A stretch of DNA of 64,000 bases from Romanomermis culicivorax (Eukaryota; Nematoda; Enoplea; Mermithida; Mermithidae): NCBI GenBank assembly GCA_963922205.1, contig CAWUHX010000043.1:1-64000 (forward strand), in the 5' to 3' direction. The notes under the pieces were generated by a model. The model worked only from the letters and a program-made list of their open reading frames with translations, had not been told where the DNA came from and did not search any database. This document shows, piece after piece, positions 1 through 64,000 of this stretch. Both the position numbers and the translations under genes were made by a program. The first letter of the stretch is position 1. Each line of letters begins with the position of its first letter.

Positions 1-26
1 AAGCAGTGGTATCAACGCAGAGTACT
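1..26 (+). other. Library amplification adapter (artefact)
   Basis: The first 26 bases, beginning AAGCAGTGGTATCAACG, match from memory the SMART-type PCR primer also used as the adapter for ultra-low-input PacBio genomic libraries. They are followed directly by genomic repeat A. This is not genome sequence and should be trimmed. It shows that the window starts at a contig end. Confidence 0.9.
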
Positions 27-228
27 CTGACCAGTTGGGGGGGGGGTAGGAAAAAGTCGAAATTTTTCCCAAAAAAGGCCAAAAAACATACACTTTTTGG
101 CAAATTTTTTAATTTTTTCCCACTGGGGGGGTTGGGGGGGTAAATGATTTTGGGTACTGGGTTGGCCAAGTTGGGGGGGGGGTCCCCCCCAACCCCCCCA
201 AGTACAGGTATGAATCTGGAGCGTAGTG
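27..228 (+). repeat. Repeat A copy with poly-G/poly-C tracts
   Basis: Alternating G-runs and AT-rich blocks, ending in AGTACAGGTATG. The same order of blocks recurs at 16138-16334 (+), 15064-15310 (-) and, partly, 17796-17930 (-). Complete copies run from CATACCTGTA to TACAGGTATG, giving short terminal inverted repeats. This copy has lost its left end at the adapter junction. ORFs across it are homopolymer artefacts. Confidence 0.7.
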
Positions 229-1149
229 CAGTAAATTTTTTTTTTTATTTTGTTATTCTATCATGCAGGAAAATAAATTTGTTCCATATTTATTTCCCTG
301 ACAAATGGGCCAATTTTTCTAAGAATCTTATAAATTTTAGCTGAAAAAATCATAGTGGAAACATTCAACTAAAACTTGCTGATTATGTTTTAATCGACTT
401 ATGAACGCAAAAAGCTTATGTTCTCAAAATTCCGAAGTCTGAAGATCACAAAAAGATTTAGTAAAATAAGCGAGAAAATCGTGATTTTCATCAAATGCGT
501 CGGAAAACAGTTTAGTGCCAAACATATAGCCGTCATTTGAACTCTGGTGCTGAACACTACGAAATTTTCACGGTTTTTCTTTTTTAAAATGCACTTCCAG
601 ACAGGGGACCATAGAACCTCATCAAAACAGTCATCAGGCTTTTGGTTGTACAGCCCAAAATTTAATTGTTGTGTGCAAAAAACACTGTTCTGGGTGAAAA
701 AAGGAAATTGAAAAGCAGAGACCAAGAGGGTAATATTTTAGTGAATTAAGAACGTGATATTTCCTAATTTTTTTGGCGGTTTAATCTGGTGAAGTAAACA
801 AAACCTATTCTTCGTTCAAATCTTCATCAATAGTAAAGATATTCCAATAGTAAAAAAGCCAAAATTTCCCGAATTTCAAGCGTCCTTGGGCTTGACACCT
901 GATTTGTTTGTTATTTTGCAGCCAAAGCAGGGAAAATATTCCTAATAATAGATTTACTGAGCTTTCCGTGCTTGCCGTCAGTTTTTTATAACAGTCATTT
1001 TTTCAGGCTCGGTCTTTTGTTGGTGGAGTTTTCATCATCTAAAGTTGCTCATTCTATGTTTGACTTAATGGTGGGAGCTCAGACCATAGAAACCACTTTC
1101 AAGTTGAAGAAAAAAGCCGTCTTCCTATAGTTTCGAGGGAGGAAGTCAG
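229..1149. other. No gene recognised
   Basis: AT-rich sequence without a convincing coding segment. Around 385-450 there is weak similarity to repeat I at 21718-21830 (GTTTTAATC followed by GCAAAAAG), so it is probably old repeat sequence. Confidence 0.4.
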
Positions 1150-1535
1150 CCATCAGAGCCGCGAGGTCTGGAGGGGGGGCGTTGGACGGGGGTCAGTAAT
1201 GCCCAAAATTTTGAGGGGAGGGGTCTCTCAAGGAAAAAATCGATTTTTTTCATGAAAAAAGTCCGAAAAATAGTTTCAAAATAGTAATTTTTTTCTAAAC
1301 AGACCAAAAAATGTATTCATGGTGCGAAGTGCCCAGAAAATTCACATTTTTGACCATTTTTGTTCAAAAATTTACATTCTTCATCAAAAAATTAACATTT
1401 TTCAGTATTTTTTCGACCAAAAGTATGGGGGTCCCTATGGCTACCCATATGATTGGAAAATCCCGGGTGGGGGGGGGGCAGTCGCCCAATGGCTAGCCAT
1501 ATAGTCAACGATTTCTGGGGGTTCCCATAGCACTC
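1150..1535 (+). repeat. Repeat C, copy 1
   Basis: Shares the ordered blocks GAGGTCTGG, CCCAAAATTTT, GGGGTCTCT, CCAAAAGTATGGGGGTCCC and CGCCCAATGGCTAGCCATA with 39305-39690 in the same orientation, and less well with 39855-40135. The class is unknown. No coding capacity and no clear terminal repeats were seen. Confidence 0.75.
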
Positions 1536-4138
1536 CCCCCCCAATTACTTGTATGAGGTCAGCATGTACTTAAAAATGTATTTTTCCATCCATAAAATGG
1601 AAAGAACACACTCGTAATAAATAATTTCTGAGTTACTATATGGTATGCCCAGTTTCGGTGCTAAAATGTTTGCTTTATGATATATTCCGTTTCTATAAAA
1701 ATAACTTTTGAACAGGAAATTGATTGCATCTTTCAATAACTCAAGTTGAAGGAGTGTCATCAAAAACTGCCTATACGATCAGTGTTTTTTCACCGTGCAA
1801 AAAAAATTTGCCAAAAAAATTTTTGCATGCCAAATACACCAAAAATTAAACAAAATTTTTATGCTACGTAAAAAAACTCAAATTATTTTGCACAGCAGAA
1901 AATAATTTTTGCACTGCAAAAAACTGTATATGATTGTTTTTTTGGAAGGAAATAAGTCTCCCCTCAATCCTTTCAAGGACTGATATTGTTCTTGATTTTT
2001 AATTTTTAGTACCTATATCTTTGGATTATTAATGAAAATTGAGATGTTGACAAATTTTTTCTCTTAAATGAAGCTTTCTGAACCCATGGACTCTTATGTA
2101 CTATAATACATATATACTATATGCATGCATATTTTATTTTATACATTTTTACATTTATGCAGTTTTATAGATTTATATCTGTTTTATGTACGTGGATTAT
2201 GCAAACATCATTTTGTGCAGTGCGATACAATGTTACAAAGCTCTTGCTGGTTGATGAATCCAGATTTTGGTTGGTCTTCTACATATTTCACCACCAAAAT
2301 AGTGGGTTTTGAAAAATATTTTGAATCCTCATTCCAAAAAACTATCAACTGATCACTTTGCAAAGATATTCGGAGACCTTCTGCCCAATTATCTGGGAGT
2401 TTGAATGACATGACTCTCCATATTGAACAAAATATTTCAATGTATCAAGACCATTGAGTGTTTATGACAGCAAACTAATTTTAGTCATTTATTAATGTTA
2501 ATTTGTTAATTTTAGTCATTTAGCTATTGTCTATGAGATTAATTCTGAATTGTTATCTAAAAATTCATTCATTCCATTTTATTTCAGAATAAATGGCACT
2601 TGTCCCAAATTTATATGAATTTACATGTATGAATCAATGTTGAACAAATTACGTTTGGGCTGTATTTCTATCTATCGTTAGCTCAAGCAGAAGCTTACAT
2701 TAGCAAAAGTAAGCTTTTCTTAAATAAAGTATGTGCAGTGAAGCAAAAATTGTTGTTTTCCAGATATCAGTCTGCAGAATTCGGTTGAGCTTCGCAAGAA
2801 AAATTGCTGGAAATGAGTTTTTTCTGCAAATAGCTGATACGATGGATATTTTAATTTAAACCCAAATGTGATGGCCCAACGTAAGAGGCATTATTTTTGT
2901 AACTTCATTGAATATGCCCAAACTGAGTTGTTTTTAAGGAATATGATTGTTCATCGGGACTCGCAGAATTGCACACAAAGATTACACACATGCCTACGAG
3001 AAATTTTACAATGGAAAACTTGGAGGAAGTGAGTGATATGTTGACCTTTCTGAATTCTAAATATTTTCAATCTTGGTATGACTGAAATTGCAATGAACTG
3101 ACTAATAAAGTAAAAATACTCTTGGATTTGTGAAACAAAACATGATTGCAGCAGATTTCGTGCTTATAGAAGAAATGATATAGGTACTTCAAATTTTGGT
3201 GCAGTAGCAGTGATGGACAATACATGTCAATTCTCACTGGTTGAAAAATACAAATTTTGGATTGGCTGTCTAGTTTTAGAATTTCAGTTGCCAGTTTTCA
3301 ATTGAAAGTCATATGATTTCTGCTGCTTCGCCAGAATTTATGAGAAGCACATTATCTAGTTCATTAAAAACATCAGCACATTTGCCATTTATCTACAGTT
3401 CACTTGCGATTTATACTTCTTTATAAACTCATTATTTCAGCAAAATTTCCAATTTGAAAAAAGTATAATATATATGGCTGACAAAGAAACAAAAACGAAC
3501 GCTAGCTCATTTAATGTTGAAAGATAAACGTTCAAGAATCAAAACCTTGCAGTACAAGACTATTAATAGTGAGCAAGTAAAATTTTATCGTATTGTACAA
3601 TAATTTTAATTTCATCAAGTTGCAATCTTCAGAATTTGGCTACCCACGTAATATCTCGCGATGTCCTGGGTTCACTTAATGTGATACTGTATGTAACAAT
3701 TTTAAACTTTCAACTATATTTTAAATTATTTTAACCGTTTGTGTTATTGTCTTTAATGATTGTTTTTTATTTTATAGTTCATAAAGCAAAAGTTCCTATG
3801 GAGAAAAATCTGCAAAATGAAAGATCTTCTGAAGATCTGTAGGTTGTCCTGCATTAGATCTGCATTGTATTGTATAGATCCGGGGAAAATCCTCTTAAGG
3901 TCCTTGTAACGTCTGCATGTACCACAGTGGTCTGAATATGATCTGTGTAAGATCACATGTTTGTCGGTGATATGTCTAACGGAAGGCTGGGATATGTCTG
4001 TGCAACAGGATGTGCAACGTCTGACATTAAATGATACAACATCTGTCATTTGACCGTATAAGGATCTATGTCAGACCTTCTATAAGATTTTCCGTCATTT
4101 AGCAAGGGGACTCCTTCCTGGGTAGGTTTTTGTAATTT
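1536..4138. other. Gene-free AT-rich stretch
   Basis: No exon, RNA gene or recognised transposon was found. From about 3770 to 4110 the sequence changes character, with repeated GATCTG-type words (AGATCTTCTGAAGATCTG, ATTAGATCTGCATTG); it may be an unclassified repeat. I found no terminal inverted repeats or target duplication. Confidence 0.4.
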
Positions 4139-4345
4139 TTGCGGCGCCGCGCGGCGCCCTATCAGGTTTCAACTAAACCAATACACATTTTTTGAGAAGA
4201 GCAAAATCCAAAAGTAAAAAAGCAGCACCGCGCGGCGAAGTATGACAAGCCACCGCACGGTACCGCCCGGCGCCGCCTGTTAGTATGAATAGGACAACCG
4301 GCGCCGGCCGGTACCGCGCGGCGCCGTGCGGTGAAGTATGACAGG
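4139..4345. other. GC-rich palindromic block
   Basis: An island of GCGGCGCCGCGCGGCGCC, CCGGCGCCGGCCGG and GGTACCG words in an AT-rich setting. GCGGTGAAGTATGACA and GCGGCGAAGTATGACA mark an internal repeat. It can form very stable hairpins. It resembles an over-grown form of the GGCGC...GCGCC core of repeat B, but the flanks do not match. Confidence 0.5.
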
Positions 4346-4744
4346 GCCTTTAGATCGAAAATGATAGAGAAACGTTTGAACGCTTCCGCCAACTAAATGG
4401 TGAAAACATCGCGATCGGTCATCAGCAGTTGCAGTAGAATGTGCTGAAAAATGCATTTTCCGATTTTTTAGAGGCGTGGAAATCAAATTTTTCGGTGCTG
4501 GGCGCCGAACAAGTTGCTGTAGCTAGCCTTATGATTTTTCCTTCAAAACTCAGGAAAGTCAGTTCAAACAGTCTGGAACTAACATGAAGTGAGTGAAATA
4601 CAAGAGAAGTGATTTTTTATCAGTTTTCTGATGAAACTAAGCGAATTTATCGATTTTAATGTGATCAAATAAAAATGTGCAGCCAAATTTTTCCGTTTGC
4701 AAAAAAACCTGATGATTGAGTTGAATAATGACTGATCTAATATG
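4346..4744. other. No gene; flank of LTR element 1
   Basis: AT-rich flank. Its last part, TGAATAATGACTGATCTAAT, recurs at about 39223, so LTR element 1 probably inserted into a dispersed repeat. Confidence 0.4.
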
Positions 4745-4748
4745 TGAT

Positions 4749-5637
4749 TGTAACGTACCTGCTAAAGCAGTACTGTAAATATGTAGCATACTGTATGTGA
4801 TAGACATTTATTAGATATTATTTTATTTTCTTATTTTATGGTCTCAAGGATGTCTGGGATTCACACCCAAACATTCCTACAAAATTACGTGAAGTACTTT
4901 ATTTTGATCCGTTCACACCCCGGTAGCCCAATTAAGATGCCCTAATTAATTTGCACAAACGGCAGCTGTTCCCCTAGAACCTACACTAAACTACACATTC
5001 CACAGCTACCGTAATCCCCCGTAAAAATCGTAAACAACACCTGCACACAGTAAAATACGTAGAAGCCCCGCCATACAGTAGTCTCAAGTGTAACGGTAGC
5101 GGCGGCCCCACAAAACATGTGTATACAGAGAAACCGATACAGGAGGCATGCACAGAAGTACAAAGGTGTGGCCAAGCCCACCGTAGAAAGCAAGCGAAGC
5201 ACAGAAAGCATACAGTACCAGAAAAGCATTAGAGAGGCGTAATTAAGAAAGCATAAAAAGCGTGGCAGGAAACGACGATTGGCGGAAGAAGATGGACAGA
5301 AGCTCGACCTCCGCGACGCCCAGGGAGTGGCCAAAATCGCTTTATAAAAGAAGAAGCAAAGCGTGATTTGATCATTCTTATTCTTGTGGTTTTACGTTTT
5401 TTTGACTTCCGCGCTCGCCCTGTCCTTTTTATACATTTGCAAGCGGCCGACTATCCGAAAGCAACTTAAACCGAGGCCCCCGTTCGTATTATAAATCGAA
5501 ACACGTTTTATTGTCGACGTTCAAGCGACCGTCGATCATCCATTGTTATTGTAACCGTACCGCCCGCGCCCCCATTGTTCCCGCTGTATCGACCGTTGGT
5601 TTAAAGTAAAGTACCTCACACAAATCTGGTCCTTACA
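4749..5637 (+). repeat. 5' LTR of element 1
   Basis: 889 bp, from TGTAACGTACC to GGTCCTTACA, with TG...CA ends. It is nearly identical to 13177-14067, with only scattered differences by eye, implying a fairly recent insertion. It carries a TATA box. The long antisense ORF across it is not a gene. Confidence 0.95.
5343..5349 (+). promoter_or_regulatory. Probable TATA box in the LTR
   Basis: TATAAAA, preserved as TATAAAA at 13773-13779 in the 3' LTR although the bases before it differ. It lies about 290 bp before the LTR end, where a U3 promoter is expected. Confidence 0.6.
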
Positions 5638-5642
5638 TATTT

Positions 5643-5656
5643 TGGTGACTGTACCC
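5643..5656 (+). other. Candidate primer-binding site
   Basis: TGGTGACTGTACCC starts five bases after the LTR end and begins with TGG, as expected for a site complementary to a tRNA 3' CCA end. I could not assign the tRNA. Confidence 0.45.
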
Positions 5657-5763
5657 TTACGTTAACCACTGGAACTCCCTGCCCCCAATTAGGTGTACTC
5701 TTATCCGGGCATTTAGAAGCATTAGATAATACAGTAGTAATCATTTCCTACAGTAAGACAGTA

Positions 5764-7112
5764 TTGGTAGAAAGCAAACTGGAAATCCCCTCCAATGAGA
5801 CATTAAGCGATACATTTAAACGAATACAGCGTGAAGCAAAAATTGAAGCATTTAAGCAGAAATCCCAACGCAAACAAAGAATGACCCACCAAACGCAAGA
5901 TCATTTAGGAGAAATCGTTAGAGAGCAGATAAACGATTTATTTTCAGAACATTTTCGTACCCTACGCACACAATTGAATCAGAATACAGTAAACCCTACC
6001 CTAATAGACGATCTAAGAACAGCAAACATTCGTAATAACATGACAAATAATTTTTACGCGAAACCTACAGTATTCACGGGCGGCGTGACCCAACATTTTG
6101 GTGAATGGAACAAAAGATTAGAACAATTCATGGCACTCCAAGGCATGAAAGATACAGATGTACAGTTAAAGTTAGCATGTTTAGAAATTCATTTAGGAGG
6201 AGCCGCGTTAGCAAAATTCAAAAGTTTAGCCAATTCTGAAAACCCTCCCCACACATATGAGCAGTATAAAGTCGCATTACAGGCATTTTTCCCAAACAAT
6301 AGAGATAATGAGCTACATCAACAATTCTTACGCGAAAGAAAACAAAAGCCTTCAGAAACAGTAACAGAATTCTTATTTGATCTAGAACATCTCGCAACCC
6401 TCGCCTACCCTAACTTTAACACAGACGCACGAGAAATGATCATAAAACCCCTCTTTGTAGAAGGCATGCAAAACGAAATCAGGGAAGCAATTAAGTATAG
6501 AAGGTTCGCGACTCTAAAAGAAATGTCAAATGAAGCAGCTTACATTGAACAGCAAATTCTTAGAAATGAGTTAAAATCTAACGTCCTTCCCTTCATACCC
6601 CCAAAGCCCGAACCCATCTTTTCCCTAACCAAAAATACAGATCAACAGGACCTTTTGTAAAAGATTTACAGTTGCAGATCAAACAAAAACCTCAACCCCC
6701 ACAACAGAGTAGCTACAACAATTTCAGTAACAATACTTTCAGCAGGAATAATGCTTACAGGAACAATACCACCCCTAGGCAACCCACATGCTTCCAGTGT
6801 GGACAAATCAGACACATAGCTCGTAATTGTAAATCAGTAGGTACCCAAAAATCATGTGAAATCTGTTTCGGTAATAATCACAGTACACGTGATTGTGAAA
6901 GTTAATGCATCCACTGCTCCCAAACAGGACATAGATCAGATAACTGCCTTTCAAAACCCTACTCCAATTTCCAATGTTTCATATGCAAGCAGAGAGGTCA
7001 TACAAGCAGATATTGTCCAAATCAGCAAAGTCGTAATATTCAAAACTGCATTGAGTATAGGCAACCCCAACCCCTCATGGACATTGACGACCCCGCATTT
7101 TACTCAAAATAA
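5764..7112 (+). pseudogene. gag: Gag of element 1: capsid plus four zinc knuckles, broken
   Basis: Structural polyprotein of the retroelement. An open frame runs to 6660 with a retrotransposon-gag capsid domain, recognisable by its WNKRLEQFMALQG and IIKPLFVEGMQ segments, which are matched in Gag of element 2. The frame is open back to the LTR but has no ATG before 5881, so the true start may be lost. A -1 frame change between about 6582 and 6657 is needed to enter the nucleocapsid. There, CX2CX4HX4C knuckles lie at about 6790 and 6856; a TAA at 6903-6905 follows, and two further intact knuckles continue in the same frame (from 6906 and from about 6978) before TAA at 7110-7112. Four knuckles is a high number for this class. 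I saw no canonical slippery heptamer, so the frame change is more likely decay than programmed. Confidence 0.85.
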
Positions 7113-7622
7113 CCCGCCATAACTAACGGCCCTCAGACTACTTTAGGAACAATCATGTCCAACACCCACCGCCGTAGTGACAAATATGTCCTTGATCTGG
7201 ACGTACCCGATTGGTGCGCCATGTCACCACTCCCCACGCCTGAAGCTGCAAAAATCGGAAAATCGCTGCCCACCATCCCCGTAGGCTACAAGATCCCCCG
7301 AAAGCAAGACACTATGCCGCCCACCGCCCCTGAAACCCCGTCGAAAACAGGCCGCAACTTGTTATCCCTTCTCCATGGCCTGACCCCCAAACCCTACCAA
7401 TTTCGCCCCCGCCAAACACTACTACCAACCCCCGCAAGTAAACAAGTCCAAACCCCATCCCATAACTCAACTTCTAAAGTTTTACAGAATGTTCAGATTT
7501 CAAACCGGCCACCCCCTCAGCTCAAAATTGCAAAATGACAACACCAAAAGCCTCAACACCAAACCGGCCACAACGAAAACATATAGTGCCCCGCCGCCTC
7601 CACTAAAACATTCTATTGGCCG
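7113..7622 (+). pseudogene. Proline-rich spacer between Gag and Env
   Basis: In frame with the zinc knuckles before it and the glycoprotein after it; open from 7113 to TGA at 7536-7538, with another in-frame TAG at about 7584. The 7155-7538 part encodes a basic, proline- and threonine-rich segment (for example MPPTAPETPSKTGRN) without a recognised domain. In element 2 the same position holds a longer acidic N-terminal region continuous with the glycoprotein, so this is probably a decayed leader domain of the Env precursor or a Gag-Env linker. No function is proposed. Confidence 0.55.
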
Positions 7623-9506
7623 ATGTTTTGTATTTTTCTTTGTATAATAATCCCCACATCGTGTAGTGCCCAATTTCAGATGTGTGGAACTTCATTGAGC
7701 GGTCACTCAGTCAGCATACCAAAACTTGTATCATGCATGCCCCCTTCCATAGTAGACAAACCCATACAGACATTCGGAAAAATCTATATCCCCTCCACTA
7801 AGCCCCACATTACAGACGCATACAAATGCAGTGTTCGCGAACGCAAAATTTGTACTAATACAGGATTTTTTGAATCAAAAGGTATTGTATTCGACCAAAC
7901 TGAAATGCAAAATCTAACCCCACATGTTTGTAAGGCAGTCGTTATAGACAAAGAACACAACGGTCAAAAATTATACGAAACCCAACCAGGATTTTGGTCA
8001 ACAAACAACTCCCTAAGCATAGAATACACATGGTGTTGTACAGACCATTGTACCTCGGTCACTAATGTCATCATAGAAATAGGACAAATAGCATCTTGGA
8101 ATGGAAAATCTATGACAGGTACATTAGGTGACCTGGGGTCATGCAAACCGACATCAGGTCATTGTGTTACAGCCGACGGATCCATTATCTGGAATGAAAC
8201 AGCATTTGAAAACTTATGCCCCTTCGAATACAAAAACACACATCCCATCAAACTCACACAAACCCACATGATAATAGAAGAACTACAAGGTGCATTCTCG
8301 GTTAAAAATACAGTTTTTTCGAATCCCAATTGCCCAGAAATCCAAGACCGCATTCTAACCGAACAAGGCATTATCGTACAATTAGACAAAAGCACCCCAC
8401 ATCGTAACGCATTTTTAACCCCAAAAACCAACGAAACTCATACTACACTATACGATTTTGATGATTTTGAACCCATCAATGCAAAACTAAACTATCTAGC
8501 AGACAAAATACAGGAATTCGAAATTCAAAATTTCAAAAACGTATGGAATGAATTATGCAGACAGGCACAGCGTCACCTTGATCTCGTATGGCAAATTTTG
8601 CGTCTTGATGCAACCCTTGGAGCGCGTGCATTCCTACAGCGAACCGACATCATAGCAGAATTCACAAGAGAAGCCCTCACAGTCTGGCCCTGCAAGCAGG
8701 TAAACGCATCCAAAGTCTTTTACAACCACAAAATCAACCAAACATGCTACAAACTTTTGCCCATTCTCGTAGGAACCGAACTCATGTTTTCAAATCCAGG
8801 AGGCAACGATTTGACCCCTTTTTCACAAACCGTTGACTGCCATCACATGCATGTAGCCCTTTACAAACAGAATAATACATGGGTCAGTGAGACAGGATCC
8901 CCGCATGTCACAAATTTACCTTTAGAAATCGTCTGGAACCAAAATTTCTCCCTTTTCCATTTTAATACACCCACCATTTTTCATGATCAACTTGCAACTA
9001 TTTCAACCAACTTACTCTTTTTGAAACAATACATTTACAAAACTCACACACTGGAAAACGTTGTCCAAAAACTTGTCAATTACACCGCCCAAATGTCTCT
9101 CAATTCTGATACAGTTTACAATATGATCTCAGGCACTGGCAAAGCACTCGGAAATACCCTCTCTGGCACCGGTCAAGGCATAGAACATGTAATAACCGGT
9201 ACCACCCAAAGTCTCACGGACGAATTAAACAATTTACTCAAAGGACCCCTGCAAATCATTATAAATCTAGCCGTTATTACTGTAGTTCTTGCAGGCGTCT
9301 TTTATTCGTTTCTCGTTCTTCGAAAATATTTCCCCTCCCCAAAGCATCAGGTCACACATGAACATGCATACGAAATACCATCGAACAACAGACATTCATA
9401 TGAGACCATACCCCCATCATTCGGCCATGCTCTCCTAGAATTAGCCAATCGTCGTGGGGCACAAACACAGCAGAAATACGTCCTTGTCGATATTGATACC
9501 CCCTGA
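7623..9506 (+). CDS. env: Envelope-like transmembrane glycoprotein (intact ORF)
   Basis: Uninterrupted 627-residue ORF from ATG to TGA. The first 16 or 17 residues form a hydrophobic signal peptide ending SCSA. The ectodomain is rich in cysteine (including a WCC pair and CXXXC spacings) and has at least nine N-X-S/T sites. A Gly/Ser/Thr-rich region at about 500-540 leads into one membrane helix at about 545-568, followed by a tail of about 59 residues. This is the layout of a type I viral surface glycoprotein, which would mediate attachment and fusion. Element 2 encodes a divergent homologue sharing ICT-TGFF-SKG, GFWST, WCC and GQIAS-NG motifs. I cannot name the source virus family; capture from a negative-strand RNA virus or an older retroelement env are both open. 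The TGA is followed in the same frame by pol. It is the only uninterrupted major gene of the element. Confidence 0.8.
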   Translation: MFCIFLCIIIPTSCSAQFQMCGTSLSGHSVSIPKLVSCMPPSIVDKPIQTFGKIYIPSTKPHITDAYKCSVRERKICTNTGFFESKGIVFDQTEMQNLTPHVCKAVVIDKEHNGQKLYETQPGFWSTNNSLSIEYTWCCTDHCTSVTNVIIEIGQIASWNGKSMTGTLGDLGSCKPTSGHCVTADGSIIWNETAFENLCPFEYKNTHPIKLTQTHMIIEELQGAFSVKNTVFSNPNCPEIQDRILTEQGIIVQLDKSTPHRNAFLTPKTNETHTTLYDFDDFEPINAKLNYLADKIQEFEIQNFKNVWNELCRQAQRHLDLVWQILRLDATLGARAFLQRTDIIAEFTREALTVWPCKQVNASKVFYNHKINQTCYKLLPILVGTELMFSNPGGNDLTPFSQTVDCHHMHVALYKQNNTWVSETGSPHVTNLPLEIVWNQNFSLFHFNTPTIFHDQLATISTNLLFLKQYIYKTHTLENVVQKLVNYTAQMSLNSDTVYNMISGTGKALGNTLSGTGQGIEHVITGTTQSLTDELNNLLKGPLQIIINLAVITVVLAGVFYSFLVLRKYFPSPKHQVTHEHAYEIPSNNRHSYETIPPSFGHALLELANRRGAQTQQKYVLVDIDTP

Positions 9507-12500
9507 ACTCCAGCAATCGAACTCATTAATCAAATTCACCAATCTGCATCAAATAAGCCACCCCAGAATGTACCTGAAAAACATACCCCTCACATCCTGA
9601 TTACACTTAACGGCAAATTAATCACAAAAGGCATGATTGACACTGGTGCAGTCTACTCACTCATTGATTCCCGAGTCCCGCAACTTTTACAATTAGACAT
9701 GAAACCCCCCCTAGTCCAAGCAAAAGCAGCAAATAATCTCCCGATTCACTTTGTAGGAACCACTTTTGTCACAGTGACAGCCCAAACAATCCAGGAAACG
9801 ATAATGGTGCATGTCCAAAAAGATTGCACAGCAGACATCCTTCTAGGCAAAAACTTTCTTAGTCGATTTTCGGAATATACTATCAACAATCAGAAATCTC
9901 AGGTCAAATTTGGCAATGTCATACTACCTTGTGACGGCCTAGAATACAGCCCACTTTCGACCCGTGGTGGAACTTATCTAGACGAGAAATTAGAATTGCC
10001 ACCCCGTACAGTAACCAAATTTACTGTCCCCTTGCCCAAATCGTACCTACAAGTTAAACAGCTCGAATTTACTCCGAAACCCAAGCAGAATCCCAAAGTC
10101 CATTTCGCAGCTTGTATCTCGGAAAATCAAAACAATCGCATACGCATATCCGTCCTGAACACACAAGAAACAGCCCAAATTCTTTATCCTGGAACATGCA
10201 TTGGTACAGTCTCATGTTACATCCCAAAACAAAATGCTCCCGCTAATCTAACCCCTTCAACGCAAAACCAACCCAACCGTTTTGATACATTCACATGGTT
10301 AAAAGAAAATGTTAATTTAACCTCCAGTGACCTCACAGAAACCGAGAAAATGCAACTCCTACGCCCCCTATCAAAGTATCCCACATTATATGCTAAATCC
10401 AAAATGGACGTAGGCAGAACCACCCTCGTTTCACATACAATTGACACCAATGGCTCCCAACCCATACGTAGACAACTTTATCGGACTTCCCCAAAAGAAA
10501 AGCAAATCATACAAGCAGAAGTTGAGCAACTAGCAGCAGCAGGTGTCATAAGCCAAAGCAATTCTCCATGGTGTACCAATACAGTTTTAGTCCCCAAAAA
10601 AGACGGAGGCCATCGTCTATGCATTGATTTTCGAGGCCGCAACAAAGTCACCAAAAAAGATACCTACCCCTTGCCCCGTATAGACGAAATTCTAGACACC
10701 CTACGTGGAATGAAATATTTTACGTCCCTTGACCAATCCAATGCATATTATTCAATTCCTATAGCACAAGCAGACAGAGAAAAAAACGGCCTTTAATTGT
10801 TCAGCCGGCCAGTATCAATTCAATTACCTCCCCTTTGGTCTTACCAATGCCCCAGCCACATTCCAAAGGTTAATGGATGTTATTCTTTCGGGTCTGCAAT
10901 GGAACACATGCCTTGTATATCTCGACGATGTTTTGGTATTCGCAGACTCCCATGCCCAAATGCTGGAACCTTTAGACACTATTCTTGCCCGATTCTCACA
11001 AGCAGGCCTTAAACTAAACATACAAAAATGCAAATTCTGCCAGCCCCAAGTCCAATACTTAGGCCACGTCATTTCTCAGCAAGGCATTTCACCAGATCCC
11101 CATAAGGTACAAGCCATTTAGGACATACCCACACCCAAAAGCTCAAAAGAAGTTAAGTCATTCCTTGGCCTACCCTCATATTATCGCAGATTCATTTAAA
11201 TTGCTCTCAAGTTTCTAGCCCACTCACATCGCTACTCAAAAAGAACTCAGAATTTTCCTGGGGCCCCCGAACAGCAAAACGCATTCACCAAGCTAAAAGA
11301 ATTACTCATTCATGCCCCAATACTGCAGCACCCCAATTTCACAAAACCGTTTATTCTGCAAACCGACGCCTCAAAACTCGGAATCGGCGCCATTCTCAGT
11401 CAGCTAGATAGTAAAGGTCAGGATCGCCCCATTGCTTTTGGGAGCCGCACATTGAAACCCGCAGAACGCAACTATCCGATCACTGAGTTGGAAACCCTTG
11501 CAGTAGTCGAATTTGTCAAGTATTTCCGCCCCTATCTTTTCCAGCAACACGTTATTGTACACACTGACCACACAGAAGTTCACGCAGTCCTACAAAAGGA
11601 AAACCCGTCCCCTCACATTGCCCGTTGGGGATTAGCCCTCTCTGGTATCCAGTTAGACATTCGACCCAAGAAAGGCACTGCTAACCGCAATGCAGATGCA
11701 GTTTCACAATTCCCCTCACAGACAGCAAAGCAATCCTTTGACATTGAGCAACTCGAAACCCACCCCCAAATATCCACTATCAATTCGATTTTGGAAGCTG
11801 AAGCAACTGAACAAGAAGAGCAACAGAAAAACTTTGCCAAACTCCAACGCACTGACCCAACTGTCAAAAGTATTTTAGCAAAAATCGCCCAAAAACACCC
11901 CCTTACTCTGATCAAATTCGCAGTGCATCAAAACATTCTCTTCCGTATAGTCGACAAACAGGCAAAACTATACATTCCCAAGTCGCAAGTCCAGCATCTC
12001 ATAGCCTCACATCATGACAGCAAGTTCACAGGGCATTTTGCGGCCCGGAAAACTTTACACTTGCTCAGACAGAAATATTTTTGGCCCCAAATGAGCCGTG
12101 ATATCAAACGGTACTGCAAAACTTGTCACCCATGCCAGACACAGAAAGCCCTCCGACACAAGGTGCATGCAAATTTGGTACCAATTCAGCACACAGAAAG
12201 CCCTCCGACACAAGGTGCATGCAAATTTGGTACCAATTCAGCCGATTGGCCCATTTGATAGAGTTGGTGTTGATTGCATGGGACCGTTACCCCTCACAGA
12301 AGACGGCAACCGATTCATTGTCGTTTTCATCGATTATTTCACAAAGTATGTAGAGGCATTCCCGACCCCTGACATCACTGCAGCCACTATTGCCAAGCTA
12401 TTCGTAACCAAAATTGTTTGCCGTCATGGGTCCCCAAAAATCATCCATTGTGATCGTGGCACCCATTTTGTATCCGATCTTTTCTCACGGATCACCAGTT

Positions 12501-13145
12501 TATGCAATACTCAGAAAATTCACACTACCCCATATCATCCCATTGCCAATGGGGAAGTTGAGCATTGCAACCAAACCTTAGCCACCCGTATCCGCATGTA
12601 CATCAATTTAAATCACACCGATTGGGATACTTATCTCCCATATGCTGTTTTTTCGATCAACATTCATAAAAATGATAGCACTTCGTATCCCCCATTTGAA
12701 CTACTCCACGGTAGGCAAGCTAATCTGCCGTCAGATGCAGCCTTAAACTTTTTCCCCACGTCCTACATGGTTGACCTAGACGATTACGCCCTCCGTGTAA
12801 AATCGCATTTTACAGAAGCACTCTCAACCGTGCAGAACAGTTTTACAAAAAGCCCAAGCCCACTATACCCGTCAGTATAACAAGGATGCTCAGAACATAC
12901 ATTACAAGGCAGGTGATCTTATTCTTTACAAAAATCATTCGTGTAAACAAGGGCTGACTCCCAAATTCCTCCCTCGCCAAAATGGGCCCTATACAGTTAC
13001 AAATTTCATGTACCCCAATGTTACACTTAAACACCCCCATAAGAATATTACATTTACGGTGCATGTCAACGAGACAACCCCTTTCTACCCTCGGAAAGCA
13101 ACTATCGAATCTACCCCCACCCCTCCTCAACCTCGAAAGCCTTGA
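9507..13145 (+). pseudogene. pol: Pol of element 1: protease, RT, RNase H, integrase, broken
   Basis: Enzymatic polyprotein. In frame directly after the Env stop: aspartic protease with IDTGA at about 9636-9650; reverse transcriptase with KKDGG and IDFRG motifs, then YLDD at 10918-10929; RNase H with ILQTDAS at about 11355; an integrase zinc-binding region with CX2C at about 12121-12138; an integrase core with catalytic Asp at 12272 and 12452 and Glu at 12560 (35 residues apart); and a GPYTV (GPY/F) motif at about 12985, typical of Ty3/Gypsy. Breaks: a frameshift at the A-run near 10783-10789, stops TAG 11119-11121 and TAA about 11198, a frameshift near 11260, a 52-bp tandem duplication at 12139-12242, and a frameshift near 12850. 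All catalytic motifs seen are intact, so the damage is recent or partly sequencing error in homopolymers. Confidence 0.92.
12139..12242 (+). repeat. 52-bp tandem duplication inside integrase
   Basis: The stretch starting ACACAGAAAGCCCTCCGAC occurs twice in a row with a period of 52 bases. Because 52 is not a multiple of three, it shifts the frame between the integrase zinc-binding domain and the catalytic core. Confidence 0.9.
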
Positions 13146-13163
13146 ACGAGGACGTTCAACTCC

Positions 13164-13176
13164 GGAAGGAGGGAAA
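13164..13176 (+). other. Polypurine tract
   Basis: GGAAGGAGGGAAA directly before the 3' LTR TG; the expected primer site for plus-strand DNA synthesis. Confidence 0.75.
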
Positions 13177-14067
13177 TGTAATGTACCTGCTAAAGCAGTA
13201 CTGTAAATATGTAGCATACTGTATGTAATAGACATTTATTAGATATTATTTTATTTTCACATTTTATCGTCTCAAGGATGTCTGGGATTCACACCCAAAC
13301 ATTCCTACAAAATTACTTGAAGTACTTTATTTTGATCCGTTCACACCCCGGTAGCCCAATTAAGATGCCCTAATTAATTTGCACAAACGGCAGCTGTTCC
13401 CCCAGAACCTACACTAAACTACACATTCCACAGCTACCGTAATCCCCCGTAAAAATCGTAAACAACACCTGCACACAGTAAAATATGTAGAAGCCCCCGC
13501 CGTACAGTAGTCTCAAGTGTAACGGTAGCGGCGGCCCCACAAAACATGTGTATACAGAGAAACCGATACAGGAGGCATGCACAGAAGTACAAAGGTGTGG
13601 CCAAGCCCACCGTAGAAAGCAAGCGAAGCACAGAAAGCATACAGTACCAGAAAAGCATTAGAGAGGCGTAATTAAGAAAGCATAAAAAGCGTGGCAGGAA
13701 ACGACGATTGGCGGAAGAAGATGGACAGAAGCTCGACCTCCCGCGACGCCCAGGGAGTGGCCAAAATCGCCGTATAAAAGAAGAAGCAAAGCGTGATTTG
13801 ATCATTCTTATTCTTGTGGTTTTACGTTTTTTTGACTTCCGCGCTCGCCCCGTCCTTTTTATACATTTGCAAGCGGCGGACTATCCGAAAGCAACTTAAA
13901 CCGAGGCCCCCTTTCGTATTATAAATCGAAACGCGTTTTATTGTTGATGTTCAAGCAACCGTCGATCATCCGTTGTTATTGTAACCTTACCGCCCGCGCC
14001 CCCATTGTTCCCGCCGTATCGACCGTTGGTTGAAAGTAAAGTACCTCACACAAATCTGGTCGTTACA
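13177..14067 (+). repeat. 3' LTR of element 1
   Basis: 891 bp, TGTAATGTACC to GGTCGTTACA, pairing with 4749-5637. Followed by the target duplication TGAT. Confidence 0.95.
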
Positions 14068-14173
14068 TGATCATTGTTATTCTTTGTTTGATTGAATACG
14101 TATTCAAAACGATTGATCATTCAAACAGAATTCGCTCGCGTTCTAGACAAATAAAAGTAGTATTAGAAGACTG

Positions 14174-14343
14174 GGCGCGAAGCGCCTCGAAAATTTTACT
14201 TTTTCAGTCCCCCAAGATGACTAAAAATCAAGAAAATTCAGTTTTAAAAAAGTCAAAAAAATTGTGCCAACTAACTTTTTGTGCATTCCAATTTTTTGTG
14301 CCAAAAACCATACTTTGGCATAAAAAGCGCTGGGATAAACATG
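14174..14343 (+). repeat. Repeat B with TTGTGCC module
   Basis: Hairpin GGCGCGAAGCGCC (14174-14186) followed by AAAATTTTACTTTTTCAGTCCC and then TTGTGCC modules. It parallels 15807-15990 closely. Member of the B family described in the findings. Confidence 0.65.
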
Positions 14344-15063
14344 AAAAACGTGTTTATAGATTTCATACCTACAGTAACTGGATATTGCAACATCGATTTG
14401 CTAAAAACCATTGCACTTTATTTTGTATAGCGTTGACGCTAAAACGCAGTACTCGCCTTATTCGACCAGGCATAATCATAACGTCATATACATCGAATGA
14501 GGTTTTCGCTAAGGAACTTCCTGAGTGTGATCGACATGTTTTAATGTTTTTGCATGTTTGAATCACGTGATCAATTAATTTACTGTTTTTTTCGTCCGGT
14601 CAATATCACGCTCCCATAGCATCGTCCCCTGCTCGGATCCTGTCAATAGCTGAAAAAATATTGACTGGATCCGGTCAATAGACACTGCCCGAAAAAAGCA
14701 CTATAATCATCATCCAGTGCAGCGTTTTTTTTGTGTACGGACATTTGTGCCAATTGGCACAAGAGGCCAAAAAAATTTGTGCCAATGGCACAAAAAATTT
14801 TTTCACTGGAGACATACTGAAAACTGCGGAAAAGTTTTAGGCCAAAAGTTTGATAAAAAGTTATTGTTCAACGCATTAACTTTTTGTAAAAATCGTGCTC
14901 AACCTATTTTTCAGCTAACCATGTCAGTGAGAAGAGGAAAAACTGTGCAACAAAATAGTTCACGAAATCCCAAAAAGAAATGGAATGCTGAGACAATTTA
15001 AATAGCTCTAGAATTGTACAGGAACTTCAAATTGATTCAATTTTCGACTACGAACGAATATCT
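14344..15063. other. No gene; palindromic TTGTGCC modules
   Basis: No coding region recognised. TGTGCCAATTGGCACA at about 14746-14761 is a perfect palindrome, also found at about 15894, and further TTGTGCCAATGGCACAA copies lie nearby. The rest is unassigned AT-rich sequence. Confidence 0.5.
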
Positions 15064-15310
15064 TTGTTATGTCATACCTGTACTTGGGGGGGTTGGGGGG
15101 GACCCCCCCCCAACTTGGCCAACCCTGTACCCAAAATCATCCCCCCAACCCCCCCCCCCCCCCCCCAGTTTGGAAAAAATTTAAAAAAATTTCAAAAAAA
15201 GTGTATGTTTTTTGGGAAAAATTTCGACTTTTTCCTACCCCCCCCCCCCCCAAAATTTCGGATTTTACCCCCCCCCCCCCCAACTGGTCGGAGGTCTTAC
15301 AGGTATGTGT
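15064..15310 (-). repeat. Repeat A, inverted copy
   Basis: C-runs alternating with blocks such as GTTTGGAAAAAATTT and GGGAAAAATTTCGACTTTT. Begins ATACCTGTACTTGGG and ends CAACTGGTCGGAGGTC, TTACAGGTATG, so it is the reverse complement of 16138-16334. Poly-Pro ORFs here are artefacts. Confidence 0.75.
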
Positions 15311-15613
15311 TATGTATATTTAACAACCATGTAAAGACTAGAGAAAATAAAGTCGAAAATCGTGTTAATTTTCGATCGAAACATTGTGTCATTATCAACG
15401 ATATAGATTTTTCTATTTGAATCAATCAAACACAAAAAGTAACAATTTCAGTTTTAAAACCGAATCTGACTGAATGAAGAGAGAATATTCAGAATTTCTT
15501 TTCACTCATCAGTCTTGACAGCCTATAAAGTTTGCTGCAACGATACTAATACACTGTTCAAAGAGAAATCGTTCGCGTTCGGGTCAAATATACGAATAGG
15601 AAATATTAGGAGT

Positions 15614-15780
15614 TTTTACAGATGGCGGTGGCCACGCCGAAATTGGCGGTGGCCACGCCGAAACATTTGGAAGAGCCTCAACAGCGCTGCGCCCCTCGGG
15701 CGCAGCTGCTGTACCCTAACCCTAAGCCTAAGGAGAATTTTAAAGGTAGGGTAAATTCGGCGACCACCGCCATCCGTAAT
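15614..15780. mobile_element. Short inverted-repeat element (MITE-like)
   Basis: Left end TTACAGATGGCGGTGGCC and right end CGACCACCGCCATCCGTAA are inverted repeats. Inside, GGCGGTGGCCACGCCGAAA is tandemly duplicated, followed by a CAGCGCTGCGCCCC/GGGCGCAGCTGCTG hairpin. The segment AGAGCCTCAACAGCGCTG to CCCTAAGCCTAAGGA recurs inverted at about 20510-20560 inside another foldback element. No target duplication identified. Confidence 0.6.
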
Positions 15781-15806
15781 TTACCCAAATATTATATTCA
15801 TTGATT

Positions 15807-16003
15807 CGGCGCGAAGCGCTGAAAATTTTTTGCATTTTCAGCCCTTAAAACGTCTAAAAATCAAGGAAATTCAATGTTTGACAGCCAAAAACTTTGTGCC
15901 AATTGGCACAAACGCTCAAAATTTTTTGTGCCATTCCAAATTTTTTTGTGCCAAAAACCACGTTTTGGCACAAAAAAAACACTGATCCAGTGTATTTTTT
16001 GCA
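15807..16003 (+). repeat. Repeat B with TTGTGCC module
   Basis: Core CGGCGCGAAGCGCTG at 15807-15821, then GAAAATTTTTTGCATTTTC, TTGTGCCAATTGGCACAA and TTTGTGCCAAAAACCA, the same order as at 14174-14343. Followed by GCATACCTGTAAATTACAGG. Confidence 0.65.
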
Positions 16004-16137
16004 TACCTGTAAATTACAGGCTGTAATCACCGTTTTTTTCCACATTTTCACTTATAATGTGGAAAAAAATCTGGAATGTGGAAAAAAATTTTGAGGTCTT
16101 TTCACAATTGTGGAAGAAAAATTTGGGGTTTTCATCA

Positions 16138-16334
16138 TACCTGTAAGACCTCCGACCAGTTGGGGGGGGGGGGGTAGAAAAAGTCTAAATTTTTCCCAAA
16201 ACAGGCCAAAACACATACACTTTTTTGCAAATTTTTTTAATTTTTTCCAAACTGGAGGGGGGTTGATGGGGGTTAAATGATTTTGTGTACAAGGTTGGCC
16301 AAGTTGGAGGGTCCCTCCCAAGTACAGGTAAGTA
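16138..16334 (+). repeat. Repeat A, complete copy
   Basis: Runs from ATACCTGTAAGACCTCCGAC through G-runs, TTTTTCCCAAAACAGGCC and GGTTGGCCAAGTTGG to CCAAGTACAGGTAAGTATG. Terminal CATACCTGTA / TACAGGTA form short inverted repeats. Confidence 0.75.
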
Positions 16335-16344
16335 TGATTTGGTT

Positions 16345-16475
16345 TTCATATTGAAAAGATGCATTTTGTGCATTTTAGAAGGTCCAAATCTCAAAATTTC
16401 CCGGCGCCTCGCGCCGGTTACAACTTTCATAATCATCATTATTTATTAAGTAGCTCAGGCGTGGCTTTTATCCTG
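16345..16475 (-). repeat. Repeat B, inverted copy
   Basis: Hairpin CCGGCGCCTCGCGCCGG at 16401-16417. Read on the minus strand it has the family order: CCTGAGCTA, AATAATGATGATTATG, hairpin, AAATTTTGAGATTTGGACC, TTCTAAAATGCAC. Closest match is 33590-33715. Confidence 0.7.
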
Positions 16476-16830
16476 TCTACCTTTATTTATCACTTGATTT
16501 ATAATAGTTTTCATCATCTCAAACGTATTATCGCATATTTTAATTGGTAATCTTCAATAATTTATCATGATATTTAAGGAAGATTCACATTTTTTCCTTT
16601 TGAGAAAGATCAAGTCTCTATGCTTTTTGATGCGATTATTTTTTTGCTAACGTAAAATCAATTCAAAAGCTTCATGGAAATATCTTTCGGAAATTTATAC
16701 TCTTCTTACTCATATATTTTCGACCAAGAGAGTTTACAAATCAATTACAGATTTTAAAATTTCTCAAATAAAATCCTTGAAATTACGACTTTTGAACACT
16801 AAATTGCTATATAATTCTTGAAATAAATGA

Positions 16831-17429
16831 GTACTTATCCAGTTTGATCCACCTAGTTCCTTGGCGTCAACCGCTGGCGGTTACAGTAAACAGCTGTCGA
16901 TTCCTGTTGAAGAGAAATATAAACCTACTGATCATATTCCCATTCGAGCATCCCCGATCCAAATAAACAGTCGACAAAGATCAGAGACACCCAGGAAGTG
17001 GAAACAGCGGCAAGAGCCGAAGCACCGAGGGCGCCCGCGCTGACCCATGGCCATGCGCGTTGTGAAAAGGATTTTTTCGGTTGATTCTACCTTTGGGATG
17101 AAACATCAACCCTACGGCTGCAAAATTCAGTCAATAATCACATGACATGCGTCACCAGGGAATTACTGTAGCTGATGTAGGCACTTACACTTGAGCACAA
17201 TGCTTAAATATAGACTGAAGACAGATTATGGGAGGAGATTCAACGGGACGGGCGCTACGCGCCCGCCTACGTGGCTCCGCGCTGCGCCCTTCGGGCGCAT
17301 TGCTACGCCCATAAGCCTAAGATTGTATAAGCAAGTTAATGCTTTTACTGATTCACACAGGATAGTTGCTCAATTAGTGTAGACGCCTACGGTTGACGCT
17401 GCGGCAGGTGGACCAAAGTGGATAAGTGC
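16831..17429. mobile_element. Inverted-repeat element, about 600 bp
   Basis: Left end GTACTTATCCAGTTTGATCC then ACC..GCGTCAACCG is repeated inverted at the right end (CGGTTGACGC .. GGTGGACCAAAGTGG, ATAAGTGC). Arms of about 45-60 bp. The interior is GC-rich with hairpins GGGCGCTACGCGCCC and GCGCCCTTCGGGCGC at about 17249-17303. No ORF of interest and no clear target duplication; non-autonomous DNA element likely. Confidence 0.6.
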
Positions 17430-17700
17430 CCGGAAAAATTACCATCTTTTATGGGCTTTCACTTGTCATCATAGACATAGAGGACTTGACCATCGATTTC
17501 TCATGCAATTCAAAGTCAATTATGCTCTTGGATAGTTTGCTAGAAAATTTATTCCACAATGCTTGTAGATTAGGCTTTAAAGTCGAGCTTTCCAATTTTT
17601 TCTTCAATTTTAATGTATTAACTTCCCTAAAAACACTGGAAGGCTTGAAAAAGCTCAAAAACAGTGCGATAAAGCGTCTGTGAGCATTTTCAAGCAAAGA
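17430..17700 (+). repeat. Repeat D, copy 1
   Basis: Contains GGACTTGACCATCGATTTCTC, TTGGATAGTTTGCTAGAAAA and TTCCACAATGCTTGTAGATTA in the same order as 28535-28745 (+) and 32945-33125 (-). Unclassified dispersed repeat without coding signal. Confidence 0.65.
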
Positions 17701-17795
17701 AACGAGGATTTTAAGACGAAAAAAAAATTTTCCACATGTGGAAAAAAAATTTGACCCCTTTCCACATTTGTGGGAAGAAGTTCGTGGAAAAAAAC

Positions 17796-17930
17796 AGTGC
17801 CTGTAATTGGGGGACCCCCCAGTTTCAAAAAAATTGCTAAAAAGTGTATTTTTTTTGAGGAAAATTTCGATTTTTTTCGACCCCCTCCCCCAAAATTTCG
17901 GATTTACCCCCCCCTCCAAGCACCGTTTTT
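17796..17930 (-). repeat. Repeat A, partial inverted copy
   Basis: GGGGGACCCCCC, AAAATTTCGATTTTTTTCGA, CCCCCAAAATTTCGGATTTA and C-runs follow the order of 15064-15310, but the ends are missing. Confidence 0.6.
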
Positions 17931-18277
17931 TTTATCCCAAAATATTTTCCACGTGAGAACCGGCTGGACCCAAATTTTTTCATCATTTTCCAAAAATTTT
18001 CCTCATTTTAAGAAACGTTTATAATGTGGCTACGGATGCTTTTTATGCATTTTAGGATCATACCCAAGCATTTTGTTGTCTTTGGAGTCAGAAACCTGCA
18101 AAATTGAGGAAAAAATTGAGAAAATTCTAGTTATTAGTCAATATGAGCTCATGAAGGATATATTGGCGTTCACAGGAGCGGGTGAAGCATGTTAACGATA
18201 GAGTTCTCAGAAATTTATCTGGTATTAACATTTCTGTGGTTCTGATTAGAATCATTTAATCTGACTTAGTTCTTGGT

Positions 18278-18455
18278 CCGGCGCGGAGCGCCGGAAAAAT
18301 TTTTGGATTTGCACTTTTTAAAACGCTGGAAAATGAACCTTCACAACGTTGAGAAATAAATTAAAACCAAACTGATAAGTGTTATTTGTTTCAAATTCCG
18401 GCGCTAAGCGCCGGAAAAATTTCCGGGTTTTTATATTCTAAAACGCCCATTGTAA
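18278..18455 (+). repeat. Two repeat B cores in tandem
   Basis: CCGGCGCGGAGCGCCGG (18278-18294) and CCGGCGCTAAGCGCCGG (18398-18414), each followed by AAAAATTT.. and AAAACGC. The stems are identical and the three-base loops differ. The second copy abuts a LINE tail. Confidence 0.7.
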
Positions 18456-19072
18456 TTATGTGGTTAAAAAAGCATCTAGGGTGAAAAATTTGATTTTAAA
18501 ATGTTTTCACTCTAAATTCAACGAATTAAAAATCAGGGCTTTCAAATCCTATGTTCTCCCTATTCTGGAATATGGTTCACCACTCAGGAATCCTTGTCTG
18601 GTTGGGGATATTAAATTGGTAGAGAAAGTTCAACAAAGGTTTACAAAAAGACTTTTTAGATATAAATATTTAAGCTATAAGGAGCGCCTCAACAAATCTG
18701 GCCTTGATGACATTGCATTTAGACATACTTGTATCGACTTATCTTACATCTTCTTAATTTTGAAATTTAAAGTTATTCCACCCGACTTATTTTTCACTTT
18801 GAGTCCGTTATCGCGCATCTAACTTATTTAAATTGTATAAATCGAAATAAAACTCTAATGCTTCAAAACATGATTTTTGCTCGCGAAATATTGATGTTTG
18901 GAATTCCCTACCCAATGATATCATTCATTCGTCGAACAATATGCCCTGTTTTTGGTCTAAATTGAGTCATTTTTTAAGCTCAATTCGCACGTGCTTTTGT
19001 CACGTTCATGAGCTTTTCTGTATTAGTCGTATTTACTCTTGTATTTATTCGCACTTAATAAATTTCTTTCTT
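18456..19072 (+). pseudogene. CR1-like LINE ORF2 C terminus, 5'-truncated
   Basis: Frame 18460-18822 reads as the conserved region after the reverse transcriptase of CR1/Jockey-type LINEs: a KASRVKNLILKCFHSK segment, FKSYVLPILEYGSP, VEKVQQRFTKRLF and YLSYKERLNKSGL. After the stop, another frame around 18865-19070 continues with a NIDVWNSLPNDI-type segment, the usual end of such proteins. AATAAA lies at 19057-19062. The start is fused to repeat B, as expected for incomplete reverse transcription. At least one frameshift separates the two coding parts. Confidence 0.8.
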
Positions 19073-19319
19073 TCAAAATAAATCTCTCCAACAGATATTC
19101 ATAAACAGAAGTTCTAAAATCGCAGTCTGGAATGATGTCTTGGATTTCCATCTTCAATAAACGCAAAAGTTCAGGTTGCAGGCGTTTAAAAAATTCCAAG
19201 CATCGTGAGAAAAAATTAGAGAATTGATGAAAAATCTCAATTTTGGACGACATAATTGATTGCTAACGATTAGAAAATGAAACGAGCTAACTTGATTGAT
19301 AGAAACTGTTATGCATTAA

Positions 19320-19470
19320 TTAGTTAGTCGAAATAGATATGCTAACGGCTGCGCCTGATACAAAATAGTCAAGATTGTAATCATGACCGGCGCCAAGCGC
19401 CGGAAAATTTTGAGTTTTGACCCTTTTAAGTCCATCAAAACGCATCTTTTCGATTTTTAATTCCCCAAAA
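19320..19470 (+). repeat. Repeat B copy
   Basis: GCTGCGCCTGATAC, AAGATTGTAATCATGA, hairpin CCGGCGCCAAGCGCCGG (19386-19402), AAAATTTTGAGTTTTGACCC and CATCAAAACGCATC: a well preserved copy showing the upstream part of the family. Confidence 0.7.
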
Positions 19471-20254
19471 ACTTTTCCACAATGAGAACCATACCCAAAA
19501 TTTTTTTCCTTCAAAGACCCCATTTGAGGAAAAAACGGTGCTCCCAACTGCTCGGACCTCTTACAGGTATGATTTTTTGTGCACTGATATTTGCATTGCA
19601 TACAACCTGTAGTCAGTCACAGCTTTTTTTCCACATTTGCACTATAATGTGAAAAAAATCTGGAATGTGGAAAGAATTTTTGACATCTTTACACAGATGT
19701 AGAACAAAAATTTGGTTGCTTGTCCGTTTTTTTAATTTTAGTTCAAGCAGTGTTTTTTTGCTCAAAACTATTTGCCCTATTTGAGGAAAAACCCCAAAAA
19801 ATTTTTTCTCATGATGAAAAACCAATTCTTTAATTTCCTTGCTTAAAAATCGCTCAAAATCATTTCTCATGTGTCTGTTGAACGTTTCTCATTAACTTGC
19901 AACTTATTCCGCCAAAAAACCGACATTGTTTTGCAAAAAAACTCGCGCTATGACTTGCTTGTAGATAAAAGTGAGTTTACATGAGCAGGAGAATAATTCA
20001 ACAGCATAACCTTTATCTTTATATTACTTTGACGACATAAAACAACCTAATTTTGACATAACATAAATACAAAAAGACATAACAGAAATAAAAGATATAA
20101 AATCAAAAACAGTAAACTTTGATAAAAAGATAACAATGAAAAATAGAATTTTAAAACTGATTCTGAACAGCTGACAATCTGACATAGAGGTATGAACTTA
20201 ACCACAGGGCTTTTTTCTGCAAAGATCAGGTTCCAATGTGTAACTTGGAGTAAT
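19471..20254. other. No gene; fragment of repeat A end
   Basis: At about 19540-19575 CAACTGCTCGGACCTCTTAC, AGGTATG resembles one end of repeat A. The remainder (AT-rich, with AATGTGGAAA words shared with about 16060 and 17725) holds no recognisable gene. Confidence 0.4.
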
Positions 20255-20775
20255 TTGGACACTTCTGCAGTTTAGGTGGTACAGAAAAAAAATGTTTTTC
20301 TCAAAAAATTTTTTTTACATTTTTTCGTGTCACAAGGATAATTCGATGCTGCTGATCACGAATATGTTACTTATTCTTTTCGGCCAAATTTTATAAGTGG
20401 GTTCCCGGCCTTCAGCCTAATTACTGTATATGAATTGTTTGTTAATTTTGAGCATGGATTTCTGTGACTAGTGAGTAGACATCTATTTTTCCTTTAAAAT
20501 TTTCCTTAGGCTCAGGCTTAGGGTACAGCAGCGCTGTTGAGGCTCTTCCGAACGGAGTTGTAAGTTAAAATAGTATCAAGGGTCTGAAATGCAAAAACAA
20601 AAAATTGATGAAAAAACGAAAATTATAAAATCGCAATATCTCGAGTAGTTTCACGATTTGTGTGAAAAGAATAACACATTCGTGATCAGCAGCATCGAAT
20701 TACACTTGAGACACGAAAAAATTTAAAAAAATTTCGGTACCACCTAAACACTGCAGGAGTACCAAATTTTGGTTG
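20255..20775. mobile_element. Foldback element with about 110-bp arms
   Basis: Left arm CTGCAGTTTAGGTGGTAC .. TTTTTTCGTGTC .. AATTCGATGCTGCTGATCAC, GAAT is repeated inverted at 20640-20765. The loop region carries the module CTTAGGCTCAGGCTTAGGG, also present inverted in the small element at 15614-15780. No ORF; target duplication not resolved. Confidence 0.65.
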
Positions 20776-21059
20776 CGCAAAGAAATTTTTGGTTGTGCAC
20801 TCAAAAATCAATAAATTAGCTTATTTTTATCGGAAAAAAAACACCAAAAGCTAGTTTTCTTCTATTTCATTCGAGTCGCGTCGCTTTCAGGCTTTTAAAA
20901 CCACATTTTTTGAGTTTTGAAGAGAAAATGAAAAGATTGGTACGAGTAACTTGTTCGGCGCCAAAAATTTTTCTGGGATTATTGATATTCTAGAACGCTG
21001 GAAAATGAATTTTTTCAACTTTTATTTCCTAGACAGAAGGTTTAATTTTTTAGTGAATT

Positions 21060-21440
21060 CAATAAATTTTCAGTCGGGCAGACTACAATTTAAAAACTGG
21101 GAAAGCAACCAAGAATTTTGATTCTTCAACCAGTAAGAATTCCCACTTGGACTCAAAAAGTTTTAATCACACAAATGTCAAAATTTTTCAATGACCGCAA
21201 AAAGACTTTGGGAAAATATCCGAAAAAAGATCTTGCTTCTCGTCAAATTCTCAAAAAAGACGACATTGGATCAAACATTTATCCATAATATCCTGATAAT
21301 TAAAAGCTATATGCATTAGCTAGAATGACATTTTCTAACCGCGTATTGAAATAATGTAGGAAAATTATTTAAAATTCGGAGCGAAGCGCCGGAAAACTTC
21401 CATAATTTTAATTTTTATAACGCGTAAAGTACAGGAAACC
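21060..21440 (+). repeat. Repeat I followed by repeat B
   Basis: TTTTCAGTCGGGCAGACTAC, AATTTAAAAACTGGG.. then ATCAAACATTTATCCATAAT and the hairpin CGGAGCGAAGCGCCGG at 21377-21392. A second copy starts at 21710 and is interrupted by the Mutator-like element, resuming at 23726, so I and B appear to belong to one larger repeat unit. Confidence 0.65.
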
Positions 21441-21709
21441 ATCAAAAAAAATTTTCTCGAAGTGGTGCGTAAGCACAAAAAAATTTTTCCTCAATCTCAA
21501 AAAAAGCTCGTCAAAAATGGGGTCAATTGAGGAAAAAACTGTGGTTGGATGCCTTCGATATAATTTTTTGCTTTTTGTTCGGCTATGAAAAATGATTGGA
21601 TGGAGGAGTAATTCATGTTTACGGTACTTTCTCATTTTTCACGGAAAACCCGTTTCCAAGTAGCAAATTCTTACATCTGTATTAGTCAAGTATGTGAAAC
21701 TAAGTGAAT

Positions 21710-21876
21710 TTAACGTGTTTTCAGTCGGGTAAACTAAAATTTAAAAATTAGGCAAGCTGCAGAGAATTTTGATGTCTTCTTCAGACAGTAAGAACCTCTG
21801 TTCCCGTGCTAATGATGTTTTAATCATTTTCCGAATGCAAAAAGTTATGTTCAATGGATCCCAAAACGAAGAAAGT
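21710..21876 (+). repeat. Repeat I-B second copy, left part
   Basis: TTTTCAGTCGGGTAAACTA.. and CAGTAAGAA match 21070-21150. The copy is cut by the insertion at 21886 and continues at 23726-23930. Confidence 0.6.
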
Positions 21877-21885
21877 ATTGATTTT

Positions 21886-23716
21886 GATTGTGACGCACTT
21901 TAGCGCCCGTATTGTGACGCACTTTAGCGCCCGTCTCAACTTGGCGCCCATCTTAACTTGGCGTCCGTCTTAACTTGGCGTCCGTATTACCTTGGCGCCT
22001 TGTCTTACTTTGGCGCCCAAGCAGTGTCTTAACTTGGCGCCCGTCTTACCTTGGCGCCCGTCTTACCTTGGCGCCTGTCTTACCTTGGCGCCCGGCTTAC
22101 TTTGGCGTCCGTATGTTGACCTTGCGCCCATCTCACTATTTTTCCTGATTTTTCTTTATCTTTTGTTTTGCTCTTATATTCTTTTTCTTTCATTCTTTTT
22201 TTACATTTTTCTTTAACAAGACTGCCTTTTTTGAGTAACATTCTCGTACATCACTCCGTAGTATACGAGTAATATGATTTCCGTGTCGAAGTTTTGTTGC
22301 CTGGAAAAATTTAAAAGAAAAAAAATAAAAACGCATTTATACGTACCAAAGAAAGCCAACCTTCATTTAAATTATTTCGAAAAACTCTATAAATAGCTCA
22401 ATGAGTAGAGCTGCCCACAACAAATGCAAATCTGCATAACTTTTTCAAAACATCAACGAGTTAGAAAGCACAAAACTAAACGGTTTTCTTTGGAAACTGA
22501 AATGGTTGACTTTGGCGAAGCACGATTTATGTTGTCCTTGCAAGGACAAATGTCCCTGCTGGTATGTGAAAGCGGGGTCAGCCCGAATCATTTTTACTTG
22601 TACAAAAAAAAGAAAGTCAAACGGTTAGCCATAGGTGTAGAAGTAATGTATTTTGAATGTACTACGTGACACAAATTGGGAAATCCGATGGGTCGAGTTA
22701 CAGTTCGTGAAGGCAGGGTTAAGTCAAACCCGGACCATGGCCACAATCCCCTTTGTGCGCCCCTACGTGAGGCTGAAATGGAAAGCAAACGTCTTAAACG
22801 TGAAATGATCAAAAGTGCTGAAAACGGCACCAAACCAATACGGGTTTATCGAGAAAAATTGGCCGAAGTTCCTCAAAGATTTCCTGCGATGGATATGCAA
22901 AACCAAGTGGAACAGCTATTGCCAACATACGCGTCAGTGAGACCCACTTTGTACAGGTACGTTTGTCATGTTAATAGGGAGGGTCAGACAAGAAAAATGC
23001 AAGATTACGTAGATCACCACAGTTCAAAGCCAATAAAAGTGAAAAAATGAACGATGGAGACACATGCGTACTCGTAACTGTATGGAGGGCTCCTACCCGA
23101 AACCCGGAAGTGGCCCATTACACGATGAGAAATATGGTGACCCCAGATGAATAACAGTCCCATTGCTTGACCAGTCATTCCCTACCATGGTCTTGGAATA
23201 AAAAGTCACACTTTTGGTTTAAAATGGTCATATTTGACCAACCATCTTCAAATTTTAAAATAATTTTAATTGTGAGCAACGAGAAAGGACCAATATATTT
23301 TGAAGCACATTTTTTCATCTTACATTTGAAAGTGCTGGATATAATGTTTTGAAGCACAATGGAAAGTGCGAAGGCAAAGGGTATAACAAGCAAAGAGTAA
23401 GGAGGAAAGAAAGAAAAGAATAAAAAGAAAAAATGAATGAAAAATTTAAAAGAAAAAAAATAAGAGAAACCAGACGCCATGAACGGGCGCCAAATTAAGA
23501 CGGGCGCCAAGTTAAGATGGACGCCAAGTTAATACATGTTGAAAAGGATTAGGCAAATCAATGGGCGCCAAGTTAAGATAGGCGCCAAGTTTAGACAAAT
23601 ATCTCATGTTGGCGCCTATAACATTGGGCGCCAAGTTAAGACGGGCGCCAAGTTAAGATGGACGCCAAAGTAAGAAGGGCGCCAAGTTAAGACGGACGCC
23701 AAAGTAGGACTGTACC
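21886..23716. mobile_element. Mutator-like DNA transposon with tandem-array inverted ends
   Basis: 1.83 kb bounded by a perfect 9-bp direct repeat ATTGATTTT (21877-21885 and 23717-23725), the size usual for Mutator-like elements. Both ends are arrays of a 17-18 bp unit of the form ACTTGGCGCCCGTCTTA, facing inward in opposite orientation (about 21890-22130 and 23484-23710). The interior holds a FLYWCH-like coding remnant but no transposase core, so the element is non-autonomous. It inserted into a copy of repeat I-B. Confidence 0.8.
22424..23050 (+). pseudogene. FLYWCH-type zinc-finger fragment, one stop
   Basis: One frame from 22424 to 23050 broken by a single TGA at 22667-22669. The N-terminal half ends YFECTT, and downstream come GRVTVREG, then DHGHNPL and a helix EAEMESKRLKREMIKSA. 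That is the layout of the FLYWCH DNA-binding finger and following helix found in animal Mutator-like transposons and some host proteins. FLYWCH domains bind DNA; here it probably served transposition. No DDE core is present. The assignment is by pattern only. Confidence 0.55.
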
Positions 23717-23725
23717 ATTGATTTT

Positions 23726-23930
23726 TGTCAAATACGTGAAAAAACAATATACGAGGTCAAACATTCATCCATAACATGCTGATATTTAAAAGCTATAAGC
23801 ATTAGTAAGGCCGGCATTTTCTAACCGCACAACAGAAATAATACCAAAAATTTTAAATGATTTGAAATGCGGCGCAAAGAGCCGAAAAATTTTCGGTATT
23901 TTTTTAAACACGTAAAAATGCATATTTAGA
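23726..23930 (+). repeat. Repeat I-B second copy, right part
   Basis: GTCAAACATTCATCCATAAC matches 21252-21271, and the core GCGGCGCAAAGAGCCG (23869-23884) is a degenerate B hairpin. Confidence 0.6.
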
Positions 23931-24189
23931 CAGGAACTTACCTAATCAAAAGGGTCCTTAAGCTATAATTTCTACAAGCCAATTTGGCTTGTGCCGCTAA
24001 ATTTTCAGGAACCAATCAGATTTTTTAGGAGCCATGACTCCTAATTGGCCTAAAAAATTCTAATGAATGTTCTATTGATGTTCCACGACACAGTTTTTAC
24101 CCAAATAGGCTTTTTTGGGGAAAAAATTTGGACTTGGTTCTCATTGTGAAAAAATTTTTTGAGTGTTCTGAACTGTTAAGATGCATTCT

Positions 24190-24527
24190 GGTTATAGATT
24201 GAAACCATTTCTCCTTGCTCAAGAAAACTAGGTTATGATACTACATTATCTTATGATGAACATTTGAACCACCTGAGTTTAGAGCGATTAGGCCTACGGC
24301 GGCTTCGTTTCGATCTCATCATGGTTTAGAATATTGTTCGTTTAAATGCTTTACCAATCGATAACTTTTGCCCTATCGTTCGTAATTCTAATCGTGCTAA
24401 TAACTCGTTTGGGGTATTGTAAATATCGCCATGATCTGTTGAAATATGAGTTCCGTAGGCGGGTAATCCGGGCTTAGAATTGTCTCGATTAAAGTACTAT
24501 AAATGATAGTAGTTTTTCTGATACACT
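24190..24527 (+). pseudogene. CR1-like LINE fragment
   Basis: A frame at about 24230-24330 reads SYDEHLNHLSLERLGLRRLR, which matches the post-RT region of CR1-like LINEs, then decays with several stops. It is more diverged than the copy at 18456-19072. The MITE at 24531 inserted at its 3' side. Confidence 0.6.
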
Positions 24528-24530
24528 TAA

Positions 24531-24869
24531 GCCCAAATTACAGAAAGTGGGTTAAACGTGGGTAAGTAAAATCGTAGGTAAATATAAGTCGAGTAAAGTC
24601 TCGGGTTAAAGATCAGTAAAGTTCGGGTAAAATCGCAGGTTATTTTCACGTCTTTTCTGCCAACTTTTTACCCTACTTTTACTTTACCCACTTTCAGCAA
24701 TCTCGAGTTGGATAAAATCGATGGTAAAGAAAAAATTACTCGCGATTTTGCCTGCCTTTAACCCACGATTTTACCCGAACTTTACTCGGCTTTTATTTAC
24801 CTACGATTTTACCCGCCATTTTACTTTTACTCTTACCCACGTTTAACCCACTTTCTGTAATTTGGGCCC
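24531..24869. mobile_element. Harbinger-like MITE, strongly palindromic
   Basis: About 340 bp. Left end GCCCAAATTACAGAAAGTGG, GTTAAACGTGGGTAA and right end TTACCCACGTTTAACCCAC, TTTCTGTAATTTGGGC are near-perfect inverted repeats. The whole element is rich in GGGTAAA/TTTACCC words and can fold on itself. Flanking TAA on both sides fits a 3-bp TWA duplication, as made by PIF/Harbinger transposases. No coding capacity. Confidence 0.7.
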
Positions 24870-25509
24870 TAAAAGATAAATCTGATACCTTTTTTTGGGG
24901 TGTAACTGAATTCGCTAATTTCTTTAGCTGTTACGCCTTTCTCGTATATTTATTCTTTATATTTACGGCGTATTATTTCGAGCTAATAAATTATTATTAA
25001 TTATTATAGTCTGAACATCACTCTAGACTGGAAAATTGAACCTTGAAAGGGGAAAAATTCTTTAAAAAATTCATTTTCAAACACAGTCCATTATTCTTTA
25101 CATGAGCTGATCATCGAGATATCAGCCAACATTGGAATTTACAGATAATTAAGGATCGCTCCAGTTTGTTGTTGCTCAATTTTGCTGTATCATTATCATT
25201 ATTTGACCTAAAATTCCAAAATATTGTTCGCTGACCATCTATAAATTTGTTGCGATACGAATATATAAACTATTTGATGAAAATTTGCACACGTTCGAGC
25301 TAAATAAAAATCTATTACGATCATTCAATTCACTTTTATTCATTTTGGTGCTTCATGTAAAGATCCTTTTCATCTATCACCATTAATACTACGTTTTTTA
25401 AAGAATAATTGAAATTTCAACTATTTTGCTGATCATATCAAATTTCTACCACGATTTTCAAAATAAGTTCGTAGAGCTTTTGCTGTTATTTTTTTTAAAT
25501 TTTTGGTCA
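24870..25509. other. No gene recognised
   Basis: AT-rich, including TAATAAATTATTATTAATTA at about 24982. May contain the rest of the interrupted LINE tail. Nothing further supportable. Confidence 0.35.
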
Positions 25510-25906
25510 TGTTCCCATAGCCGGAAAGGCAGGTTGTACAGGACTACACGGTCATATAAGTGCTCACCTAACTTGAGAGGCGCTCTTCGGGGGTTTATTA
25601 CCATGTAGTGGAGGCCATATTTCACAGGCTGGCGTCTGCCTGACAAGCAGGACTTGTTCGGCTGGCTACCTACCTCATAATGGAATAGGCCCATCTCTTC
25701 ATTCGCCGCACTATCGCCAACATGCTAACCGGGCTGAGTAGACCCCTGCAATGAGCGTCCCACGCTCTCCTACACAACTTATCTATATGAAAGACTGTGT
25801 TTGCCTGAGTTAGCTGTCAGAAATTCAATTTCGGGTTACACCCGGAATCGAACCTGGTTCTTGTTACTAGCAGACGGAGGCGATATCCACTAGACCAAGA
25901 CGGCCC
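25510..25906 (-). repeat. tRNA-derived SINE
   Basis: On the minus strand a 74-nt tRNA-like head (25833-25906) has A-box TGGTCTAGTGG and B-box GGTTCGATTCC with a pairing T-arm, followed by an about 320-bp non-tRNA body. The anticodon arm does not pair and the acceptor stem has mismatches, so it is a polymerase-III promoter derived from a tRNA and not a working tRNA. No tail or target duplication was identified. Confidence 0.6.
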
Positions 25907-27202
25907 TTTGCCGTTATTCTATTAGCTATCTTGGCATTTGAATCGAGATAATTTCCAAATATTCTAAACTAGAGATGTATCGGATACCCTAACCCGAAAC
26001 AAGACCCGACCATTTTGTTGGACCCGGACTCGGACCCGATATTCTTGAAATTTTGGACTCGGACCTGGATACGATATTGTCAAAACGTGCTACACGATAC
26101 ACTTCTACTCTGAACGATCTATAGTATGCTGGCTGTAATCTAAGATCCGTCACAAGCGAAAAATATTGAAAATTGATTTAATATGTTTCTAACAAAAATC
26201 GTTTCAAAAATATTATCTTCAAATATAATCGTATATTCTTATCGGCAGCTGTCTCAAACAGTAATTTCTAAATGAATTTACCTGCGTTAAACCGATTTGT
26301 CAACATAAAGTAATAACTGGGTCTGCCGAAAGTTTTACGATTTTTATTCAGGATGTTATCAAGAGGCTTGCAGGCAATAACTAATGTAATGCCCAGCTCC
26401 AGTTCTACTCTCTCCCCAACAATCAATTACAGTGCAGCTACTCTACTCTGGCGCTTTTTGACTGATTTTCCTTATAAATCGACGATTGGAAGGTGTTATG
26501 TAAAATGCACGAATTACGACCCTAATCAGGTATGATTCTGATCAGTGTGGCCATATTGTTCAACAAAACTTGATTTGATATAGACAGCCCCGATAAAAAA
26601 TGAACTCAAAAAATCAGGTCAAAAAAACATATTATTCAGTATACCAAAAACCCAGAATCCGGAAAAATTTGCACCCATAATAACCCACCCTTGGCCGGGC
26701 TTGCATTTTTTTACTCCTTGATTGTATTGATAATTATAGGCAACTGAAATAAGCAGTTGTCTCGACTTTATCATGACAGTTTTGAATTTTTTAATTTTTC
26801 GATGCTGAGAGCTAAATTTTCAACAATGTTTATTGAGCTCAGTGTGTTTTTATTGATTTCATTCGACTACTGAGCTTCTACATTTTTACTCCTGTCTTCG
26901 CTGATATTTTTGGAAGAGAATGTCATTTTTCACAAAATTTTGACTCTAAGCGCCAACGCAGTGGTAAGATTTATTCGTTTGATTAAGGAAAAATTTTAAA
27001 ACTCATGACGTAGGTTTTATGCAGCGTTTATTTATTGTACATGTCAAAATTGGGACGAATTTTGGCAAGTTGAATGTTCAAGCTTTATTTTGAAAATCGG
27101 CGATGTCAGTGACAGTGTAAAGTAAAAAACACGCTCAAAATGTGTAGAGGCGGCGACTTTGAGCATTCCTAAGCAATTTAATTTCTGCGTATTTTACAAT
27201 AT
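25907..27202. other. Gene-free stretch upstream of the host gene
   Basis: No exon found. At about 25975 AGAGATGTATCGGATACCC, with repeated ACCCGGACTCGGACCCGA, resembles a hAT terminus, but I found no partner end. The promoter of the host gene must lie here or further left if there is an upstream non-coding exon. Confidence 0.35.
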
Positions 27203-27216
27203 ATTTAACATTTCAG
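27203..27216 (+). promoter_or_regulatory. Probable 3' splice acceptor before the start codon
   Basis: ATTTAACATTTCAG ends at 27216, 17 bases before the ATG at 27234. Such a short distance suits a 5'-UTR intron or a spliced-leader trans-splice site. A weaker acceptor, TTTGCGCAG, ends at 27297. Confidence 0.45.
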
Positions 27217-27233
27217 CGCACTTGACTTTCTAT

Positions 27234-27503
27234 ATGAATATAATTCGCATTTCAACTAGGGCGTGCAAACATCATACACGTGCGCCCATTTGCGCAGAAA
27301 AAGGCGGCCTGTGGCAAGATCCGTTGTTGGGCTATTTCGAAACCCATGGAAAAATGGAGTTCAAAAAGGGGGAAGAATATGATATGACGGAGGATCAGAA
27401 GAAAGCGATCATGGAGCGTTACAAAAGGAAAGAGACTCTCAAACGACAATATTTGGAGCAGGAGTTCAATCCGTTACAGTATCGATATATGGAATCAGTT
27501 ATA
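27234..27503 (+). CDS. NDUFB4: NADH dehydrogenase 1 beta subcomplex subunit 4, exon 1
   Basis: Accessory subunit B15 of mitochondrial respiratory complex I, inner membrane, in the membrane arm. Proposed CDS is join(27234..27503, 40240..40383, 41066..41176), 174 residues, against about 129 in human. Recognisable here are the helix YDMTEDQKKAIMERYKRKE and KRQYLEQEFNPLQY, matching the family segment around KREYLLQYNDP. The exon ends in codon phase 0 at a GTAAGG donor (27504). I chose the ATG at 27234 because it follows a good acceptor and gives a basic, acid-free N terminus that could be a targeting peptide. The internal ATG at 27354 would give 134 residues, nearer the family length. This is the only host gene I recognise in the window. 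Confidence 0.78.
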
Positions 27504-28426
27504 GTAAGGTTATTATAATGTAAGCGTGCCCAGTACTGTAGTGTAGCGCAAAATGAAAGTTAAAGATGAAGTAGTTATTTGTTGATCTCGGTCTCGAGAA
27601 AATGGTTCATTTAGTGAGTGTTGAGATTAGACATGTACGGCAAGAATTTTCCAGGAGTAAGAGTCCCCGGACATCGAGGTGAGGTGAGGGGATGGGTGAG
27701 GAAGAAACGGCCCGGCCAGAACGTCGAATATCCCCGGCATTTTCAAATTTTTGCCCGTGGGTCAGAGAATTAAAGTTGAACATTTAGAGCTTCGATCAAC
27801 AAAAAATGGAAAGAACGATCATGCTTGATTCAGTTAACGTTTGCACAAAACTGAATATTTTCTCGTTTTTATGACAACTGGCGTCATAATTTGAAAATAT
27901 CTCATGTAATGTATGATCTTGATGGATTTAGATACTCTTGACTGCTTTGAAAATCGTGAGCCAAATGGCTCCTAGGCCTACATTTTTAGGAGCCAAATTT
28001 GAATTTTCGGAGCCAAAAATTTGTATTTGAAAAATATCAAAAAATAGGCTTGTAACACACTGTAGAATGTATACAATTATGTATATGTATATTCAATCAG
28101 TTGATACGTGTTCAAGAAAATTACTGTTCAAAATTTTATTTCCAACGAGTGTTTTTCTAATACAGGCCTCTTCTTATATGTACAAAGATTGGCCGAAAAA
28201 TCTTTGTACAGAGAAAACTTTTGTGTATACAAAAAACTACCATATTTCGTGCTTTTTTGCAGGAACCTTCCTCGAAAATAGCTCTTCAGTCCATGCCCTT
28301 CTGGCACAAAAGTAAGGGCATTGCAAAATGTAGCTTCTGTTCCTATTCCTTAAGCATCAGGTTCAAATTTTCTATTCAAAAGCATGTCTGTATCACTATA
28401 CAATTAAAAAAACTCATACCTACATT

Positions 28427-28931
28427 CAGGCCTGTAGCCAGGAATTTTTTTTCGGGGGAGCACAAATTTTTTTCACTCAATTTCCAGCGTCGCTGAATGT
28501 TAATATACAAAAAAATTTTCCGGCGCGGAGCTTTCATTTCTCATCATAAAGGACTTAACCATCAATTTATCATCCAATGCAAACTCATTACGCTATTGGA
28601 TAGTTTTCTACAAAATGTGTTCCACAATGCTTGTAAATTAGAATTGAAACTCGAAAATTTCAATTTTCTTCTAAATTTTAATGAATTAAAGACATTTTTT
28701 GAGTTATTAATAAAATTTGAAAATTACACTGATTTGGTTATTAGTCTTTGGCCATGACATAGAGGAACACAGGTTACTCATTTTACGTATTTTTGCTATG
28801 TACAAATTGTACAAATGAAATATCGGCTACCATTTGTACATGTACAAATGGGTCATGTGCAAAAAAACCCTGCTATAAAGTTTAAAAAATTTAGTCCCCC
28901 CCCCCATGAAAAAATCCTGCGCACGGCCCTG
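28427..28931. mobile_element. CAGG-ended element containing repeats B and D
   Basis: Left end CAGGCCTGTAGCCAGGAATT and right end AAAATCCTGCGCACGGCCC, TG are inverted repeats and flank a G-run and a C-run. Interior: a truncated B core CGGCGCGGAGC at 28520, then repeat D at 28535-28745. The ends match the small element at 45443-45601. Target duplication not clear; a (TA)n run follows. Confidence 0.55.
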
Positions 28932-29305
28932 TATATATATATATATATACTGATAGCTAAAAATTCTTACTCATTATTTGCAAGGTTGAAGAAGTTTTGA
29001 ATAGGTTTGCATTGATTTTCTGATTTGAATTTGGTATTTTGTTTGATATTTTTGAATGAATTTTTTGAGGAAAATGATTTGTTTTTGAATACTCATTTTA
29101 GTAAATGATACTTTCAAAAATTTTTGAAAATCCGCCCCTCCTTGGACAGATCCTGGGTACGGTACTATGCATACATGTGCATGGTACCAGTTTCAGGCTA
29201 GGGATAAATCCCAAAATCGTTGGGTAACAAATTTATTGCCTAAAATTATAAAAGTACTGTTTAGATACCAACATGATGTTGAGTTATTTCTACTGACTGG
29301 CACTT
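28932..29305. other. No gene recognised
   Basis: Intronic AT-rich sequence starting with a short (TA)n microsatellite. Confidence 0.35.
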
Positions 29306-29989
29306 TTAGGGCGGTAAGTTTGCTTGTCGACTAAAATAATCCAGGATTACGTTTAGTCCCTAATTATGTAACCGTGGATTAAAATTTAATCGGCGATTAA
29401 AATAATCGGTAAGTTCGTCAGCTGATTAAAGGACGATTATGTAGTTGCCGATTAAAATCATATAATCCAGGATTAAAAGTATAATTGCTGATTGAAAACT
29501 GTACGACGTATATTGTCTATAGTGTAGGTGTACAGATTTTCCTTCAGTACGTCGCCTTTCATCATGAATTTATTATTATCAATTTTTATTGTGATATTCA
29601 CTTCATAATCCATGTGTCCGTAGAAAACCACTAATTTTGATTGTGAAGAAATTGAATTATTTTGAAGAAAATTAAATAAAATCATTTAGTATAGGGTTTC
29701 AATTTTTTATTAAAAAATTTTTATAGAATTTTTATTTAAAAAATTTTGTTTTTAAGTAAATTTTTTTGTTTACTTTTTATTTTCATTAATTTTTTTATCC
29801 AATTAGCTCTCTTCCACTGTCCTTACATAGTTTAACTTGCAATCAGAACTTCTCATTCCATCGGATTCGATCTATCCAGGAAATGACAAATTTGTACTTA
29901 ATTTTCTGCTTCATTTCGTTTAAACTTGATTTTCTGCTTTATCCTCATTTAGATCGTCCAAAAATCAACAATATTTATTTTTCAACTAC

Positions 29990-31872
29990 TAGTGCTTCAC
30001 ACTTTCAAAATTCTAGGACCCGGGTACCCAGTTTTTAGGGTGCCCGGGTATTTCGGATACCAGGGTAACTATATGCAAGTATTTAAAGTCAGTGAATGAA
30101 CGCACTTCATGAAAATTTTCAGAAAACTCATAAATTTTGAGGCATGAGTCTTGCAAAGTGCTATTTAACAAAAGTTAGGAAAAACCAATAACACATTTTC
30201 TTCAAACAAATTTTTTTTTAAAAAATTTTTTTTTCGTTTGAAGAAAATGAATATTTCAAAATTTCTTACACTTTTAAGCAAATTGTGGTGACCTGGTCAC
30301 GCATCACAACTGCTTGATGAATCCATTTCCAAACTAGATATCCCACTAGGTCTGGGTTTAACCCTCTCTACGGGCTCATCATCATCGATTTTTATGTCTC
30401 TTCAATCTTATACATAATGCATCTCTCCAATTTTTATTGTTTTCTCATACTGTATCGAGTACCAATATTTCACACAGGCATAATTTCTGGGTCGGTGCCA
30501 GATCCGCTACCTAGTGCACATCCGCTACCTAGTGCACAACCGCTACCATAGTCAGATCCGCTACCTAGTGCACATCCGCTACTTTCTGCTGAGGTATATA
30601 AGTAACACGTTACGTTAACTTTTTGGGTTGAATGACCTAGGCAGGATTTCATTCATTATGGAAGAATGTACAGTATACATTTACAAATTACTAGGATCAT
30701 TTAATTTTTTTACCAATTAGATGGCGCATGTTTCGTAAAAATTTGAAATTTCATTCGTTAAAAATTGGGAAATATGCAGTTGCAACTGATGCGAGTCAAA
30801 ATTTTCAATTTGCCCCGTATTTTCAGAAGTAAATGCAAGAAATTGTGTTCTGCCAAATGCGTGCCACGAACCCCGGTGAGATGCAGTGGTTTGTTGTTCT
30901 AAACCCAGGGTTAACCCAATAATTTTCGATAGAAATGGGATAATTGCCATGGATCCAAGTTTTCTGAAAATATTCAGTCCTTGGTCTACTCGGGAGGTAT
31001 ATTCAACAATATTTTTTTTTTTTAAATTTTGAACTCAAAATGATGATAAAATACTTGAAAAGAATTTTAAAAAATATTTGAAAAAAATTAAAAAACAAAA
31101 CAAAAACCATATTTTCATCACCCGATTGGTACGGGTAAAGAATGAAAAACGTACGTCCAGACTGATTGTTCTGTCACTCGAGGTGCTTGTGTGGTCCCTT
31201 TGTTATGTAAATAAGAATTTTTCACACATTAGAATTTGGCTGCGTGGACATTTTTATGATTTTATTACGTATCTTTACTCATTAGTGACTTATTTTTAGG
31301 TAGACTCCCTGTAGTATTACGTTTCTTAACCATTCCTGCGGTTCCATAAAAGTGGCAAACAAAATATTTTTTACCACGCAGAACGCCTACCGTATTCCAT
31401 TTTCTTTTTTTCTTTTGTCTTCGGAAAACCCTTATGAAAACGACAGCAAAACCTTTTTCACATTTTTTGCTGTCTAGTAGCGAATCTGACTATGGTAGCG
31501 GATGTGCACTAGGTAGCGGTCGTGCACTAGGTAGCGGATGTGCACTAGGTAGCGGATGTGCAGTAGGTAGCGGATCTGCTACCCAATCTAATTTCTCAAA
31601 GACTTTTTTATATTTCCCTTTCGTGCTTAATTGTTAAAACACATAGATTTTTTGTTGCTAAAAATACGCTACAGACTTTTTGAGAGCCATAAGCGGCCTT
31701 GTTAACACGTTGAGTAGTTAAATGCACTGAATTAATGAAGGAAAATACGTTCATTCAGTGTAACTGCACGTAAATACAAGTAATACTATATAAATATTCC
31801 ATTTATACAATATCTTGTTGAGACCCGGGTTTCATTCAGAAAATTGACCCGGGTACCCGGTGTGAAGCACTA
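29990..31872. mobile_element. hAT-like element, TSD TCAACTAC
   Basis: Terminal inverted repeats TAGTGCTTCACAC at 29990 and GTGTGAAGCACTA ending at 31872, each followed inward by CCGGGTACCC-type sequence. Perfect 8-bp duplication TCAACTAC at 29982-29989 and 31873-31880. No transposase recognised. It carries another element (30489-31588). A separate related end, GGTACCCGGTGTGAAGC, lies at about 33916. Confidence 0.85.
30489..31588. mobile_element. Element with inverted arrays of an 18-bp repeat, TSD TAATTTCT
   Basis: 1.1 kb. Left end at about 30497-30595 is an array of CTACCTAGTGCACATCCG (18 bp); right end at about 31490-31585 has the same array inverted. Outer ends are imperfect inverted repeats (GGTGCCAGATCCGCTACC against GGTAGCAGATCCGCTACC on the other strand). 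A perfect 8-bp duplication TAATTTCT lies at 30481-30488 and 31589-31596. The interior has no recognisable protein. Superfamily unclear; 8 bp fits hAT or P-type. Confidence 0.75.
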
Positions 31873-32333
31873 TCAACTACTAAACCGACTATGCAATCCC
31901 AAAAACGGATATAATCGGCCTTTCAAACCTGGGGTGGGGCAGGATTGAAAACTCGGATTATTATAATCACTGATAATGATAATCGAGCTTTAATCAGCTG
32001 ATGAACTTATGGATTGCTTTAATCTCGTATTAAATTAATCGACGTTAAATTGGCCGACGAACTTATGAAAAAAATTTAATCCTGGATTACAAGTGACGTT
32101 TAATTCCCAATTACTATAATTCGTTTTTAATCCGCACACAGCTATCGCCCTTAATGTTCAGTGTGAATATCGATTTGTCAATAGAAGAGCAAAGAAATGT
32201 TGTTTGGCTGCCTTTTTCTGCTTATATGTGCAATCAACAGGATTCTAATGGTGATTTATGGAATAAAAAACATCTGACACAACACCAAATGTCGTATGCC
32301 CAAATCCATGTGGCGGGGGCGTCAGAAAAATAA

Positions 32334-32407
32334 TGCTCGGTGAGGGGCTCGAACCCTCAGCCTTCCGCATACAAGGCAGATGCACTACCAACTATGCTAA
32401 CCGAGCC
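32334..32407 (-). repeat. tRNA-Thr-like unit 1 of a 250-bp tandem repeat
   Basis: 74 nt. Acceptor stem pairs at six of seven positions, A-box TAGCATAGTTGG, anticodon stem TCTGC/GCGGA with loop CTTGTAT (anticodon TGT), B-box GGTTCGAGCCC with paired stem. It could be a functional tRNA-Thr(UGU) or the head of a SINE. The homologous unit 250 bp away argues for a repeat. Confidence 0.6.
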
Positions 32408-32583
32408 ACGTGAATGGTTTGGAAATTGTGGTTGTAGTGGTGGTGGTGAGTGCGGGGCATGCCCCGTAATGAATAGCCAAATGCACCACTACAACACCCC
32501 TCCCCCCTTCGAGGAGGAAGGGCCCTGGATGATCACCAATGTCGTATGTCCAAATCCACGTAGCTGGCGTGTCAGAAAAATAA

Positions 32584-32657
32584 TGCTCAGTGAGGGGCTC
32601 GAATCCTCGATCTTCTGCATACAAGGCAGACGTGCTACCAACTGCACTAAGGAAGCC
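32584..32657 (-). repeat. tRNA-Thr-like unit 2
   Basis: Same tRNA region with the same anticodon loop, but the acceptor stem no longer pairs (GGAAGCC strand against TGCTCAG). Spacer to unit 1 is well conserved, giving a 250-bp period. The next spacer is interrupted at 32696 and continues at 37423. Confidence 0.65.
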
Positions 32658-32944
32658 ACGTGGATGATTCGGAAATTGTAGTTGTAGTGGTGGTGGCAGG
32701 GTTTTTTTCTGCACACCTTCATCCGCACCATGTGGAAATGACCCAAAATTTTTTCCGCACACGAAAATTTTTTCCGTTCGAAGTTTAGATCATTTGAAAA
32801 ATGTGTGAAATGAGCGAAAATTATAGATTGCTAAGAAAATAATGTAAAGTATCTGTTTTTCTAGCTCAAAAACATTATTTTAGCTTGATTAAACAAAATT
32901 AATAGTTGCTGCTGTCATTGTGATTAGAGCCGATGATTTATAGA

Positions 32945-33125
32945 TTTCAATCGATTTTCCAACAGGGAACATTTGAAATTTTTGAGTTTGATCGAAGTCT
33001 AATCTACAAGCATTGTGGAAAAAATTTTCCAGCAAATTATCCAAAAACATAATGACTTTGAATTACATGAGAAATCAACGGTGAAGTCCTCAATGATGTT
33101 AAGTGAGAGCCCAAAAAAACTATTA
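32945..33125 (-). repeat. Repeat D, inverted copy
   Basis: TAATCTACAAGCATTGTGGA, AAATTATCC and GAGAAATCAACGGTGAAGTCC are the reverse complement of blocks in 17430-17700 and 28535-28745. Confidence 0.6.
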
Positions 33126-33589
33126 ATCTTTCCTGCCTGAAATGCCGGGAAAATTGTTTGGGTATCAACATTCTGCGATGCAGGAAAATCAATTTTCCAA
33201 ACATTTATTTGAAGAATTAGATTCGAATTTTCTGTTCAAAAGTCGTAATTTCTAGAATTTTATGTTTGAAAAATTTTAAAACCATTAGTTTATTCACACA
33301 CTCTCATGAACTTGGCCGAAAAGATATGAGTAAGAAGTTCCAAAAACTACTTCCATGAAGCTTTTGGGTTGATTTTACGTTAAGGAAGGAATAATCGCTT
33401 CAAAAAGTTTAGAGACTTGATGTATTGATCTTTCTCAAAAAATCTGTCAAGGCAAAAATGTGAATCTTCATTAAATATCAAGATGAAATATTGAAGATTA
33501 CCAATTAAAACATGAGATAATACGTTTAAGATGATTAAAACTATTAAAGATTAAATGATAAATGAAGGTAGACATGTTAGAAGCAGCGC

Positions 33590-33715
33590 CTGAGCTAGGA
33601 AATTAATAATAATGCTTATTTAAGTTATAACGGGCGCGAAGCGCCGAAAAATTGAGATTATGACCTTCTAAAATGCACCAAAATGCATCTTTTTTGTATC
33701 CGATATGATCAAACA
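33590..33715 (+). repeat. Repeat B copy
   Basis: CCTGAGCTAGGAAATTAATA, GTTATAAC, hairpin GGGCGCGAAGCGCCG (33632-33646), GAGATTATGACC and CTAAAATGCACCAAAATGCA. Followed by AAGCCATTTTGGCTTG palindromic words that also appear after the B copy at 23970. Confidence 0.7.
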
Positions 33716-33849
33716 CATGACTCAAAAAATTCTGACAAGCCATTTTGGCTTGTTGAACTAAAATTCTACAAGCCATTTTGTCAGTCCAACAAGCCATGGC
33801 TTGTAAAAGGCTAAAAAAACTATGAATACCTCTACTCTCAAGTCTACAC

Positions 33850-33937
33850 ATTATACAGGATACAAAAGGGGTACCCGAATTACCCGGGTAATGGTTTTCA
33901 TTTTGTACCCAGGTGATTCTGGTACCCGGTGTGAAGC
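33850..33937. repeat. Solo end related to the hAT element at 29990-31872
   Basis: GGGGTACCCGAATTACCCGG and GGTACCCGGTGTGAAGCTCTA match the right terminus of the element at 29990-31872. No matching left end was found nearby. Confidence 0.5.
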
Positions 33938-34253
33938 TCTAATAAAGATCAATATTAAATCTCAATTTTCAACAAAATCCGAACGTAATACTGAAGATTA
34001 CTAATTGATGAATGGGATGAGGAACTTTGAATCATGAAAACTATGCACACTTAACTTCCGATGCGTCACACCAGAGAATTTTTGAACAAAGGAGCTACTG
34101 AAATGTTGGAAAATGTATTCTAGAGATAATTTGTAATACTTTCGGTTTAGATTTTTCCTAGAAAAATGATGGTATTAAATTAATGTGTGGAGAAATCTGG
34201 GAAAAATCAGCAAATTCATATGAAAATTCCAATTCACACTACAAAGTGACGAG

Positions 34254-36136
34254 TAGTGATGGACCGATGGCCAAAAATTTGCCATCAGCCGATGCATCAG
34301 CCAGGGTCACCGATGGCATCGGCCGATGGCCGGTTGCCGATGCATCGGCTGTACCATGTACAAAATGCAACCTGAAGTTGCTACACTGTAATAAATTTAA
34401 AATTATTATAAATTATTCACCAACTTCTACTGATATTTTCAACATTCAATAATTAACAACATTTCATTCATCCAATTTGTCATCAACAATGGCATTTGTT
34501 GTACTACCTTCACTTTGATCGCTGAGTTCACCAGAAGCTTCTTCAACTTCAGCTTGTTTTTCCAGTTTGCACTATTGAATCCAATCTCAGCAATAAACGG
34601 GATCTTTTTCCACTTCTAACATCATTTGGTTTTTAAAATGGTCATTCACTAGCTACTGACCCAATTGGAGCTGATAAAAATTTTAGTTTTTTGTTTTTTG
34701 TTTTTTTTTTTTGAAGCTAAAGAAGTTTTTTTCATAATGAAACTTATTTTCAACTGCACACTATTTGGCTCACATTAGCTAATTCTGGTTTTGTTGCAGC
34801 ATTTTACTTCCATTATTCTAGTAATGTATTCAAAAATAATGGCTTTTGCTTGTTCAAATGTCGACATTGCATATTTTTCGGGCTATACCTCATCTTCAGA
34901 TGAACTTGCAATGTCCAAATAGTGCCTGAAATTGGTCAGTTTTGTGTAAATGCTTGAATTATTTACATTAGTATTAATTGTGGCTTACTGAGAAAGTTTG
35001 GAGAATGAGTTTGAAGATTCATTCAAATTTTTGAACCATATTTTCAGAAAAGCGTTGATTTCGTTGTTATTGATAGACAACCATTCTAGCCAAAGCTATA
35101 GTCATTTTTTCTTGAAATGTTTCTAAGTAATGAAAGTGAAAAGTAAGTAGTATTTTAGATTTTCACGATTTTTTGATAAACAATATATTATATAGAAATG
35201 GAAATTGGTGAGCATACTGACCTAACCCTTAACAATTTTTCGAGTGAAAAATTTAGAATAAGGGCGTTATGTAAAACGATTTTGACAACGATACTGATTT
35301 GTGTCACTTTTCTATTCGGAAGCATTTTATAAAAAACAGACTATCATTAAGCTTTGTCTTCTGCTTGAGGATCACAGAAAGCCTAAATTATTTAATTTTG
35401 ATTTGTATGATCAATATGTGTTATATTTCAAATTTCAATCCATCCTTTTTAAATCCAGGATCTAGTAACAATGCCAAATCATGAAGTCTATTGTCTTCAA
35501 TGAGTTTAAAGTGGGCTCGATTATCATTTCTATAACAATATTGATTCATTTTCCCCGAAAATTCCTCCTTTAATGAACCCAATCCAGGAAAGTTGAAATT
35601 GTGGATTGGGGGGGGGGTAAAATTCTTAATCATATGATTCTTTAATTTGCTTTTCAAAAAAATTTAGGCACAAAATCTAGCTTACTTTTCTTCAGCTATT
35701 TCCTCCGAAATACAGGCGTTTTTAGATTCATAGATTTTTACAGCTTCTGCAAAACATTTCAACAAATTGACAAGCTGCCAAAACATAATTTTCTAGGTGT
35801 GGATACATTATACATGTATTAAAGTATATTCTTACCGCCGCAGCTAAAATATCCCATTTATAGCTTGTCAAATTCTTGTTATTTAGTTCATCAATGGCAA
35901 CACAGGCCAAATATGCCAGACATTAAAACAACCATTTTCACAAAAAAATAGTGTATTTACTAAAGTAACTGTAAAATATGTATGTGAACAATCTGTTTTT
36001 TAAGCATATGCACCTGCATTCATTGTAACAAAAAGTTGCCAAACAATCGGCCATTGGCCGATTATTTGACAAAACGTCGGCCGATGGCCGATGGCATAAA
36101 AACGCAACAATCGGCCGATGCATCGGTTCATCACTA
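34254..36136. mobile_element. hAT element, TSD GTGACGAG
   Basis: Inverted ends TAGTGATGGACCGATGG at 34254 and CCGATGCATCGGTTCATCA, CTA ending at 36136, each followed by several CGGCCGATGG words. Perfect 8-bp duplication GTGACGAG at 34246-34253 and 36137-36144. The minus strand carries remnants of a hAT transposase. Nested in the 4.7-kb element. Confidence 0.9.
34440..35910 (-). pseudogene. hAT transposase remnants
   Basis: On the minus strand, 35421-35600 reads DNRLHDLALLLDPGFKK, the conserved ALLLDPRFK segment of hAT transposases. The frame at 35728-35910 (IDELNNKNLTSYKWDILAAA) may be an upstream piece, and an acidic segment EEASGELSDQSEG at about 34470-34560 resembles a C-terminal tail. 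Multiple stops and frameshifts; the enzyme is dead. Confidence 0.55.
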
Positions 36137-36215
36137 GTGACGAGTTTTACTCACTCTAGCAGAGACATATAAGATTGATGGAAACAATCAGGGACAACCG
36201 AGAAATCAAAGTAAA

Positions 36216-36300
36216 CTTCTTTGCGGGCGCGGAGCGGCTGAAAAATTTGGGATTTTGACCATCTAAATTGCACCAAAATGCACCTTCTTTTCATCAATGC
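36216..36300 (+). repeat. Repeat B copy
   Basis: Core GGGCGCGGAGCGGCTG (36225-36240), GGGATTTTGACCATCTAAA and TGCACCAAAATGCACC, closest to 33590-33715. Confidence 0.6.
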
Positions 36301-36315
36301 CAGCAGTAGAAACAC

Positions 36316-37323
36316 CAGGGTTGGCAAGACCTGGGTTTTTGGGTTTTTCTGGGTGCATTTTTTTGACAAAATTTGGGTTTTTGGGTTTTTCTTAATTCTT
36401 TTAAAATGAGGATTTCATCGTTAATTTCCCTGTGGCAAATCCAGAACGAGATTGAGGATTTCATCGTTAATTTCCCTGTGGCAAATCCAGAACTAGCTGA
36501 CCAAAAAAGTGCTGTGTATCAAGAATTGACGCAATACATGATTGAGGCAAAATTACAAAAACAAAATAACTCATTTCGCTACCAGACCAGATGCTCGTCA
36601 AAAAGAAAAAGTCTGTCCTTGAGTATTGGCTCACAGATGGAGCTGACTGGCTGCTGGTGCAACGAATCGCTCTGAAGGTACACATAGATAACCTGTTATT
36701 TGTTTCAATGTATTACATGTATAAAAAATTAATTGAGGTTTTTTCGCTCATTGTCTCTACCGCATCTTCGGAAAGAAACTTCTCTACCTTTGGCTTCATA
36801 CATTCCAAGCTGCGAAATCAATTGTCGATGGAAACAGTGCGCAAACTGGTATTCGTTAAGACAAACTTTGGGCTGCTAGAAAGTTCCCGTGACTGTGAAT
36901 CTGATGAAGTGAGCGAAGCCGAAGCGTGGAATTTGATTTCCGTAATTTTCAATTTTTTAAAGTGACATTTCAATTTTTAGTGTTTAGATCATGCAATAAA
37001 AAATTCAATAAACAGCCAATCGTTTTAATGAGCCAAATCGATAAAATCGTTGTGCAATGTGCAGTCGCGTGACTCGTGTAAATATGTTACAACCAAATGT
37101 ATAGTCAGTCTTGAACACTGTTCAGCAATTTAATACACTTAATACGTTAAAAATAACATTCTCATATATATTTTAAGTAAAATGATCATTCATTAGTACA
37201 AAACTGGAACAAAAACCCTAGAAAAACCCACCAAAAACCCAGAAAAACCCACCAAAAACCCAGAAAAACCCACCCAAAAACCCAAAAATGAAGATTTCAA
37301 AAACTGGGTTTTTGCCAACCCTG
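36316..37323. mobile_element. 1.0-kb hAT element, TSD AGAAACAC
   Basis: Inverted ends CAGGGTTGGCAA at 36316 and TTGCCAACCCTG ending at 37323. Perfect 8-bp duplication AGAAACAC at 36308-36315 and 37324-37331. Both ends contain repeated AAAAACCCA/TGGGTTTTT words. It contains a piece of hAT transposase, so it is an internally deleted copy. Confidence 0.92.
36391..36965 (+). pseudogene. hAT transposase C-terminal (dimerisation) region
   Basis: The frame ending at 36965 carries the hallmark STASSERNFSTFGFIHSKLRN followed by QLSMETVRKLVFVKTN, the hAT family C-terminal dimerisation motif. Preceding sequence in another frame (36373-36675) probably supplies upstream residues, joined by a frameshift near 36600. 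The catalytic N-terminal half is missing. Confidence 0.85.
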
Positions 37324-37422
37324 AGAAACACCCAAAAAAATTTCCGTTCTGTGCGGAAAATGCCCAAAAATTTTTCCGCACAGCCCAAAAAAAGTCCGCA
37401 CTGTGCGGAATAAAAAACCCTC

Positions 37423-37530
37423 GGTGGTGGTGAGTGCAGGGCATGCCACGTAATGAATAGCCAGAGGCACCAGTACAACACCCCTCCCCCCTCAGAGGAA
37501 GAAGGGCCATTGGTACGGTCACCAGTGTTA
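37423..37530 (-). repeat. Spacer of tRNA-like repeat, continuation
   Basis: GGTGGTGGTGAGTGCAGGGC, ATGCCACGTAATGAATAGCC and CACCCCTCCCCC match the intact spacer at 32439-32510. It is the part of the repeat cut off by the 4.7-kb hAT insertion. Confidence 0.8.
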
Positions 37531-38315
37531 TATTCTAATTCTTTTCTTATTTTCTTGAGACTCTTGGCTGGTGATCTACCAAGAATTATTAAGATTTGAA
37601 CCTAGCACTGGGCCGGGGGCACGTACTCCCTTTCTTTCGACAAACGCTCAAAATTATTTAACAAATAAAATATTCTAAATTGAGAAATCGTTGATTTGTC
37701 AATTTAAAATAATTGTGATAACAACGGTAAAATGCGCAGCGAGGAGTTTACTCGGCGAGAAATAACAGTCGACAAAAATTATAAAAACAAAATTCTGAAT
37801 CACTGACTGGAATTCCGGCACACAATGCAATGACTACAGTAATTGCATCTCCCGGTTTGAAATTCGAACTGTTTTAATGTCACTCTACAACTTCTTGCAT
37901 CTTACAACCAAAGATGAGCATGTCTCAAGCATCTCATCGAATTTCAAACCAGGTATGCCGGAATTTCAGTCATTGATTCAGAATTTTGTTTTTATAATTT
38001 TATCGACTGTTATTTCTCGCCGAGTAAACTCCTGGCCACCTATTTTACCGTTGTCATCACAATTATTTTAAATTGAGAAATCACCGATTTTGCAATTTAT
38101 AATATTTTATTGGTTAAGTAATTTTGAGCATTTGTCGAAAGAAAGGGAGTACGTGCCCCGGCCTAGCACCAGGTAAGTCTTAGTTTTAAGGTCTGAACTT
38201 CTTGGAACAAACTCCTGCCAAATCATTTTTGAACTCGAAATCAAAAATCTTAATAATTCTTGGTGGATCGCCAGCCAAGAGTCTCAAGAAAATAAGAAAA
38301 GAATTAAAATATAAC
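37531..38315. mobile_element. Large palindrome with a nested palindromic MITE
   Basis: Outer arms 37535-37600 and 38240-38315 are inverted copies (ATTCTTTTCTTATTTTCTTG, AGACTCTTGGCTGG). Between them 37610-38162 has its own inverted ends: GGGCCGGGGGCACGTACTCC and GGAGTACGTGCCCCGGC, continuing for about 230 bp per arm. CTAGCACT (37602-37609) and CTAGCACC (38163-38170) are a 7-of-8 direct repeat, a likely target duplication. No coding potential. Confidence 0.7.
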
Positions 38316-39300
38316 ACAAATATCTTTTGTACAATTTGTAATGAGTCTACAAAAATTGTTGCAGGTTCAATCTTATAACTGAAAAACAAGTTTAAAAATT
38401 ATATTTTGAGATTAAATATAGCAATCAGCATTAACTGGATTATAGCTTTCAAAATTGATTTATTTGTTCATTAATTGCATACAGATACTGACAATTTCCT
38501 ACACAATACAATAGTCTGGGGCCCCACTAGCTTGCCGAGCCGCATGCAAGTCTTGTTCAGAAAAAAACTATGGTGACTGGCCAGTGACAACAGAGCCAAA
38601 ATGCAAAAAGTCAGATAATAAATCCCTGACCTTCGCCTTTGCTGACGAAACAGTAAGTCTATGTGTTCATGACAACCTGTTCATTAGACAACCACTCATA
38701 CATGCACACAGGGTATGAATTTACCCTATCCTAAAAAATTTGGCAAACGTTTTCTGTAGGCCGAAAATTTGGCAAAGTAAGATGCAACAAACATTTTGAA
38801 AAGATTAGATTACAAAAACAGATCAATTTAAAACACAGTTTATGATTAATGTCAGCAAAGAACTTTGTTGAGTAATTATTGATACAAAAGGCAATAAATG
38901 TTCATTTTATGTATGCGACCATTGATTGTACAGCTGAAGACTGGTTGGCCGAAATCGACTGACTGTAAATCCCAGACCTAAGGCCTAGCCCGGGGATAAT
39001 CCCTGGGCTCCCCCCCCCCCCCCTATGCGCATGTATCGCACTGTGCTAATGCACAATGTTTTATTTCTTGTGAAAGCTGATTTGCCGTCAGTACAGCAGA
39101 AAAGTTGCATACGTTGTTATCTGAACATTTTGCTCAATTAGACGAAGACTAGACAAAGGAACATTTAGACGTCATTATAAGATTAAATATTTTAACTGAA
39201 ATTGTAATACATATCATTGATTGAATAATGACTGATCTAATATCTGAGTCTTACTATTCTGTTAGTGATCGAAAATGTATTCGAAATGCCTGATCTGTTA
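38316..39300. other. No gene recognised
   Basis: Intronic sequence. A C-run of 14 lies at about 39010, and TGAATAATGACTGATCTAAT at about 39223 matches the left flank of LTR element 1. Confidence 0.35.
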
Positions 39301-39304
39301 TATG

Positions 39305-39690
39305 GGCTTCTACCATACATGTAATGGGGCTCTGAGGTCTGGTTGGGGTCGAGCGACCTTTTTTGGGGCCGGAGGTCACTGATTCCCAAAATTTTAGGGA
39401 TAGGGGTCTCTGGAGAAAAAAAATTGATTTTTTCGACAAAACAGTCCCAAAAACAGTTCAAAAACGAGAAATTTTTGTCTGAAAAACGGTAAAAAAATGT
39501 ATCATGAAGCAGAGCGCTCAGAAAATTGACAATTTTCTCTATTTTTTATTCAAAACTTGACATTTTTCGATATTTTTCCAACCAAAAGTATGGGGGTCCC
39601 TATGACTACCATTGGACTAGCCATAGGATTGGAACGTCTGGGGGTCGCCCAATGGCTAGCCATATGGCCGACGATTTCTAAGATTGTTAT
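39305..39690 (+). repeat. Repeat C, copy 2
   Basis: Blocks in the same order as 1150-1535, including CCCAAAATTTTAGGGATAGG, CCAAAAGTATGGGGGTCCC and CGCCCAATGGCTAGCCATAT. Confidence 0.75.
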
Positions 39691-39854
39691 AGCATTCCAC
39701 ACATTTCTGGTGTAAAAGAACAAAAACAATAACAAACGGCGGGCGGCTGTCACAAAAAACACTAAATTATGAGAATTAATTTTCGAAATTGTTAATTGCT
39801 ATCCAACGTTTTTAGAATTTATACCCATCTAAAGTTGGGAACACATATGCTGTC

Positions 39855-40135
39855 GAAGTCCGAGGTCTTGGAGGGTCATCAGTTGACAAATATATTAGAG
39901 AGCTTATTGAAGGGGAAAACGTTTGATTTTTCACTCAGAAGGTCCGGAAAACGGTTCAAACGGTGAAAGTATGTATTTATGACGAAGAGCGGATAAAAAT
40001 TAATACTTATGACGGTTTGTGTTGAGAAAATGACCATTTTCTATGGCTAGCCGATTTCAGCCATATGATTTGTCAAACTCTGTACGGGGTCACCAACTGG
40101 CTAGCTATATGGCCGAATAATTCTGAGGTAAAAGG
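39855..40135 (+). repeat. Repeat C, copy 3 (diverged)
   Basis: CCGAGGTCTTGGAGGGTCA, AAGGTCCGGAAAACGGTTCA and CAACTGGCTAGCTATATGGC follow the same order. Ends about 100 bp before exon 2 of the host gene. Confidence 0.55.
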
Positions 40136-40239
40136 AATGTTCTGAAAATTCGGTATTGGTTGATGCACTATATGCGTATTTACTATTTAATGTCCTGGCA
40201 GAGCTTAACCTGAGTTTCGGCCTTCTCCATCTCATTCAG

Positions 40240-40383
40240 ATAGACCCAGCTGTCTTCCGATGGTACGCAGCCAATATGAACACCCTGGAACGATTTAGAT
40301 ACACACCGAAAACCATTTTAGCCACGTGGGGTGGAATGGTCTTGTTCATCTATTTGATGTATCGTTTTGTCAGAGGCGACGAA
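40240..40383 (+). CDS. NDUFB4: NDUFB4, exon 2
   Basis: 48 codons, phase 0 on both sides, with acceptor CTCATTCAG before 40240 and donor GTAAGC at 40384. Encodes IDPAVFRWYA..TPKTILATWGGMV then a hydrophobic helix FIYLMYRF, matching the family segment with PALLRW, PTPKN and a single membrane helix. It is separated from exon 1 by 12,736 bp of intron filled with transposons. Confidence 0.82.
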
Positions 40384-41065
40384 GTAAGCTTGCCCGTGCG
40401 ATTACGCTGGGTACCTGTACGGACATTATACCTTTATCTTTATCATAATGCTATAATATGCGATGCACTTTTTTGGAGTAGAACTAGTTGAATTCCAGTA
40501 AGAGCGGTGAGAGAATCGGTTAACTGATATTTCAGTCTACTTTCCTCATGTCCTACTTAGCTAAAAGAGTTTCGTGCTCTATAAAAAGTGATATGCAAAC
40601 CACTGCTTCTCGTAATTATCATTTTCTAGAATTCCTTTTCGAATAAACTTTATAAAAAAAATATTTGAATGGCAGCGCATGTTTCAGTCATCTCGTGCAT
40701 TTGTGTTTGGTCCATTTCGTGTAATAATCTCGGTATTCGGTCAGGAGTTATTTTCGTAATGCTAGAGAATTTTTTTCAGAACCGTAATGATAATTAATAA
40801 TGTTAAACTTGATCGAAACTTCCGTGTTTTGAGAGACTATATGCATCAAAATTAGTTAACCCAATCCTCGTTTCGTAAATCTAATCTAATTGTATCGAGT
40901 TGCCAATAAAAATTCCGCGATTATTATCAAGAATACTCTAAAGCAAAAAAATGTGTCAAGAACATTTTTTCAGACATTCGGACTCGAAATTTTCTGAATT
41001 GAACTGGCGAAGCTGTTCGTTTTTGTCTTCTATACATTATCTTCAAATTCCACGTTCTGTTTCAG

Positions 41066-41176
41066 GTTACTTTCGAAGATTTATGCGAAAGTGGAGAATA
41101 TTTGTGGTGGGACAGGAAGCTTCGAGTGGGCAATGTGGGCGGCACAGGACCAGTTGGGTGTAATTTTCCCTTTTGA
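41066..41176 (+). CDS. NDUFB4: NDUFB4, exon 3
   Basis: Begins after TTCTGTTTCAG; 36 codons (VTFEDLCESGEYLWWDRKLR and so on) to TGA at 41174-41176. Phase agrees with exon 2. This end varies between species, so the exon is supported by the splice signals, frame and open reading frame and less by similarity. A possible poly(A) signal ATTAAA lies at about 41249. Confidence 0.65.
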   Translation, partial: VTFEDLCESGEYLWWDRKLRVGNVGGTGPVGCNFPF

Positions 41177-42239
41177 ATACCTACTGTCATTTTGCATTTT
41201 CCCTCAATTATTGTCGATCGATTTGTTTAGTGTAGCTTTTTTGTCGTATTAAAAGGTTATCCTTGCTTATCGAGACGTTTTTCGAGAATTAGTCAATTTT
41301 TATGACAAAAACTAAGCGGTGATTCGAATTGTTCTGAATTTTGGATGAGTTTATTATCTTTCCATGATGGTGCTTTAACACTGGAAATTGTGTCGGATTG
41401 TGTAGAGTCAAGCCCCATAGTATTTAGCCAAAAAATAGTGTGGAAATATTGCTCGGATCATACTCGAATTCCGAATATCATCAACCATTCTACATGGCTT
41501 GAGTACATCTGCACGTGCGCAGCATGATCCCAATTTTAAATGGGGGATAAATCGTATCTACCACGTTAGTGCTAGACTACAATGTTTCGTTTTGGGCACG
41601 CCGATTTTCACGTTTAAGGCATGATTTCTAAAAAAGTATAAGACATCGAAAGCTGAAATTTGGCGATAATGTAGAACTCGATGCGGGCTTCAATACGGTA
41701 CCACTTAGAATACTGTAGCTAAAGTTATGAGACAAACTAGAGCACTGTTTTGCCATCTTTTCATAACTAACGATCTAACCGATTAGCTTGATTGTGGTAT
41801 TAATATCTTCAGTAGGGTCATATCTCCGGACAACCACGAAATTTTTTCGAAATATGCAAATGCGACCTTATTTCAGTGTAAAGAAAAATCTCAACACTCT
41901 GACCAATAATAACTTTGCGAATATTTAGTTTTTCTAGACGATTCTTGTTCCGTTGGATGCAGCTCCTCGAGTTGTACAAGATACTGACTGGCGGTTTGAA
42001 AATTTGCAGTGTAAACTTAATTATCATGGAAAACATGCAAATTTGGCCGAGTTGGGGTAGAGGACTGCAGAAATATCTCGAGTTGTATAAGTCGTAGAAA
42101 GCTAATTCTTTCTTTGTTCGATAGCTGAGTAAAATGCCCGGAGTAAACCACCTTAACATCTCATATGTGCAGTGTAAAGATAGTGTAAACAAAGCGAAAA
42201 TGTCCGTTCAAAAATTATAAAAACAAAACGTAAAATTGA
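41177..42239. other. Downstream of host gene, no further gene
   Basis: Probable 3' UTR followed by unassigned sequence. CTCGAGTTGTACAAGATACT and CTCGAGTTGTATAAG at about 41967 and 42079 are a local repeat. No exon recognised. Confidence 0.35.
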
Positions 42240-43620
42240 TGTAAATTAATGTAACACAAAACATGGCGAAAAACATAACAAAAAAGAGTGATGTGAATCA
42301 CGTGACGTTCAATGAAATTCATCAGCACGTGACAATATCATGTTTTTTTGTTATGTTTTTCGCCACTTTCTGTTTTGCAATCACTTACTTTAATTTTGCA
42401 TTTTGTTCTTATATTTTTACATGCAATTTCTGTGTGTACTTTTTGCATTTCGTTTCTGTTTCATTTTTGTACTTTCATTTTCATTATGATTTATTATTTT
42501 TCCATTGTACACGTAGACTATGGTATGTAACCCATCAGTTAGAATTTAAGCCAAAGATAAGCTCTCCGAGCTCATCGCTATAATTGGAGCACAATGTGCA
42601 CGTCTTATCAGCAAAAACTAGTGACATTTCGCAACATGAAACGCCTAGTTTGGAGATTCTCTCTAAATGATGTTCATATGTTTAGCATGGAGAGTGAAAC
42701 TCACCCCAATGCTTAATGTAGTTGAAGTGGAAAATGTCTATGTGACCATAGGCACCTTCTGCAGTGATTTCCGCTGTAGAAGTTAGCTTGGGTGTGGCTA
42801 GCTCCGCCCCAGGCATACTGTAGGTCTCCAGGGCCCTTTAAAATGGTTTGTTTCTTTAGTTTTGCACTGATTTTTGGGCCTAATCATCTCTCTTTGCATT
42901 TTGGCTGTGTCTCCGCGTTTGTCAACTTTATTTTATATAAATTTACATATTCCTGGGTCTGCCGCCACTTCATTAATAAATTTGCATATTCACCTTTAGT
43001 GCCTCCCTAGCATTTATGTTAGTGTATTCCAACTCTAGGAGTTACCCTGTCACCTTTCGCTTTCACTACGCCTCCCTGGAAGAACATTCTTGCGTCGCTT
43101 GCTGACCCGCTTACAGTACACCACCCCCACTGAACCCGAATCCAATCACCGTCACCCGCTCCCTTCCCCCACCGAATCCGCGAACCCCTGACTGTGTCGC
43201 CCACATGCCAAGAAGTAGTTGAGAAGAGGACTAGGTGAGTCTTCTCAGGGGTTATTATTGTTGAGGGTATATTTGTGGGAATCCTCCTTAAGTCCATTTT
43301 CCTTTGAGAATCCCCTCAATTAGAACAGCCCTTGAACCCTTAAGGTCAGGGCCAAAAAGGGGATTTAGGTTCACAAACGGGTCCCCTACAGTAAGCCATT
43401 CCAGTTATGGCACAGCCCTTATTCTCAGTGAATGGGGACTAGGGATTGCCACCCCTGACTTGGCAGTGTTGTCCATTATTCTACAGCAGAACCCTAGGAC
43501 AAGTCTGAGGTACACTATAGGTTTTCCTGTAATCAGTACCAGCTGGGTTAAATTCCAGAAATGAATACCTAATGGAGCCACCCAATGGGGTCACAGCATG
43601 ACACTCACAGTGGCATGACC
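42240..43620 (+). repeat. Repeat F, + copy
   Basis: About 1.4 kb whose order of blocks matches the reverse complement of 58787-60060: a CACGTGAC../CATGTGAC pair at one end, GTAGAAGTTAGCTTGGG, ACCTAGTC../GGTGAGT, and GGCAATCCCTAGTCCCC with GGGGACCCGTTTGTGAACC read on the minus strand. Divergence is considerable. No ORF and no class; possibly a long non-autonomous element. Confidence 0.6.
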
Positions 43621-44149
43621 ATATTTTCTACGAGATATGGTATGGGTTTTCCCATCAATGTGACTGATCACAAGATCTACTTAATGTGACATGGTTCCAC
43701 ATTCCTTTAATGTGACACTATGCTTGAGCTAATTTTACTCAAATAATGTTTGTCAGTCTCCTGAAAATCGCCATTGACAAAAATTTTGCCATTTACCAGC
43801 AATCAATTTTTCGAATTTGTTTCAAATTGTGTAAATTCGTTGTCTTGCGAATCAGGAATACTGTGGGTTGGCCACCTGCTTTTCGAAAACAAGGTACAGG
43901 CTACTGCATTGTATACAGTAATGAAAAATTCTAACAAAGAATGGCACATAGGTAATTACAAAAATTTCGGGTTTTTCATTAAACCAGTTTTTTCTTCTGT
44001 AAAAATCAACATTAATAACTGATACTGAAATTTTTCAAAGATTTGTCCATTTCTGCGCAGAGGCATTTTCAGAAATGACTAAAAAACTGGGCGCGTATAT
44101 GTTTCTCAGAAAATGGAAAGTTTTTTTCAGTTAGACTTTTGCTGAAATG

Positions 44150-46410
44150 AAATGATGGGGATGCCTAATATGGAACTTTTAAGACATGATTTCTGAAAGA
44201 TTCTACCTTCTGCTCCATTGACCTATGATAAGTTGAAAATTCATAATATGTGAAAAAGACATATTTTGAGTAGTTTTACATGCTGGGTATCGTGACAGCA
44301 TTCATTCTGCGCAAAAATCAAAACTCACATAGCTACAGTACTCCAAAGTCTGGAATTTTTACATTTCTTGACCTTTTCCAGTCTGTACACGTGTTTTGAA
44401 ATATCACAGCTCAGAAAAGACATGACTCTGAAACCAAATGTTGAATGCATGCAGAAGACCGTGCTCTATATGCTGGTATGAAGAACACTTTTTAATCTCT
44501 TACTTTACACTTTTTATTCCATTTTAACGTGTCAAAACTGATGTCAAAATAAACCAAAACAGTCTTCCGGAGCCTATTTCGGGCACCTTCCCATAGGATG
44601 CCACAGAATTTTTTTCTTGATTTCTGTAGCCACTAATGTCTGACATATTGTGTTAAAATTTCAATCCAATTAATGTACCATTTTGGGAGCTGAAGGTGTC
44701 TGCACATTCTGAAAGATAATACAAAAATGCTGATTGACTCCACTGAATATGCAGTCAACGAGATGCAGGAAAAATTCAAAATGCTCAGATTAGATGAGTA
44801 AAAATAAAAGATGTGAGTCAAATCACTCAAAAAATTTCATTGATCAATTTACAATGGTTGTGCAACAGGACGCCTCAGAAGACATGCATCAAAAATTTCT
44901 CTTTTCAGTAATTTGACTGGAAAAAGATTGAAGCTGAGAGTTTAATGTTACAAAATAAACGTCTGCTGTCTGACTATGACGTTATAAGCTGTGCGAAACT
45001 GCTCTATAGTTGAAGGCTTCCCATTTCACACCACGTGATGTTGGCCAAACGAAAATAGAGCAAAGGATAGTGGATTGCAGTGCCCTTCCAACAAAGGAAA
45101 GAGTATCCAAATAACTCTTGCCATTTTTCAGTTAATGGATTTGAAACAATGGCTCAATTTCTGAAATTTAATCAAAGTTTTTGAACTTTTTGATTTTTCA
45201 TTTGAAGTGATTCATTTAGAAACCATCAAACCCAGATCAATGAAAACTTGCCAGGACTTCAAATCACATTTTTTCTCATAATATGCTGGGTTAGGAGGCA
45301 TCCTGTGTTCCCAGAACTTCATTGATGGGACATTTATCAAGATTCAAAAATGCATTTGAATGACAGTGCAGTGTATGCAAGTGTCTACAGCTGCCAAAAT
45401 GGCACATGATGATGAGATGTTACTTTCGCAGCTACTGTAAGCAGGGCCGTGCACAAGGAGGAGGCAGGAGGTGACCGCCCCCCCCCCCCCCATTGAAGCA
45501 GCATGCACCCAGTGTATCCACAAAAAATCAACATTTTTCGGGGCTATTCAGTAAAAAACCTAGTCCACCCCCCCCCTGAAAAAATCCTGCACAGGGTCCT
45601 GACTCTAAGAATGTATGAACTAAAGAATAAAAAGACAAAATTCTGCAGAATCCTAGGCAGAGGTGCTGGGAAGTGCCTCTAAGCAGGAGTTTTCTTTATT
45701 TTTGCTTCTAATTTTTGACTGTTCAAACTTTCTTGCTGAGTGTAAAATGTTTGCTTGTGAAACAATTAATACGTCAAACTATAGTATGTTAGTTATTTTA
45801 TAATTCTACAGCATACATAATGAATATATCACAAGGGTTAGACAAGGGCCACCTGGCACATAGAATGATTTCTATGAAATTTTCATAAGTATGCCTTCTT
45901 CAGAGCAATGCAGCTCCCAAAATGGTACAAAAATTTTGATGGAAATTTAACCAACGCAGCAAAAATGGATGAGCTACAATATAAGAAAATAAAATTCTGT
46001 GGCTTCCGACTGGAAAGTGCTCGGTAGTGACCATGAACAAAATTTTTTTAAATTTGAAGGCTCATTTTTGACACTTTAAACTTTATTATTTGCTGTAAAT
46101 ATTACATCATCAGAAGAGGGCTTATTCTCTCCTCTGTAAAATGAATATTTATTCACTAAATAAGATCAATCTGATCTTGAAATATTGCTTAGCTAGCAAG
46201 ACCACTGAAAGATGCCAAAAAATCATTAATTTTCAAACTTTGGCATACTGTAGCGGTGTGACTTTTTGTTTACAAGCAAAACGAATGGTACCATGGAACT
46301 CAGCAAAAGAAACTACCCAAATTATCTGATTTTGAGGTATAATTAATTTTCAACTTATCATAGGGAAGGTAGAACCTCTCAGAAATCGTGTCTTAAGACA
46401 CAATTTCTGT
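44150..46410. mobile_element. Repeat G pair as long inverted arms
   Basis: 44160-44870 and 45880-46405 are inverted copies: GACCTATGATAAGTTGAAAA at 44220 against TTTTCAACTTATCATAGG at 46348, and TACCATTTTGGGAGCTG at 44677 against CAGCTCCCAAAATGGTA at 45911. A third copy in direct orientation is at 60890-61560. Could be a foldback element with about 500-bp arms or two insertions facing each other. No protein recognised. Confidence 0.6.
45443..45601. mobile_element. Small CAGG-ended MITE
   Basis: Left end CAGGGCCGTGCACAAGG and right end CCTGCACAGGGTCCTG are inverted; an internal C-run is followed by CCCTGAAAAAATCCTGC, as in the element at 28427-28931. 159 bp, non-coding. Confidence 0.6.
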
Positions 46411-46420
46411 AAGAATCAAC

Positions 46421-46826
46421 TAAGGCCTGAGGTTAAATGTGATAAGTAAAAAATTAATCATACCCCAAAAAACATATTTTGTACAGTTCTTTGCGCCGAA
46501 CAACATGCCAGTATTTGTTTGATCGAAAAATCCAAATTCCTTTTGTCCTCAATCAATCCACATCCACATCAATCCACATCAATCCAAAGGTTCAAATTTT
46601 TTGCAATTTTTGAAATTTTAGGTCACAATCTTTGAAAGCCTATAGGTAATCAGGTATGCAATGTTGATCAATAAAACTTTGTCAGCAAAGGTAACAATGT
46701 TTAGTGTATATGCATGACACATACAGATATATGTAGCATCAAAATTATGGTTTACACCACACTTTAAATTCAAATTTTCAGCAGTTATCAATGACTCAAA
46801 TTCACACATTTTTGCACCCCATAAAG
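46421..46826. other. No gene; flank of LTR element 2
   Basis: AT-rich. CCACATCAATCCACATCAAT at about 46559 is a short tandem repeat. Ends with the target duplication AAAG (46823-46826). Confidence 0.4.
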
Positions 46827-47288
46827 TGTCACAGCCCAAGCTCCACTTGTGACTCGGGTTCTTGTCAAAAGACAAATTCTAATGGCAAGTCCTAAATGAC
46901 TTACTTTTTATTGACCAGGAAATAATAATAAACAATACCAAACTGATTTACAGAAGATAACACAGGCTTATATACAAAAAAGTAGCATGACTTTACAGCT
47001 GAATGTGATTAAAAAAAATACATCAAGCACAAATTAGGCCAAGCCTCAAGCATAGAAATATTGCTTATAATACTGATGAAACATACGAGTAGAATATGTT
47101 TCACTTCACTACTTATTAAGATTACTGTACCTGTGATACACGATAGAACAAAACTAGATACAGAATATACTGTAGGAACACTAAAACGGTTGATATCCTA
47201 ACTGGGTTACAAAAATACCAAATCAAGTGATACGGAAACAAAGTACATAGTACAAAAAAATGATAAGTCAACAGGGTTCCTCTTGACA
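46827..47288 (-). repeat. 3' LTR of element 2
   Basis: 462 bp, TGTCAAGAGG to GGGCTGTGACA on the minus strand. Pairs with 55449-55912. Confidence 0.95.
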
Positions 47289-47303
47289 CGCCACTCCTTA
47301 AGG

Positions 47304-50300
47304 TCAAACGTCTTCATTTGTCATGTTGTTCTCATCATCTGATTCTTCAACATTTGGATCAATTCCATGTATGATCTTGGGACTTGATGGCTCATTATTG
47401 CTTTGATCCCTAGTTGATGGTTTCAGATATAGTTTTGTTCGATTGGTGTGCACCACTTCTGTCACTGATGGATCATTGACCAATTCCATTACAATATTTG
47501 GACTGACAATTTGACTATTTTTTATGGTCCTTGGTACAGATGCATCAGCTTCTTTATTAATCCTTTTCTTACTACTTGTGACTCTTTCAATACCCAATCT
47601 CCTACTTGGTATTTGGCATTACTTGTTTTTCTATCATATTGACTCTTATATCTATCTTGTGAACTTTCAATTTGCCTCTGAACCACATTCAGTGCTTCCA
47701 TGAAATGTTTCTTTACATCATGCTCATAGTCCAATATGTCTACCATGTATGGTGGTGGACTATAATTCAATGCTGCATCTATAGGTAGAGCCGCAAATCT
47801 GCCAAAAATCAACTCAAATGGAGTAAAACCTGTGGTTTCATTCACATGAGTGTTGGCTGCAAACTTAGCAAGGGGAACATGTAAGTCCCAGTCCAACTGA
47901 TTACTGTCCACATACATTCGAATTCTGACCATTAGAGTTTGATTCATTCTTTCTACCTCACCATTTGCCATTGAGTGATAAGGTGTAGTATGCAACTTTC
48001 TAGTGTTACATAGCTCTGTTATTTTTGTCATCAGCTTTGACACAAAATCTGACCCTCTGTCAGACTGTAATATTTTAGGACATCCATGCCTACATACAAT
48101 TTCATTTATAAACAGCTCTGCTGTTGTCTGTACTGTTATATTTTCCGTGGCAAAGGCTTCCACATACTTTGTAAAATAATCGACAAATACCACAATGAAT
48201 CTGTTTCCTCTTTGAGTCAATGGAAGTGGTCCCATACAATCAACTCTAATCCTCTCAAAAGGCCCTGAAACCTTTATGGGTTTCAACTCAGCCACAATCT
48301 TTTTCCTATCTGCCTTATTTATCTGACATGATTTACATTCATTACAAAATTTCAAAATATCTTTTCTCATGTCTGACCGATAGTATTTATTGCTAATATT
48401 TTCTAGGGTTTTTCTAGGACTGTAATGACCTGCTAGAGGATCATGATGATAAGATTGCAATATTAGCAATACCAAGCTTTCTGGTACCATAATTTTTCTA
48501 ATGCCATCACAAAATTTACATAATATCCCTTCTTCTATGATAAATTCCTCTGCATTCCTAGAATTTTCATCATTTATATTTAAAAAAATTGCTTGAAGTT
48601 TCTTATCTAACCTTTGTATGCTTTTTAGCTCTATCTTGTTTCCTTTGTCTGCCATTATTACTGTAACTTTTCTATCAGCTACACAATTTTCCTCAATATC
48701 AAAATAAACTTTTGCCTTAGTATTGGGCAATCTTGATAAACAATCAGCATTTTGATTTTGACTGCCCTTCCTTGGCTTTATGATTAGCTTATATCCTACC
48801 AGTGCTAAGCCCCATCTAGCAATTCTCGAAGACAGGTTAGCCTTCTGTAATACAGCTTTCACTGCTATGTGATCAGTTTCCACTATCACTTCATGTTCAT
48901 ACAAATATGGTCTAAAATATTTTACGAATTCTACCACTGCTAATGTCTCTAACTCAGTTATTGGGTAGTTTCGTTCTGCTTTCTGCAATATAGGACTAGT
49001 ATACTCTACAGGGTATTCATTCCCATCACAATCTAACTGACACAGAACTGTGCCAATGCCTTCAATGGATGCATCTGTTTGTAAAACAAATGGTTGACTG
49101 AAATCAGGGTGTTTCAGTAGTGGAGGCATTATGAGTTTCGCCTTCAGCTGTTCAAAAGCTGTCTGACACTCAGCTGTCCATTCGAACTTCACATTTTTCT
49201 TAAGCAAACCAATTAAGGGTTGCATGATTTTCGCACAATTTAAAATAAATTTCCTGTAATATGAAACTAATCCCAAAAATAATTTTGTTTCCTTTACATT
49301 TCATGGTGCTTTCATTTCTGCCACAGCTTCTAACTTTTTGCTATCAGGTAAAATACCTTTTTCTGAAATACGGTACCCAAGATATTCTGTGTCTAGATAG
49401 CTAAATTTGCATTTACTCAACTTTAGCTTCATATTCCCTGAACTCAAACGATCCAGTAAGTCTTTTAATTTGTTCTAGCATTTGTTGATGATTCTTCGCA
49501 AAAACAAAAATATCATTCAGATACACTAAGCATGTTTGCCATTGCAAACCTGACAAAAGAACATCCATTAGCCTTTGAAATGAAGGGGGAGCATTACATA
49601 GTCCAAAAGGTAAGTAATTGAACTCAAATAATCCTATTAGGGTTGAAAATGCTGTTTTTTCTTTATCTGCCTCTGCTATTGGGATTGACCAATAAGCATT
49701 TGCCTGGTCTAATGTCGTGAAGTATCTCATATCTTTTAAAGTATCTAGAATATCATCAATTTGAGGAAGAGGATAAACATCTTTAACATCTTTCTTGGTC
49801 ACCTCATTTAACCCTGGAAAATCAATGCACATTCTATGTTTTCCATCTTTCTTTCTGGCCAATACTACATTAGTTGACCATGGAGATATGCTTGGTCGAA
49901 TTACTTTATTCTCTAACAAATTTTTTACCTCTTCTATCACAATCTCCTTTTCTTTGGGTGATGTCCGATATGGCATCTTCCTGACTGGCCTACTATCACT
50001 TGTTACAATTTTATTCTCTACCAAATTAGTTCTTCCCATGTCTTTCTCATTTGCCGCATATAAATCTGGATATTGACACAAGAGGTTTACAATCTCCCTC
50101 TTCTCCCTCAGTGAAAGGTGGCCACCTATATTTGCATTTTGTTCTATCCATTCTTGGTGATTAACAAAGTTACCCGCATATCTAGCTTCTACATCTTGAT
50201 CATACTGACTATCATATACTTTTATGTGTCTGATCATTTGACCTTTATACAATTTTACATCAAAATTATTGGCATTCATTAGCTGTAGAGGGATCAGCGG

Positions 50301-50969
50301 ATTATGAACCTTACTAACAGATCTTGCAAAATGTGCTTTGTCTAATGCATTAGGTTCAAATATGACCGCAGCAGTATTGCCTTTAATTTCTGACACATAT
50401 CTTTGCACAGTTTGTACAGATCTAGCTGGTATGCATGTATCAACATTTAACACAACAGTGTCTCTATTTATTTGTGGATTATATACCATTCCATAACAAT
50501 CAATTCTTTCCTTATTGAAGATCACTGTTGAGTCTGCCCAATTAAATTGAACATTTTTGAATCTATTCAGAAAATTTGTGCCCAGAATGACATCAGCCAA
50601 ACATTTCTTCTCTATGTACATGTTTACAGTCTCTGTTACATCTCCACATCTGACTGTTAAGAAGGCACAACCTTCCACTGGTATGTGAGTACCATTAGCT
50701 GCAATTTGTTTCAGTGTTGTTTCAATAATTTTCACTCCTGGCAACCTGCTCATGATATCATCATCGATCAATGAAAAAACTGCTCCTGTGTCGATCAATG
50801 CACTAGCTTTCAAGTTATCATTGATGATTATTGTTACATGAGGAGTTCTCAGACATCTGGTTGAACCAACTAGCATTACAGCACCACTATTTTCTATGTC
50901 TTTACTGGTGGAAGCAAGTTCTGTCAACTCTACTTCCCTTTGATCATCATTTATTTTGGATGTAGTTCT
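47304..50969 (-). pseudogene. pol: Pol of element 2: protease, RT, RNase H, integrase, broken
   Basis: Starts in frame right after the Env stop TAG (50970-50972). Protease with ALIDTGAVFSLID; RT with RKKDGKHRMCIDF; the YXDD box is YLND (49512-49523), so the first catalytic Asp is Asn and the RT should be dead. A frameshift near 49440 and a TGA near 49306 separate RT from the next frame, 47522-49276. That holds the RNase H (VLQTDAS) and integrase: zinc-binding CX2C, core with VDCMG, SDRGSD and NGEVE, spacing D-X35-E intact. The GPY/F tail is cut because the codon after Gly-Pro is TAA; an overlapping frame at 47304-47597 carries the remaining tail. Same family as pol of element 1. Confidence 0.92.
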
Positions 50970-53557
50970 CTAATTTCTTCTTTCCTGTCTATCTCTAATT
51001 TGGCTTAAGCTTAACAATGCATTTCCAAAGCTTTCCCGTAAGCTTTGTGCATGATTTAAATTTATGTTTGGTAAATATGAGCCACTGTTCTGGCATCTAT
51101 TAATGATTACCAAGTATAATATGAATCCAATGATTATCAAAACTAATGCAACAACAAGTGCATTGAAAATCAATTGAATTTGTCCCTTCAGTAAAGTATT
51201 CAATCCTTCTTTCATATTCTGCCTCTCTGCATTAATTACATGTTCTAGCGCTGATCCTGCGCCTATGGCACTTTTTTCTGTGCCAGCATCTATCCCAGAG
51301 AGTGTCTCATACAAAGTACCTGGCTGTAGTGACATATCTGCCTCATAATTCACTACATTTTTAACTATCCCTTCCATTTCTTTCATTTTGTGTACATAAT
51401 GCTTTAAAGATGAAAATGTCATTGGCAAATTTCCTAGTTGATCATGAAATATTGCTAGACTGTTGAACCGAAAAAGTTTTGTCTGTCTTTTCCAAATTAG
51501 TTCTATCGGAATCGTACTAACAATGTAATGAATGAATCGTATGAATTAAAATTAAAAAATTATTAAAATTAAAACAATGAATCGTACCTGTTTTTGTTTT
51601 AAAACCTGCCCTATCCTTAAAAATTCCTGCCATTTGATGATGACAGTCTATTACTGGACTATCTTTTATCAAGTCTACTGTACCGGGTACTACAAACAAA
51701 AGTTTACTATCAAAATGCACTGGCAAATATTTATAACACACATTACCAACTTTATAGGTGTCATAAATTTTACTTATGTTTACTTGCTGACAGGGCCATA
51801 CTGTCAAAACTTCTCCTGTGAATTCTGTTGTTATATCATTCCACTGCAATAGTGCTCTGACACCTAAGGTTGCATCTACATGTATGAATTAAATGTAGAT
51901 ACCATATTAAATCTAGATACCTTTGTACATGATGGCACAGTTCCATCCATGTTTGTCGGAAATTATCATTTTCTAACCCAATTATTTTGTATTCCAAATA
52001 GTTTAGTTTCACATTTGTCGCATCATAATCACTAACATTTTCTGACAGTCCCATTGAATAGGGTTTCCGGGTTACTTTGTATTTCTTCCCATGTATTTTC
52101 ACGACTATTCCCTGGCTTGTCTACAGAACATTTGTGAACTGATCTTGGCAGTAGGGGTAGGGATCCTTCAACTTCAAAGCTGCCTGTAACTCATCAACTA
52201 TCACATGCTCGTTGTTCAATATTGATGTGTATTTTCCTTTGTAGACTACTAGGCATACGGCCTGAAACTCGGCAGCATCCCATAGGATTACACCATCGCG
52301 TGCTTCGCAGATGCCATCAATGGCACGGCAGCCGCCCAAATCATCAAGGTCAGTACTAATGTTGTTTCCATTGAATGAGGCTATCTGTCCTTCCTCAATC
52401 ATGAAATTCCTAACATCCTGACATGCTTCTGCACAACACCATTTGTAGTTCACCTCAAGTGACTTGTATGTACTCCAAAATCCTTCAGAGATTTCAATGA
52501 GTTTTTCATTTCCATAGTTCTTTGTTCGGAAAGCTGTTTCACAAGCTCCTTTGCTGATTGACTCAATCAATGTCTCATCATTCAAAACCCCTTTTGAACC
52601 AAAGAATCCAGTGAAAGTGCAAATCTTCCTATTTATGACAAAACATTTGTATGCTTTTGCTTGCAGAGGTTCAGTTCTTGGAACATAAATACTCACATCT
52701 ACCCAAAATGGTCTTCTTTCCTCTTTCATAGGAGGCTTGCATTCGACTGTCTTAGGAATGTCCCAAGCATGACCACTCTTAGACACACCACAGATTTGAT
52801 ATCCAAAGCATTTTTTATTTAAACAAAATATGATGATTGCTAGAACTATCATCACTAATCTTTTAGGCTTCTTTGCCCATAACACTGCCTGTAAAAATAC
52901 AATACAAGTCCATACAAGTAAATATATGACATTTAGTATCATCTTTTTACTTATTAATGTCGGGTCTTCTTGCTCATCTTCGCCTCTTTCCTCCTCTGAG
53001 CTGGAACTTTCCTCGATCCTCACACCTTTCATTGTTTTGCATCTTTTAATTGATCCCTCGCTGGGCATCACTTTCCCCTTGCTTGGTATGAAGCTCCATG
53101 AGCTCCTCATCATTGGCTCTGGCTCATCATCATGTACTGGACAATGTGCATTGCAAATGCACACTTTTCTTCCTGCATGTAAATAGTTAATTTCTCTTCT
53201 TACTGTTCTGCTATCATGGTCATCAAAATCACGTTTACCTTTAGCAAAATATTTACTCATCCAATCTTCTTGTTGACGCTTATCATTCAAGTCAACTGCT
53301 TTCGCTTTCTCATATTTTTCAACAAATTCTTCCAAATTAAAATCAATAACTTCCACGTCATCATCATTCATTTCTATTGTATCTGTCCTACTGTATTTAC
53401 CAAAGCTTCCTGGTACAAAACCTAGTAGTTTAATTTCTGGCTCACCTTGGGGATAGGGTTTGTAGTCCAGCAGCCATTTACCTCCATTCTGGGCCCAACT
53501 AATTTCCATATCATTGAACCGCTCTATCAGCTCCTCCAGATTAGTGAACAATCCCAA
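50970..53557 (-). pseudogene. env: Env precursor of element 2, broken into several frames
   Basis: Frame 52121-53557 (478 residues) has an acidic N-terminal region of about 200 residues with a cysteine cluster (KVCICNAHCPVHDD) and a Ser/Glu stretch, then two hydrophobic helices (VIYLLVWTCIVFLQAVL and VMIVLAIIIFCL) separated by a KKPKR loop, then the ectodomain with motifs shared with element 1 Env (ICGVSKSGH, ICTFTGFFGSKG, YKWCC). Pieces at 51836-52102, 51517-51849 and 50970-51428 continue it, the last with the Gly-rich segment, membrane helix LIFNALVVALVLIIIGF and tail. Breaks include a TGAATCGTA-type microduplication near 51530-51590. It begins overlapping the zinc-knuckle frame by 31 bases. 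Element 1 lacks the long leader. Confidence 0.8.
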
Positions 53558-55020
53558 TGCCTCTTTAGGGGCAAGGGCAAGTCGGGCACCTCTTCATTGG
53601 GCTCGTGGTCTCCAACAATTGTGTAGGAGTAGAGTGGTTTGACCTCACGGAACTCATCCTCACTCCCACTGTCTGCATCTATAACAAAACATTCATGAGA
53701 AATTTTCTTTACTTCTGATCCTTGCTTAACTAACAGTTCATCATCACAGTCTAACTGACTAACATTAACTCTGTGCTGCAGTCTATTAAACTGTTGTTGT
53801 TGCTGTTGTCTTTCTCTACCTATTGTCGTATCGTGCCTCATTTTATTAAACTTAACATGCCTCTTTGAAAAGGAATCCTTACTTCCTTTTTGCCACTTTC
53901 GGGCTGGAGGTTGGCCATTATCCTTTCCTGGGCACGACCTGGCTATAAGGCCCAATTGGCCACATGCATAACAATAGTGCGTCTTGCATGCCCCTGTAGC
54001 ATGGCCAGTGCTGCGGCAACATCCACACCTTCTCACATCTTCCTCTTTGGTCAGCATTTGACGGAGATCTCTAATCTCTTGTTTGATATCTTCCATAGCA
54101 CTTTCTGAAATATTTGCAGAAATAGCATTTTGTCATGGTATAACCTGTAAATCCTCTCTAAAAAGTTGTGATTCAGCAACCTAGCTGCTTTAGCTGCTTC
54201 TGTCAATGGTGGAAAATCCCTGTATTTCAGCCCTTCGTAAATGTTTGACTGAAGACCCCTGATAAAAATTGGTTTGAGGATCAAGTCCCTAGCATCCTTT
54301 TTTAATGTAGGGTATGCTGACCTAGACATTTTTCTCAATTTATCCAGGTACTCCATTACACTTTCTGCCCATTTTTGTTTTGTGTCATAGATGAGCTGCT
54401 GGTGGACTTCACTATCACGACCCTCTGGGTACATTTCTTTCAATCCTGCAAGTAACCCATCATATGTGCTTTGAATACTGGGATCCTTTCTTAACTCATG
54501 GAATGATGCCAATGCACTTCCAATCAGGTTAGATTCCAAAAATGCAACCTTGTAAGTATTATCAAAATTGCTTATTCCTTGCAGAGTCATAACCTGCTGC
54601 AATCTATCTACCCAATCACTCAATGATTCTCCAAAAGAACATGAAAAAGGTACTGGTGGCCTGAATGCCATCATTGAATTAAACCTCATTAGGGAATTTC
54701 TTAACCCTAAATTCTGAGTATCTTGACTCTGTTCAACTTTCAAACTCAACTGCTCTAGCCTATCTGCTATAGGAGCAGCAGTGTTCTCAAAAGCTTGCTT
54801 AACTGTCCATTCCAAAGCTTTTGCTTCTTCTACCATATCTCTAGTGTTACTTCTTGTCTGTCTGGGGGGTGCTTAGTTCAAGCTTTGCCTGGCCCATTAT
54901 GTTCTGAAATTCTTCAGAAACTGAAGACTGTCTACCTTTGGATAATGAATCCAGATTATCCAAATCTAGCTTGAAAGGACTTAGTAATAACTCAGAAGTG
55001 CTTAACTCAAGCTTACTTCA
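53527..55020 (-). pseudogene. gag: Gag of element 2: capsid and zinc knuckles, broken
   Basis: Capsid frame 54051-54836 (261 residues, ATG at 54836) contains WVDRLQQVMTLQGI and LILKPIFIRGLQSNI, matching Gag of element 1. Coding-like sequence continues upstream on the minus strand to about 55020 in another frame (SEEFQNIMGQAKLEL), so the real start is earlier. The nucleocapsid frame 53527-54096 follows in the -1 frame with zinc knuckles CGCCRSTGHATGAC and CYACGQLGLIARSC (the second has Leu in the His-flanking position). The coding frame appears to change near 54180, before the overlap, so I read this as decay and not programmed frameshifting. Confidence 0.82.
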
Positions 55021-55448
55021 ACCTATGTATCTGCCTTCTGACAAATCTGATGACTATATTTAGTCAACTGAGCATACACTTGCTCAAATTTGTCTATCAA
55101 GTACTGTCCTTAAGTGAGACTTATCACTTCACTTGACTCAAGAGCACTCAAAGGCTCAAATCTATCTGACGAGTTCAGTGTTGCGTGACTAACTTAACCC
55201 ACCAGGTAACCAACCCTTTACGTTGTGAGAAGTTCCTTGAAGCCACTTAATCTAACTTCTGACTAACTGTCCTGTTCCTTGGACACTTGCAATCTGACTT
55301 TTGTCTCAGACCCTTTGGTCAATGATTAACACCAAGCTTCATCAACCTTCAAACTTAATCTACCTTTTCAGACACTCAGGTCCCAAAAGCAATCTGTTAT
55401 CTGACTTTGGAATTCCTTCCTTTGCTTTCCCAGATGACCCCCTAAATT
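55021..55448 (-). other. Leader of LTR element 2
   Basis: Between the 5' LTR and Gag. Contains repeated CTTAAGCACTTCTGAG-like words and many stops. Right after the LTR, on the minus strand, TAGGGGGTCATCTGGGA resembles a tRNA-Pro-type primer-binding site, but with mismatches; low confidence. Confidence 0.4.
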
Positions 55449-55912
55449 TGTCACAGCCCAAGCTCCACTTGTGACTCGGGTTCTTGCCAAAAGACAAATT
55501 CTAATGGCAATTCCTAAATGACTTACTTTTTATTGACCAGGAAATAATAATAAACAATACCAAACTGATTTACAGAAGATAACACAGGCTTATATGCAAA
55601 AAAAAGTAGCAGGACTTTACAGCTGAACGAAATTAAAAAAAATACATCAAGCACAAATTAGGCCAAGCCCCAAGCATAGAAATATTGCTGATAATACTGA
55701 TGAAACATACGAGTGGAATATGTTTCACTTCACTACTTATTAAGATTACTGTACCTGTGATACAGGATAAAACAAAACTAGATACAGAATATACTGTAGG
55801 AACACTAAAATGGTTGATATCCTAACTGGGTTACAAAAATACCAAATCAAGTGATATGGAAACAAAGTACATAGTACAAAAATATGATAAGTCAACAGGG
55901 TTCCTCTTGACA
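55449..55912 (-). repeat. 5' LTR of element 2
   Basis: 464 bp with TG...CA ends. On the minus strand it has CATATAAG (55589-55596), a possible TATA box, and AATAAA (55529-55534), a polyadenylation signal. Confidence 0.95.
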
Positions 55913-56366
55913 AAAGTCAAATAATGAGTGTCATTGATTAAACTCCACTATGCTATGGCCGGACCCCTTGGCGACATACCCACAAAGTTTTATCAAAATA
56001 AAAAAACTATTGAGTGTGCCACAATGCAACAAGTGGAAGCCATTTTTGAATAAAATTATATAATTTTTTGTTCAAAAATGCAGTCATTCACCCAAAATTC
56101 TAATAATCGAACTAAAACTTTTATGCAGTACAGCAGCCTGGCATGTTGACTATATACACATAAGGCTTGGTCATTATATCATTATCCCTTACATGGGAAA
56201 TTACACACAGTTAAAGGCATTCTTGATATTGTTGAAAAAACTTTAGGTGCAAATTGTTGTTCCATTTGGTTGGAATATTATTAACTCTAGTTCAAATCGA
56301 CTACATTGCAGCAACAGTATGTGGCTACATACCAACCAACTTGCATCAAAAGTACTGACACCCATG
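55913..56366. other. No gene recognised
   Basis: Unassigned AT-rich sequence between LTR element 2 and the next transposon. Confidence 0.4.
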
Positions 56367-58550
56367 GTATATTAAAAAAATAGAAAACTATGTTCTTTTG
56401 GTTAACTATAAGATAAAATATTGTTCAAATTTTTAGTGAAAACTGATAAAGTAGTGAACCAATGTAAACTTTTGGATCTTTCTCAGATAAATGGGACCCA
56501 CATGGACACAAGATACTATACTAAAGCTATAAGAAGCAAAATTTTTTTTAAAACGTTATTATGGATTCCACATACAGCCAAAATCCCATATTTCTGATCA
56601 CTGTTCATGGCATGCTCTTAGTGATCCAATACATCAAAAGTTACAAGAGAAATATACAGATCACATTCATGACATGAAATGTGACAATTAGAAGCAGTTA
56701 AAGAAGATGCTGTAAGACATCAAAGAGGCAGTAACTCAATTCCAATTTGCAAACTCAATTGATGATAAAGTTAAAGCTGAATATTTAGCCGGTGAAAGTA
56801 TCAGTAATATATTGGAATGGCATCAACACCAGCTTTGATCAATGCTCCAAATGAAGCATGGAAAGACACTATTGGCAACCTCCAGAAGAATAATGAATCT
56901 TGATTGGGCAATGAAATTTCTGCCTTTCAGTGGACTGGAAGATCAGTCAAGCTGGTTTGGTAAGTGGGGTTTGCCATGTTACTGCAGCTATGCCCTTGTG
57001 ACTAAAAATGGACCCTACACCACCACACATTTGTCCATGTTTTCAACTCGCTTCCACAAGACAGTAATGCAATTATTGGAATACTGACTGAAACATTGAC
57101 AAAAATCAAGGCAGAGCAACTTGCAATCAATGCAGCTTTTGTTTGATCTGACAATGCTGGATGTTTTCTTGGCTCCCCTACCTTTCTCATGGTGCCAACA
57201 ATATCTCAGAAAACAGGCGTAACTATAAAGAACTGGGACTTCTCTGAACCTCAATTCCGCAAAGGCCCATGTGACCAAATTGCTGCATTAATATAAAGGC
57301 AAGTTTGACTGTTTATAGATGAAAGCAATGAATGTACAACTGCTGAAGAATTCATCAGGTGTGCTACGACACATGGAAACGTCAAGGAAACATCATTCAT
57401 CACTGGCAACCTCAAAATCCCACACAAAAAGATGGACCTTAAAGCATTTGGTACCAGGAGCTGCTTTAATTTCCTGTCCACACCTACTTAAATCGAGGCA
57501 ACTAAAGCTTACAAGGTTGGTACTAGAAGCATATTATTGAAGACGAAAATTTTGAAGTTTGAACAGTGACCAAAAAGCTTGAAATCCATCATGTTGTTCA
57601 TGAAAACCAGCCAGAGGTTGCACCTTGCCAAACATTAAAGTACTGGATTGCTATTGATCCAAAAATTACAATCATCAACTTTGAAGAAGAATCTAAAGAT
57701 CATCCAGCGGCTGCTGATAAGCCATATAAACTGGAAAGTGGTGCCTTTAAATGCCCTGAAGAAGGCTGTATACAGGTCTTTGTACTTCATGACACTTTGT
57801 TGCTACATCTTACTTTGGGTAACTACAAGCTAATGCCACAGTGAAAAAATTTATGTTATATGGCAATACAGAGCTTTAGCAGAACACTATAAAGTGTTCA
57901 ACTGACCCCTGGCTTGCCTGAAGTTCAAAAAGCTTTTCAATTGTTTCATGAAGCTGGCTTGTTCGATGTTACAGATAAGGTTGGGCTTCAAATGAGTATA
58001 AGACATGTTGTTGCTTGACAGAAAAACAGTGTCAATATTTGCTGTAAAAATACAACAGTGGCATTGTATATTATCAAAAATTCAATGCTGAAGTTGTCAC
58101 TGAAGAAATGAGGAATAACCTATCTTTTGTCAGATCTGACTTAATCACACAACAATAAATTATTGGATTCTGGGCTAGGGAAGTTAGCCATCAATGGGAA
58201 GATCCTACTACATTCTACAGTAGCAACCTTGGGGAAAATGTGGTGTTGAAAATGAAGAAGAACCCTATGAGGATCCAGCAATATTTGATCCTCATTTAGA
58301 ATATGAAAGCAAACTACTGAAAGCAGATTGTTTTGAATAATTGTTTCAATAATAAGTATGTAGATCTGACTCTTTGAAAATATCATTATTCTGGTTTAGT
58401 GCAAATCTTTATATCAGATTCAAGTTAATTTTATGTTGAGCCCTTATGACCTGAAAATGATCCAGAGTTTGTCAGTTTTTGTGGAAAATTTGAACAATCT
58501 TTCATCTTATAGTTAACCAAAAGAACATAGTTTCCAGTTTTTTAATATAC
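56367..58550 (+). mobile_element. DNA transposon with 85-bp inverted ends
   Basis: Left end GTATATTAAAAAAATAGAAA, ACTATGTTCTTTTGGTTAAC is repeated inverted at the right end (GTTAACCAAAAGAACATAGT .. TTTTTTAATATAC), about 85 bp with few differences. It encloses a degraded + strand protein with C2H2-like and DNAGC motifs. Target duplication not resolved. 2.2 kb. Confidence 0.8.
56640..57850 (+). pseudogene. Transposase-like protein remnant with C2H2 finger
   Basis: Coding similarity jumps between frames. Pieces in order: LDWAMKFLPFSG and SSWFGKWGLPCY (56900-56980), SDNAGCFLGSP (about 57149-57180), a GPCDQIAALI segment (57270-57295), TAEEFI, and FKCPEEGCIQVFVLHDTLLL (57748-57810), a C2H2 finger. 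I recall this arrangement (MKFLP..WFGKRG, DNAGC, CPVEGC finger) from uncharacterised transposon-like proteins of cnidarians, molluscs and fish, where the Asp of DNAGC may be catalytic. At least six stops or shifts. The superfamily is not assigned. Confidence 0.6.
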
Positions 58551-58786
58551 AATGAGGCTTATGATGATCTTGGGGGGATTCGCCAACATTTTCCGACTAC
58601 CAGCAATAAAATAATTAAAGACGACCCATAAGTACCCATGGTATACATGAGAACAATAGTGTGGCACAGATTGATTGATGCTTGCTCCAGATATATGAAC
58701 AAAGGAGCAAAGCTCATTGTTTTTATGACTTGTTGATAAGAAGCGTGCAGCAAAACTTTTCCAATTCAAGATTAAAAGAGAGTGGC

Positions 58787-60060
58787 CTGGCTAAGTCACC
58801 ATAAATGACCTATAGCCCCCATGCCTCTGTCAGAGAGGTGGGTCACCAGTATCGGGTTCCTGGGTTCAATACTGATGAAGGCTAGTTTTCTATTTGGGAA
58901 CCTAACCTGGCCAGTGCTAGCTATAGAAGAAACTATAGGTACTGTGGTGCTACTCTGGGGTTACTACTGTAGAACAAAAATAATGCAATTGCCTGAATAG
59001 GACCAGGCAATCCCTGGTTCTATTCAGTGTGAATGAGGGACAAGGTCATCTGAGAGTTGACCCGACTCTGGGACCCAATTGTGAACCAGGAGGTCTTCTT
59101 TAACCCGAACCGGAGGGGAGAAAGCCCTTATTAGTAGGGGAAAACCTAGGGAGGAGAAAGCCGACTTAAAACGGGTTTCCCCTAATTGTCCCAACAATAA
59201 TGAATTCTGAAACTCACCTAGTCCCGCTACAAAATGAATGACAATGCAAAAAGGTCCCTGAGGGCGGTGGTAGATAACAGAGGGGGTAAATCGGACTTAA
59301 GCAGCTAAACGTTGATGCAAAAGGCTGGGGGCGACTTTTATTCAAACGTAAACGCTGACAGGGTAAAAATGTGCAAATCGGGGGTGGTATGAGGCCAAGT
59401 AAAAATATTCAGAGAAGTCGGCGGTACGCAGTGGGCTAAAATATGCAAAACAACAGCAGCGTGGAGCACTAAAAACAATGGGAAATGCTAAAACCCAGAA
59501 ATGAGCAAAATTTTAGAACAACATGCCCTTTTAAGGACCTTGTCAGCTACAGTAAGACATGGGCAGAGTTCTCAATGCCCAGGCTAACTTCTGCAGAGAA
59601 AACAATGCAGAAGATGCCTATAAGCACATAGACATTTTCCCAGTTCCAATACATTTAGCATTGGGGCCAACTTTTGTGCCTATGCTAAACATATGAACGT
59701 CTTTAGCAAAAACTTCTCAGCTATTCGGTCCACGTTGACAAAAGCAACGCTACTTTTGTCGACACAAGGGGCATGTAATGGAGCCCAAAATAGCTGTGAG
59801 CGCGTGGGGCTCTCTGAGGGAAGTTTTTAGCTAAAGGGGCATACTGTAGCCAGTGTGAAACAAGAACAAAATAAAATAAATGATACAACAAAAACAAAAC
59901 AGAAATGAGTACAAAAATGATGAATGAATCGAAATAAAAGTAAAATGACAAATGATCATAAAATAAAATGGCAAATGATTAGCAAAACAAAATATCAGTA
60001 TGAGAAGAATCATGTGATGTTAATAATTTGATCAGCATGTGACAAGCGCCAACCTATAAC
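58787..60060 (-). repeat. Repeat F, inverted copy
   Basis: Reverse-complement counterpart of 42240-43620: GGCAATCCCTGGTTCTATTC, GGGACCCAATTGTGAACCAG, ACTCACCTAGTCCCGC, GCCCAGGCTAACTTCTGCAG and CATGTGACAAG in the expected reversed order. At its start, TGGCTAAGTC and GGTTCAATAC faintly resemble polymerase-III boxes. Confidence 0.6.
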
Positions 60061-60348
60061 ATGCTTGGAGCCCTCTAATTGGGGATATCCCTATAGACTA
60101 AGAATGGTAAAAATAGAGACCTAGGGTTTTTTACATAATACCTGGCATAGGGGTCTTGATGTCATTGAGGTTCTAAATGCAGATGAGGCTTGGTGGGGCG
60201 CTAAAAACATTTAAATAATGTCCATTTTCAAGGTTTCCGGTGTCACAATGGGTATGCCACCCTGGACCTTGATACTTTTACCCATGCATCTACCAATGTA
60301 TCTGCTCAAAACAATTATTTTTTGAAAATATTGATTTGCTCAAATTAT

Positions 60349-60720
60349 ATGAGTAAACTGGGATTTTCTCAGGGTAGTGAATATATATTAATGTTTAAAA
60401 AAACCAATCAGAGAGAGCTTCAATGGACAGAATTTTTTGGTAGTACATGGACTCTTGTCAAAATAGGGGAAGTAGGGCAGCTTCTGGGAACCACTAGTCA
60501 TTCAAAAAACTGGTTGGCAGTAAATGCTGATCTGCCCAAAGTCCATGAGTTAATAGTAAAAGAGTATCTGCCAGGTCTGTTAGAGGTAATGCCTCTACCA
60601 TACTTCCTCCCAATGCACATGTTGCCTGCTAAAAATGAGTGGATTAGTTTATTGAAAAATGCCATGATGGGGCTCCTGGAGTTAAACAGCAGGAATGACA
60701 TTTTCACTAGTAGACCATAA
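60349..60720 (+). CDS. Hypothetical ORF, 123 residues
   Basis: ATG-initiated uninterrupted frame with protein-like composition (for example LPKVHELIVKEYLPGLLEV), no signal peptide and no domain I recognise. It lies between repeats F and G with no splice or promoter evidence. It could be an exon of a repeat-borne protein or chance. Confidence 0.25.
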   Translation: MSKLGFSQGSEYILMFKKTNQRELQWTEFFGSTWTLVKIGEVGQLLGTTSHSKNWLAVNADLPKVHELIVKEYLPGLLEVMPLPYFLPMHMLPAKNEWISLLKNAMMGLLELNSRNDIFTSRP

Positions 60721-60889
60721 AGCACAATTCAGAAGTGCAATGGCCGATGGTCGGCAGCAAAAATCCAAGGGTTTTTCACTTCTGAATAGGACTAAAGTGT
60801 ACTCAAAGTTCCATACTTTTCATTGAATCTGTCTGAGTTATTTTAATGATGTAAAAAAGAGGTGAATGAAAAATGAAGACAAATGTCAT

Positions 60890-61560
60890 GCGTAGTACTT
60901 ATGACACAATTTCTGAGAGTTTCAACTTTCTTCTCCATTGACCTATGATAAGTTGAAAACTAACAATATACATAAATGAGATATTTTGAATAGTTTTGTA
61001 TGCTGAATTAATGTGCGGAATGAATGACAGTATTCACTCTGCATGAAAGCCAAAATTCACATAACTATAGTACTCCAAAATTTGGAATTTCCACATTTTT
61101 TGGTCTTCACACACATTTCAAAATATAAAATCTCAGAAAAAAACATGGCTCCATATCAAAATGTTCAGTACATGCAAAAGACTATGGTTTCCATGCAGTT
61201 ACGAAACACACTTTCCGATCCCTTACCTTACTTTTTATGCTTTTTTAAAGAATCAAAGAGGAATTCAAAGTAAACTGTAAAATTCATTAGGAGCCTCTTT
61301 TGGGCACCTTTCCATAGGAGGTCGTAGGATTTTTTTTTCATTTCTGTAACCACTTATGTATTATTGTGTTAAAATTTCAATCAGATTTATTTACCATTTT
61401 GGGAGCCATAAGTGTCTGTGCATTCTGGAAGTTTGAAGTTTGTACAAAAAATGCTGTTTAATATCATCTAAGAAATAATTCAGTGTCACTAAATGAATAC
61501 AAAAATTTTGTTTACTGTCACTGAAAAGATGTGGGTCGAATCACTGGTAAAATTTCATCA
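60890..61560 (+). repeat. Repeat G, third copy
   Basis: ATTGACCTATGATAAGTTG, GTACTCCAAAATTTGGAATT, GGGCACCTTTCCATAGGAG and TTTACCATTTTGGGAGCC match 44210-44680 in order. Confidence 0.7.
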
Positions 61561-61651
61561 ATCTATTTACCATGGTTTGGTCAATTTTCCAAATTTTGTA
61601 TTTCTATTTTTATGTAGTTTTTTATATTTATTTTATTTTTATGTAGCAGAG

Positions 61652-61747
61652 CTACAGTAGAGTGTTACACAATGCTTATGTAACTACAGTAGGGTGTTAT
61701 GCAATGCTTACATAACTACACTAGTGTGTTACATGGAGCTTACATAA
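61652..61747 (+). repeat. 32-bp minisatellite, left part
   Basis: Three units of CTACAGTAGGGTGTTATGCA followed by ATGCTTACATAA, period 32. The array continues on the other side of a mariner element at 63036. Confidence 0.85.
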
Positions 61748-63035
61748 ATCCCGAAAAAAATCCAGAAATTTTTAAAATCCATTTTATTTACAATCAACAA
61801 AATAAATAACACAAGTCAAATACGCCATTCGAAAGAGCAAGAAAAACTTAACAAAATAGGTAATTAATTATTTTCAATAATGCCATTTCTACGAATAAAA
61901 TCAATACAGTTCATCGTGTTGCTGCACAGTCGTTGTACAATAGCTTTATTTATTTTTTAAGCACTGCTTTATACGGTTGGACATATGATCCAAATTTTTT
62001 GCTTCCCAGCCTTTGGCATAAACTAAGGATTTGAGATATGCCCAGATCTTCTATAATGCAAACTTCTGGGATGTTAGCTGGGTTGTTACACTTTTCAATG
62101 AATTCAATATTTTCAGCCTGCAAATGATCCTGTACAATTTTTGTGTAATGTGAATCGCCTGATCAGGCCAAAAGATGTAATCACCTTGCCGATAATTCTG
62201 TCTAATGTAAGGAATAAGCTGACAACGAATACACTGGTCTAAATACCGTTGGTAACCTGATTTACAAATAACACTAAACCCCTTGGAACTGATCGCCATC
62301 CAAACCAATATTTTTTGCTCAAATTTCGGTTTTTTCATGAATTTTACAGAGCTGGTCGTTTTGCTAACATTTGACGTATAAAATCCTCCATTGCTATTAA
62401 TTGAAGAATGACTTAGGGTAAAATAAGATTCGTCATCCAAAATAAATTCTCGATTATTAAATTTTCAATAAAGTCGACCACATTTTATTTTTGCTTTACT
62501 AATTTGATCCAAATTTCGAGCTGGAATGGGAGAACGTTTACGATACTTCAATTTAAGTTTTTTGGTCACAGTTCGGTGTATGGTTGACTTGCTTGTGTTG
62601 AATTTAGAAGCTGCCAAACAAATGGAAATGGATTCGGAATCATTAAATGCATTTTTCAACCGTTTGAGTCGTAAACCCTTAAAAACTGCTTTTCGTCCAG
62701 ATCCCGATCGACGGTCCCACGATAATTCTTCATTATATCGATTAATAATGTTGAAAAGAGTACTTTTGGAAACACCTTCAGCCGTAAAATGACGAATCGT
62801 AAACGATTTTTTCTTGTCAATATTCTCGGAATAAAATTTGTACATGCGTTTTCACAGATTAGATTTGTTTGCAGTCATATTATGCAACTCACAATAAAGA
62901 TACAGTTACACAAAATACATACGCTTATACAGAATTGAACGAGCTTTCAAGTGGTATATTTTACAACGTTCAAAGTTGTAAATAAACATTTTTATGCTTA
63001 TTTCAAAAAATTCCTGATTTTTTCGGGACACCCAT
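61748..63035 (-). mobile_element. Tc1/mariner element
   Basis: About 1.29 kb, inserted inside the 32-bp minisatellite. Inner inverted ends TCCCGAAAAAAATCCAGAAA (left) and, on the other strand, TCCCGAAAAAATCAGGAATT (right); the outermost bases are GGGTGTCCCG on the right and diverged on the left. A TA follows the right end. Encodes a broken transposase on the minus strand. Confidence 0.85.
61946..62845 (-). pseudogene. Mariner-type transposase, broken
   Basis: Cut-and-paste DDE/D transposase. From ATG at 62845: a helix-turn-helix region with GVSKSTLFNIINRY and RRSGSGRKA, a second HTH (NTSKSTIHRTV), then after one TGA (62465-62467) the catalytic region EFILDDESY, VWMAISSKGFSV and YIFWPDQAIHIT with the second catalytic Asp. 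The third acidic residue lies in an IIEDL segment near 62050, reached only by frame changes, and the C terminus KNLDHMSNRIKQCLKNK ends at 61946. Inactive. Confidence 0.85.
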
Positions 63036-63230
63036 TACAGTAGGGTGTCACACAATGCTTATGTAACTACAGTAGGGTGTCATGCAGTAACTACAGTGGG
63101 GTGTTATGCAATACTCATGTAACTACAGTAGGGTGTTAGACAATATCCACGCAACTACAGTAGGGTGTTATGCAATTCCCACGTAACCTCAGTAAGGTAT
63201 TAGCAATCTTTTGTGTACCTACAGTACGTA
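63036..63230 (+). repeat. 32-bp minisatellite, right part
   Basis: About six units beginning CTACAGTAGGGTGT with ends varying (ATGCTTATGTAA, ATATCCACGCAA, ATTCCCACGTAA), decaying after 63200. Confidence 0.85.
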
Positions 63231-64000
63231 GTCTCTTGCGATGTATTGTGCAATGTTTTTCTATCAAGAATATCCCTTTTAGACCTACAGTAAGCTGAGT
63301 AATTTAAAATTTATAGTAATCATTGTATTTGAGTAATCTTCAAATTTGAGCACTAAACAGCTGAATAACCTGGCGTCTGTCTAGAATAATTTGGCTGCAA
63401 GCTTTTTTGGTCTACTTCATCTAAAATGAGTGTGCTTTACCAATTTTGGTTGGAAGTGAAAAATTGTAGCAGTAGTTTGTTTGCTACATAATTCTGGTAA
63501 TCTCAATATACATGGTGCTCAAAACATCATTCAACAAGAAAGAGAATGTATTGGGTCTAAATTTCCATTAAAAAATGATACATTGAAAATTTTTATTGTA
63601 TTTTTCAACCCGAAACACTTCGCCTTAATGAAAAGATATACAAAGCTATAAATATCACATGCTCATTCTAAAAAGTACACTTGGAAGCATGGGATAGCAG
63701 CATTCTTGTGAACTGGTCTAATATGTTTTATTCATCAATATTCTTTTAAGCTTCGGGGACTTTTTTGCGAGGTTTCATTTCAAAATGATTTTAAAAACAC
63801 TTTAATCACATTTTCTCAAGAGTAATAAAAACTATATTATATTGGCGGCTTAAAATTCGCCAGTAGCCAACACTCAAAGTAAAATCCACATCCCCCAGAT
63901 TAAAAGCCGAGCTAGGGTTACGATTCAATGTTTTATCACAGCTGCCAGAATGGGAAAATCGCCTTGAGTAAACAAATACATATACTATCGTTTCGGAAGT
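63231..64000. other. No gene recognised
   Basis: Unassigned AT-rich sequence to the end of the window; no exon, RNA gene or transposon terminus seen. Confidence 0.4.

What the first reader, a model, noticed from the sequence alone, without database searches (positions are those of the whole stretch)
4749..14067. Retroelement with envelope gene between gag and pol
In element 1 the glycoprotein (7623-9506) lies after Gag (5764-7112) and before protease/RT/integrase (9507-13145). Retroviruses and errantiviruses place env after pol. Intact LTRs and target duplication exclude a chimeric rearrangement across element ends.
Basis: seen in the sequence. Interest (0 to 1): 0.9.

Follow-up and report, generated by a model that had tools for sequence, protein, structure and literature searches.

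The report
Retroelement with envelope inside polyprotein
A mosquito-parasitic worm's genome carries many copies of virus-like mobile elements that encode their envelope protein in the middle of one long Gag-Envelope-Pol reading frame, instead of after Pol, its usual place.

Summary
Confirmed, and stronger than reported. Element 1 (4749-14067) is a Ty3/Gypsy-type LTR element of Romanomermis culicivorax with the order gag-env-protease-RT-RNaseH-integrase. The window copy is decayed (frameshifts, an env|pol stop). Relatives are not: of 69 scored env copies, 45 lie in an open frame of at least 2400 aa. Six copies fetched whole, picked for long frames, each carry gag, env and pol in ONE frame, with LTR pairs differing by 0-2 bases and 4-bp target duplications. 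A second element in the window has the same order. In 8 of 8 divergent families fetched, env lies directly before protease-RT; a gag-type CCHC region was recognised before it in 5 of 8. Two database proteins from unnamed sources are also Env-protease-RT. Eight families and six database proteins form one RT clade (100/100). Env matches Pfam Monjiviricetes_fusion (chuvirus-type) and is under strong purifying selection. Hydrophobic segments flank it, so one chain would put Env in the ER lumen and Gag and Pol in the cytosol. I infer flavivirus-like expression from one polyprotein; a spliced env mRNA is the main rival, and no RNA data were available. One clade member (P0131) lacks the env ectodomain. 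I saw no report of this order in ten literature searches.

The parts
4745..4748 (.). target-site duplication TGAT, left copy (right copy 14068-14071)
   Evidence: 6 of 6 relatives fetched whole also show 4-bp duplications
4749..5637 (+). 5' LTR of element 1
5643..5655 (+). probable primer-binding site (TGG after a short spacer); the tRNA was not identified
   Evidence: same place in the 6 relatives, one base apart in letters or spacing
5881..6957 (+). gag: capsid-like 5881-6660, then frameshift, CCHC region in 6657-6956
6958..7607 (+). gag-env linker, no Pfam family above cut-off; open in one frame with gag and env in the 6 relatives fetched whole
7608..7664 (+). hydrophobic stretch at the start of env (signal peptide, inferred); position transferred from L031
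7623..9506 (+). env: Monjiviricetes-type fusion glycoprotein, 627 aa, ending in a stop in this copy
   Evidence: 7e-17
9255..9311 (+). env transmembrane segment (inferred from hydrophobicity); position transferred from L031
9507..10136 (+). aspartyl protease region, directly after the env stop and in the same frame
10137..11118 (+). reverse transcriptase, broken by a frameshift
11122..11847 (+). RNase H
11848..13145 (+). integrase (zinc-binding and core domains), with frameshifts and a 52-bp duplication in this copy
13164..13176 (+). polypurine tract
   Evidence: the 36 bases before the 3' LTR are identical in the window copy and 6 relatives
13177..14067 (+). 3' LTR of element 1
55437..55912 (-). 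5' LTR of element 2 (95.8% identical to its 3' LTR over 476 columns)
53527..54869 (-). element 2 gag and CCHC region
50973..52948 (-). element 2 env, broken into several frames, homologous to element 1 env
47522..50966 (-). element 2 protease-RT-RNaseH-integrase, starting right after env
46816..47288 (-). 3' LTR of element 2

Best explanation
This is one member of a lineage of env-carrying Ty3/Gypsy (Metaviridae-type) elements whose ancestor took up a chuvirus-type fusion glycoprotein between Gag and protease, in frame. The full-length RNA is translated into one Gag-Env-Pol polyprotein. Gag is made in the cytosol. The internal signal peptide threads Env into the ER lumen, and the transmembrane segment near the Env C-terminus brings the chain back to the cytosol for the cytoplasmic tail, protease, RT, RNase H and integrase. 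Signal peptidase and the element's own protease then release the parts. This is the layout of flavivirus C-prM-E-NS (recalled) applied to a retroelement. Shown: gene order, single frame, recent insertions, purifying selection on env, two flanking hydrophobic segments, one RT clade. Inferred: a single capture, translation as one chain, ER threading, the cleavages, and a role of Env in leaving or entering cells.
For: Order and family. Single frame: of 69 scored copies 45 have an open frame of at least 2400 aa (one of these with a stop inside the env match) and 67 at least 1200 aa. In 6 of 6 copies fetched whole (picked for long frames) gag, linker, env, PR, RT, RH and IN are all in one frame, with LTR pairs differing by 0-2 of 878-906 bases and 4-bp duplications. 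Not one-off: 40 of 40 scored hits of a linker-only query are followed by env; in 8 of 8 fetched divergent families env is followed by PR and RT, and 5 of 8 have one uninterrupted frame over the fetched 5.2-5.3 kb. Outside the assembly: P0135 and P0137, of unnamed source, are Env-PR-RT fused in frame. Clade of 15 rows, 100/100. Selection: env dN/dS 0.089-0.149 between the window copy and 6 young copies; pN/pS 0.058 among the young ones, against gag 0.040 and PR-RT 0.077. Topology: at the threshold used, the only hydrophobic stretches of the frame flank env in 6 of 6 copies. No strict splice acceptor between positions 2203 and 5338 in 6 of 6 copies.
Against: No RNA or protein data. Splice sites were judged only by a crude consensus of my own: a donor-like site lies in the 5' leader of all 6 copies, and a TTTYAG motif lies in the CCHC region in 5 of 6. 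In 3 of 8 other families (L041, L045, L047) an acceptor-like site lies within 250 bases upstream of env; the density of such sites predicts about 2 of 8 by chance. The window copy has a stop between env and pol. Gag is usually made in excess over Pol (recalled), and a single frame offers no obvious way. P0131, inside the clade, lacks the env ectodomain. Gag was not recognised before env in L041, L043 and L046. L043 and L046 have one extra hydrophobic stretch in the gag tail, L040 a second at the env start. No structure of Env could be obtained.
Confidence: 0.65

Rival explanations
1. Env is made from its own cis- or trans-spliced mRNA, as in retroviruses, while the open frame through env serves only so that the full-length RNA can still encode Pol.
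For: Donor-like site in the 5' leader of 6 of 6 copies and a TTTYAG motif in the CCHC region of 5 of 6; acceptor-like sites within 250 bases upstream of env in 3 of 8 other families, about chance level. Env has an ATG next to the signal peptide. Nematodes use trans-splicing (recalled). Cer1 of C. elegans makes a spliced cerv mRNA from an element without a stop between gag and pol (passages of PMC10309623).
Against: No strict-consensus acceptor between position 2203 and 5338 in 6 of 6 copies. It does not explain why the frame stays open from upstream of env into pol in 5 of 8 divergent families. Even then Pol would be translated through Env.
Confidence: 0.28
2. Env is removed as an in-frame alternative intron, so that spliced RNA gives Gag-Pol and unspliced RNA gives Gag-Env-Pol.
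For: The frame is continuous on both sides of env; P0131 shows that a clade member can lack the env ectodomain in frame.
Against: 40 of 40 scored linker hits keep env, so no retrocopy of such a spliced RNA was seen. The nearest strict acceptor after env, at 5339, lies inside the protease region.
Confidence: 0.04
3. Local rearrangement, nested insertion or assembly error placed a viral glycoprotein inside one element.
For: The window copy alone would allow it.
Against: 69 scored copies, 8 of 8 fetched divergent families, a second element in the window and two database proteins share env before pol.
Confidence: 0.01
4. Env is a passenger under no selection.
For: The window copy is decayed elsewhere, and P0131 lacks the ectodomain.
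Against: env dN/dS is 0.089-0.149 and pN/pS among young copies 0.058, like gag and PR-RT. Well-supported parts of the env and RT trees mostly agree.
Confidence: 0.02

Closest known systems
Anakin (BEL/Pao element with chuvirus glycoprotein, mosquitoes; PMC7642597: abstract, one results section and passages seen)
   Same: LTR element that captured a Jingchuvirales-type glycoprotein and spread it
   Different: BEL/Pao, not Ty3/Gypsy; the position of the glycoprotein is not stated in what I read and no Anakin sequence was compared
Atlas virus (BEL element of a hookworm; PMC9094657, passages seen)
   Same: nematode LTR element whose env is part of one long polyprotein without stops
   Different: order Gag-Pol-Env; phlebovirus-like class II Env; Belpaoviridae RT
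Errantivirus (gypsy, ZAM and others)
   Same: env-carrying Ty3/Gypsy elements
   Different: env after pol as a separate gene (recalled); Env thought to come from baculoviruses (passage of PMC13172572)
Jingchuvirales glycoprotein EVEs near Gypsy fragments in arthropods (PMC10084718: abstract, results and discussion read)
   Same: same glycoprotein type close to Gypsy sequences; two nematode EVEs mentioned
   Different: the authors found no clear evidence of capture by Gypsy; here the capture is plain
Flavivirus C-prM-E-NS polyprotein (recalled)
   Same: capsid protein, membrane glycoprotein, then enzymes in one membrane-threaded chain
   Different: unrelated proteins; resemblance of layout only

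Membership tests
Metaviridae / Ty3-Gypsy | LTRs TG...CA with 4-6 bp target duplication | tested here: met
   window copy and 6 of 6 relatives fetched whole, 4 bp
Metaviridae / Ty3-Gypsy | pol order protease-RT-RNaseH-integrase | tested here: met
   (shared with BEL and Troyka, PMC12440569)
Metaviridae / Ty3-Gypsy | RT closest to Ty3 | tested here: met
   4ol8 (Ty3) 2e-85, best match among solved structures; no BEL reference RT was compared
Errantivirus | env gene downstream of pol | tested here: not met
   31 bases between pol end and 3' LTR; env upstream of protease
Errantivirus | baculovirus-F-like Env | tested here: not met
   Env matches Monjiviricetes_fusion in 8 of 8 rows and no baculovirus F family at E 0.001
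Anakin / BEL-Pao | BEL/Pao gag-pol | tested here: not met
   gag matches Retrotrans_gag and Ty3_capsid, RT matches Ty3 best among solved structures; no Pao family among the Pfam matches
Chuvirus-type fusion glycoprotein | match to PF24664 above its cut-off | tested here: met
   7e-17, 61 bits against a cut-off of 27; 8 of 8 alignment rows at E 0.001
Chuvirus-type fusion glycoprotein | class III fusion fold | not testable with these tools
Jingchuvirales (virus itself) | RNA-dependent RNA polymerase and nucleoprotein genes | tested here: not met
   none among Pfam matches of the 10 pieces of element 1; one sub-cut-off RdRP_1 match falls on the RT

The most novel reading that the evidence does not exclude
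A genus-level lineage of enveloped retroelements, in a mermithid nematode and probably in the unnamed sources of two further proteins, expresses Gag, Env and Pol as one membrane-threaded polyprotein. It would be the first reverse-transcribing lineage known with env inside gag-pol, replacing spliced or 3' env expression by flavivirus-like processing, and it has recently been moving between insertion sites.
Probability: 0.55. Interest if true: 0.9.

Novelty: new variant of a known kind. Interest (0 to 1): 0.82.

Why it matters
Known enveloped retroviruses and retroelements put env last and often splice it (recalled; stated for simple retroviruses in PMC10309623 and for Roo, Tas and Cer-7 in PMC7642597, passages seen). 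A diverse clade with env inside the gag-pol frame shows that this order is not required. It raises a testable question about how Gag, a transmembrane protein and a cytosolic protease can come from one chain. It also shows plainly the capture of a chuvirus-type glycoprotein by Gypsy elements, which a 2023 survey of arthropod genomes considered and found no clear evidence for (PMC10084718).

Tried and rejected
Late-domain motifs: PTAP in 4 of 6 young copies and in none of the other families examined (7 of the 8; L041 left out), so not claimed. The protein search with env found one protein, P0001 of R. culicivorax. IMG/VR scans with one env and with an env alignment found no relative; records of the window's genome or near kin may be left out there. 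Solved structures: no sequence match for env at E 1. A DNA search with the start of the protease, meant to look for env-less copies from the pol side, did not complete (first tried, last). Element 2: no target duplication recognised by eye. Chary and Hayashi 2025 on env-carrying gypsy elements is cited in PMC13172572 but was not seen, so I cannot say whether it shows this order. The RT tree has no named Gypsy clades as references beyond the listed proteins, so the sister group is unknown.
Full report
Host. The window lies in an assembly of 359,112,060 bases and 595 contigs. These are the figures given for Romanomermis culicivorax v2 in Table 1 of PMC10879605 (passages seen). COX1 from the assembly is 97% identical to that of R. 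culicivorax and 84% to R. nielseni. The host is therefore this mermithid nematode, a parasite of mosquito larvae.

The observation. Element 1 has LTRs at 4749-5637 and 13177-14067, 97.2% identical, ending TG...CA and flanked by TGAT. Pfam finds, in order, Retrotrans_gag, a CCHC knuckle just under its cut-off, Monjiviricetes_fusion (7e-17), aspartyl protease, RVT_1, RNase H, and integrase zinc-binding and core domains. The last pol frame ends 31 bases before the 3' LTR. The copy is decayed: gag and pol are split by frameshifts, and a stop separates env from pol.

Second element in the window. On the minus strand, LTRs at 46816-47288 and 55437-55912 (95.8% identical) bound gag, env and pol in the same order. 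Its frames are broken. Pieces of its env and RT are 34-51% identical to those of element 1. No target duplication was recognised.

Other copies. A search with the element 1 env scored 69 places in the assembly, a lower bound because only the best candidates are scored. The matched frame is open for at least 1200 aa in 67 of 69, at least 2400 aa in 45 of 69 (one of these with a stop inside the env match), and exactly 2486 aa in 20 of 69. The window copy is one of the two short ones. I fetched six copies at full length, chosen for long frames and so a biased sample. In 6 of 6, a single frame of 2486 or 2506 aa runs between the LTRs. For L031 and L036, whose rows were printed, tblastn places gag, CCHC region, linker, env, protease, RT, RNase H and integrase in that one frame; for all six the five pieces of the frame translate without a stop. 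Their LTR pairs differ at 0, 1, 2, 0, 2 and 1 of 878-906 positions. Each has a 4-bp target duplication; five different sequences occur among the six. These are recent, separate insertions. Of the 30 short loci cut by the env search, 30 of 30 are collinear NC-linker-env-protease (13 of them held in reverse orientation) and 28 of 30 in one frame. A search with the linker alone, which does not itself favour env-bearing copies, scored 40 places (of 926 candidates). Of these, 35 are env copies (recounted), and the 5 others, fetched as L048-L052, also continue into env, L049 being cut near the env end. So 40 of 40 carry env next to the gag side.

Divergent families. The env C-terminus of element 2 scored 150 places, with identities falling in steps from 90% to 34% besides the query itself. 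I fetched one stretch from each of eight groups picked by identity; L040 belongs to element 2's own family. In 8 of 8 env is followed by protease and RT, and in 7 of 8 by RNase H; L046's stretch ends inside RT. In 5 of 8 (L040, L043, L045, L046, L047) the whole 5.2-5.3 kb is one open frame. The CCHC region before env was recognised by tblastn in 5 of 8 (L040, L042, L044, L045, L047), so for L041, L043 and L046 the gag side is not shown. L046 has about 1 kb of extra sequence between env and protease in the open frame, without a Pfam family above its cut-off.

Outside this assembly. An RT search listed the 120 best of 5676 proteins. Only 2 of 120 have an env-like match, P0135 and P0137, with no named source organism. 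In both, Env precedes protease and RT in one frame. P0131, also close by RT, has gag, about 300 aa of other sequence, then protease. It lacks the env ectodomain and has two barely hydrophobic stretches there, which I read as remnants after loss, with little evidence. P0134, P0139 and P0157 do not reach far enough upstream to tell. Of the 120, 107 covered enough of the RT, and 67 were kept after removing rows over 70% identical. A tree of 77 rows (these 67, P0157 and 9 rows of eight families from this assembly; L046 left out) gives one clade of 15, namely the 9 rows plus these 6 proteins, with SH-aLRT 100. A careful tree of 45 rows, with 30 of the 62 outside rows (two long branches dropped, then every second), gives 100/100 for the clade thus found. 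Among solved structures the RT is closest to Ty3. Env and RT trees of 11 and 10 rows agree on L040-L042 as a group and on L044 with L047; they differ in the order inside L040-L042, and deep branches are poorly resolved. This fits one capture followed by joint descent, but does not prove it.

Env. In 8 of 8 rows of the env alignment (seven families and P0001) PF24664 is matched, and in 5 of 8 also the bornavirus G family. Nineteen cysteines and nine N-glycosylation motifs were counted in one copy. Between the window copy and six young copies env dN/dS is 0.089-0.149, against gag 0.036-0.076 and PR-RT 0.052-0.082. Among the young copies pN/pS is 0.058 for env, 0.040 for gag and 0.077 for PR-RT (15 non-independent pairs). 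Env is kept by selection during replication.

Mechanism. In all six young copies the only two stretches above my hydrophobicity threshold in the whole frame lie at the env start and near its end. In 6 of 6 families tested, of 8 fetched, such a pair flanks env and none lies in the PR-RT-RNaseH part; L040 has two at the env start, and L043 and L046 have one more in the gag tail. A single chain would thus leave Gag and Pol in the cytosol and Env in the lumen. No strict splice acceptor lies between positions 2203 and 5338 in 6 of 6 copies. Against this, a donor-like site lies in the leader of all six, a TTTYAG motif lies in the CCHC region of five, and in 3 of 8 other families an acceptor-like site lies within 250 bases upstream of env, where about 2 of 8 are expected by chance. 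I therefore rate the polyprotein at 0.65 and a spliced env mRNA at 0.28. How Gag excess over Pol would be achieved is not explained.

Known or new. Anakin is a BEL/Pao element with a chuvirus glycoprotein (PMC7642597). Atlas virus is a nematode BEL element with a single Gag-Pol-Env polyprotein (PMC9094657). A 2023 survey saw Jingchuvirales glycoproteins near Gypsy fragments in insects but no clear capture (PMC10084718). In 19 ant genomes, 224 such glycoproteins form their own clade (PMC6540820, passages); whether any of these sit in elements like this one was not tested. In ten literature searches, among them 'gag-env-pol' with 'retrotransposon' (0 papers) and 'between gag and pol' with 'env' (33 papers, 20 listed), I saw no report of this order in the listings or in the passages I read; most listed papers were not opened. 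I file it as a new variant of a known kind.

Noticed in passing
window 46816-55912 (-): A second, divergent gag-env-pol element with 95.8% identical LTRs, broken frames and no recognised target duplication.
   Followed up: yes
window 12119-12222: A 52-bp tandem duplication (85% identical copies) inside the integrase region of element 1.
   Followed up: no
window 32334-32656 (-): Two tRNA-Thr genes (anticodon TGT) 250 bases apart.
   Followed up: no
L046: A family with a frame of 3018 aa has about 1 kb of extra sequence between env and protease, without a Pfam family above its cut-off.
   Followed up: partly
P0131 residues 332-637: A clade member without env ectodomain has two barely hydrophobic stretches between CCHC and protease, as if only the ectodomain had been lost.
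   Followed up: partly
P0134 residues 1-95: Sequence before the protease has a hydrophobic stretch but no match to this env in my search; a different membrane protein may occupy the same slot.
   Followed up: no
window versus L031-L036: Synonymous divergence is about twice as high in PR-RT as in gag and env, which suggests recombination between element lineages.
   Followed up: no
G000:C117:992573-993922: A COX1 readable with the mitochondrial code lies in a long contig of the assembly: nuclear copy or misjoined mitochondrial DNA.
   Followed up: no
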